Of a DNA stretch of 31,358 nucleotides, positions 1 to 31,358 are shown piece after piece (position 1 is the first letter of the stretch; each line of letters begins with the position of its first letter). The DNA lies in IMG/VR virus record IMGVR_UViG_3300036859_000347, positions 1 to 31,358 of that record; one strand, 5' to 3'. This DNA is from a virus. The notes under the pieces were generated by a model. The model was not told the origin of the DNA. It saw only the letters and a program-made list of their open reading frames with translations, and made no database searches. Made by a program: the position numbers and the translations under genes.

Positions 1-83
1 CGGCAGGCGAAGTGCTTGCCGGCCGCTTTCAGCGCGACCGGAGACGGATGGGACCAGGCGTAGTCGACTCCTTCGGCTGTCAC
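1..83 (-). CDS. Endolysin N-terminus, DUF1906 glycoside-hydrolase-like (partial)
   Basis: The first 27 codons of a gene that runs off the left edge. The GTG start overlaps the stop of the upstream gene as GTGA. The peptide begins MTAEGVDYAWSHPSPVALKA and continues AGKHFAC. This is the usual opening of DUF1906 (Rv2525c-like, glycoside-hydrolase-like TIM barrel) domains: a GVDYAW strand followed by a helix of the ALKAAG type. In actinophages such domains serve as endolysins that open the peptidoglycan, and they commonly follow the tail genes, as here. The catalytic region and any cell-wall-binding domain lie outside the window. The family call rests on this short segment plus position. Confidence 0.75.
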   Translation of the reverse strand, partial: MTAEGVDYAWSHPSPVALKAAGKHFAC

Positions 84-556
84 GGCACGGTGACCTTGAA
101 CTCGGCGGCGACGAGCGGCACGGCCACGAGCGCGTCGTGCCAGACCTGCAGCGCCCACGCGTCGGTGATCTTGGCGGTGAGCTGGTGGCCCCACCCGGCG
201 TGGTACTCCTTGCCGCCGCTCAGCGCCCGCATGTCGGTGCACGTGGTGTTCGGTGCGACGCCGTCGGGGTTACGGCATAGCCGCAGGCCCATTTTGCTCG
301 CGCCCAGCTCGGCCAGCCCGAGCCCGTCGACGAGGCCCCAGTGCGCATACCCCGACGCGTGCGTGCCCTTGCGGGACCCGACCGCGCTCGGCGGGCGCAC
401 CAGCGACCACGGCCCGGGCGCGGCCACCCCGGCAAGCCAGTCACTCGACGGCTGGTCTAGGACGGTGTCGAACCACAACGTCGTCCACACCGACGGCGGA
501 ACGAGCTGCGGGCTCGCGGCGGTGTACTGCAGCGAGATGTAGAACTCGGCGGTCAC
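80..556 (-). CDS. Putative jelly-roll-like tail appendage protein
   Basis: 158 aa, GTG start in a GTGA overlap with the upstream gene. There is no signal peptide or membrane helix. The sequence is rich in aromatic beta-strand segments. It opens MTAEFYISLQYTA and ends with a WALQVWHDALVAVPLVAAEF segment, the sort of closing strands seen in C1q/TNF-like or related beta-sandwich appendage proteins of actinophages. It sits between tail genes and the endolysin, so a virion surface or receptor-contact role is inferred. The fold is not proven by any single motif. Confidence 0.6.
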   Translation of the reverse strand: MTAEFYISLQYTAASPQLVPPSVWTTLWFDTVLDQPSSDWLAGVAAPGPWSLVRPPSAVGSRKGTHASGYAHWGLVDGLGLAELGASKMGLRLCRNPDGVAPNTTCTDMRALSGGKEYHAGWGHQLTAKITDAWALQVWHDALVAVPLVAAEFKVTVP

Positions 557-1026
557 TCATGCCTCCCGATAGCGGAGTTGTCCGACGCCAGCCGCCCGGC
601 CAGCATCGGGTGGGCAGCGATCAGCGCCACGGTGGCGTCGTCGAGGCCGGCCAGGAGCGCGACGACCGCTTCGGCCTGATCGCTGCGGACCGCGTCGGCG
701 TGCGCGGCTCGGTACGCGGCCACCGTCTTTTCCTCGACGGCGTGCAGCTCGGCCACGTCGTGCACAGTCGCCGCCTTCAGGAGGTCGCCGTGCGGGTCGC
801 CCCAGGACACGGACAGGTCGTAGGCCGGTACCGTCTCCCGTCCGGGCGGCGGGTTCGGCAGCGTCGTTGGCACCCACTCGGCGTCCATCCAGTTCGAGCC
901 GACCGGGAACTCGAGCAGCGACTTCGCGGCGATGATGAGCTGGTCCAGCTGCTCGGGTTCCTGCTCGCCGATGAGGAACAGATGTACGGCACCGGGGACG
1001 CGGACGACCAGGTGTGCGGTTTCCAT
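553..1026 (-). CDS. Hypothetical tail-region protein
   Basis: 157 aa, ATG start overlapping the upstream stop by one base (TGATG). The N-terminal half is mixed beta with a Pro-rich turn (LPNPPPGRE). The C-terminal half is Ala-rich and predicted helical: a helix pair near residues 90-120, then LLAGLDDATVALIAAHPMLA. No catalytic motif, signal peptide or transmembrane segment is visible. It is co-transcribed with tail appendage genes and is probably a virion or tail-assembly component, but I do not recognise the family. Confidence 0.7.
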   Translation of the reverse strand: METAHLVVRVPGAVHLFLIGEQEPEQLDQLIIAAKSLLEFPVGSNWMDAEWVPTTLPNPPPGRETVPAYDLSVSWGDPHGDLLKAATVHDVAELHAVEEKTVAAYRAAHADAVRSDQAEAVVALLAGLDDATVALIAAHPMLAGRLASDNSAIGRHE

Positions 1027-1565
1027 CAGGCGCTCACCAGGAAGATCGACGCGTTGGGCTGCTGCCCGGCGGACACGGCGGTTAGTAAAGCCCCGCCGGT
1101 GTCCTGGAACCCTTGCAGCGTGAGGAAATCTCCCGCGTTGAGGAAGATCAGCTTCCCGCGGGCCGGGATCTCGCACGTGCCCGTTGCGGTGGCCGCGACG
1201 ATCGCCTCGTTGCCGTTCAACGCGGTGCCGTTGACGGCCCAGCGCGCGCCGCGCCGGTTCGTTACCGACGCCGCGTACCCAACCCCACCGCCGACCCGAT
1301 ACCACCCCGGATACTGCGCGGTGAACCGTGCGGTGTTGACGCTGGTGTCGTGCTGGGGGAAGTTTCCGACGTTCGCATCAAGATCCTCAACGTCGAAGGT
1401 CAGGTCGACCCACACCCCGGACGAGGCCAGGTTCTGGGCCACCGTCTGGCGGAGCTCGGCGCGCGGCGGCGCAAGCAGGAACGTCACCGCGGCCACGACT
1501 GCGGACAGCGTCGACGACGGCAGGGTCCCGGTGACGATAGGCGGCAGCACGGGGATCGTCGGCAT
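1026..1565 (-). CDS. C1q/TNF-like jelly-roll tail protein, candidate receptor-binding
   Basis: 179 aa. The first 45 residues form a helical, hydrophobic leader (MPTIPVLPP, then SSTLSAVVAAVTFLL) likely to anchor or trimerise it. Residues about 55-179 carry strands in C1q/TNF-like order: HDTSVNTARFTAQYPGWYRV, then GRY/VNG-type strands (GARWAVNGTALNG), then LIFLNAGDFLTLQGFQDTGG, then a final strand NASIFLVSA. The GDFLTLQGFQDTG segment resembles the GDxVxLxxxQ strand typical of this fold. Such domains often form trimeric tips of tail fibres. An AAGGTGGG Shine-Dalgarno-like stretch precedes the ATG. Confidence 0.72.
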   Translation of the reverse strand: MPTIPVLPPIVTGTLPSSTLSAVVAAVTFLLAPPRAELRQTVAQNLASSGVWVDLTFDVEDLDANVGNFPQHDTSVNTARFTAQYPGWYRVGGGVGYAASVTNRRGARWAVNGTALNGNEAIVAATATGTCEIPARGKLIFLNAGDFLTLQGFQDTGGALLTAVSAGQQPNASIFLVSA

Positions 1566-1596
1566 CAGCGCCCACCTTCAGCAGGGAGGAGAGGGG

Positions 1597-2304
1597 TCAG
1601 AACGGCATCACGTCGGTGCCGTCCATGCGCGAGGTGTCGACCCGGAACCACGGGCCCTCCGTGCCCGGTGTGGATCCCAGCAGCGGGGCGGTGGTCCACT
1701 CGGTGACCCGACCGGTGACCGAGGAGCTGTGCGCGATCCCTTCGATCACGAGGCTTGTCGCGCCGATGGGCAGCCCGGCCGGAACGGGCAGGGTGATCGG
1801 CCCGCTAGGGGAGGGCACGACACCGGGCCCGAGGGTGACCCGGTCGCCCAGCTCGCGGTCGAGGATGCGCCACCGCTCGTCAACGGTGCGGTGCACCAGG
1901 TCGAAAGTCAGGACCGGGCAGCGCACGAGCGGGTTGGCGTAGTAGGCAATGAGGAAGTTCGCGAAGTTCTGCGCGTCGTCGACGCTCGCGGTGGTCAGCT
2001 CACCGCTGGCGGCGAAAACCCCGTAGGCGAGCTGGGAGGTGGCTGCGTCGGCGATCGCGGCTGACCCGCCGGTGCGGGAGATCTCGGCGTGGTTGATGGG
2101 CTGGTCGCTGCGCAGCTGCAGCGGCATCGACAGCCACGTCCACGGGATGATCGTCGGGTCGGGCGCGCCGCCGCCCCAGAACCAGTCGTTCACAGCAGGG
2201 GAGGATCCGCCGGGCGACAGGGCCCCGACGTTGGCGACCAGGTCGTCATCGGCCCAGTCGCCCATGCCCAGCTTGGCGCCCTTTCCGCTCGCGGTGGAGC
2301 CCAC
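1597..2304 (-). CDS. Minor tail protein, C-terminal half of a split gene
   Basis: 235 aa, GTG start a few bases after the previous stop. Residues about 95-150 (DDAQNFANFLIAYYANPLVR, then a ...RWRILDRELGDRVTLG element) match the C-terminal part of the large actinophage minor tail proteins. There a DAQ...A..LLARY.DP.LR segment is followed by ELGDRV and a final beta domain ending in an IEG.. strand. Here IEGIAHSSSV and TEWTTAPLL fit that ending. The N-terminal half of such a protein appears to be encoded separately at 3139-4560, with another tail gene between. The protein is probably part of the baseplate or tail tip. Confidence 0.72.
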   Translation of the reverse strand: MGSTASGKGAKLGMGDWADDDLVANVGALSPGGSSPAVNDWFWGGGAPDPTIIPWTWLSMPLQLRSDQPINHAEISRTGGSAAIADAATSQLAYGVFAASGELTTASVDDAQNFANFLIAYYANPLVRCPVLTFDLVHRTVDERWRILDRELGDRVTLGPGVVPSPSGPITLPVPAGLPIGATSLVIEGIAHSSSVTGRVTEWTTAPLLGSTPGTEGPWFRVDTSRMDGTDVMPF

Positions 2305-2310
2305 GAGGCG

Positions 2311-3129
2311 CTACCCCTGCCCGAAGGTGAACGAGCCGTAGACGGCGGCGGGCACACCGGTGGGGAAGTACACCAGCTGCAGCACGCTGGCATCGACGAC
2401 CGTTGGCTTGAGGAGCTGGGTGTAGCTCAGCGGGTTCGCCACCCCTGCAACGGGATTGGGTGGCAGCTCGCACACCACCCGGAAGGCGATCAGGTGTATG
2501 GCGCCGGAGACGTAGCTGGTGCCCAGGGTGATTGACTGGACGCTCTTGACGCCCACGTCACCGGACTGCAGGGCGAAGAACACGAAGGTGCCCACGGAGG
2601 CGGTGGCGGGGAAGCTCGCGAGGGTGGCGGTGCGCCCGGCGACGCCCAAGCTGTTGGTGTAGCTGACCGTTGTGTTGGTGATCGGCGCACCGTTGCCCGT
2701 GACGACGCTCGCCTCCAGAGCGAGGAACACGGCGTTGCCGTTGATGGAGGCCGACGTGTCCCGCGGTGGCCACGCCGGCGACACGATCGCCTGCGCGCCC
2801 ACGGTTGTAACGACTGGGGCGTTGCCCCACATGCGGTCGACGAGCCAGACGTTGCCGACGTTGCCGGTCTGGGTGATCCCAGCCCGCAGGATGGCGCTCG
2901 TGTTGCCAGCCACAGCGGCCGGACACGGAATCTGCCCAGCCACCGACGGCCCGGTGAAGATGCCGCCGTTGAGCCCGCCGATCGGCGCCGCGCCGGCGCC
3001 GACCAGACCGGCCGCATACCAAGGTGTGATCGGCACCTGGGCCAGGGCACCCGCCAGCGCGCCCTTGTTCCACACCACCGGGAACGGGATGATCGCGGCG
3101 GTTAGGCCGTCCATCGTGTTGAGGGGCAT
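2311..3129 (-). CDS. Putative tail protein (beta-rich, inserted in minor tail gene)
   Basis: 272 aa, ATG preceded by a clear AAGGAG Shine-Dalgarno sequence. The protein is rich in Gly, Ala, Val and Thr, with alternating beta strands throughout and no catalytic motif, signal or membrane helix. The C-terminal 100 residues (TLASFPATASVGTFVFFALQ, then SITLGTSYVSGAIHLIAFRV) look like a beta-sandwich. It lies exactly between two ORFs that together resemble one minor tail protein, and its own good ribosome site suggests independent translation. Location implies a virion tail-tip or decoration role. I do not recognise a specific family. Confidence 0.7.
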   Translation of the reverse strand: MPLNTMDGLTAAIIPFPVVWNKGALAGALAQVPITPWYAAGLVGAGAAPIGGLNGGIFTGPSVAGQIPCPAAVAGNTSAILRAGITQTGNVGNVWLVDRMWGNAPVVTTVGAQAIVSPAWPPRDTSASINGNAVFLALEASVVTGNGAPITNTTVSYTNSLGVAGRTATLASFPATASVGTFVFFALQSGDVGVKSVQSITLGTSYVSGAIHLIAFRVVCELPPNPVAGVANPLSYTQLLKPTVVDASVLQLVYFPTGVPAAVYGSFTFGQG

Positions 3130-3138
3130 GCCCGCTCC

Positions 3139-4560
3139 TTAGACGTTGAGGACCCGGACCCGGTCGTGGAAGACGTAGCGTCCGGCGCCGTCGATGAACC
3201 CGCGACCGCGCTCAGTGCCCACCGCAGCCGCCAACGCGTCGGCCGGGGTCTGGCCCGCGAGGGTGGCGATCTGCATCAGCGACACCCCGGAGTCCAGGAC
3301 CCGCTCGCCGGCGGGCACCCCGGCGTAGTCGAGGATCGTGGCGAGCCGCTGCCCGGTGAACTGCTGCTCCAGGCCGTAGAGACCAGCCTGGTACTGGGCC
3401 AGGTGTGCGGCCTGGTCGAACCGGGACGCCGGCAGCGTGTTGTAGACCTGCAGGTGGCCCACCGATCCGCCAGCGGACCCGAGGACCGTCACGACGGAGA
3501 GCTGGCCGCTGGTGCCTAAGACGCCGATCATGTTGCCGGTCACCGGGGCGCTGTCGTTGACCCACAGCTCGGCGAGGCCGCCTGGGGTGCAGTCGACCCG
3601 CACGGTGACCAGCGACCATGCGGATGTCTTCGGCACCGGCCCGACGAGGGTCGTCGTGCCTACAGAGTTCGTGATCGCCGCGGACCACCCGGTGGGCGCC
3701 CACGTGAGGTCGAGGATGCAGGTGGAGGCGTTGTCGCGGAGCACGATCTCACCCGTGACCGCGGCCCCGGCCGGCGTGTAGACCCACACCGACGTGATCC
3801 ACGTGCGGGGGTTGTTCACGGTAATCGACAGGTTGCGGTTGACCAGCCGGGTCGCGGCCACCAACGCCGGCGTCGAGTTGACCAGCGGGTCGAACTGGAC
3901 GTACTGGGTGTCGTCGCCGAGCATGCCATCGACGGCGGCGAATGACAGCAGGTTCGATGGGGCGCCTCCGGTGCTCGACGCACCGGTGTTGTACGCCTCC
4001 AGGGCCAGCGGGCCGACGAACCGGTAGCCGGAGACGGCGTACAGCGACCCGGCCGGGTCGTTGAGCGGCCACCACGCGTCAAGGAACTGCGTCGTCGTGA
4101 ACTGCGAGGCATACCAGGCGATGTAGGCGCCCAGCGTGCTGTTGAACGGCTTGGCGCGGCCGAGCCGGGTGAGCCGGTCGACCGCGGTCAGCTGCACCTC
4201 CTGGTAACCGATGGGCTGCCAGTCGTCGACGTCGGGGAACTCCAGGTACCCGGTGAACTCGGAGAACGTGCGGCTGCCATAGGTCTCCGTGTAGCGCAGC
4301 TTCTTCCCGGTGATCCAGTTCGCCCCGTACGGGCCAGTGAGCAGGCCGGGGGTGAACCGGTTGTCGGTGTTGTCGAGGACGCAGGTGAGCTGGGAGGACT
4401 GGATGGTGTCCAGCTCCGACTGGCGGCCGCGGGTGATCTGTAGCGGGGACTGCTCGGTCCGCACGTACGGGGTGAGGTCGACGTAGACGGGGAGCGGGTC
4501 GTCCGGCGCGGAGGTCGGTGCGAACTCGAGCCGGCCTGCGCCGCCGAAGGTGCCTGCCAT
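3139..4560 (-). CDS. Minor tail protein, N-terminal half with LamG-like insert
   Basis: 473 aa, ATG overlapping the tape-measure stop by one base. The N-terminus is the classic actinophage minor tail start: VYVDLTPYVR, then LQITRGRQSELDTIQSS, then LTCVLDNTDNRFTPG. Residues about 165-370 (WWPLNDPAGSLY, then WITSVWVYTPAG, GLAELWVNDS) form a concanavalin/LamG-like insert, a possible glycan-binding domain. The protein ends at GRGFIDGAGRYVFHDRVRVL, which in intact homologues is the midpoint rather than the end. The likely remainder is the ORF at 1597-2304. It follows the tape measure gene, consistent with a distal tail/baseplate protein. Confidence 0.82.
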   Translation of the reverse strand: MAGTFGGAGRLEFAPTSAPDDPLPVYVDLTPYVRTEQSPLQITRGRQSELDTIQSSQLTCVLDNTDNRFTPGLLTGPYGANWITGKKLRYTETYGSRTFSEFTGYLEFPDVDDWQPIGYQEVQLTAVDRLTRLGRAKPFNSTLGAYIAWYASQFTTTQFLDAWWPLNDPAGSLYAVSGYRFVGPLALEAYNTGASSTGGAPSNLLSFAAVDGMLGDDTQYVQFDPLVNSTPALVAATRLVNRNLSITVNNPRTWITSVWVYTPAGAAVTGEIVLRDNASTCILDLTWAPTGWSAAITNSVGTTTLVGPVPKTSAWSLVTVRVDCTPGGLAELWVNDSAPVTGNMIGVLGTSGQLSVVTVLGSAGGSVGHLQVYNTLPASRFDQAAHLAQYQAGLYGLEQQFTGQRLATILDYAGVPAGERVLDSGVSLMQIATLAGQTPADALAAAVGTERGRGFIDGAGRYVFHDRVRVLNV

Positions 4561-6869
4561 CAGATGGCCCGGGCGGACGCGGGGAACAGGTCGATCGGTG
4601 CGATGCCGGCCCGGCGCGCGTAGCGCAGCAGCTCCTTGCGCTGGGTGCGGCCGTCTTTGTCGATGACGGTCAGGTGCACGTGGATGTCACCTTCCCCACC
4701 GCCGCCGACCGAGCGGCCGCCGGCGCCGCCGACGGGGGTCGGGCGGCGGCCCATGGCGCGGATCTGGTCGTTGGACAGGATCTCCTCGCCGCCGTGGACG
4801 ACCGCCAGGCGTGGTGCGCCCTCAGGTCCGGGGACTGTGCCGCCTTCTTTGAAGCCGAGGATGTGGGCGATCCATGCGCCGGCTTTGCCGGGGGCGTTGA
4901 GGACGGCACTGATGCCGTTCTTCACGGTGTTGATCGCCCCGCCGATCTTGTCGAAGACCGGTTTGAGGATGTCCCAGGCAGCCTGGATGATCTTCTTGAT
5001 GCCTTCCCAGGCGACATGCCACCCCTCCTTGAGCAGGCCGATGGCCTTCTTGATCGGAGTGATGCCGTACTTGTCGATGAAGCTGAACACGGGCTTGATG
5101 ACGTTCTCCCAGGCCCACTTCGCCGCGTTCTTGATCGCCGCCCAGGCAATGTCCCAGCCCTTGCGCAGCATGCCGATTGCCCACATCACCGGGTGGATCC
5201 CGTAGTTGATGATGAAGTTGATGACCGGCTGGATGACGTTGTTCCACGCCCACTTCGCGATCGTCGTGATCGCGGTCCACTCGCGCTTCCACACGACCAC
5301 GAAGTCCTTGACGATCACCGAGAAGAAGCCCCACGCGAAGTCCCAGATCGCCCGCAGGACCGTGAGAACCGCCTCGATCGGGCGCAGCACCCACTGCTTG
5401 AACCAGCGGCCGATCGGCAGGATCACGTTCTGGTAGAGCCACATCACCCCGGTGTGGAAGGCCTTCACCAGCCAGTGCCAGGCGTCGACGAGCGGGTGCC
5501 ACACGTCCATGGCGATCCGCTTGATCCACGCCCACACGGTCTTCCAGTGCTTGACCAGCTCGTAGATCCCGACGACAAGCAGCGCGATCGCGGCGACGAT
5601 CGCGAGCACGATCCAGGTGATGGGGTTGGCCATGGCCGCGGCCGCGTTGGCCACCAAGGTCGCGGTGAACGCGACCATCGCGGCGACCAGGACGCCGCCG
5701 ACGACCATCGCGAGGATCTTAACGACCTCGATGTGTTTGCTCATCCAGGTCGCGGTGGCCTGGATCTTCGGGATCAGCCAGTTGCCGATCTTGACACCGA
5801 GGACCTGCGCAGCGGCGCCCAGCTCCTTGAGCTGCTGGGAGAACTGCTGCTGCTGAGCGGCCCACGCCTCGTGCGCGGTCTTCGCCCGGGACGCCTCGGT
5901 TCCCAGCGCCTTGTACTTGCTCTTGAGCCGGTCGGTCTCCTCGAGGAGGGTCAGGATCGCCCCGGAGGTCTTCCCTCCGCCGAACGCGTGCTCGATGGTC
6001 GCGTTCTGCTCGACGGCGCTCTGGCCCGATTTCTCCAGGTGGTGTTTGAGGTCCATGACCGCGGTCAGGAGGCCGTCCGGTTTGCGCAGGTCGTTGGCGA
6101 GCGACATCGACGTCAGGCCGATCGAGTGCAGCGCCTTCACCGCCGGGCCTGACGGGGCGGCCATCAGCGAGATCGTCATCCGTAGCCGGGTCGCGGCCTC
6201 GTCCGCCGGCGTGGAGTTGTCGGTGATCGTGGCCAGGGCGGCGCCGAAGTCTTTCATACCCAGGCCGGCCGACTTGAACGACGGGAGGACGCCGGTGCCG
6301 ATCGCGGCCGCCAGCTTGTCCATCTTCATGTCGCCCATGCCGACGATCGTGTTGAGGTAGTTCGTCGCGTCGGCCGCGCTCTTGACGTCCTTCATCGCCA
6401 CGCTCATCACGCCCGACATGGCGAACGTGACCGTGTCGAGGTCGGCCATGCCCATCGCGGCGAGCTTCGCCGAGGCCGCCAGGATGTCCATGGCCTCTTT
6501 GCCGCGGAAACCGGTGCTCTCGATGTGGTACAGGCCCTCGGCGAGCTTCTCCGGGCCGATCCCGACCGCCGGCGCCAGCTTGAGGACGGAGTCCTTCAGC
6601 GCGTCGACCTCAGCCTGGCTGGCGCCGGCCTGGGTGTGGACCAGCTCCATCGTCTGGTCGAAGTTGGCCGCCAGCTTGACCGACTCGTACCCGACGCCCA
6701 CGACCGCGGCGGCCAGGCCCAGCATCGCGACCTTGCCGGCGGCGGCGAGCTTCGTGGTGGCCGCCTGCAGGCCGGTCATCTCGGCCTTGGTCTCGCCCAT
6801 CGCGGCCGAGAACTTCCCGACCTCGGCAACGATCTCGGCGACGACAGGGGGCAGGAAGCCAGCGGACAT
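4560..6869 (-). CDS. Tape measure protein
   Basis: 769 aa, the second-largest protein here, located after the chaperone genes as expected. It starts MSAGFLPPVVAEIVAEVGKF, then a helical region with a GFRGKEAMDILAASAKLA segment and FAMSGVMSVA, typical of the phage-tail tape-measure (TP901-like) core. A strongly hydrophobic region follows near residues 375-435, then a Trp-rich helical stretch. Two tandem 45-residue repeats occupy residues 538-582 and 583-627. The C-terminus (GGEEILSNDQIRAMGRRP) is a conserved tape-measure ending. The protein sets tail length and is ejected into the cell envelope. The ATG at 6869 is chosen because homologous sequence begins there and the longer frame upstream overlaps the previous gene. 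Confidence 0.93.
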   Translation of the reverse strand: MSAGFLPPVVAEIVAEVGKFSAAMGETKAEMTGLQAATTKLAAAGKVAMLGLAAAVVGVGYESVKLAANFDQTMELVHTQAGASQAEVDALKDSVLKLAPAVGIGPEKLAEGLYHIESTGFRGKEAMDILAASAKLAAMGMADLDTVTFAMSGVMSVAMKDVKSAADATNYLNTIVGMGDMKMDKLAAAIGTGVLPSFKSAGLGMKDFGAALATITDNSTPADEAATRLRMTISLMAAPSGPAVKALHSIGLTSMSLANDLRKPDGLLTAVMDLKHHLEKSGQSAVEQNATIEHAFGGGKTSGAILTLLEETDRLKSKYKALGTEASRAKTAHEAWAAQQQQFSQQLKELGAAAQVLGVKIGNWLIPKIQATATWMSKHIEVVKILAMVVGGVLVAAMVAFTATLVANAAAAMANPITWIVLAIVAAIALLVVGIYELVKHWKTVWAWIKRIAMDVWHPLVDAWHWLVKAFHTGVMWLYQNVILPIGRWFKQWVLRPIEAVLTVLRAIWDFAWGFFSVIVKDFVVVWKREWTAITTIAKWAWNNVIQPVINFIINYGIHPVMWAIGMLRKGWDIAWAAIKNAAKWAWENVIKPVFSFIDKYGITPIKKAIGLLKEGWHVAWEGIKKIIQAAWDILKPVFDKIGGAINTVKNGISAVLNAPGKAGAWIAHILGFKEGGTVPGPEGAPRLAVVHGGEEILSNDQIRAMGRRPTPVGGAGGRSVGGGGEGDIHVHLTVIDKDGRTQRKELLRYARRAGIAPIDLFPASARAI
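4989..5258 (-). repeat. Tandem 45-codon repeat in tape measure gene
   Basis: Two adjacent 135-base units (5124-5258 and 4989-5123) encode AKWAWNNVIQPVINF... and AKWAWENVIKPVFSF.... The units are 26/45 identical by hand alignment, both carrying PV..F, YGI.P, GW..AW and IK positions. A weaker partial copy (QAAWDILKPVFDKIG) follows. Such modular repeats are where tape-measure length usually changes. Confidence 0.8.
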
Positions 6870-6886
6870 GGGCCGGCCCCCTGCTG

Positions 6887-7318
6887 CTACTTGAGGATCG
6901 CCTCGGTCCACGCCCGGGCGAAGATGGCCTGGATCTCGGTGAGCGTGTCGCGCAGCGCCGGATCCATGTAGGGGCGGGCCGGCAGGGTCGCCCGGCCGGT
7001 GTCGCCGCCGAGCTCCTGCACGCGCCCGTAGACCGCGGTGGGCCCGACCTGGCCCTTCCACGTGGATGCGGTGACCGCGGTCGGGCCGGTCACCGTGATC
7101 GAGCGCCGCAGGTTGCCGCTCACCAGGGCGGGCGGGTCACCTGGTAGCGACGAGGTGGGCTCGCCGAGGCGGTGCGAGGACCGCGCCAGGTTCTCCTTGG
7201 CGCGCCGCTCCAGCAGGTGCAGGGCCTTCGCGGTGGCCTGGCGGGTCGCGGCCCGCATCTGGGTGACCTTCAGGTCGCAGCCGGCCGCGAAACGCTCAAC
7301 GCCACGGAGGATGATCAC
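6887..7318 (-). CDS. HK97 gp10-like tail/neck protein
   Basis: 143 aa. The GTG start overlaps the stop of the frameshifted chaperone reading frame as GTGA, which fixes both ends. Motifs resemble the HK97 gp10 family: an N-terminal helix, then LVSGNLRRSITV (G.LR.SI), VYGRVQELGG (Y...QE.GG) and LPARPYMDPAL (aRPfl.pAl). This family normally sits between the head-tail connector and tail terminator and helps complete the tail. Here it lies between the chaperone and tape measure genes, so it may instead act as a tail component. The family call is good; the exact role is inferred. Confidence 0.75.
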   Translation of the reverse strand: MIILRGVERFAAGCDLKVTQMRAATRQATAKALHLLERRAKENLARSSHRLGEPTSSLPGDPPALVSGNLRRSITVTGPTAVTASTWKGQVGPTAVYGRVQELGGDTGRATLPARPYMDPALRDTLTEIQAIFARAWTEAILK

Positions 7319-7916
7319 GTGCTTGCCGCCTTCTCCTTCTCGGCGCGGATCTCGTCCATGATCGCGGCGAAGCCGGGCAGCCGGCGGATGTACCAGACCG
7401 GCTGCGCCTCGACCTCCGCGACGGACCACCCGTACCGTTCGGCGAAGAACCCGTAGTACGCGGTCCGCTCCCACCGCTCGTCCTCGCGGCTGATGCGCGG
7501 CCGAACCTCGGCCCAACCCGACAGGAGCGCCTTTACTCGCTGTCGGGCGGAGTAGGGCCCCCGGGCGTGTCATCGTCGGGCGGAGTGACGGCGTTGTCGC
7601 CCTCGCGCATGAGCGCGAGCACCGGCTCGACGTGGCGCTCCAGGGCGCGAAGGTCGCGCAGCTTGAGCCGCTTCCACGCCGCCGGGTTGGCCTGCGGGGT
7701 ACGCGGGTCGGCCAGGTACGGCACGCTCCACGTCCTGACGAGCAGCTCGATCGCCTTGCGGTACAGGGCGTTCGTCGTCTCGCCGGCCGAGTCCTCGGCG
7801 CGGATCTGCTTGCGCAGCTCGTGCAGGTCGTGGCCGGTCAGGTCGTCGAGGTCGCCGAACTCGACCCAGGCGTCGGCGCCCGAGGGCAGCTCGAGTCGGG
7901 GTAGCTGTGTCTCCAT
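7315..7916 (-). CDS. Tail assembly chaperone, G-T frameshift product
   Basis: A programmed -1 frameshift at 7554-7560 would join the upstream frame to a second open frame that has no plausible start of its own and ends in TGA at 7315-7317. The downstream part reads VKALLSGWAEVRPRISREDE, then WERTAYYGFFAERYGW, WYIRRLPGFAAIMDEIRAEK. This is the typical second half of actinophage tail assembly chaperones (ERYGW followed by RRLPG). The joined product would be 200 aa: 121 codons before the slip and 79 after. It binds the tape measure during tail assembly and is absent from the mature virion in the lambda gpG/gpGT model. Confidence 0.82.
7533..7916 (-). CDS. Tail assembly chaperone, unshifted (gpG-like)
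   Basis: 127 aa, starting METQLPRLELPSGADAWVEF and containing LTGHDLHELRKQIRAEDSAG and WKRLKLRDLRALERHV. The size, order (after the major tail protein, before the tape measure) and helical content fit the gpG-type chaperone. The ORF ends in a Pro/Asp-rich tail just after a slippery site, so the short form is the non-frameshifted product. A GGGAG Shine-Dalgarno sequence precedes the ATG. The 48-base gap upstream contains only this ribosome site. Confidence 0.87.
   Translation of the reverse strand: METQLPRLELPSGADAWVEFGDLDDLTGHDLHELRKQIRAEDSAGETTNALYRKAIELLVRTWSVPYLADPRTPQANPAAWKRLKLRDLRALERHVEPVLALMREGDNAVTPPDDDTPGGPTPPDSE
7554..7560 (-). promoter_or_regulatory. -1 ribosomal frameshift slippery heptamer GGGCCCT
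   Basis: On the minus strand the zero-frame reading is G GGC CCT, an exact X XXY YYZ heptamer (X=G, Y=C, Z=T). Slipping back one base moves the two tRNAs onto GGG and CCC. The new frame leads into the conserved chaperone T region. It lies near the end of the gpG-like ORF, 18 bases before its TAA stop. Confidence 0.75.
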
Positions 7917-7964
7917 GCTTCTTCTCCCACCGGTTGATGTGACAGGGGTCCTGCGGATGACGGT

Positions 7965-8984
7965 TCAGTAGGTGGCTGCGGCCGTGTTGTTCTTGACGGT
8001 CACCTTGATCGGGGACAGACCCCCGGACGCGCCGGCGTTGGTCGAGTTCATGACGGCCTTCCAGGCGGCGTCGTACCCGACGGCCTCCTCACCGCGGTTG
8101 ATCTTCACGGTTTGGTAAGCGGCGAGCTGGCAGTCGACCTGCAGGTTGCGGTTGTTCGCCAGGGTCAACCCGTTGTCGACGACGATCTGCAGCTGCGGCT
8201 GCGTGTTGTTGATCAGGTAGAGCATCGAGTTCGACTCGTCCGCCGGGGTCGCGAACATCAGCTTGCCCTCAACATCGACCGCACCCCGGAAGATGATGTA
8301 CGGGTTCTGCGAGCCCTGCAGCGTGTACTCCGCCTTCAGCGCCCGCTTGATCGTGACCTCCCACTCGCGGACCGTCTTGACCTGGGTGCCGCCGCCGGCG
8401 ACACCGGCCAGCCCGAGCAGGGTGCGCCACGCCGCGTACGGGGTGTCCGCCGACGTGGCCGGGGTCGGCGCCGCCCCGATGACCGTCGACGGGTACGCCA
8501 GGCCCTTGCCCGAGACCATCACGAGGCTCGACTCGGCGTTGCCCTTCAGCGTCAGCTCGGACAGGCATGCGCCGGGGTAGACGCGGGCGAAGTTCGACGC
8601 CGACGGCGGCCCCTGCCAGTCCACTAGGGTGAGCGACCCGGGCTGCCCGACGCCGGAGTTCAGCAGCGACACGGCGTGCACGTTCGGGGTTGCCCCGGAG
8701 TCGGTGATGTCGCCCAGGATGTTGTTGAGCCAGAACGGGAGCGTGTCGAAGAACGCGGGGCCTTCGAAGGACCACTCGGCGATCCCGACGCCCTGGATCT
8801 CGCCGGCGAGGTTCGCCATCGACCCGCGGAAGCTGGTGTCGTCGAGCTGGGTGTACTTGTCCTCCGGCTCGAACTTGTCGACGGGGATGGTGGCCGTGAT
8901 CGGGGTGACCGCGGTGCCCTGGGTGGTCTCCTTGGCCAGGCCGATGAACTGTTTCGCGCTGGGGTAGACGACGGGGGTGGGCAT
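7965..8984 (-). CDS. Major tail (tube) protein
   Basis: 339 aa, ATG overlapping the preceding stop by one base. It starts MPTPVVYPSAKQFIGLAKET, followed by TQGTAVTPITATIPVDKFEP, a conserved opening of actinophage major tail proteins, and continues with alternating beta strands (EWSFEGPAFFDTLPFWLNN, AESSLVMVSGKGLAYP, TVREWEVTIKRALKAEYTL). The position just before the chaperone pair supports the tail-tube assignment. The C-terminus (SPIKVTVKNNTAAATY) is short, with no Ig-like extension. No membrane segment is present. Confidence 0.9.
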   Translation of the reverse strand: MPTPVVYPSAKQFIGLAKETTQGTAVTPITATIPVDKFEPEDKYTQLDDTSFRGSMANLAGEIQGVGIAEWSFEGPAFFDTLPFWLNNILGDITDSGATPNVHAVSLLNSGVGQPGSLTLVDWQGPPSASNFARVYPGACLSELTLKGNAESSLVMVSGKGLAYPSTVIGAAPTPATSADTPYAAWRTLLGLAGVAGGGTQVKTVREWEVTIKRALKAEYTLQGSQNPYIIFRGAVDVEGKLMFATPADESNSMLYLINNTQPQLQIVVDNGLTLANNRNLQVDCQLAAYQTVKINRGEEAVGYDAAWKAVMNSTNAGASGGLSPIKVTVKNNTAAATY

Positions 8985-9286
8985 CAGGCACCTTCTCCAT
9001 CACGCTGGGCGGCGGCGCGCCTGGTGCGCTTCGCCGGCGCGGGTTCGGGCTGCGGCTCGGCCTGGTCCTCGGGTTCCTCGGGGGGCGCGTCGGGCGGGCG
9101 GTACCCGCGCAGCGCCTCGGCGTAGTTCGCCGCCTCCGTTGCCGCGAGCTGGTCGACGGGCCCGTCATCGACCGCCGGCAGCGCGGCACCGGTGCCGTCG
9201 CCGACCAGCTCGTGCTCCGTGCCGTCGGCCGGCACCTCGACGCCCTCGGCCGGCTCGCCCAGTCCGGGGCTCACGCGCTCGTCCAT
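8984..9286 (-). CDS. Hypothetical acidic Pro-rich protein
   Basis: 100 aa, ATG preceded by an AGGGGA ribosome site. The first two thirds are acidic (Asp/Glu with Gly and Val). The middle has a short helix (ATEAANYAEALRGYRPP), and the end alternates acidic Pro-rich and basic stretches (EPQPEPAPAKRTRRAAAQR). It is probably largely disordered. It sits between tail terminator and major tail protein, where small accessory proteins are common. No family is recognised. Confidence 0.65.
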   Translation of the reverse strand: MDERVSPGLGEPAEGVEVPADGTEHELVGDGTGAALPAVDDGPVDQLAATEAANYAEALRGYRPPDAPPEEPEDQAEPQPEPAPAKRTRRAAAQRDGEGA

Positions 9287-9300
9287 GTTCCCCTGCTTCC

Positions 9301-9834
9301 TTATCCGACCTCGTAGGCGTGCGCCTCGAAGCTGATGACCATGTACGCCTTGGTGGTGCCGTCGACCTGGCCACCCTGCTCGATGTGCCAGGTGATGCGG
9401 CCGTCGCCCTCGCCGACCTGGAAGTTGCCGGTCTCGATCCCGCCGGTACCCAGGGTCGGGTCGGTGCGGATCTTCGCCACGATCGCGTCGCGTAGCGCGT
9501 AGACCGCGTCCTGGCAGTCCTCGACGTACAGGGCCTCGCTCCAAAAAAAGCAGTGGAGCTCCAGGTCGTAGGACACCTTCCGGCGGCCCTGGACCGCGGG
9601 CAGGGCCGCGCGCGGGCCGTCGACACCATCGGGGTTCTGCACGACGATGACGCACCCGGTGGCCGTACCGGCGGGCATGCCCTGGGTGTACTCGGCGAAG
9701 TCCTCCCGGCCGGCCCAGGCCCGGCGGACCACGCCGACGCCGGCGACGGTCGGCGTCCGGTAGGTGTGTAGGGCCGCTACGTACGGGCCGCCGAAGAAGG
9801 TGCAGACGGCGTCGACGACCGCGGCCGCGGTCAC
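9301..9834 (-). CDS. Tail terminator-like protein
   Basis: 177 aa, GTG start in a GTGA overlap with the head-tail adaptor gene. Mixed alpha/beta: an N-terminal helix (AAAVVDAVCTFFGGPYVAAL), then strands with RKVSYDLELHCFFWSEAL, a helix (CQDAVYALRDAIVAKIR), and a final strand segment AYMVISFEAHAYEVG. The strand-helix pattern, a size around 150-180 aa and location between the connector and major tail protein fit the gpU/tail terminator family that caps the tube at the head end. The call is from layout and order; no signature residue decides it. Confidence 0.65.
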   Translation of the reverse strand: MTAAAVVDAVCTFFGGPYVAALHTYRTPTVAGVGVVRRAWAGREDFAEYTQGMPAGTATGCVIVVQNPDGVDGPRAALPAVQGRRKVSYDLELHCFFWSEALYVEDCQDAVYALRDAIVAKIRTDPTLGTGGIETGNFQVGEGDGRITWHIEQGGQVDGTTKAYMVISFEAHAYEVG

Positions 9835-10736
9835 CGCACCGCCCGGTAGGGCCGTAGCAGCCGCATCGCCTTGGCCTGCCACGGGGTGGCGTCCTTCGGG
9901 TTCTTCCCGATGGAGGACTTCACCCGGGCGCCAGGCCAGTTCGAGGAGGAGGTGCCGTAGCGCTGCAGGCCGTCGATGGCGAGGTAGATGGTGGCCAGGT
10001 GCAGGTCCGCGCCGAAGCCGGTGACGCCGGCGCCGATGGGGTGGGCGTTGGCCAGGCCGGCCACGAGGGGGATGGCGGCGGGGGTGAACGGGGTGGTGGC
10101 CTGCCCGGCCCAGGACGGGGCGACGACCACGGACTCCTCCTTGCCGGGCTCCCAGATCCGCAGGGTGTCGCCGGCGTAGATGCCGGTGGGGTTCGACACG
10201 GTGATGGACATAGCGCCCCCGCCCGGCGCGGCTGTGAGGACGGCGTTGGCGTACCCGGCAACGTAGGAACACGTCGTATAAAGCTCCACAGAGGACGGTG
10301 GGGCACCGAACTGCAGGCTGCCCGACCACGACCCGGACGCCCCGGCCAGCTCGACGATGATCTGGCGGCCGTCCTCGATCTGGCACAACGGGTTCGCGAT
10401 CGAGGTGGCCTGCCCGAGCTGGCTGGCGTACGAGTACGCCAGGACGGTGCGCACCGGCGCGTGGCAGGGGTAGAGGAACAGGCGGCCGCGGTTGTCGGCC
10501 CAGTTGCGTCGGGAGTCGACCTGCACGTGAGCCTGGATCGGCTGGTCGCAGATCGACTCCGCGTCCTCGGAGGCCATCAGCAGGATGTTGAGCAGCTCGG
10601 CGTCCTGGTCGCCGGCGACGGTCGATCCAGAGCGCAGGTTCTGCACGTCGATGAACGTGGGGTGGGCCTTGAACGCGGGGACGGTCACGAACGGGATGGC
10701 CAAGATGAGGTCCTGGGCGATGGGCGCGACCGTCAT
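9831..10736 (-). CDS. Head-tail adaptor/connector protein
   Basis: 301 aa. The N-terminal 65 residues (FIDVQNLRSG, then AELLNILLMASEDAESICDQ) form the small helical bundle found in gp6/gp15-like head-to-tail connectors that dock under the portal. The remainder is an unusually long beta-rich region (VSNPTGIYAGDTLRIWEPGK resembles a surface-associated strand pair) ending in helices (LHLATIYLAIDGLQRYG) and a basic tail. The gene follows the capsid block and precedes the tail terminator. A GCGAGGTAG ribosome site lies before the ATG. Confidence 0.72.
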   Translation of the reverse strand: MTVAPIAQDLILAIPFVTVPAFKAHPTFIDVQNLRSGSTVAGDQDAELLNILLMASEDAESICDQPIQAHVQVDSRRNWADNRGRLFLYPCHAPVRTVLAYSYASQLGQATSIANPLCQIEDGRQIIVELAGASGSWSGSLQFGAPPSSVELYTTCSYVAGYANAVLTAAPGGGAMSITVSNPTGIYAGDTLRIWEPGKEESVVVAPSWAGQATTPFTPAAIPLVAGLANAHPIGAGVTGFGADLHLATIYLAIDGLQRYGTSSSNWPGARVKSSIGKNPKDATPWQAKAMRLLRPYRAVR

Positions 10737-10748
10737 CGTCTACCTCGC

Positions 10749-11111
10749 TCAGGCCTTGGCGGCGGCGGCTTTCGTCGCCTTGGCGGGGGTGCTCTTCTTC
10801 GCGGTGCCCGGATCGGTGTCAGCGCCGGTGGTGTCGGCATCCGGGACGACCGCGGTGGTGGTCTCGTCGGTGCGGGCGGCCAGGGCCGCGCGCAGCGTGT
10901 CCTCGTCGACGCCAGCGAGCAGGTCGGCCAGCTGGTCGGCCACCGCCGGTGCCGGCTCCGGCGCGGCGCCCGGGTCGAACACCCAGGAGCCGTGTTCGCA
11001 CGCCCATGAGGTGGTGCTCGGGTCGAGCGGGTTCAGGCCGCAGGTGGTGCACAGGGCGCTCGCGTGGGCCGGGGCGGGGCCGAGCTGCGGGGGCGGGGTC
11101 TTGGTCGTCAT
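10749..11111 (-). CDS. Hypothetical protein with Cys motif and Lys/Ala-rich tail
   Basis: 120 aa, ATG in an ATGA overlap with the upstream gene. Residues about 20-45 contain CTTCGLNPLDP followed by CEHGSWVF, a likely zinc-binding knuckle. A helix (VADQLADLLAGVDEDTLRAA) follows, then a Thr/Asp-rich stretch and a histone-like tail (AKKSTPAKATKAAAAKA). It lies between capsid and connector genes. The basic tail could contact DNA or capsid, but this is inference. Confidence 0.68.
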   Translation of the reverse strand: MTTKTPPPQLGPAPAHASALCTTCGLNPLDPSTTSWACEHGSWVFDPGAAPEPAPAVADQLADLLAGVDEDTLRAALAARTDETTTAVVPDADTTGADTDPGTAKKSTPAKATKAAAAKA

Positions 11112-11377
11112 GGGTTCTCCTTGGTCCCCGCCGTCGACCCGCACGAGCCGCAGCGGCGGAAGTAGTTGCGCCGCCCGCACGGGCAGACGTAGCCGGAAAG
11201 GTGGGCGGTCGGGCCGGCGGCGGTGGCGGGCACGGCTAGGCCTTCGCGGCGCAGGGCGCGCGCGTCGTGCTCGGGGACGTTGATGGTGCCGTCGCGGCGC
11301 TTGTTGTAGGTTCGCAGGCCGTACTGGCCCTGTACCTGTACCGAGTAGGCGCCGTCGAGGGGGATGAGGCGGGCCAA
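11108..11377 (-). CDS. Small zinc-ribbon protein downstream of capsid gene
   Basis: 89 aa from a TTG start at 11377, chosen because a GAGGAG Shine-Dalgarno sequence sits just upstream and the longer frame runs antisense-like through a hairpin. The sequence begins MARLIPLDGAYSVQVQGQYG, then TYNKRRDGTINVPEHDARAL. The end holds CPCG followed by CGSC, a four-Cys zinc ribbon. Similar small proteins with a C-terminal ribbon occur next to actinophage capsid genes, with unknown function. It overlaps the next gene by four bases. Confidence 0.68.
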   Translation of the reverse strand: MARLIPLDGAYSVQVQGQYGLRTYNKRRDGTINVPEHDARALRREGLAVPATAAGPTAHLSGYVCPCGRRNYFRRCGSCGSTAGTKENP

Positions 11378-11397
11378 CGGTGCTCCTCGGGGGATGG

Positions 11398-11436
11398 GCC
11401 AGCGGGCCGCGACCGGTGGGTGCGCGGCCCGCTGGC
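11398..11436 (-). terminator. Strong hairpin after major capsid gene
   Basis: A perfect 14-bp stem (11398-11411 with 11423-11436) around an 11-base loop lies 9 bases after the capsid stop and upstream of the next ribosome site. There is no U tract on either strand, so it may be a partial terminator, an mRNA 3'-end stabiliser or a processing signal that lets capsid mRNA exceed downstream mRNA. Confidence 0.5.
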
Positions 11437-11445
11437 GGTCCTGGA

Positions 11446-13227
11446 TCAGGCGGCCTGGATGCCCACGACCGAGCCGAGCCACGCCGGGGCGTAGCAGACG
11501 AGCGTGCCGAACCAGTACGAGCTGGCCTCGTAGGCGAACTGGTTGACCGGCCAGTCGACGCCCATCATCGGCTGCACGTCGAAGAACTTGAACACGGAGT
11601 CCACATTGGAGTCCGGGATCGGCAGGCTGTCGGAGATGATGAGGCTGTTGCCCTGCGGCAGCCACGGGTGCACTTCCAGGTTCACCTGGTCGCCGGTGAC
11701 CTCGTTGAGGATCGCGGTGGCCAGTGTGCCCAGGGTGTAGCCCGTGATGTCGTCCTGGGCCAGCTTGATCTGGTAGTTCGAGTTCGCCGAGCCCTTGACC
11801 GCGTCGGAGAGCTGCTTGCGGTCGCGGCCCTGCATCATGATGCGGTCCGGGGACGCCTTCACCGCGTCGTAGAGCGACGCGAATGCCTGCTGGTACTCGG
11901 TGCCCGGGTTGGTCGTCGAGAACAGGCCGTTGATCTTGTTGGTGTAGCCGGCGTTCGCCCCGGTGCAGTACGCCAGCACCCCGTCGTACTCGGCCGCCAC
12001 GGCCGAGCCGCCGTCGGCCGCGGTCAGGTTCGCCGTACCACCCGCGCTCAACGGGTACGCCGTCGGCACCGTGCCCGCGGTCTGGATCGTGCCCTGCACG
12101 GTCAGCTTGTTGTAGCCCGACCGGCCGCCGAAGATCGTGCCCGCCGTGGTCGTGTAGAGGAACCGTGAGGCGTCGCCCGGGTCAGCGCCGGCCGCCAGCG
12201 AGATGAACACGCGGGCCCCGGTCGCACCGGCCGGCAGCGTGTACGTCACGTCGATGACCTGACCGGTGGTGTACGCCACCGCACCGGTCGCGGCGGTCGC
12301 CTGGGACACGCCCAGGTCGCCCATCTCCGCGACGACGCGGAAGTACGCGTTCCCGGAACCGTTGGTGATGCCGACCTCGCCGGCGCCCGCGGCGCGCGCC
12401 GCGCCACCCGCACCGGTCGGGGCCGCCAGGATGCCCGCGTAGCCGGCACCCGTGCCGCGGCCGTAGAGGGCGATGCGCTCCTCCATCAGCATCGAGGACC
12501 ACAGCAGCGCGTTGCGCGACAGGGCCCGGATGTCCTGGTAGCCCTGGCCCGCGAACTGCGCCGACCAGTTCACCTCGTCGGACAGGGAGAACTGGACGTA
12601 GAGCACGGTCTGCGAGTCACCCGCGTAGGTGATCTTCGGACCGCGGCCCCAGAACTGGGAGTTCGCCGCACCCGACATCTTGAAGTCGGTCTGCGTCGTG
12701 TCGGTGATGCCGGGCCGGATGACGCCCACACCGCCGGTGCCGGTGCCGGTGAAGCCGGTGATCCGCTTGAACTGGTGGTTCAGGCCGATCCCCCGCGCGC
12801 GCGAGATCCGGTTGCGCAGCGGCGTCGGCCGCGGCGTGAGCATCTTCGCCGGCGCCTCCAGGTCGTAGGCGACCAGACCGGTTGCGACCGGGGACGAGGT
12901 GGTGATGTCCTTGGTCAGGTCCGGGATCTGGGCCTTCGCCGCGTCCAGTGCGGAGGTCAGGGACGCGAGCGCCTCTGGCGCCATCGCTTTGGTGATCTCC
13001 GGGGCCGCGATGGCCTTCGCGAGGATCTCGTGCGGTGTGCGCGGTGCGGCTGCGGCCCCGAAGTCGATCGCCCTGCCCGACACGTGGGGCAGGTTGCCCG
13101 GGCCCACGGTGACCGTCGGCGCGGCGTCGAGCTTGGCCAGGTACTCGTCGTAGCGCTCGGCCTTCTGGGCCGGGCTTAGGGTGGGGTCGGAGAACAGGTC
13201 ATCGACCTTGGGCAGGGTCTTGGTCAC
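11446..13227 (-). CDS. Major capsid protein (HK97 fold)
   Basis: 593 aa, GTG start with an AAGGGG ribosome site. About 110 N-terminal residues are helical (a delta/scaffold-like region). Then comes AYDLEAPAKMLTPRPTPLRN, RISRARGIGLNHQFKRITG, SLSDEVNWSAQFAGQGYQDI and LMEERIALYGRGTGAGYAGI, a pattern common to HK97-type capsid proteins of actinophages. A beta-rich stretch of roughly 90 residues (TGQVIDVTYTLPAG to TVQGTIQTAG) looks like an inserted surface domain. C-terminal P/A-domain segments include MMQGRDRKQLSDAVKG and HPWLPQGNSLIISDSLP. It follows the protease gene. Confidence 0.9.
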   Translation of the reverse strand: MTKTLPKVDDLFSDPTLSPAQKAERYDEYLAKLDAAPTVTVGPGNLPHVSGRAIDFGAAAAPRTPHEILAKAIAAPEITKAMAPEALASLTSALDAAKAQIPDLTKDITTSSPVATGLVAYDLEAPAKMLTPRPTPLRNRISRARGIGLNHQFKRITGFTGTGTGGVGVIRPGITDTTQTDFKMSGAANSQFWGRGPKITYAGDSQTVLYVQFSLSDEVNWSAQFAGQGYQDIRALSRNALLWSSMLMEERIALYGRGTGAGYAGILAAPTGAGGAARAAGAGEVGITNGSGNAYFRVVAEMGDLGVSQATAATGAVAYTTGQVIDVTYTLPAGATGARVFISLAAGADPGDASRFLYTTTAGTIFGGRSGYNKLTVQGTIQTAGTVPTAYPLSAGGTANLTAADGGSAVAAEYDGVLAYCTGANAGYTNKINGLFSTTNPGTEYQQAFASLYDAVKASPDRIMMQGRDRKQLSDAVKGSANSNYQIKLAQDDITGYTLGTLATAILNEVTGDQVNLEVHPWLPQGNSLIISDSLPIPDSNVDSVFKFFDVQPMMGVDWPVNQFAYEASSYWFGTLVCYAPAWLGSVVGIQAA

Positions 13228-13250
13228 AGCGGTCCCCTTCGGGGTGGGGC

Positions 13251-14486
13251 TCAGGCGTCGGCCTTGGCGAGCAGCTCGGCGGCGCGGGCGCGGTACCCGG
13301 CTGCGAGAGCTGGGTCTTCGCGGGAGCGCTCGTCGGCTTTGACCAGGAGTTCGGCGGCCTGGGCGCGCATGGTGAGGGCGTCGGCGGTCCGCGCCTGCGC
13401 TGCCTGGGTGGTCGTGCGCATCGCGACGGGCCCACCGGGCTCAGGCATGGCCAGCGCCTTCGCCACGTCCGCTTTCACGAGCACCAGCTCGTCTCGAAGC
13501 GGCGTTGTGGCCTCTGCGACTGCCGCCTTCACGATAGCAGCGAGCGACGTGGCGTCGACCTTTGTGAGGTCGGGTGTGTCGACGACCGGGGCGGTAGCGG
13601 CCGCGGCCGGCTCCTTCACCGCGGCGTCGGTCTTGGTTGCGTCGGCCATGAAGATGTCTCCTGTCACGCTCAGGGAGTCCGCCACCTCGGCGACCACCGT
13701 CGTGTCGATTTCGGTGCGCTCGTTGGCGATGAAGTACTTCAGCGCCCTCACGGCGTCGAGGAGGCAGCTGATGTCGTACTCGTCGGAGAGCTGCCCGGCG
13801 CTCAGGGAGGTGGCCTCGGAGGCGATGAGGCGGCCGATGCACGCGATCGCGGTCATCGCGTCGGCGACATCGCCGGCGGCGTCGGCCTTGGCCATGTCGG
13901 GCACGAGGACGGCCAGCTCGGCGAGGACGCCCTGGGCCTGGGTGGCGCGCGGGTCCGCGGTCTCGACGACCGCGGGCGTGGCCACCGCGGCAAGGCCTGC
14001 ACCGTCGGCTTTGACCATGGTGAACAGGGTCCGCGGGTTCGACGGCCGGTCGACGAGGCTGACCTCGATGATCGAGCCGCCCACGACCTCACCGTTGGGG
14101 GCGTCGGCCTTCCCGAACGCGATCTGCGGGTCCTTGATGCCGACGGAGAAGCCCTTCAGCACCGCGGGCCGACCGTCGGCGCCGGGCCGGCATTTCACGA
14201 TCGCGACGGGGTCGACGACGCAGGCGGCCAGCAGGTGCGCCCCGCTGCTCTCGTCCTTGGTCAGGCCCACCCCGACGCCGACAGCGCGTTTGGCGTCGTG
14301 CTGCTCGCGGACGTTGCCGCCCTCGGCCAGCCACGCCGGCATGGCCCCGTCGAGCCATTCCTGGTTGAGGCGCTGCTTGTCGCGGTCGACGCCGGCGTCG
14401 GCCGCAGGCCCGTAGACCATGAGGGTGCCGTCGGCTTGTTCCTCGACCTTGGTGATGGGCGCCCACGCGTAGGCGGTGGTGGTCAT
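13251..14486 (-). CDS. Prohead serine protease with scaffold-like C-terminus
   Basis: 411 aa from the ATG at 14486. Longer starts exist in frame but pass through a perfect palindrome, while a GGAAGG ribosome site precedes this one. Residues 8-160 fit the U35 prohead protease: AWAPITKVEEQADG, His in VREQHDAKR (H63), Ser in LKGFSVGIKDP (S114), and acidic EVSLVDRPSNP. The remaining 250 residues are Ala-, Asp- and Lys-rich helices, suitable for a scaffold that the protease digests during capsid maturation. It lies directly before the capsid gene, the standard order. It could also process the portal-MuF-kinase fusion, which is speculation. Confidence 0.85.
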   Translation of the reverse strand: MTTTAYAWAPITKVEEQADGTLMVYGPAADAGVDRDKQRLNQEWLDGAMPAWLAEGGNVREQHDAKRAVGVGVGLTKDESSGAHLLAACVVDPVAIVKCRPGADGRPAVLKGFSVGIKDPQIAFGKADAPNGEVVGGSIIEVSLVDRPSNPRTLFTMVKADGAGLAAVATPAVVETADPRATQAQGVLAELAVLVPDMAKADAAGDVADAMTAIACIGRLIASEATSLSAGQLSDEYDISCLLDAVRALKYFIANERTEIDTTVVAEVADSLSVTGDIFMADATKTDAAVKEPAAAATAPVVDTPDLTKVDATSLAAIVKAAVAEATTPLRDELVLVKADVAKALAMPEPGGPVAMRTTTQAAQARTADALTMRAQAAELLVKADERSREDPALAAGYRARAAELLAKADA

Positions 14487-14515
14487 CGGCTTGTGCCTTC
14501 CCGTGGGCATGGCGA

Positions 14516-14545
14516 AGCGGCCCGTCAGGTACCTGACGGGCCGCT
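14516..14545. other. 30-base perfect palindrome before protease gene
   Basis: Arms of 15 bases meet at a central GGTACC. Folded as RNA it gives a very stable stem with a minimal loop. It lies in the 78-base gap between the 68-aa ORF and the protease start. Neither strand has a U run after the stem, so a classical terminator is not clear. It may act as an attenuator, RNA processing site or protein-binding dyad controlling capsid-module expression. Confidence 0.65.
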
Positions 14546-14564
14546 CCTTCTTCAAAGGGGGCGC

Positions 14565-14771
14565 TTAGGTGGTGACCTCGCGGGTCAGGACGTACCCGTT
14601 GCTCCAGCTGCGAAGCGCCTCGTCCGCGCGCTCCACGCCGAGAGTCTCACGCATGCGCTCGACCGCGCTGCGCGCACGGCCAGTCTCGTAGACCGGGTCC
14701 GTGCCCTCGTCGAGCGTGACCACGTCGAGCACCGTGTCCGGTGCGTCGGCGTGCGCATACTCGATGATCAC
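14565..14771 (-). CDS. Small acidic protein coupled to portal-MuF-kinase gene
   Basis: 68 aa, ATG in an ATGA overlap with the stop of the 1188-aa fusion gene, so the two are translationally coupled. It starts MIIEYAHADAPDTVLDVVTL, then has a helix (RARSAVERMRETLG) and RADEALRSWSNGYVLTREV. There is no zinc, membrane or DNA-binding motif. It is not a recognised head protein family. Its place directly after an effector-like C-terminal kinase domain is the place where partner or immunity proteins of MuF-type toxins are expected, but nothing in the sequence proves that. Confidence 0.75.
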   Translation of the reverse strand: MIIEYAHADAPDTVLDVVTLDEGTDPVYETGRARSAVERMRETLGVERADEALRSWSNGYVLTREVTT

Positions 14772-17700
14772 TCGATGATTCTAACGGTTCCGGTGGCATG
14801 ATCGCCGATCGCGCGCAGCCGCTCGATCACATCGTCGAGCCAGCCGCCTCGGTGCAGCGCGTGGAACGCCGGTCGTAGCGACTCCAGACGCCGCAGAAGC
14901 ACCACGATGTCCTCGGCGGTGAGTGGGTTGTCCATCCACACCATGGCGCGGCCGGGGCGGTGAACGAACGGCGGCCGGCCCCACCTCGGCGGGACCGCCG
15001 GGTCTGACCACGCCATGAATGCGAACCCGTGGTCGATGACCTGGATACGGCCGTCCAGGACCAGGAAGTTGCCCAGATGCCGGTCCTGGTTGTTGATCAG
15101 CAGGTCGAGGAGCCGCATACGGGTGCCCTCGACGGTCTTGAGCAGCGCCAGGTCCTCCTCGTAGTAGGCCAGCTCGTCGGCGAGCTGCCCGTCCATGAAG
15201 GCCATCAGGATCTCGTTGTCGGCGACCCGGTAGACGGCGGGGGCCCGTAGTCCGATGGTCCGGGCGACCAGCGGCGCAAGCACCTCGGCGTCCTGCTGGT
15301 GGGCTGCGTTGGTGTCCGCGTCGAAGTCGTGGGTGATCTTCCGGACGAGGCGGGTGCCGTCCTGTGTGGTGACCCGGGATACGTCTCCGATGCTGCCGCC
15401 ACCCAGCCGGATCTCCTCCGCTACGCCCTCGGCGTACGCGGCCTCGATCCGGGCGACCTCGGCCTCGAACGCTGCCAGGTAGTCCTCCTCCGCGGCCGCG
15501 GCCGCCTCCTCGTCGCCGAGGATCTCCTGCGCGGTGCGGGTAACGGTCGCCCCGAGGTCCTCCTGCCCCACCAGCGCGGCCAGGTCGGTGAGGCTGTAGC
15601 CCTCGGCCATGGCCTCCGACACCGACTGCAGCGCCGGGTAGAGCGAGCACCGGCACAGCGGGTGGCCCGGTGGTGCGTCGTCGCCGGAGGGGAACGGGTT
15701 GGCGAGTAGGACGGCACCGGTGTCCTGGTTGATGTTGCACACTGAGCACACCCGCTGGTCCGCCGCTGTGGCCCATTCCTTCGCGGCGATCCCGTTGCGC
15801 CCGTAGCGGAGCAGCGTCGCCGAGGACACCGCACGGGTGGTCTCGGTGACCGCGACCCGGTAAGCCCAGCGGGGGTCTGCGTTGATGGCACGCAACGCTG
15901 CGGCGATCTTGGCTGGTGGGTCGCCTGCCTCGAGTCCGGCGATGAGGGCGCCGGCGAGGGCGTCCAACCGCGCCACCATGATCGAGTCGGCGATGGTGTC
16001 GCCGGTGTCGAGCAGCTCCAGCAGACCGTCGAGCAGCCCCTCGCGTTCGAGAATCTCCCGTGCGGCCTCCAGGTCGCCGGGCACCCAGGTACCCCAGTCG
16101 GCGCCCAGCGTCACCAGGTCCGGCTGCTGCGCCGCCTTGACGACCATCCCGTGGTGGGCCAGGACAGCACGCGACGAGATAGCCCCGACGACGAACCCGT
16201 CGGTCCACAGTCCGTGCAGGGCCGGCCGGAACGCCTTGGCGTAGTCATGGCCCGCCAGGGTGCGCGCAACCGCCTTGGCGCCGCCGCGCTTCCATGCCGT
16301 GGTGGCGTCAGCGACCAGCCTCCGCGCGGAGACGAGCCCAGTCGAAGCCGCCAGGAGGATCGGCGCCCAGTGCTCGGCCACCGCCAGGTCGCGTTCCCAG
16401 CCCGGCCAGTGCCGCACTTTTGGGGCCGTGACCGGGTCACCGCCTTCGGCCTTGGCGAGGAACTCGGCGCCGTCCAGCGCGATCCCGGCGGCGGCTGCCT
16501 GCGCCTTGGTGATGGTCTCGAACCGGAACGGGCGCCCGCCCGGCTTGCCGGCACGTTTGGTCGCCCACCGCCGGTAGGCGACCAGCTCGGCCTTGACGGC
16601 GTCCGGGTCCGGGCCGGCCGCGGCGCCCGGCTTCGCGGGCGGTGCGGGCTGGCCCGGTTTGGCCGGGTCGGTGGAGCCCGGCGACCCCTCAGCGCCGGGC
16701 TCCGCCTCGCTGGGGTCATCGGACCCGATCGGCACACCCATCGCCGGGCTGATCATCTCGCCCGGCTTCGCCAGCTCGCTCGACCCTTCGATGAACACGA
16801 TGCCGCGCTGGGTGACCAGCATCGGCATGTCGGCCTCGGCGAAGGGGTAGCGGGGCAGGCCGGTGCGGTCCCGGTCCTCGTTCAAGGTCATCCGCGCGCT
16901 GCCGATGCGCCGGTTCGCGACCTCGTCGGCGGCGTCCTCGTCCTCGGACTCCAGGCCGAGGATGCGGAACTCCAGCTCAGCAGGGGCGTTCAGGTAGGTG
17001 CGCATCATTTGGGTGCATAGGGCCTGCAGGCGGCGCAGCGTGGGCTGCGTGGCCTTGCGGTCCTGCACGTCGGCCTGGCCCTCGTGCCACCCGGTCGACC
17101 CGAGGCCACCGGTCTCGGTGAACCCCAGCTCGGCGATCGTGGTGTCGAAGTGCCCGGCCACGAGCTTGATTAGGTGCAGGTCGTAGTCGGGCCGGTAGCG
17201 CTCCCCGAGGTCGGTGCGGGAGTCGTCCGGTGTCATCCCGTACGGCAGCAGCCGGAACCGCATCCGGGCCGCGGAGTTGCCGGCGTAGAAGTCGTTGAAC
17301 TGGCGCTCGTACGCGGCGAGCTGCTGCGGCGACCACTCGGCCTGGCCCTCGCCGGCGAGCAGCCACCCGGCGGGCATCACACCGTCGGTGTACTCCGACT
17401 TGAGCCAGTCCATGCGCCGCAGGTACAGGTCGCCGTCGGCGAGGGCCTGCTCGACCGCGGAGAACCCGTACGGTGTCCATGACCGTACATTGTGGACCTT
17501 GTATACGAGGCGGTCCGCCGGGTAGCCACCGGGCACCAGGCCGTTGTCCGGGTCCTGCTCGCCGTCGGCGGTGAACTCACCACGGGGGAACCCGTACAGG
17601 ATCTGCTGGTAGGCCGCGTTCGGCGGGAACGGGCGGAACCCGTCGGCGTCGAGGAGCGGTTTGATCGTGGTCCCGTCGAGGACCTCGAACCCGAACAGCT

Positions 17701-18334
17701 TCCCGTCGCGGCGCAGCCGGGGGTAGACCGCGATCGCGTCGAGGACGAAGTACTCCTCCAGCACCTTCGAGGCCCAGGCGATGAAGTCGTGCCCGTTGCG
17801 CGGGTCGGGCTGCTCCCAGAAGTCCACGAGGCGCCCGATGTGCGGGTCGACGCGCTCGCGCATGGCCTTCTCGATGTCGGAGCGGGCCGAGCCGGGGTCC
17901 TGGCGTTGGGCGCGTTCGACGGCCTTGGCGGAGATGACGACATCCCAGTCGAGGGTCGCGACCTCCGCCTTGCGGATCTCGATGCACCGCCGGAACAGGG
18001 TGATCATGTCGGCGGCGTCGCGGAGGACCTTCCACGGCACGACCCGGTCGCCGAAGCCGGGCAGGTTGAACGTGACCGGGTACTCGTAGGCGCGGGGTTC
18101 GGGGCGGCCGGTGTCGGGGCGCAGCGGGTTGATCGGGGCCGGCAGGAGCGGCACGCCGGGTCCGAACGGGACCTGCGGGTCCAGGCGTGGCAGGGGCACG
18201 GCGGCCTGGCCGCCGTTGACGTTCTGGGTGGCGCGCAGGATCGCTAGGACCTGCGCGTCGGTCCAGGTGGACCCGCGCGACGCCGGGCTGGTCCCGGCGG
18301 CCTTGTTGAGGGTGCGGCTACGACGCCGTGACAT
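14768..18334 (-). CDS. Portal-MuF fusion with C-terminal kinase-like domain
   Basis: 1188 aa. Residues about 85-520 are an HK97-type portal (TFNLPGFGDRVVPWKVLRD, then GFTETGGLGSTGWHEGQAD). A Pro/Gly linker spans about 540-580. Residues about 590-900 are a MuF head-morphogenesis domain ending in C863xxC866 ... H891 ... C894xC896 (PPGHPLCRCSLYP). After a coiled Ala/Glu segment, residues 974-1188 look like a lipid-kinase/HipA-like kinase: glycine loop LGGGSIGDV (977-985), Lys K999 in LVRKITHDF, hinge ILMAFMDG, catalytic NNQDRHLGN (D1084, N1089) and metal-binding IDHG (D1101). All key residues are present. Portal-MuF fusions are known in actinophages; the kinase suggests an injected effector. The start has a GGGGG ribosome site. 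Confidence 0.9.
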   Translation of the reverse strand: MSRRRSRTLNKAAGTSPASRGSTWTDAQVLAILRATQNVNGGQAAVPLPRLDPQVPFGPGVPLLPAPINPLRPDTGRPEPRAYEYPVTFNLPGFGDRVVPWKVLRDAADMITLFRRCIEIRKAEVATLDWDVVISAKAVERAQRQDPGSARSDIEKAMRERVDPHIGRLVDFWEQPDPRNGHDFIAWASKVLEEYFVLDAIAVYPRLRRDGKLFGFEVLDGTTIKPLLDADGFRPFPPNAAYQQILYGFPRGEFTADGEQDPDNGLVPGGYPADRLVYKVHNVRSWTPYGFSAVEQALADGDLYLRRMDWLKSEYTDGVMPAGWLLAGEGQAEWSPQQLAAYERQFNDFYAGNSAARMRFRLLPYGMTPDDSRTDLGERYRPDYDLHLIKLVAGHFDTTIAELGFTETGGLGSTGWHEGQADVQDRKATQPTLRRLQALCTQMMRTYLNAPAELEFRILGLESEDEDAADEVANRRIGSARMTLNEDRDRTGLPRYPFAEADMPMLVTQRGIVFIEGSSELAKPGEMISPAMGVPIGSDDPSEAEPGAEGSPGSTDPAKPGQPAPPAKPGAAAGPDPDAVKAELVAYRRWATKRAGKPGGRPFRFETITKAQAAAAGIALDGAEFLAKAEGGDPVTAPKVRHWPGWERDLAVAEHWAPILLAASTGLVSARRLVADATTAWKRGGAKAVARTLAGHDYAKAFRPALHGLWTDGFVVGAISSRAVLAHHGMVVKAAQQPDLVTLGADWGTWVPGDLEAAREILEREGLLDGLLELLDTGDTIADSIMVARLDALAGALIAGLEAGDPPAKIAAALRAINADPRWAYRVAVTETTRAVSSATLLRYGRNGIAAKEWATAADQRVCSVCNINQDTGAVLLANPFPSGDDAPPGHPLCRCSLYPALQSVSEAMAEGYSLTDLAALVGQEDLGATVTRTAQEILGDEEAAAAAEEDYLAAFEAEVARIEAAYAEGVAEEIRLGGGSIGDVSRVTTQDGTRLVRKITHDFDADTNAAHQQDAEVLAPLVARTIGLRAPAVYRVADNEILMAFMDGQLADELAYYEEDLALLKTVEGTRMRLLDLLINNQDRHLGNFLVLDGRIQVIDHGFAFMAWSDPAVPPRWGRPPFVHRPGRAMVWMDNPLTAEDIVVLLRRLESLRPAFHALHRGGWLDDVIERLRAIGDHATGTVRIIE

Positions 18335-18346
18335 CGTGCCCCCTGC

Positions 18347-19867
18347 CTACGTCGCGGTGCTGAGCTGTTCGAAGAAGCCGGACAGGTCGCCCCGCGGCTT
18401 GTAGTACGCCAGGAGCAGCGCGTCGGCGTTGTCCGGGGACCGGCCCAGGCGTTTGATCACTTCGTCCTTGGGCTCGATCAGGATCCGGCCCTTGGTGTCG
18501 GTGGTCCACCGTGGTGCGAGCAGCTGCGCACACGTCGTGTCCGCATTGTCCATCGTGGACAGATCCCACAGGCGGCGCTCGCTGTTGCCGCGCCCGATCT
18601 CCCACCAGATCTGGGCCCGCAGGTTGGCGAACCGGACCTCGTCGTGGGCCCGCTCGGCCACGTTCACCGCGACAACCCGGGCGGTGTGGAGCCCGTCGGA
18701 GTGCATGTTGCGCAACTCGCCGATCAGGCCGGCCCCCACGCCGATGCGGTCAACCTTGACCGCTGTGGCCGCGGTCTCCCGGATCGCGTGGAGGATCAGC
18801 GGCGCGATCTCCTCGGAGCGGTCGGAGTGGTGGCGCCATTCGCGGCCGGCGACCGGGCCGCGGCGCTCCCGGATGACGGTCTCGTCGCCGCCGCCACCGA
18901 CGTCGACGCCCAGCTCGACGGGGAGCAGCTCGTCCGGGGTCGGGACCATGTCGGACCCGACCCGGCACAGCGCCACATCGGAGGCACGGACCACGGAGTT
19001 CGGGTCGTCCGGCGGCCACTGGCCGAGCACCTTGCTGATGTAGATCGGGTTGTCGACGCCCCATTCGGCGGCCTTCTCCTCGACCCACGTCCGGGAGATC
19101 AGCAGCTCGCCGAGATCCGCCGGCACCTGCTCGCCGGTCAGGTTCGGTGAGTCGAAGGCGCTGACGGTGGTGACGGCCCAGCCGGACCCTGGCTGGCACA
19201 CCTTGCGGAAATGGCTAGCCGGGTTGTCCGGGTTCCCGATCGCGAACAACCTGCAGCCGGCGTTCGTCGTCAACGAGTCCGCGGCGATCCACAGCTGCTC
19301 CGGGATCCCGCACGCCTCGTCGAGGACGACCAGGACCCGGCGGGCGTGGATGCCCTGGAACGCGGCCTCGTCGTGGTCGGCGGGCTTGCGGCCGAACGCG
19401 ACCAGCTCCCCGTCGAGGGACCACTCGGTCTGGTTGACCTTGCCCTGGAGGTTGGCCTTGCGGTGGACCTGGCGGATGTAGCGCCACAGGATGGCCCGCA
19501 CCTGAGCGTAGGTGGGGGCGGACGTGACCACGAACGCTTCGCCGGGCTCGTGCACGTCGAGCCACCACGCCACGATCCGCGACGCGATGTGCGACTTGCC
19601 GATGCCATGGCAGGACTGGACCGCGGTCCGCCGTTCGCCCAGGACCGAGGTCATGATCTCGCGCTGCTTGGACCAGGCGAACTCGCCCAGGCGCTGCTCG
19701 GTCCAGCGGATCGGGTCGTCGCGGTAGGCGCGGGCCTGGGCCCGGGCGCGCTCAGCCTTGAGCCGGTGGAGCTCCCGCAGCTGCTGCAACTTGGCCAGGC
19801 GCAGCATCTCCAGCGGAGAGGCCGAGTTCGGCGGCGAGGCGGGCGATCTCTGCGTCGATGAGGTCAA
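18347..19867 (-). CDS. terL: Terminase large subunit
   Basis: 506 aa. The packaging ATPase has Walker A SCHGIGKS (85-92), Walker B VLVVLDEA (D183 E184) and coupling segment AIGNPDN (209-215). The nuclease domain shows acidic motifs ELGVDVGGGGDET (D322), VKVDRIGVGAGL (D373) and RSPDNADALLLAYY (D479, D482). It cuts concatemers and drives DNA into the prohead through the portal encoded next. The start is uncertain: the TTG at 19867 has an AGGTGAT ribosome site but overlaps the small subunit by 116 bases, while the ATG at 19807 has a poorly spaced one. Confidence 0.93.
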   Translation of the reverse strand: MTSSTQRSPASPPNSASPLEMLRLAKLQQLRELHRLKAERARAQARAYRDDPIRWTEQRLGEFAWSKQREIMTSVLGERRTAVQSCHGIGKSHIASRIVAWWLDVHEPGEAFVVTSAPTYAQVRAILWRYIRQVHRKANLQGKVNQTEWSLDGELVAFGRKPADHDEAAFQGIHARRVLVVLDEACGIPEQLWIAADSLTTNAGCRLFAIGNPDNPASHFRKVCQPGSGWAVTTVSAFDSPNLTGEQVPADLGELLISRTWVEEKAAEWGVDNPIYISKVLGQWPPDDPNSVVRASDVALCRVGSDMVPTPDELLPVELGVDVGGGGDETVIRERRGPVAGREWRHHSDRSEEIAPLILHAIRETAATAVKVDRIGVGAGLIGELRNMHSDGLHTARVVAVNVAERAHDEVRFANLRAQIWWEIGRGNSERRLWDLSTMDNADTTCAQLLAPRWTTDTKGRILIEPKDEVIKRLGRSPDNADALLLAYYKPRGDLSGFFEQLSTAT

Positions 19868-20303
19868 CGGTGATCACCTGCACCTGGGTCGGTGCGTCGA
19901 GGCCGAGGAGCTTGGCACGCCGCTCGGAGATCTTGACGATGCGGTCGATGGCCGCGAGCTTCGGTCCGTCGTCGAGAACCGGTTTTCCGTCAAGGGTGAT
20001 GACTTTGCCGTGGGAGTGGGCGAGGTGGTCCTTGCGCAGGACCGCGAACGCCGCGGCGGTGGCCTCGTCGAGGCGGGCGAGTTCGAGCTGGCGCACCTCG
20101 GCGGCCGGCTCGGCCACCGTCGCGGCCAGCGCTCGGCCCACCGCCCGCCACGCTGCGGTCACGTCGCACAGATCGAGGGCGGCCGCGATCTCGGCGTAGG
20201 TGGCGCCGGACGCGCGCATCTTGCACGCTTGCGCGTCCAGCTCGGCGTGTTCCAGGCGGCGTTCGTAGCGGCCGTTGGCGCCGCGGACGGTGTTGCGGGC
20301 CAC
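19752..20303 (-). CDS. Terminase small subunit-like protein
   Basis: 183 aa, GTG start. Residues about 20-60 form a helix-turn-helix (LDAQACKMRASGATYAEIAA, then ALDLCDVTAAWRAVGRAL). This is followed by a long helix (EVRQLELARLDEATAAAFAV), a KVITLDGKPVLDDGPKLAAI hairpin and RIVKISERRAKLLGLDAPTQ, the usual order of small terminases in actinophages. It recognises the packaging site and presents DNA to the large subunit encoded directly downstream. The C-terminal tail is Ala/Gly/Pro-rich. Confidence 0.82.
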   Translation of the reverse strand: MARNTVRGANGRYERRLEHAELDAQACKMRASGATYAEIAAALDLCDVTAAWRAVGRALAATVAEPAAEVRQLELARLDEATAAAFAVLRKDHLAHSHGKVITLDGKPVLDDGPKLAAIDRIVKISERRAKLLGLDAPTQVQVITVDLIDAEIARLAAELGLSAGDAAPGQVAAAAGAPPAQG

Positions 20304-20306
20304 GGG

Positions 20307-20314
20307 TCACCTCC
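20307..20314 (-). promoter_or_regulatory. Strong Shine-Dalgarno of small terminase
   Basis: GGAGGTGA is a full match to the anti-SD core and lies three bases upstream of the GTG at 20303. It is the strongest ribosome site in the window and supports that non-ATG start. Confidence 0.7.
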
Positions 20315-21260
20315 GGGTCAGGTGCGTACGCCGAGGACATCGAGGGAGGCCGTGCCGATCGTGACCGGGCCGGTGTTGGCGAGGGTGACCACGCAGTCGT
20401 CGGGGGTCTTGGTGCCCGCCTTGAAGGTGGCGGTCAGGGAGCCGAGCGCGCCGGTGCCGGACACGATGGTGGGGATGACCATGTAGGCGGTGTCGGGCCA
20501 GCTGTCTGGCCAGCTGATGGTGACATCGATGCTGCCGACGACGATGCCGGACAGGGTGATGGTGGAGCGTTGGGTGACTGCGGCGAGGGCGGTCTGGCCG
20601 GCGGCGAGAGTGGCGATCTGCGAGGCCTGGACGGCGGCGAGGTCGGCGAGGCGCTTCAGCATCGCTTGGATCTTGCAGATGGCGGTGCGGATGCCGGCGA
20701 AGCTGTCTAGGTTTCCCACCCGGTCTCACCTGGCCTTTTGACGCGAAAACCCGGCACCTGAGTGGGCCGGGTTCGGTTCTTGGGCACGGTTGTCGAACTG
20801 CGCGAAGCCTGACAGCGGCAAGTGTAGCCCACTCGGTCAGGTAGCCGTCCTGGTCCGCGTAGACGGCGGCCAGCTCGCGAACGACCCGATCGATGGTGCG
20901 TGCGACCTCGACCTGGAGGTCGACCTCGTCGGGGTCGCGGCCGTCGGCCACGCCTTCGGGCAGCCGCTGCACAAGGTTCGGATCCGACCAGCTGCTCAGG
21001 ATGGCCCTTTGGGCCGCGACCTCCCGAAGGACGCGGGCCGGGTCGTGGCGGGCGATGTGGCGGGCCTGCCACTCGTTCGGGTTGCCCTCGTCGTACGTCA
21101 CGATGTTGCCGAGGGCGTCACCGATCAGGCCCGGTGTGCGCTCAGCGTCGAATTGGTTCCACATCAGCTCGCCGCGCCGCTGCCGGTGGTCTGCTACGGC
21201 GAGGGCCACCCGCTCGTCCTCGTCGAGCTGAGCACGTAGCCACACCGTGAGATCACCCAC
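20307..21260 (-). CDS. DUF6221-like protein, 3' end unresolved
   Basis: The GTG start at 21260 gives an 8-base overlap with the upstream gene. Residues 1-146 fit the DUF6221 family common in actinobacteria and their phages: LTVWLRAQLDEDERVAL, HDPARVLREVAAQRAIL, and an ending like AVYADQDGYLTEWAT, where relatives stop within a few residues. Here no in-frame stop follows. The frame stays open through a hairpin terminator and across the whole next gene to 20307. That last part is low-complexity Arg/His-rich and is surely an antisense-like shadow. The biologically meaningful coding probably ends near 20820, so a lost stop or a base error is likely. Function unknown. Confidence 0.65.
   Translation of the reverse strand: MGDLTVWLRAQLDEDERVALAVADHRQRRGELMWNQFDAERTPGLIGDALGNIVTYDEGNPNEWQARHIARHDPARVLREVAAQRAILSSWSDPNLVQRLPEGVADGRDPDEVDLQVEVARTIDRVVRELAAVYADQDGYLTEWATLAAVRLRAVRQPCPRTEPGPLRCRVFASKGQVRPGGKPRQLRRHPHRHLQDPSDAEAPRRPRRRPGLADRHSRRRPDRPRRSHPTLHHHPVRHRRRQHRCHHQLARQLARHRLHGHPHHRVRHRRARLPDRHLQGGHQDPRRLRGHPRQHRPGHDRHGLPRCPRRTHLTRR
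20318..20719 (-). CDS. Small virion-like beta protein upstream of terminase
   Basis: 133 aa, GTG start with an AGGTGAG ribosome site five bases away. An N-terminal helix (AGIRTAICKIQAMLKRLADL) leads into a short coiled region (AVQASQIATLAAGQTAL) and then a beta domain: STITLSGIVVGSIDVTISW, PDTAYMVIPTIVSG, LTATFKAGTKTPDDCVVTLA. The helix-plus-beta-sandwich pattern resembles small tail-fibre or lectin-like tip domains (a SW..PFPDT.Y strand pair). Position before the terminase is unusual for such a protein. It is the first gene after the 20748-20773 terminator. Confidence 0.75.
   Translation of the reverse strand: MGNLDSFAGIRTAICKIQAMLKRLADLAAVQASQIATLAAGQTALAAVTQRSTITLSGIVVGSIDVTISWPDSWPDTAYMVIPTIVSGTGALGSLTATFKAGTKTPDDCVVTLANTGPVTIGTASLDVLGVRT
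20748..20773 (-). terminator. Hairpin terminator between early and late blocks
   Basis: An 8-bp perfect stem (AACCCGGC / GCCGGGTT) around a 10-base loop is followed on the minus strand by TT beyond the stem, giving a GGGTTTT end. It lies just after the expected end of the DUF6221-like gene and before the ribosome site of the 20719 gene, a sensible boundary of transcription units. Confidence 0.72.
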
Positions 21261-21459
21261 CGGTGCGGTCCGGCTCGACGAGCGGAACCTCGTGGCCGCA
21301 GGGTGGCCTCCCGGTGAAGTCGAGCCCGTTGGCCGCCCAGCTGACCGAGCGCAAGCCCTTGATGGGCTCGCCACAAGTCAGGCAGGCATCTGGGGTCTTG
21401 AGCGGCGTAAACGTGCCGACAACCGTCAAGGCGTCGCTGGGCCCGCAGATCCTGGTCAT
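21253..21459 (-). CDS. Small Cys-containing protein, putative zinc-binding
   Basis: 68 aa, ATG in an ATGA overlap. CLTCGEPIKGLRSVSW is followed by PPCGHEVPL, giving a CxxC plus CxH set spaced about 25 residues, consistent with one zinc site. The N-terminus (DALTVVGTFTPLK) is a short beta hairpin. No family is recognised. It is part of the coupled early operon. Confidence 0.72.
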   Translation of the reverse strand: MTRICGPSDALTVVGTFTPLKTPDACLTCGEPIKGLRSVSWAANGLDFTGRPPCGHEVPLVEPDRTGG

Positions 21460-22436
21460 GCTGCCGCCTTCCCTGCCGCGTTACGGGCGAGCGTCTGGTC
21501 GAGCCGGTACCAGTTTGCCCGCCCTCGCCGTACCGCCTGGACCTGCCCACGCCGGCGCCACTGCTGCAGCCGGGCCGCCCACCGTGCCGGGTCGACATCG
21601 GCGCCCAGGACGCGGCGGAGGTCCTCGGCGGTGGCCCATACGAGGCCGTCGAGAGTGAGCGCGCCGGCCTCTACGGCCCGGCAGGCGAGCAGGTACGGGC
21701 GTAGGGCGCCGAAGTTCGCGGCGTACTCCTCGGCGGGCCAGATGTGGGCAAGGCCGGGCTCGCGGCCGGGGCGGCGGCAGGAGCACTGGGAGCCGAGGCA
21801 CTCGCAGCGGCCTGTTGGTGGGAGGCAGGCGATGGTCCAGTCGCGTTCGTCGGGGGAGGAGATCTCGGCGCGCAGGGTGGTCTGGCCGCAGGCGGGGCAT
21901 ACGCGGTCGCCGGGGAGTGGGCGGCGGTCGGGGCCGATGCCGAGGACGGCCCGGACGGTGCGGTCGGCGCGGGCGAGCTGGCGGGCGATCCGGTCGGCCT
22001 GGGCGGGTGGTACCCAGCGCACTCCGGAGGCGAGGTAGGCACACCGGGCGTCGAAGGTGCTGTAGCGGATGTGGGCGCGGCGGGCGTCCACATAGGGCGG
22101 CGGTTGGTGGCGGAGCAGGTCGGCGACATCCCAGCAGAGCATGCCGATGAGCGTTTCGGCGGCGACCTGGGCGTCGAGGAGTGCGGCGCGGACGGGTGCG
22201 GGGCTGGCGCCGGCGGGGGCGAGGCCAGCGCGGGCGCCGTGGACCCGGTCGCCGCGCTCGCTGCGCAGGAGCACGGCCCGGGCGGCCTGCTGGCGTTCGC
22301 TGGGTGCCACGGTGCGGGTGCGCCGGGGGATCGGGCTGCTGTACGCCTCGGCGCGGGCCTGGGCGGCGAGGAGCGGGTGTGCGTGGCGGAGGGCGGAGAG
22401 GGCGGCGATGGCGGCGAGCTGGTGCGGGTGGGTCAT
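21456..22436 (-). CDS. Hypothetical protein with Cys-rich zinc ribbon and helical C-terminus
   Basis: 326 aa, ATG in an ATGA overlap. The N-terminal half is helical and Ala/Arg-rich (AALLDAQVAAETLIGMLCWD, then QADRIARQLARADRTVRAVL). Residues about 183-225 hold CPACGQTTLRAE and then CLPPTGRCECLGSQCSCRRP, a Cys-rich zinc ribbon. The C-terminal 80 residues look like a winged helix (LVWATAEDLRRVLGADVDPA, then LQQWRRRGQVQAVRRGRANW) that could bind DNA or template. Similar proteins are common in actinophages without known function. A regulatory or DNA-associated role is inferred. Confidence 0.78.
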   Translation of the reverse strand: MTHPHQLAAIAALSALRHAHPLLAAQARAEAYSSPIPRRTRTVAPSERQQAARAVLLRSERGDRVHGARAGLAPAGASPAPVRAALLDAQVAAETLIGMLCWDVADLLRHQPPPYVDARRAHIRYSTFDARCAYLASGVRWVPPAQADRIARQLARADRTVRAVLGIGPDRRPLPGDRVCPACGQTTLRAEISSPDERDWTIACLPPTGRCECLGSQCSCRRPGREPGLAHIWPAEEYAANFGALRPYLLACRAVEAGALTLDGLVWATAEDLRRVLGADVDPARWAARLQQWRRRGQVQAVRRGRANWYRLDQTLARNAAGKAAA

Positions 22437-22516
22437 CGGCAGCTCCTGGCGGCCTGTGCGCGGTGCGAGGAACCGAGCCGCGTGCCGGTCGTGTCCGCCT
22501 GGGTGGTGTCGGTCAT
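22433..22516 (-). CDS. 27-aa coupled mini-ORF
   Basis: ATG overlaps the stop of the initiator gene (ATGA), and its own TGA overlaps the next ATG (ATGA). The peptide begins MTDTTQADTTGTRLGSSHRA and ends QAARSCR. It has no recognisable motif. The precise double overlap matches the pattern of the whole operon, so it may be translated or may simply relay ribosomes from the initiator to the next gene. Confidence 0.5.
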   Translation of the reverse strand: MTDTTQADTTGTRLGSSHRAQAARSCR

Positions 22517-23400
22517 GGCGCTCCTTGGGGTGGCCAGCAGCGGTGGCACCACGTGGCTTGGTGGCGCTCTGTGGCTTGGGCGGCGGTGAGGTGGTGGCCG
22601 GTGCGGGTAGCCCTCCGGCAGGCGGTGACGGCTTCGGTGGCGGCCGGGTCGATGCGGTGGGCTTCGACGCGGCGGCGGTGGGTGGCGATCCACACGTCGT
22701 CGTCTGGCGCGGGTCCGGCGGGCGGCGGTGGGTCGGGGTCGTCTGGTGGCCGGTCGGGTGGGGCTGGGCGTAGGGCGGCGCGTGCTTGGGCGGCGCGGCG
22801 TCGGTTCAGGTCGAGCTGGGCGTCGGTGAGCTGGCCGATGGCGGGCAGGGTGCGCCAGTCGGGGTTGTCGTCGGCGGTGGGTGAGGGTGGTTGGGGGGCG
22901 GCCGCGCCGCCCGGCGAAGCGGGCGGCCGTCCCCCTTCCCCTCCTTTAGGAGGGGGGAAGGGAAGGGGAGAGCGTCCGTCCCGCGTCGTGTCCCGTGGTC
23001 CGTCCCGCGTCTGTCCCGCGTCGTGTCCCGGCGGGACATGGGGTCTACCTGCTTTTCTTCTGGCGTCCTGTGCGGCGCGCCAGCGGGCTTTCCGATCGGC
23101 TTCGGCCTTGCGCCTGGCGCGGGCCTTCTCGGCGGTCGGGTTGCCCATTCCGAAGTACCTGACGTCCCGATACCCCGCCTCTTCGGTCGACCAGAGACCG
23201 ACAGCGGCCAGCTTCGCAACCCACTCTGGCGTGCCGTACATCGTCGCGACCTCAGCTGGTATCACCGCGTCTGCGATGTTGCCGTTGCTGATGTTGCGCG
23301 CGATCCAGGCACCACAGCAGACGTAGAGTCCCGATGCGGCCTTGCCGGCCCGGACAACCTCGGGCCAGGTGTCAAAGGAGTCGTCGAGCCAGTAAGCCAC
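22513..23400 (-). CDS. Replication initiator-like wHTH protein
   Basis: 295 aa from the GTG at 23400, picked because an AAGGGGGG ribosome site lies just upstream and relatives start with an AYW..DDSF-type strand. Upstream in-frame starts (TTG 23493, ATG 23484) lack one. Residues 1-85 (DTWPEVVRAGKAASGLYVCC, then NIADAVIPAEVATMYGTPEW, VAKLAAVGLWSTEE) form the winged-helix domain of phage replication initiator/helicase-loader proteins. A basic helix (EKARARRKAEADRKARW) and a long Pro/Gly-rich disordered linker follow, then a small C-terminal helical region with CHRCW. The 104-base upstream gap may hold its control region. Confidence 0.75.
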   Translation of the reverse strand: MAYWLDDSFDTWPEVVRAGKAASGLYVCCGAWIARNISNGNIADAVIPAEVATMYGTPEWVAKLAAVGLWSTEEAGYRDVRYFGMGNPTAEKARARRKAEADRKARWRAAQDARRKAGRPHVPPGHDAGQTRDGPRDTTRDGRSPLPFPPPKGGEGGRPPASPGGAAAPQPPSPTADDNPDWRTLPAIGQLTDAQLDLNRRRAAQARAALRPAPPDRPPDDPDPPPPAGPAPDDDVWIATHRRRVEAHRIDPAATEAVTACRRATRTGHHLTAAQATERHQATWCHRCWPPQGAP

Positions 23401-23504
23401 TGGCCCCCCTTGCTTGATCGATTGCGATGGATGGTGCTGGTGTACGCCGGGAGCCCCGGCGTGAATTGAAGCCGAGGCGGTCATGTCTTGCAATGTCAGA
23501 TTGC
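23401..23504. other. Noncoding gap with two inverted repeats before initiator gene
   Basis: The only sizeable gap in the early operon, visibly less GC-rich than its surroundings. It contains a perfect 8-bp inverted repeat with a 3-base spacer (23444-23451 / 23455-23462, ACGCCGGG and CCCGGCGT) and GCAAT-5-ATTGC at 23490-23504, with another ATTGC at 23421. Possible operator, promoter region or replication-origin element. No convincing -35/-10 pair was found on either strand. Confidence 0.55.
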
Positions 23505-23786
23505 TTAGCCGGTGGCCACCTCCTCGACGGGCGGCGGGGAGATCAGGTCAGCGAGGGCGCCGAGGGCGATGGTCGCCTGGGTGGTCGCCTCACCCCGCGA
23601 CATCGGGTGGTAGGTCAGGACCATGAGCGCATCGGTGGCCTTGCCGTGGGCCTCGTCGGAGCGCAGCCAGGCGGCGATGGCGGGGAGTGCGGCGTCGGCC
23701 GCGCGGAGCTCGCACCACCTCGGGCCGGGGTGCGAGCAGGGTTCGCCTGCCCCGATGGCACGGGCCAGCTGGTCGCGCACCGTCAT
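23505..23786 (-). CDS. Small helical hypothetical protein
   Basis: 93 aa, ATG in an ATGA overlap, ending in TAA, unlike most neighbours. It is largely helical: MTVRDQLARAIGAGEPC, LRAADAALPAIAAWLRSDEA, HGKATDALMVLTYHPMS, TQATIALGALADLISPP. Two Cys (GEPCSHPG and RWCELR) are close together, but a full zinc site is not evident. It lies between the DnaB-N protein and the initiator gap, so a replication-related role is possible but unproven. Confidence 0.7.
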   Translation of the reverse strand: MTVRDQLARAIGAGEPCSHPGPRWCELRAADAALPAIAAWLRSDEAHGKATDALMVLTYHPMSRGEATTQATIALGALADLISPPPVEEVATG

Positions 23787-24043
23787 GGTCGCGCCACCAG
23801 CGCGCGCAGATATTCGACTCCGCCGACCTCGGGCAGCTGGTCGCGGTCGTCGAGTGTGGCGGCGACGGTGATCGGGTCGACGACGCCCCCGTCCGCGACG
23901 AGGGTGGCGATGGCCCCGAAGATGATGGCGTTGGCCCGGTCGGTGAAGTCGCCGGGTTGGATGACCCGCACGAAGGACTTCGCAGCCCACTCGGGGCCGG
24001 TCATGGATTCGGCGAGTATGCGGCGCTGAAGGAGCGCGTTCAT
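23783..24043 (-). CDS. Free-standing DnaB N-terminal domain protein
   Basis: 86 aa, ATG in an ATGA overlap. The sequence reads as the helical N-terminal domain of DnaB helicases: an early LLQRRILAESM helix, FVRVIQPGDFTDRANAIIFG (compare the DF....H..I...I segment), ATLVADGGVVDPITVAATLD (DPVTV.. L), and QLPEVGGVEYLRALVA (GG..YL..L). The ATPase domain is completely absent, and the next gene starts at once. The N-domain of DnaB mediates ring assembly and primase contact, so this protein may interact with a host or phage DnaB or DnaG. It could also be a remnant. Confidence 0.78.
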   Translation of the reverse strand: MNALLQRRILAESMTGPEWAAKSFVRVIQPGDFTDRANAIIFGAIATLVADGGVVDPITVAATLDDRDQLPEVGGVEYLRALVARP

Positions 24044-24243
24044 CGGGATACCTCCGGGGTGTAGGCGCACCAATCGTCGGCGTGCTGGGCGCGCCGGCGG
24101 CACAGAGTGGGGTCGGTGCACTGGTGGTCGTCGCCGACGGGCTCCAGCTCGCCCTGGTCGGCGTGGCCGCAGGCGCGGCAGCGCTTGATGATGGGCAGCT
24201 CGACGGTGGGGCCGTGGACGGGGTGGCGGCGGAGTACGCGCAT
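24040..24243 (-). CDS. Small Cys-rich zinc-finger-like protein
   Basis: 67 aa, ATG directly abutting the preceding TAG. CRACGHADQGELEPV is followed by a CTDPTLC and a final DDWCAYTP, giving CxxC then C(x5)C and a further Cys, consistent with one or two zinc sites. The N-terminus is basic (MRVLRRHPVHG). Nothing more specific is recognised. Confidence 0.7.
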   Translation of the reverse strand: MRVLRRHPVHGPTVELPIIKRCRACGHADQGELEPVGDDHQCTDPTLCRRRAQHADDWCAYTPEVSR

Positions 24244-24435
24244 CTAGTCGTCCTGCGGGTCGTAGCGGGCGGTGTGGGCGTGCTGGGCCTCGGCGAGCTG
24301 CCGGTGGTGTTCGGCGACGGCGACCGGGTCGTGAGAGGCGTTCTTGGCCACGATGTGGCAGTGGACGCACGTGCCGGGCGCGGCCGGGTCCTCGTGGTAG
24401 GTGTGCGGGGCGGGGCTGGGGCGGCCGCGGGTCAT
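24244..24435 (-). CDS. Small His/Cys protein, putative zinc-binding
   Basis: 63 aa, ATG in an ATGA overlap, TAG stop. CVHCHIVAKNASHDP resembles half of a zinc site, followed by an Ala/His-rich helix (VAVAEHHRQLAEAQHAH). The N-terminus is Pro-rich. No family is identified. The spacing and coupling support a real gene. Confidence 0.66.
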   Translation of the reverse strand: MTRGRPSPAPHTYHEDPAAPGTCVHCHIVAKNASHDPVAVAEHHRQLAEAQHAHTARYDPQDD

Positions 24436-24794
24436 GGCATGAGCCGGTCGTCGATGGGGTCAACCACGGGCTGCTCGAGGTAGCGCACCGTCTTGCCACG
24501 CGCGAGTGCGTACTCCAGCTCCGAGCGCGTCGACGAGCCGATGTAGCCGCCGACGTTGAGGATCAGCACCTCGTCCGCGAGGTCGATCTTCCGCTTGTGC
24601 AGCTCGTCAAGCCGGTCCTTGAGCGCTTCCAGCTCGTCGGCGGGTAGGCCGTCCCACAGCTCGTGGTCGGAGCGGAGGTCGCAGCCGATGGAGAGCACGA
24701 TTCGGCCAGCCACGGTCTCGCGGAGGTTGGCCTCGCGGAAGGCGCCGCCGAAGCGGGTGGAGCCGCAGAGGCAGACGATCGTTGGTCGCGTCAT
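24432..24794 (-). CDS. Nucleoside 2-deoxyribosyltransferase-like protein
   Basis: 120 aa, ATG in an ATGA overlap. The N-terminal strand and loop IVCLCGSTRFGGAFREA carries the GSTRF motif (11-15). The middle has DLADEVLILNVGGYIGSSTR, and SELEYALARGKTVRYLE closes the Rossmann-like half. The arrangement (Gly-Ser/Thr loop, Asp-Glu, GG.IG.ST..E) matches the nucleoside 2-deoxyribosyltransferase superfamily, which cleaves or exchanges N-glycosidic bonds of deoxyribonucleosides. In a phage it may salvage nucleotides or act on nucleotide-derived signals; the substrate is unknown. Confidence 0.78.
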   Translation of the reverse strand: MTRPTIVCLCGSTRFGGAFREANLRETVAGRIVLSIGCDLRSDHELWDGLPADELEALKDRLDELHKRKIDLADEVLILNVGGYIGSSTRSELEYALARGKTVRYLEQPVVDPIDDRLMP

Positions 24795-25171
24795 GGCGTG
24801 GTCCTTGCGTAGTCGCGGGCGATGGTGGCGCCGACGTGGAGCCACCGCAGCGCGAGGCGCTGCTCGCGCCGTGACATGAGGAGCGTGTGGCTGCCGGGGA
24901 GCCGGTACTCCTCGATGGCCTGGGCAATCTCCTCGGCCATCCGGGCCCGGGCCGGCGCGTCGTCGGTGGGCGCGAGGCTGGCCATGAGTAGCCGCCGCAG
25001 CTCGTCCACCTCGGCGAGCAGGGCCGGTACGTCGCGGCCGGAGTCGATGCACGCGGCTGCGTACCGCTGGGCCTGCCCGATGGTGCCCGCGGTCCGGCAG
25101 GCGTCCGCCTCAGCGTCCATCTTCGCGGCGCGGGCCTTGATGGCGGCGAGGTCGCGGTCGAGATTGCTCAT
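24791..25171 (-). CDS. Helical hypothetical protein
   Basis: 126 aa, ATG in an ATGA overlap. Long helices dominate: LDRDLAAIKARAAKMDAEAD, then PALLAEVDELRRLLMASLAP, MAEEIAQAIEEYRL, and a C-terminal RREQRLALRWLHVGATIARD. Heptad-like spacing in the first half suggests a coiled coil. It has two Cys but no zinc pattern. Many actinophages carry similar proteins in the early region. Function unknown. Confidence 0.72.
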   Translation of the reverse strand: MSNLDRDLAAIKARAAKMDAEADACRTAGTIGQAQRYAAACIDSGRDVPALLAEVDELRRLLMASLAPTDDAPARARMAEEIAQAIEEYRLPGSHTLLMSRREQRLALRWLHVGATIARDYARTTP

Positions 25172-25410
25172 GTCGTCCTCAGCCGGATCTGCACGGTGAC
25201 GGGGATAAGCGAGCCGGGGCAGCGCTCCGGAGCGCCGTGGGTGGGGACCGGCTGCGCGTACCGGCGGTCGCAGGTGAGGCAGGCGAAGGCGTCCCACTCC
25301 TCGAGGAGTACGGCGCTGCCCGTGCCGGTGGCCGGCGTGGGGAACGCGTCGGAGAGCTGGGCGAGCTTCTCGGCGGTGCCCTCGGGGATGATGTCGGCGG
25401 TGTCAGGCAT
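25168..25410 (-). CDS. Small protein with CxxC zinc-like motif
   Basis: 80 aa, ATG with an 8-base overlap with the upstream stop. An N-terminal helix (AEKLAQLSDAFPTPATG) is followed by AFACLTCDRRYAQPVPTHGA, then CPGSLIPVTVQIRL. CxxC plus a later Cys and a His could bind one zinc. No family is recognised. Confidence 0.7.
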   Translation of the reverse strand: MPDTADIIPEGTAEKLAQLSDAFPTPATGTGSAVLLEEWDAFACLTCDRRYAQPVPTHGAPERCPGSLIPVTVQIRLRTT

Positions 25411-25735
25411 CGGCGGCCGCCTTGCGTCGGCGCGGCTTCGACGGGGGGAAGCACGTGGGGCAGGCGACGGCGCCGAGGTGGTCGGCCCAGCTGGCGGACA
25501 TGTGCGAGCACGCGGTGGTCGGGGTCTCGCCGTCCTTGGGTGCGGGGTGGCACTTTGGCGCGACCACCGTGGTGCGCTTGACGTCGACCGCCGCGCCCCG
25601 GCGCATCTTCGTGACGCCCTGGGCGACGTCGATGAGGTAGCTGGCGGCGCGGTGGGCGACCGCGCCAGCACCGACGGGGCGCTCCACGGCCACGTCGGCG
25701 TAGGCGAAGATCTCGCGGGGCAGCGGGTGGGTCAT
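25403..25735 (-). CDS. Hypothetical protein with C-terminal CxxC
   Basis: 110 aa, ATG in an ATGA overlap. The first half is a short alpha/beta region (EIFAYADVAVERPVGAGAVA, HRAASYLIDVAQGVTKMRRG). The second half has APKCHPAPKDG, ACSHMSASW and ACPTCFPPSKPRRRK, suggesting a zinc knuckle with a basic tail. It could bind nucleic acid, but the family is unknown. Confidence 0.7.
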   Translation of the reverse strand: MTHPLPREIFAYADVAVERPVGAGAVAHRAASYLIDVAQGVTKMRRGAAVDVKRTTVVAPKCHPAPKDGETPTTACSHMSASWADHLGAVACPTCFPPSKPRRRKAAADA

Positions 25736-26004
25736 GGGCTCCTCCGGAAACGTGGCGCTCTCGGGCAGGCGGCGAAGTGGCTCTTGTGCAGGGTGGTGGT
25801 GCGGCCGAACCGCTCGGCGACGCTGAGGACGCGGTAGAGGGGTGCGCGGTCGCGGCCGCGGAGGACCAGCTCGACGTTCCCGCCGCCGGCGGGGTCCGGG
25901 CTGGCGTTGATCGGCGCCAGCTTGGTGGTGCGCTCGTGCTCGGCCCAAAGGAACTCCACGCCGCATACGCATTTCTCGGTGGGGTAGCCGCCGGGGACGC
26001 TCAC
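25732..26004 (-). CDS. Hypothetical Cys/His protein
   Basis: 90 aa, GTG start in a GTGA overlap. KCVCGVEFLWAEHERTTKLA carries CxC plus His, and the end holds HKSHFAACP. In between, LVLRGRDRAPLYRVLSVAER is beta-rich. A zinc site built from the CxC pair and the HxxHxxxC-like end is plausible. The C-terminus is basic. No family is recognised. Confidence 0.7.
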   Translation of the reverse strand: MSVPGGYPTEKCVCGVEFLWAEHERTTKLAPINASPDPAGGGNVELVLRGRDRAPLYRVLSVAERFGRTTTLHKSHFAACPRAPRFRRSP

Positions 26005-26195
26005 GCGGCCCTCCGTTTCCTGCCCGGCCGGTGCCCGACGTGGTACCAGCCGCAGTCACAGCGATATGGCTCCAGGGCGCCGTAGGCCGCGCCCCGGGCG
26101 ACGAGGCGGGCCACGTGGCGCCAGGCCGCGCCGGTGGTGCGGTGCCGCATTTTGGTGCCGCAGCCGCGGCCCTTCGTGCGCGTCGGGCGGCTCAC
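26001..26195 (-). CDS. Small basic Cys protein
   Basis: 64 aa, GTG start in a GTGA overlap, very rich in Arg (GTKMRHRTTGAAWRHVARLV). A YRCDCGWYHVGHRPGRKRR end gives CxC followed by His residues, typical of short DNA- or RNA-binding zinc knuckles found in actinobacteria and their phages. Likely to bind nucleic acid; the target is unknown. Confidence 0.7.
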   Translation of the reverse strand: MSRPTRTKGRGCGTKMRHRTTGAAWRHVARLVARGAAYGALEPYRCDCGWYHVGHRPGRKRRAA

Positions 26196-26632
26196 AGCTG
26201 GTCCTCCGTCCTGGTGACGTGCCAGCCGGAGTCGGTGAGCTGGTAGCGGGCGGCGGCCAGCTCCTCCTCGACCTGTGCCAGGGCCCCGGTCTGCTCTGTT
26301 AGCTGGGCCTCCAGTTGGTCCACCCGTGCGCGCAGGCCGGCGTTCTCGACCTCGGCGCTGTCCGCACGGGCCCGCTCCGCACGGGCCCGCATGGCGTGGT
26401 CCTGGGCGGTGCCCTCGGCGTCGACGAGCGCCTGGGCGACCACGCCGAGCTGCTCGTCGCGGCGGTCAATCTCCGCACCCAGCTCGGCGCGCAGGGCCTC
26501 GACCCGGATGAGCTCGCCGAGCAGCGCCTCGATGGTGTCGGCGGCCGCGGTGACCCCGGCGCTGAGAAGGAGATCGGTGATCCGGAGGTCGCGCAGGTGG
26601 TTGTGCGCGGCGTCGAGGTCGGCCGGCGTCAT
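26192..26632 (-). CDS. Coiled-coil hypothetical protein
   Basis: 146 aa, ATG in an ATGA overlap. From residue about 30 onward it is nearly continuous helix with heptads (LGELIRVEALRAELGAEIDR, then RARAERARADSAEVENAGLR, RVDQLEAQLTEQTGALAQVE). There is no Cys cluster and no membrane helix. Such coiled coils are usually oligomerising accessory proteins. It lies downstream of the helicase operon pair. No family is recognised. Confidence 0.74.
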   Translation of the reverse strand: MTPADLDAAHNHLRDLRITDLLLSAGVTAAADTIEALLGELIRVEALRAELGAEIDRRDEQLGVVAQALVDAEGTAQDHAMRARAERARADSAEVENAGLRARVDQLEAQLTEQTGALAQVEEELAAARYQLTDSGWHVTRTEDQL

Positions 26633-26943
26633 TGCGTGCCCCACTGGGCTTCGCGGGAGCAGGTGACGCAATGGTTGTGGCGGACGGTCCGCGGTTGGCG
26701 GCCGGCCCACGAGATCGGCAGGTCTTTGCCGCAGACGACGCACCGGCCGACCGGCCCTGGCGCGGAAGCAGGGCGGAGGCCGAGGGCGTCGATCTGGTCG
26801 CGCAGCCACGCCTGCGGGTCGGGCTGGCCGAGGGCCCAGACGGCGAGGTTGGCCCGGGCCTTCGCTCGGGCGGCCTCGTCGGGGGTGCCGACGGTGCGCA
26901 TCGCGAGGCCCTGCTCGGCCATGTCGACGGTGCGCCTAGGCAT
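26629..26943 (-). CDS. Small protein with four-Cys zinc finger
   Basis: 104 aa, ATG overlapping the helicase stop by 8 bases. The N-terminal half is helical (EAARAKARANLAVWALGQPD). The C-terminal half holds RCVVCGKDLPISWAGRQP followed by HNHCVTCSREAQ, a clear CxxC...CxxC zinc finger. Coupling to the helicase suggests a possible DNA-repair or recombination accessory role, by inference only. Confidence 0.74.
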   Translation of the reverse strand: MPRRTVDMAEQGLAMRTVGTPDEAARAKARANLAVWALGQPDPQAWLRDQIDALGLRPASAPGPVGRCVVCGKDLPISWAGRQPRTVRHNHCVTCSREAQWGTQ

Positions 26944-28606
26944 GGGTCACCGCCCCGATGCGCCGGCGCACGAGGGCCGCGTACTCGTCCTGCGGGATGC
27001 CAGCGTTGGCGGAGTGCCGCTCGGGCATCAGCGCGCAGGTGCACTCCTGCCACGGGTGGGTGCAGCGCAGGCAGTAGAGGGAGAGCAGGGTGCCGTCGGG
27101 GCCGGGCTCGACCACGTCGGCGTCGTCGTGCTCCGGAGCGGGCGCCGGCGCGGGCCGGCCGGCGGGCACGTACCGGTCGACCCACGCCAGGCCCTCACGG
27201 TCGAGCTGGAGCTTGGCCCGGGTGACCGTGACATAGGCCAACATCGCATCGGCCCGCTCGACCTCGCCGCGCACACCGGGCGCGAGAGGCTTGGGCTCGC
27301 GGAAGTCCGTCGCGACCGCGACGGAGCTCCACTCGCGGCCCTTCGCGCCGTGCGCGGTCGAGACCACCACGTCAGCGGCGTCCTCCGATACCAGATGCTC
27401 GACGATGCCGAGGACCCGGTCCGGGCCGTGCTTGTCGATGAGGTCGACCATGAGCCGCAGGTCCGACGCGGACTCGTCGAGCGCGACGAACGTGCGCACC
27501 TCATGCCAGCTGGAGAACGCGAGCAGCTCGGGGTGGTCGCAGCCGCGGCCGGCCTGCAGGTCGCGGGCGGCCCGGGCGAGGGAGGCAATGTCCTTGCCAA
27601 CCCGGCCCACGAGGGCCGGCCGGCGACCCGCAGCGGCGGCGTCGAGGACGCGGGAGAGCGCGGCCCCGTTGGTGCGGCACAGGACCGCGGCCGGCTCGGC
27701 CAGGTCGCCCACGACGGACGGGATCGAGGCCAGGCCGCGCACCCGGATGTCGGCCCGCAAGATCGACAGCCATTTGTTGGCCTCGTCCGCGATCGCGTCG
27801 CCGAACCGGAACGACTGGGTGAGCGCGAGGCGGCGTCCGTCGAATGTGGACATGGCGTCGACGGCGCCGCGCCAGGCGTAGAGCTGCTGGCACCGGTCGC
27901 CAACGAGGACGACCTGGGCGTCGGTCTGGTAGCCGACGATGGCCTGCACGACCGGGTTGAGGTCCTGGGCCTCGTCGACGAACAGCACGTCGAAGGAGAG
28001 GACGGGTAGGCCCAACTGAAAGATCTTGAGGTAGTGGTCGTGCTCGAAGCGCAGCTGCCCGGCCTCGTTCTGGATGTCAGCCCACGCCTTGCGCGCGTAG
28101 GGCAGGACGGCCTGGGCGAGCGCGGCCCGCTCGGGCGGTAGCTCGAGTCCGGTGCTGACCGGGATGTGCCGGGCGGTCACCTCGTCGTCGGCGGAGTGGC
28201 AGAACCGGCCCACGGTGGCGACCGCGATGCGGGCCAGCTGCTGCGGTGACAGCGGGGGCAGGTCGGCGCTAAGGCGCGCGGGCTCGCGGATGCCGAGGAT
28301 CTGCGCGACCCGCTGGGCGGGGATGCGGGGGCCGCCGAGGCGGTGCCGGTAGCGGGTCGCGACCGGGCCGTAGGCCATCCCGTGAGAGGTCATGCACGCC
28401 ACCGACGTCGGGAAGCTCGCGGCGGCGTCCTCCTTGATGGCCCGGTTGTAGGCCAGGTAGGCGCACGTCCCGTGGGTCATGGCGGCCAGCATCCGCAGGG
28501 TGGAGGTCTTGCCCGAACCGGCGGCGGCGTCGATGACGAGGCGCTGCCCGTTGTCGAAGGCGTCGAGGATCTGCTGCTGCTCTTCGGTGGGTTTGAGGGT
28601 GCTCAT
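26936..28606 (-). CDS. UvrD/Rep-like superfamily 1 DNA helicase
   Basis: 556 aa, ATG in an ATGA overlap with the ATPase gene. Motifs: Q-tip region EEQQQILDAFDNG, Walker A AAAGSGKTST (27-36), Ia-like AYLAYNRAIKEDA, Walker B VLFVDEAQDLNPV (DEAQD 211-215), motif III GDRCQQLYAWRGA (236-248), IV TQSFRFGD, V STAHGAKGREW (416-426) and VI AYVTVTRAK (457-465). All catalytic positions are present. It is shorter than cellular UvrD. A C-terminal YCLRCTHPWQECTC cluster (C512, C515, C522, C524) adds a probable zinc site. It probably unwinds DNA for phage replication or recombination with the adjacent Sak4-like ATPase. Confidence 0.9.
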   Translation of the reverse strand: MSTLKPTEEQQQILDAFDNGQRLVIDAAAGSGKTSTLRMLAAMTHGTCAYLAYNRAIKEDAAASFPTSVACMTSHGMAYGPVATRYRHRLGGPRIPAQRVAQILGIREPARLSADLPPLSPQQLARIAVATVGRFCHSADDEVTARHIPVSTGLELPPERAALAQAVLPYARKAWADIQNEAGQLRFEHDHYLKIFQLGLPVLSFDVLFVDEAQDLNPVVQAIVGYQTDAQVVLVGDRCQQLYAWRGAVDAMSTFDGRRLALTQSFRFGDAIADEANKWLSILRADIRVRGLASIPSVVGDLAEPAAVLCRTNGAALSRVLDAAAAGRRPALVGRVGKDIASLARAARDLQAGRGCDHPELLAFSSWHEVRTFVALDESASDLRLMVDLIDKHGPDRVLGIVEHLVSEDAADVVVSTAHGAKGREWSSVAVATDFREPKPLAPGVRGEVERADAMLAYVTVTRAKLQLDREGLAWVDRYVPAGRPAPAPAPEHDDADVVEPGPDGTLLSLYCLRCTHPWQECTCALMPERHSANAGIPQDEYAALVRRRIGAVTHA

Positions 28607-29655
28607 GCTGCTGCGGCCTCGCTCTCGACCGCCGGGTTGTTCTGGCGGATGTAGGAGTCGAGCTTGCGCATCACCTTTTGGAATTCGGCGGCGGTCAGCT
28701 CCTTTGTGGATTCGACGCGACGGCCGATGGCCTCGCTTATGTAGGCCAGGCCCTTCTCGCGGTCGGCTAGCTCGGCCTCGCGGAGCGCGCCGTGCAGCGC
28801 CTTCTGCCGCTGCTCGGTCATCTCGCCCGGCGGGGCCGGTTCGGGCTCGATCGGGTTGGGGTTGACCAGATCGCGTACGTGGGCGGTGGCCGGGTCACAC
28901 CGCAGGGCCTCGAAGATCAGCCACTCCAGCGACCAGTCCGCGTCGAGCTTCTTCGGCTCGTCGATGCCAGGACGGATGCCGGTGTGCACCGAGCGAGCGC
29001 CGATGACCGTGGGCCGCGCGTCGCGGGCCAGCCGCAGCCATAGGGTGGCGTCGAACGCCAGACTCTTCTGACCCTCCACTTTGTACTCTTTGGTGTTCTC
29101 GATCGGCCGGCCGGCCGTATCGAGGGCAGCCACGTCCTTGCCGCGGGCAGTGAGGAGCACGATGCCCGGGAAGGTGATGAGCAAGGTCATCAGCCGGCGG
29201 TGGCGGGCGGTCGCGTCGTTCCACAGGTCCATCGAGATCTGGACCTCCTCGTCGGCGCCGGGGACACGCTTGCCCTTGCTGGCCAGCCGCCTACGCGCGC
29301 GCTCACCGGCCCAGTCCTTGAGCAACTCCCACTCGGCCGTGACCGAGTCGATGACGAGCACGACGGGCGGCTCGCCCGCCTCAGCCGCCCGCGCGGCCTC
29401 GGCCTTGATCTCGACGACGCTGGCGAGGATCGCGCCGAAGCTGCCGTCGTGCTCGACGACGCAGTAGCGCACGCCGGGGATCGCGCCGTACTCGTCGGCG
29501 GAGCCCTCGCCCAGGTCGATCCAGTAGGTCTGGCCGACGCGGGGCGACGCGGACAGCACGGCGCAGGCCCAGCTCTTGCCGGACTTCTCGCCGCCCTCGA
29601 TGAGGATCAGCGGCCACGGCACGCGGCCGGTTGGGGGTCGGGTCTTCAGGGTCAT
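28603..29655 (-). CDS. Sak4/RecA-like phage ATPase
   Basis: 350 aa, ATG in an ATGA overlap. Walker A IEGGEKSGKSWA (22-28) and Walker B PPVVLVIDSV (D103), then IENTKEYKVEGQKSLAFDAT and LWLRLARD, match the AAA_24/Sak4 type of single-strand annealing-associated RecA-like ATPase of phages. The last 60 residues (KELTAAEFQKVMRKLDSY) are a helical tail. It is expected to promote homologous recombination or strand annealing during replication. It is followed immediately by the SF1 helicase, a pairing that supports a joint recombination/replication role. Confidence 0.82.
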   Translation of the reverse strand: MTLKTRPPTGRVPWPLILIEGGEKSGKSWACAVLSASPRVGQTYWIDLGEGSADEYGAIPGVRYCVVEHDGSFGAILASVVEIKAEAARAAEAGEPPVVLVIDSVTAEWELLKDWAGERARRRLASKGKRVPGADEEVQISMDLWNDATARHRRLMTLLITFPGIVLLTARGKDVAALDTAGRPIENTKEYKVEGQKSLAFDATLWLRLARDARPTVIGARSVHTGIRPGIDEPKKLDADWSLEWLIFEALRCDPATAHVRDLVNPNPIEPEPAPPGEMTEQRQKALHGALREAELADREKGLAYISEAIGRRVESTKELTAAEFQKVMRKLDSYIRQNNPAVESEAAAA

Positions 29656-30005
29656 CGTGGGTCTCCGAGGGGGAACAGGTGTGGGGCGCAGTGGGCGCAG
29701 ATGCGGCCGGCCGCGTCCGCGCACATGACGTGGACGGGCCCGGTCGGCGCGGGCAGCTCGCCGCCGTAGACGGCGAGCGCCTTGGCCAAGTCGGTTTCCA
29801 GGCCGCGGATGGTGTCGGCCTGGTCGACGACGCGCTGCTGGACCGGCGCCAGCTCGGCGCGGGCCTGGTCCCGCTCGCCGATGGCGTGGAGGTAGTCGGC
29901 GCGATGGCCCTGGGCGACGGTGGTCAGGTGGTCGATCTCGGCGCACAGCCGTGCTACCGCAGTGACTGGGACGCGCTGGGGGCGCCGGCGAAGAGACCAC
30001 CTCAT
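29652..30005 (-). CDS. Coiled-coil protein with C-terminal Cys pair
   Basis: 117 aa, ATG in an ATGA overlap. A basic start (MRWSLRRRPQRVP) leads into a coiled coil (ARLCAEIDHLTTVAQGHRAD, then RAELAPVQQRVVDQADTIRG, LETDLAKALAVYGG). The end reads VHVMCADAAGRICAHCAPHL, with C...CxxC that may bind zinc. Function unknown. Confidence 0.73.
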   Translation of the reverse strand: MRWSLRRRPQRVPVTAVARLCAEIDHLTTVAQGHRADYLHAIGERDQARAELAPVQQRVVDQADTIRGLETDLAKALAVYGGELPAPTGPVHVMCADAAGRICAHCAPHLFPLGDPR

Positions 30006-30205
30006 CGACGCCACGTCCCCTGCGGGTCGACCACGGCGTAGAGGTCCGGGGTGGGCCGGCGGGTGGGGTAGGTGAGGATGTGCAGCCGCAACCGCAGCGC
30101 TTCCCCGGTCGCCTCTCGCCGGCGCACGGTCTGCACGACGGCGACGGCAACGGCGGCGGCGAGCAGCAGGGCCAGGACCACGACGGCCCACGCGAGGGCG
30201 TTCAC
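30002..30205 (-). CDS. Small single-helix membrane protein
   Basis: 67 aa, GTG start in a GTGA overlap. The first 28 residues after MNA are a hydrophobic helix (LAWAVVVLALLLAAAVAVAV), followed by basic QTVRRREATGEALRLRLHIL. One transmembrane segment with a positively charged cytoplasmic-type tail. It is one of four adjacent genes with such helices. No lysis motif (lipobox or spanin-like Pro region) is visible. Confidence 0.7.
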   Translation of the reverse strand: MNALAWAVVVLALLLAAAVAVAVVQTVRRREATGEALRLRLHILTYPTRRPTPDLYAVVDPQGTWRR

Positions 30206-30600
30206 GCCGCGACCAGCTCTCGCTCGACGGTGCGGTACCGGCCGGTCGCCTGTGCCCACCGCGGCTGGGCCGCCCACTGGGCCTCCAAGGCCCGGCGTGC
30301 GGTGACCGCATCAGCGAGCCGGATGCTGGGCTGGCCGGCGATGCGGGCCATGGCCTCCCGGATCCGGCGGTCCTCACGGGCGGCGCGTTCGGCTGAGCGG
30401 ATCGTGTCGACCTGGGCGCGGACCTGCTCCATGTCGGCGTGCACGGCGGCCGCGGCCGCGCGCGCGTCGAACGGGGCGGGCGTGGTCGGTCCCGCCGGCG
30501 GGACGTAGCGCTGGGCGCGGCTGGCGCGGGCGTCGTCGCGGTCGACTGCGATGGCGACCGCGGTGGCGCCGAGGGCGGCCAGGCCGAGGATGTAGATCAT
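30202..30600 (-). CDS. Membrane-anchored helical protein
   Basis: 132 aa, ATG in an ATGA overlap. Residues 2-19 (IYILGLAALGATAVAIAV) form one membrane helix. After an Arg/Pro linker, the rest is helical (FDARAAAAAVHADMEQVRAQ, VDTIRSAERAAREDRRIRE, AVTARRALEAQWAAQPRW). This N-anchor-plus-coil layout is shared by many small phage envelope proteins, including inner-membrane spanin-like ones, but the location far from the lysin and the host type (Gram-positive) do not favour a spanin. Function unknown. Confidence 0.7.
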   Translation of the reverse strand: MIYILGLAALGATAVAIAVDRDDARASRAQRYVPPAGPTTPAPFDARAAAAAVHADMEQVRAQVDTIRSAERAAREDRRIREAMARIAGQPSIRLADAVTARRALEAQWAAQPRWAQATGRYRTVERELVAA

Positions 30601-30743
30601 CGGGGTTTGCCTCCGATCTGGGTGCCGCCGGCGGCGTACCGGCGGGCGCGGGCCCGCGCGCGGTGGCGGGCGTAGGCCACGAGGGCGGCGAGCGCGAGGA
30701 GCGCGGCCGCGCCGATGTAGGCGGCGAAGAGGCGGTCAGCCAC
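30597..30743 (-). CDS. 48-aa membrane protein
   Basis: GTG start, overlapping the upstream stop by 8 bases; its stop is in an ATGA with the next ATG. MADRLFAAYIGAAALLALAA continues with LVAYARHRARARARRYAAGG. A hydrophobic helix of about 20 residues is followed by an Arg-rich stretch, typical of a single-pass protein with the basic tail in the cytoplasm. It is too short to call by homology, but the coupling on both sides supports it. Confidence 0.6.
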   Translation of the reverse strand: MADRLFAAYIGAAALLALAALVAYARHRARARARRYAAGGTQIGGKPR

Positions 30744-30996
30744 GGCCCCTCCTCGCGAGCGAGCTGGGCGCGATCGGCGGCATCACCGCGGTGTCCGTGC
30801 GCGGCGGCGTCACCCGGCCTGGCAGCATCCGCGGCTCCGGGTGGGCCGGGGCCGGCACCAGATGCGGTGTCCGCCGCGAGGCGCGCGGGCTTGCGGGCGC
30901 GCTCCGATGCACGATGAGCCAGTGCGTCAGGACCGTCGATGCGGCGGCGGTCATGGCCACGACGATGAGTCCGGCCAGGACGAGGAGCGCGTTCAC
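30736..30996 (-). CDS. Small membrane protein with Pro/Arg tail
   Basis: 86 aa, GTG start in a GTGA overlap. MNALLVLAGLIVVAMTAAAS is part of a hydrophobic helix continuing through TVLTHWLIV. A Pro/Ser/Arg-rich, probably disordered C-terminal half (PASPRASRRTPHLVPAPAHP) follows. One membrane span; no enzymatic motif. Start chosen by the overlap, not the longer frame. Confidence 0.68.
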   Translation of the reverse strand: MNALLVLAGLIVVAMTAAASTVLTHWLIVHRSAPASPRASRRTPHLVPAPAHPEPRMLPGRVTPPRTDTAVMPPIAPSSLARRGRG

Positions 30997-31286
30997 GCTG
31001 ACCACCACGGCTTCGTGACGATGACCGGCGCGGCCGCGGCCTCGGCCACGAGCGCTGCGTTCTCGCCGGCGCAAGCGGCGCACGGGTCCCAGGTCCGTGG
31101 GTCCATGAAGTCGCCGCAGCTGTTGCAGATCCGCACGACGAACTGGCCAGCGGTCTCCTTGGCACCACAGCACTCCGGCGAGCCTCGGTCCTTTCCGCAC
31201 AACCGGCAGGCCCCCAGCTGCTCCCAGAGCAGGTGCTCGTCGGTGAGGCCGTTGACGCCGACGAAGGCGCGCTTCGGGGCCGTCAC
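30993..31286 (-). CDS. Cys-rich zinc-binding-like protein
   Basis: 97 aa from the GTG at 31286, preferred over the GTG at 31304 because it forms a GTGA overlap with an upstream stop, as at most other operon junctions. ACRLCGKDRGSPECCGA is followed by ICNSCGDFMDP and PCAACAGE, giving four CxxC-type elements enough for two zinc sites. The N-terminal half has LTDEHLLWEQLG. Likely a nucleic-acid or protein adaptor; the family is unknown. Confidence 0.68.
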   Translation of the reverse strand: MTAPKRAFVGVNGLTDEHLLWEQLGACRLCGKDRGSPECCGAKETAGQFVVRICNSCGDFMDPRTWDPCAACAGENAALVAEAAAAPVIVTKPWWSA

Positions 31287-31358
31287 GGGTGGCCTCGGAA
31301 GCACAGGCCGCAGGGCCGGCGGCCGTCCGCCTCCGCACGCTGGCGCGTCACCTCGAGG
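31283..31358 (-). CDS. C-terminal end of an upstream gene (partial or 22-aa ORF)
   Basis: An open frame entering from the right edge ends in TGA with a GTGA overlap onto the next gene. The visible residues include TRQRAEADGRRPCGLCFRGH, with a CGLC knuckle. A GTG at 31351 could start a 22-aa peptide, or the frame could be the tail of a longer gene outside the window. Confidence 0.45.
   Translation of the reverse strand, partial: LEVTRQRAEADGRRPCGLCFRGHP

What the first reader, a model, noticed from the sequence alone, without database searches (positions are those of the whole stretch)
1597..4560. Minor tail protein apparently split by an inserted tail gene
The ORF at 3139-4560 ends at the GAGRYVFHDR segment that is mid-protein in related minor tail proteins. 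The missing second half (DAQ..A..L.AYY..PLVR, ELGDRV) occurs in a separate ORF at 1597-2304, with a beta-rich gene with its own good ribosome site between them. The two halves would have to reassemble in the tail tip.
Basis: partly seen in the sequence, partly recalled or inferred. Interest (0 to 1): 0.5.

Follow-up and report, generated by a model that had tools for sequence, protein, structure and literature searches.

The report
Phage tail hub in two pieces
In a group of uncultivated phages the gene for the central hub of the tail is cut in two at one fixed place by another virion-type gene, and the two halves are kept as separate proteins that most likely fit together again in the tail tip.

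Summary
ORF A (4560-3139, minus strand) and ORF C (2304-1597) are consecutive parts of one tail protein: a profile built only from unsplit relatives matches A at 4-448 and C at 459-604. Micromonospora phage pMLP1 has the unsplit 639-aa protein, whose predicted structure has the T4 gp27/Mu gp44/VgrG hub fold with an inserted LamG-like domain. The cut lies inside the hub, after an R..RYN motif. ORF B (3129-2311), predicted jelly-roll-like, fills it. Thirteen further IMG/VR contigs share order and cut, so it is no fresh break or error. A's stop codon and the relative frames vary among phages, which excludes readthrough. The C tree supports one origin, with pMLP1-type hubs as sister (97/88); the A tree is less clear. 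B relatives stand alone in other phages and prophages. C has gained a start of about 45 aa. Most likely A, B and C are made separately and A and C re-form the hub; reassembly is inferred, not shown. It is a new variant of phage 'genes in pieces'.

The parts
3139..4560 (-). ORF A, N-terminal part of the tail hub (473 aa), including the LamG-like insertion
   Evidence: intact-hub profile 4-448, E 1.3e-55; 31.9% to pMLP1 over 95% of A; phrog_5313
3376..4089 (-). approximate LamG/concanavalin-like domain inside A
   Evidence: model of the unsplit relative aligns to such domains over its residues 153-385; placed on A by alignment; ends approximate
3142..3162 (-). last residues of A (RVRVLNV), equivalent to the R..RYN motif of unsplit hubs: the cut site
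   Evidence: alignments; the split relatives end at the same place
3135..3140 (-). likely ribosome-binding site AAGGAG of B, overlapping A's stop codon
   Evidence: sequence
2311..3129 (-). ORF B, predicted jelly-roll-like virion-type protein (272 aa) inserted between the hub halves
   Evidence: AlphaFold2 pLDDT 91.6, pTM 0.90; family found at 15 viral and 17 genomic loci
1597..2304 (-). ORF C, C-terminal part of the tail hub (235 aa), GTG start
   Evidence: intact-hub profile 459-604, E 2.3e-16; phrog_5313; pMLP1
2155..2304 (-). N-terminal extension of C (about 45-50 aa, M..ASGKG...DWADDDL...NDWFWGG), without counterpart in the unsplit hubs shown in the alignment
   Evidence: alignment
4560..6848 (-). 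context: tape measure protein upstream of A (start not settled), whose stop overlaps A's start by one base
   Evidence: phrog_28 E 1.8e-39; sequence
1026..1565 (-). context: ORF D, virion structural protein downstream of C; a relative also follows the unsplit hub in pMLP1
   Evidence: phrog_13989 E 1.5e-5; L001:6903-7463

Best explanation
A free-standing virion-type gene (B) entered a gp27-type tail hub gene, most likely once, in an ancestor of these phages, just behind the R..RYN motif. The hub has since been made as two proteins: A (start of the hub, LamG-like domain, the part up to the motif) and C (the rest). A, B and C lie closely packed and are probably translated one after the other by coupled starts. 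A and C associate without a covalent bond to rebuild the hub at the tail end, next to the tape measure. C's new N-terminal extension probably replaces the lost peptide link or docks C onto A or B. B is a virion protein that probably sits on the tail tip. Shown: homology of A and C to consecutive parts of one protein, the fixed cut, its conservation, unsplit relatives, no constant frame that would allow joint translation. Inferred: reassembly, coupling, the role of the extension, the place of B in the particle.
For: Consecutive matches of A and C to an unsplit-only profile. Unsplit 639-aa pMLP1 protein. The predicted unsplit hub (pLDDT 78.8, pTM 0.80) aligns to solved hubs across residues 5-615: Z 19.9 to 3d37, 18.3 to VgrG1 (4mtk), 18.2 to Mu gp44 (1wru), 18.1 to T4 gp27 (1k28_D). 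The same order and cut in 13 other contigs. A's stop is TAA in 1, TAG in 5 and TGA in 8 of 14, and the frame of C relative to A takes all three values. No Rfam family reached its threshold. C tree: 13 split rows one clade 97/88, pMLP1-type hubs sister 99/98. A and C divergences correlate over 12 loci (Mantel r 0.40, p 0.0035). No hub split at this site without B was seen among the loci examined.
Against: No protein or particle data. The A-C pair itself was not folded; only an unsplit relative was modelled, and Foldseek alone gives low TM-scores for its hub matches (0.2-0.3 by query length). In the A tree the three pMLP1-type hubs fall inside the split group (94/88 with L017 and L019), which would mean a re-fusion; one split clade is not rejected (p-AU 0.285). 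B's divergence does not follow A or C (Mantel A-B r 0.14, p 0.20; B-C r 0.00, p 0.47), so B seems to have been exchanged, and a single insertion of B itself is less certain (L087's B lies outside the main clade; one clade not rejected, p-AU 0.187).
Confidence: 0.83

Rival explanations
1. A and C are joined after all, by stop-codon readthrough, frameshifting, ribosome bypass, an intron or protein trans-splicing.
For: In the window A, B and C happen to share one frame.
Against: A's stop codon differs between phages and the relative frame of C takes all three values. In 12 of 14 loci B starts within 15 nt of A's stop or overlaps it, leaving no room for the 5' part of a self-splicing intron; no Rfam family passed its threshold, the one match (E 0.16, 26 bits against a cut-off of 50) being a human lncRNA. 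No intein-like stretch was noticed by eye; none was searched for.
Confidence: 0.03
2. A alone is a working hub and C has become a separate accessory protein with another job.
For: C is its own gene with a new N-terminal extension.
Against: The cut runs through the hub fold: both parts are needed to cover residues 5-615 that align to solved hubs. C keeps the hub's conserved stretches and A and C divergences correlate.
Confidence: 0.1
3. The split was ancestral to this clade and pMLP1-type phages re-fused the gene after losing B.
For: In the A tree the pMLP1 group lies inside the split group.
Against: In the C tree it lies outside (97/88); the more distant hubs resolved are unsplit; pMLP1 keeps no trace of C's extension.
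Confidence: 0.12
4. Assembly or sequencing error in the window.
For: None found.
Against: Same structure in 13 other contigs with different IMG dataset numbers.
Confidence: 0.005

Closest known systems
Phage genes in pieces made by homing endonucleases (nrdA/mobE of Aeromonas phage Aeh1; mobA in the topoisomerase gene of T4; split gene 43 of Aeromonas phage 25), PMC2988022, passages read
   Same: An inserted gene cuts one coding region into two; the products must reassemble. According to that review split NrdA of Aeh1 is fully functional, and 43A and 43B of phage 25 co-purify with polymerase activity
   Different: There the intruder is a homing endonuclease and the host gene an enzyme (for gene 43 the review leaves open what made the split). 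Here the intruder looks like a virion protein, the host gene is a tail hub, and the state is shared by 14 diverse contigs
gp27-type tail hubs (T4 gp27, Mu gp44, MuSo2 43-kDa protein, VgrG)
   Same: Predicted fold of the unsplit relative (Z 18-20); gene position next to the tape measure gene in the window
   Different: Single chains in the solved examples listed; here two, with a LamG-like domain inserted in the first part
pMLP1-type hub of Micromonospora phages (L049, L050, L083)
   Same: Closest unsplit relatives in the trees; in pMLP1 a relative of D follows as well
   Different: Not split, no B found within the loci read, no N-terminal extension before the C part
Cement/decoration jelly rolls of phage heads (Pam1 7eel_H, KHP40 7dou)
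   Same: Among the best structural neighbours of B (Z 4.7 and 4.3)
   Different: Scores are in the range of common arrangements; B is larger and has no convincing sequence match in the PDB

Membership tests
gp27/gp44/VgrG-type tail hub | hub fold | tested here: met
   model of the unsplit relative aligns to 3d37, 4mtk, 1wru and 1k28_D over 302-321 residues, Z 18-20; A and C cover consecutive parts of that family; the A+C pair itself was not folded
gp27/gp44/VgrG-type tail hub | encoded in the tail gene cluster, here next to the tape measure gene | tested here: met
   tape measure immediately upstream
gp27/gp44/VgrG-type tail hub | trimer closing the tail tube | not testable with these tools
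   needs particles
genes in pieces by an inserted gene | unsplit relatives exist and the insert lies at the cut | tested here: met
   pMLP1 and 62 of 78 viral loci unsplit; B at the cut in 14 of 14 split contigs found (some were found through B itself)
genes in pieces by an inserted gene | the two products reassemble into a working protein | not testable with these tools
   needs co-purification or particles
homing-endonuclease genes in pieces (T4-type phages) | insert is a homing endonuclease | tested here: not met
   B is nearly all beta with no Pfam match and no significant PHROG match
phage head decoration/cement jelly roll (for B) | shared fold | tested here: inconclusive
   Z 4.7 at best

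The most novel reading that the evidence does not exclude
The intruder has been domesticated: B is a fixed part of a three-protein hub (A, B and C in equal numbers), held by C's new N-terminal extension, so that inserting one virion gene into another created a new, exchangeable arm of the tail tip.
Probability: 0.3. Interest if true: 0.7.

Novelty: new variant of a known kind. Interest (0 to 1): 0.52.

Why it matters
Tail hubs close the tail tube and carry the tip. A hub built from two separate chains, with a virion-type gene lodged in the cut and kept over deep divergence, would show that even this core part can be broken and re-used. It gives a testable case of how gene insertion creates new particle architecture, and A and C would be a natural split-protein pair.

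Tried and rejected
Readthrough: the shared frame in the window looked suggestive but is not kept in relatives. Intron: nothing above threshold in Rfam. B by sequence: no PHROG or Pfam match in the window protein and only weak ones (best E 0.077) in its relatives; best PDB sequence match E 0.86. B by fold: 1455 Foldseek matches up to E 10, none at E 0.001 or below; best Z 4.7, so no family is assigned. pMLP1 in papers: none held.

Papers: searches aimed at split tail hubs or split tail structural genes gave nothing relevant in the listings; two searches were wider searches, of which only PMC2988022 was opened (passages). In PMC5513430, PMC7302621 and PMC5559632 only passages on 'split' and 'minor tail' were read; none of these passages describes a split hub gene, though the Gordonia paper notes lysis genes within the minor tail genes. 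Absence from print is claimed only for these searches.

A first pairwise-identity script was superseded by one on multiple alignments; both show weak A-B and B-C correlation.

Rows left out: L012 (A cut by the contig end) from the A tree and from the correlation; L167 (found last) from all trees and the correlation; rows over 90% identical to another from the A and C trees. One search kept the best 80 of 183 relatives; of the 78 new ones 12 are cut by a contig end and 3 (L092, L106, L144) have no C part in the same ORF, and some contigs are near copies. Of 30 loci from the class search (each about 3-4 kb), 17 show both parts in one frame (L065 and L082 are the same gene; L069 only at E 0.3); in 13 the C part was not found, several being cut at the locus end.

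Full report
WHAT IS THERE. The window is an IMG/VR virus record of 31,358 bases with a siphovirus-type late region on the minus strand: terminase, a long portal/minor-head ORF, an ORF with a weak match to a maturation protease, tail tube, tail completion protein, tape measure. Behind the tape measure lie A (4560-3139), B (3129-2311), C (2304-1597) and D (1565-1026). A's start overlaps the tape measure stop. B starts 9 nt after A's stop with AAGGAG upstream. C's GTG lies 6 nt behind B's stop.

A AND C ARE ONE PROTEIN IN TWO PIECES. Both match phrog_5313, at 461-777 and 819-911. Micromonospora phage pMLP1 carries both in one 639-aa ORF. A profile of six unsplit hubs, containing no split sequence, matches the window at 4-448 (A, E 1.3e-55) and 459-604 (C, E 2.3e-16). 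A ends at the equivalent of an R..RYN motif of the unsplit hubs nearest to it; in the more distant hubs the motif is weaker.

WHAT THE PROTEIN IS. The unsplit pMLP1-type hub was modelled with 25 rows (pLDDT 78.8, pTM 0.80). In the second-look aligner it matches solved tail hubs across residues 5-615: phi812 baseplate (9eug, Z 22.7), 3d37 (19.9), Mu baseplate 9ki1 (18.7), VgrG1 4mtk (18.3), Mu gp44 1wru (18.2), T4 gp27 1k28_D (18.1). Foldseek itself ranks 3d37 and the lambda tail tip among its best hits (E 1.3e-8 to 2.6e-8) but with low TM-scores. Residues 153-385 separately match LamG/concanavalin-like domains (Z about 18). The cut falls after residue 462, between helix 457-462 and strand 465-470, inside the aligned hub. 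From memory of the gp27 structure (recalled, not tested) this is where the chain passes between hub domains, so that one domain would be shared by A and C.

THE SPLIT IS CONSERVED. B searches in viral contigs gave 15 loci: 11 have A before and C behind B, one of them with A cut by the contig end (L012), and 4 lack A and C. Searches with C returned only A-B-C loci (2, 7 and 9 loci; checked). A search with unsplit hubs found one more split locus, L087, and the last C search added L167. With the window that makes 14 contigs with B in the cut; the A end was read in each. A's stop is TAA in 1, TAG in 5 and TGA in 8; the frame of C relative to A is 0 in 3, +1 in 5 and +2 in 6. So no common frame links A and C. 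B starts within 15 nt behind A's stop, or overlaps it (L015, L016, where the only nearby start is a GTG), in 12 of 14. The exceptions are L007 (136 nt, with a 45-aa ORF read by eye) and L019 (564 nt, with an ORF on the other strand). B-C gaps run from -4 to 6 nt; for L167 the exact C start was not settled. Over the 12 loci with all three proteins complete, mean identity is 34% for A, 58% for B and 41% for C.

UNSPLIT RELATIVES. Of 78 new viral loci among the best 80 of 183 found with unsplit hubs as query, 62 have both parts in one ORF, 12 are cut by a contig end, 1 is split with B (L087) and 3 have no C part in the same ORF. In 394 genomes of the class of a Mycobacterium MAG, 28 have an A match. 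Of the 30 loci returned, 17 show both parts in one frame, and none shows a separate C ORF or a B gene within its 3-4 kb. In 396 genomes of the phylum, 8 have a C match, in open frames of 436-1257 aa; their A part was not checked. No split hub was seen in these genome samples.

ORIGIN. In the C tree the 13 split rows form one clade (97/88), with the pMLP1 type as sister (99/98). In the A tree split and pMLP1-type hubs together form a clade (100/100), but pMLP1 lies inside it; one split clade is not rejected (p-AU 0.285). In the B tree 12 of 13 split-site B proteins form a clade (100/97) with L087's B outside; one clade is not rejected (p-AU 0.187). Divergence of A and C correlates (Mantel r 0.40, p 0.0035); A-B (r 0.14, p 0.20) and B-C (r 0.00, p 0.47) do not. 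I read this as one split of the hub, with the halves evolving together and B sometimes exchanged.

WHAT B IS. B is a confident, nearly all-beta model (pLDDT 91.6), roughly a jelly roll. Its best neighbours are phage cement proteins and viral capsid jelly rolls, at Z below 5, too weak to assign a family. B-like genes occur in phage and bacterial contigs from several phyla, sometimes two or three in a row. Of ten proteins that I picked from upstream of such genes, six match head-annotated families phrog_240 or phrog_3758; ten others tested, mostly downstream, gave one tape measure, one family of unknown function and eight without a match. In L041 B lies next to a phrog_240 gene in what looks like a head cluster (other neighbours judged by eye). 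L037 has an unsplit hub and, about 2.8 kb downstream, a phrog_240 protein followed by B. This fits a virion protein that moves between sites.

MECHANISM. Most likely A, B and C are made in a row by coupled starts, and A and C fold together into the hub. C's N-terminal extension (about 45 aa, varying) occurs in the 13 split C proteins aligned, with a GKG-like start and an NDW/NDY-like pattern recognisable in most, and has no counterpart in the 17 unsplit hubs printed in that alignment. It is the best candidate for a docking piece. B probably ends up on the tail tip. These four statements on function are inference.

COMPARISON AND NOVELTY. Phage genes in pieces are known where homing endonucleases have landed in nrdA or the topoisomerase gene, and split gene 43 is a similar case; for two of these the review reports working reassembly (PMC2988022, passages read). 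The present case works like those but with a virion-type intruder, a structural host gene and long conservation. My paper searches found no such case. I rate it a new variant of a known kind.

Noticed in passing
L106:6806-8671 and 8617-10857: A second hub in two overlapping ORFs, cut at another place (within the LamG-like region) and without B in the locus; the first ORF carries an extra stretch. Could be a frameshift or an independent split.
   Followed up: partly
L028:6005-8430; L034:6083-8510; L041:6512-8284; L042:5743-7573: B-family genes in tandem, two or three copies in a row.
   Followed up: partly
L037:2206-3978 and 6812-7621: Actinobacterial MAG contig with an unsplit hub and a free B gene downstream, next to a phrog_240 gene.
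   Followed up: yes
L025:3453-4262 (MW202795.1, podovirus ctEqG8): A B-family ORF for which the deposited record shows no feature, three genes behind the major capsid gene.
   Followed up: partly
L019:6433-6948 and L007:5861-5998: Extra ORFs between A and B: one on the opposite strand beginning like a secreted or membrane protein, one of 45 aa overlapping A's stop. The cut may attract further cargo.
   Followed up: no
L005:5998-7134: The C protein of this phage carries an extra stretch of about 140 aa.
   Followed up: no
window 14768-18334 (minus strand): A 1188-aa ORF matching a portal family and, in its later part, minor head/head morphogenesis families: an apparent fusion.
   Followed up: no
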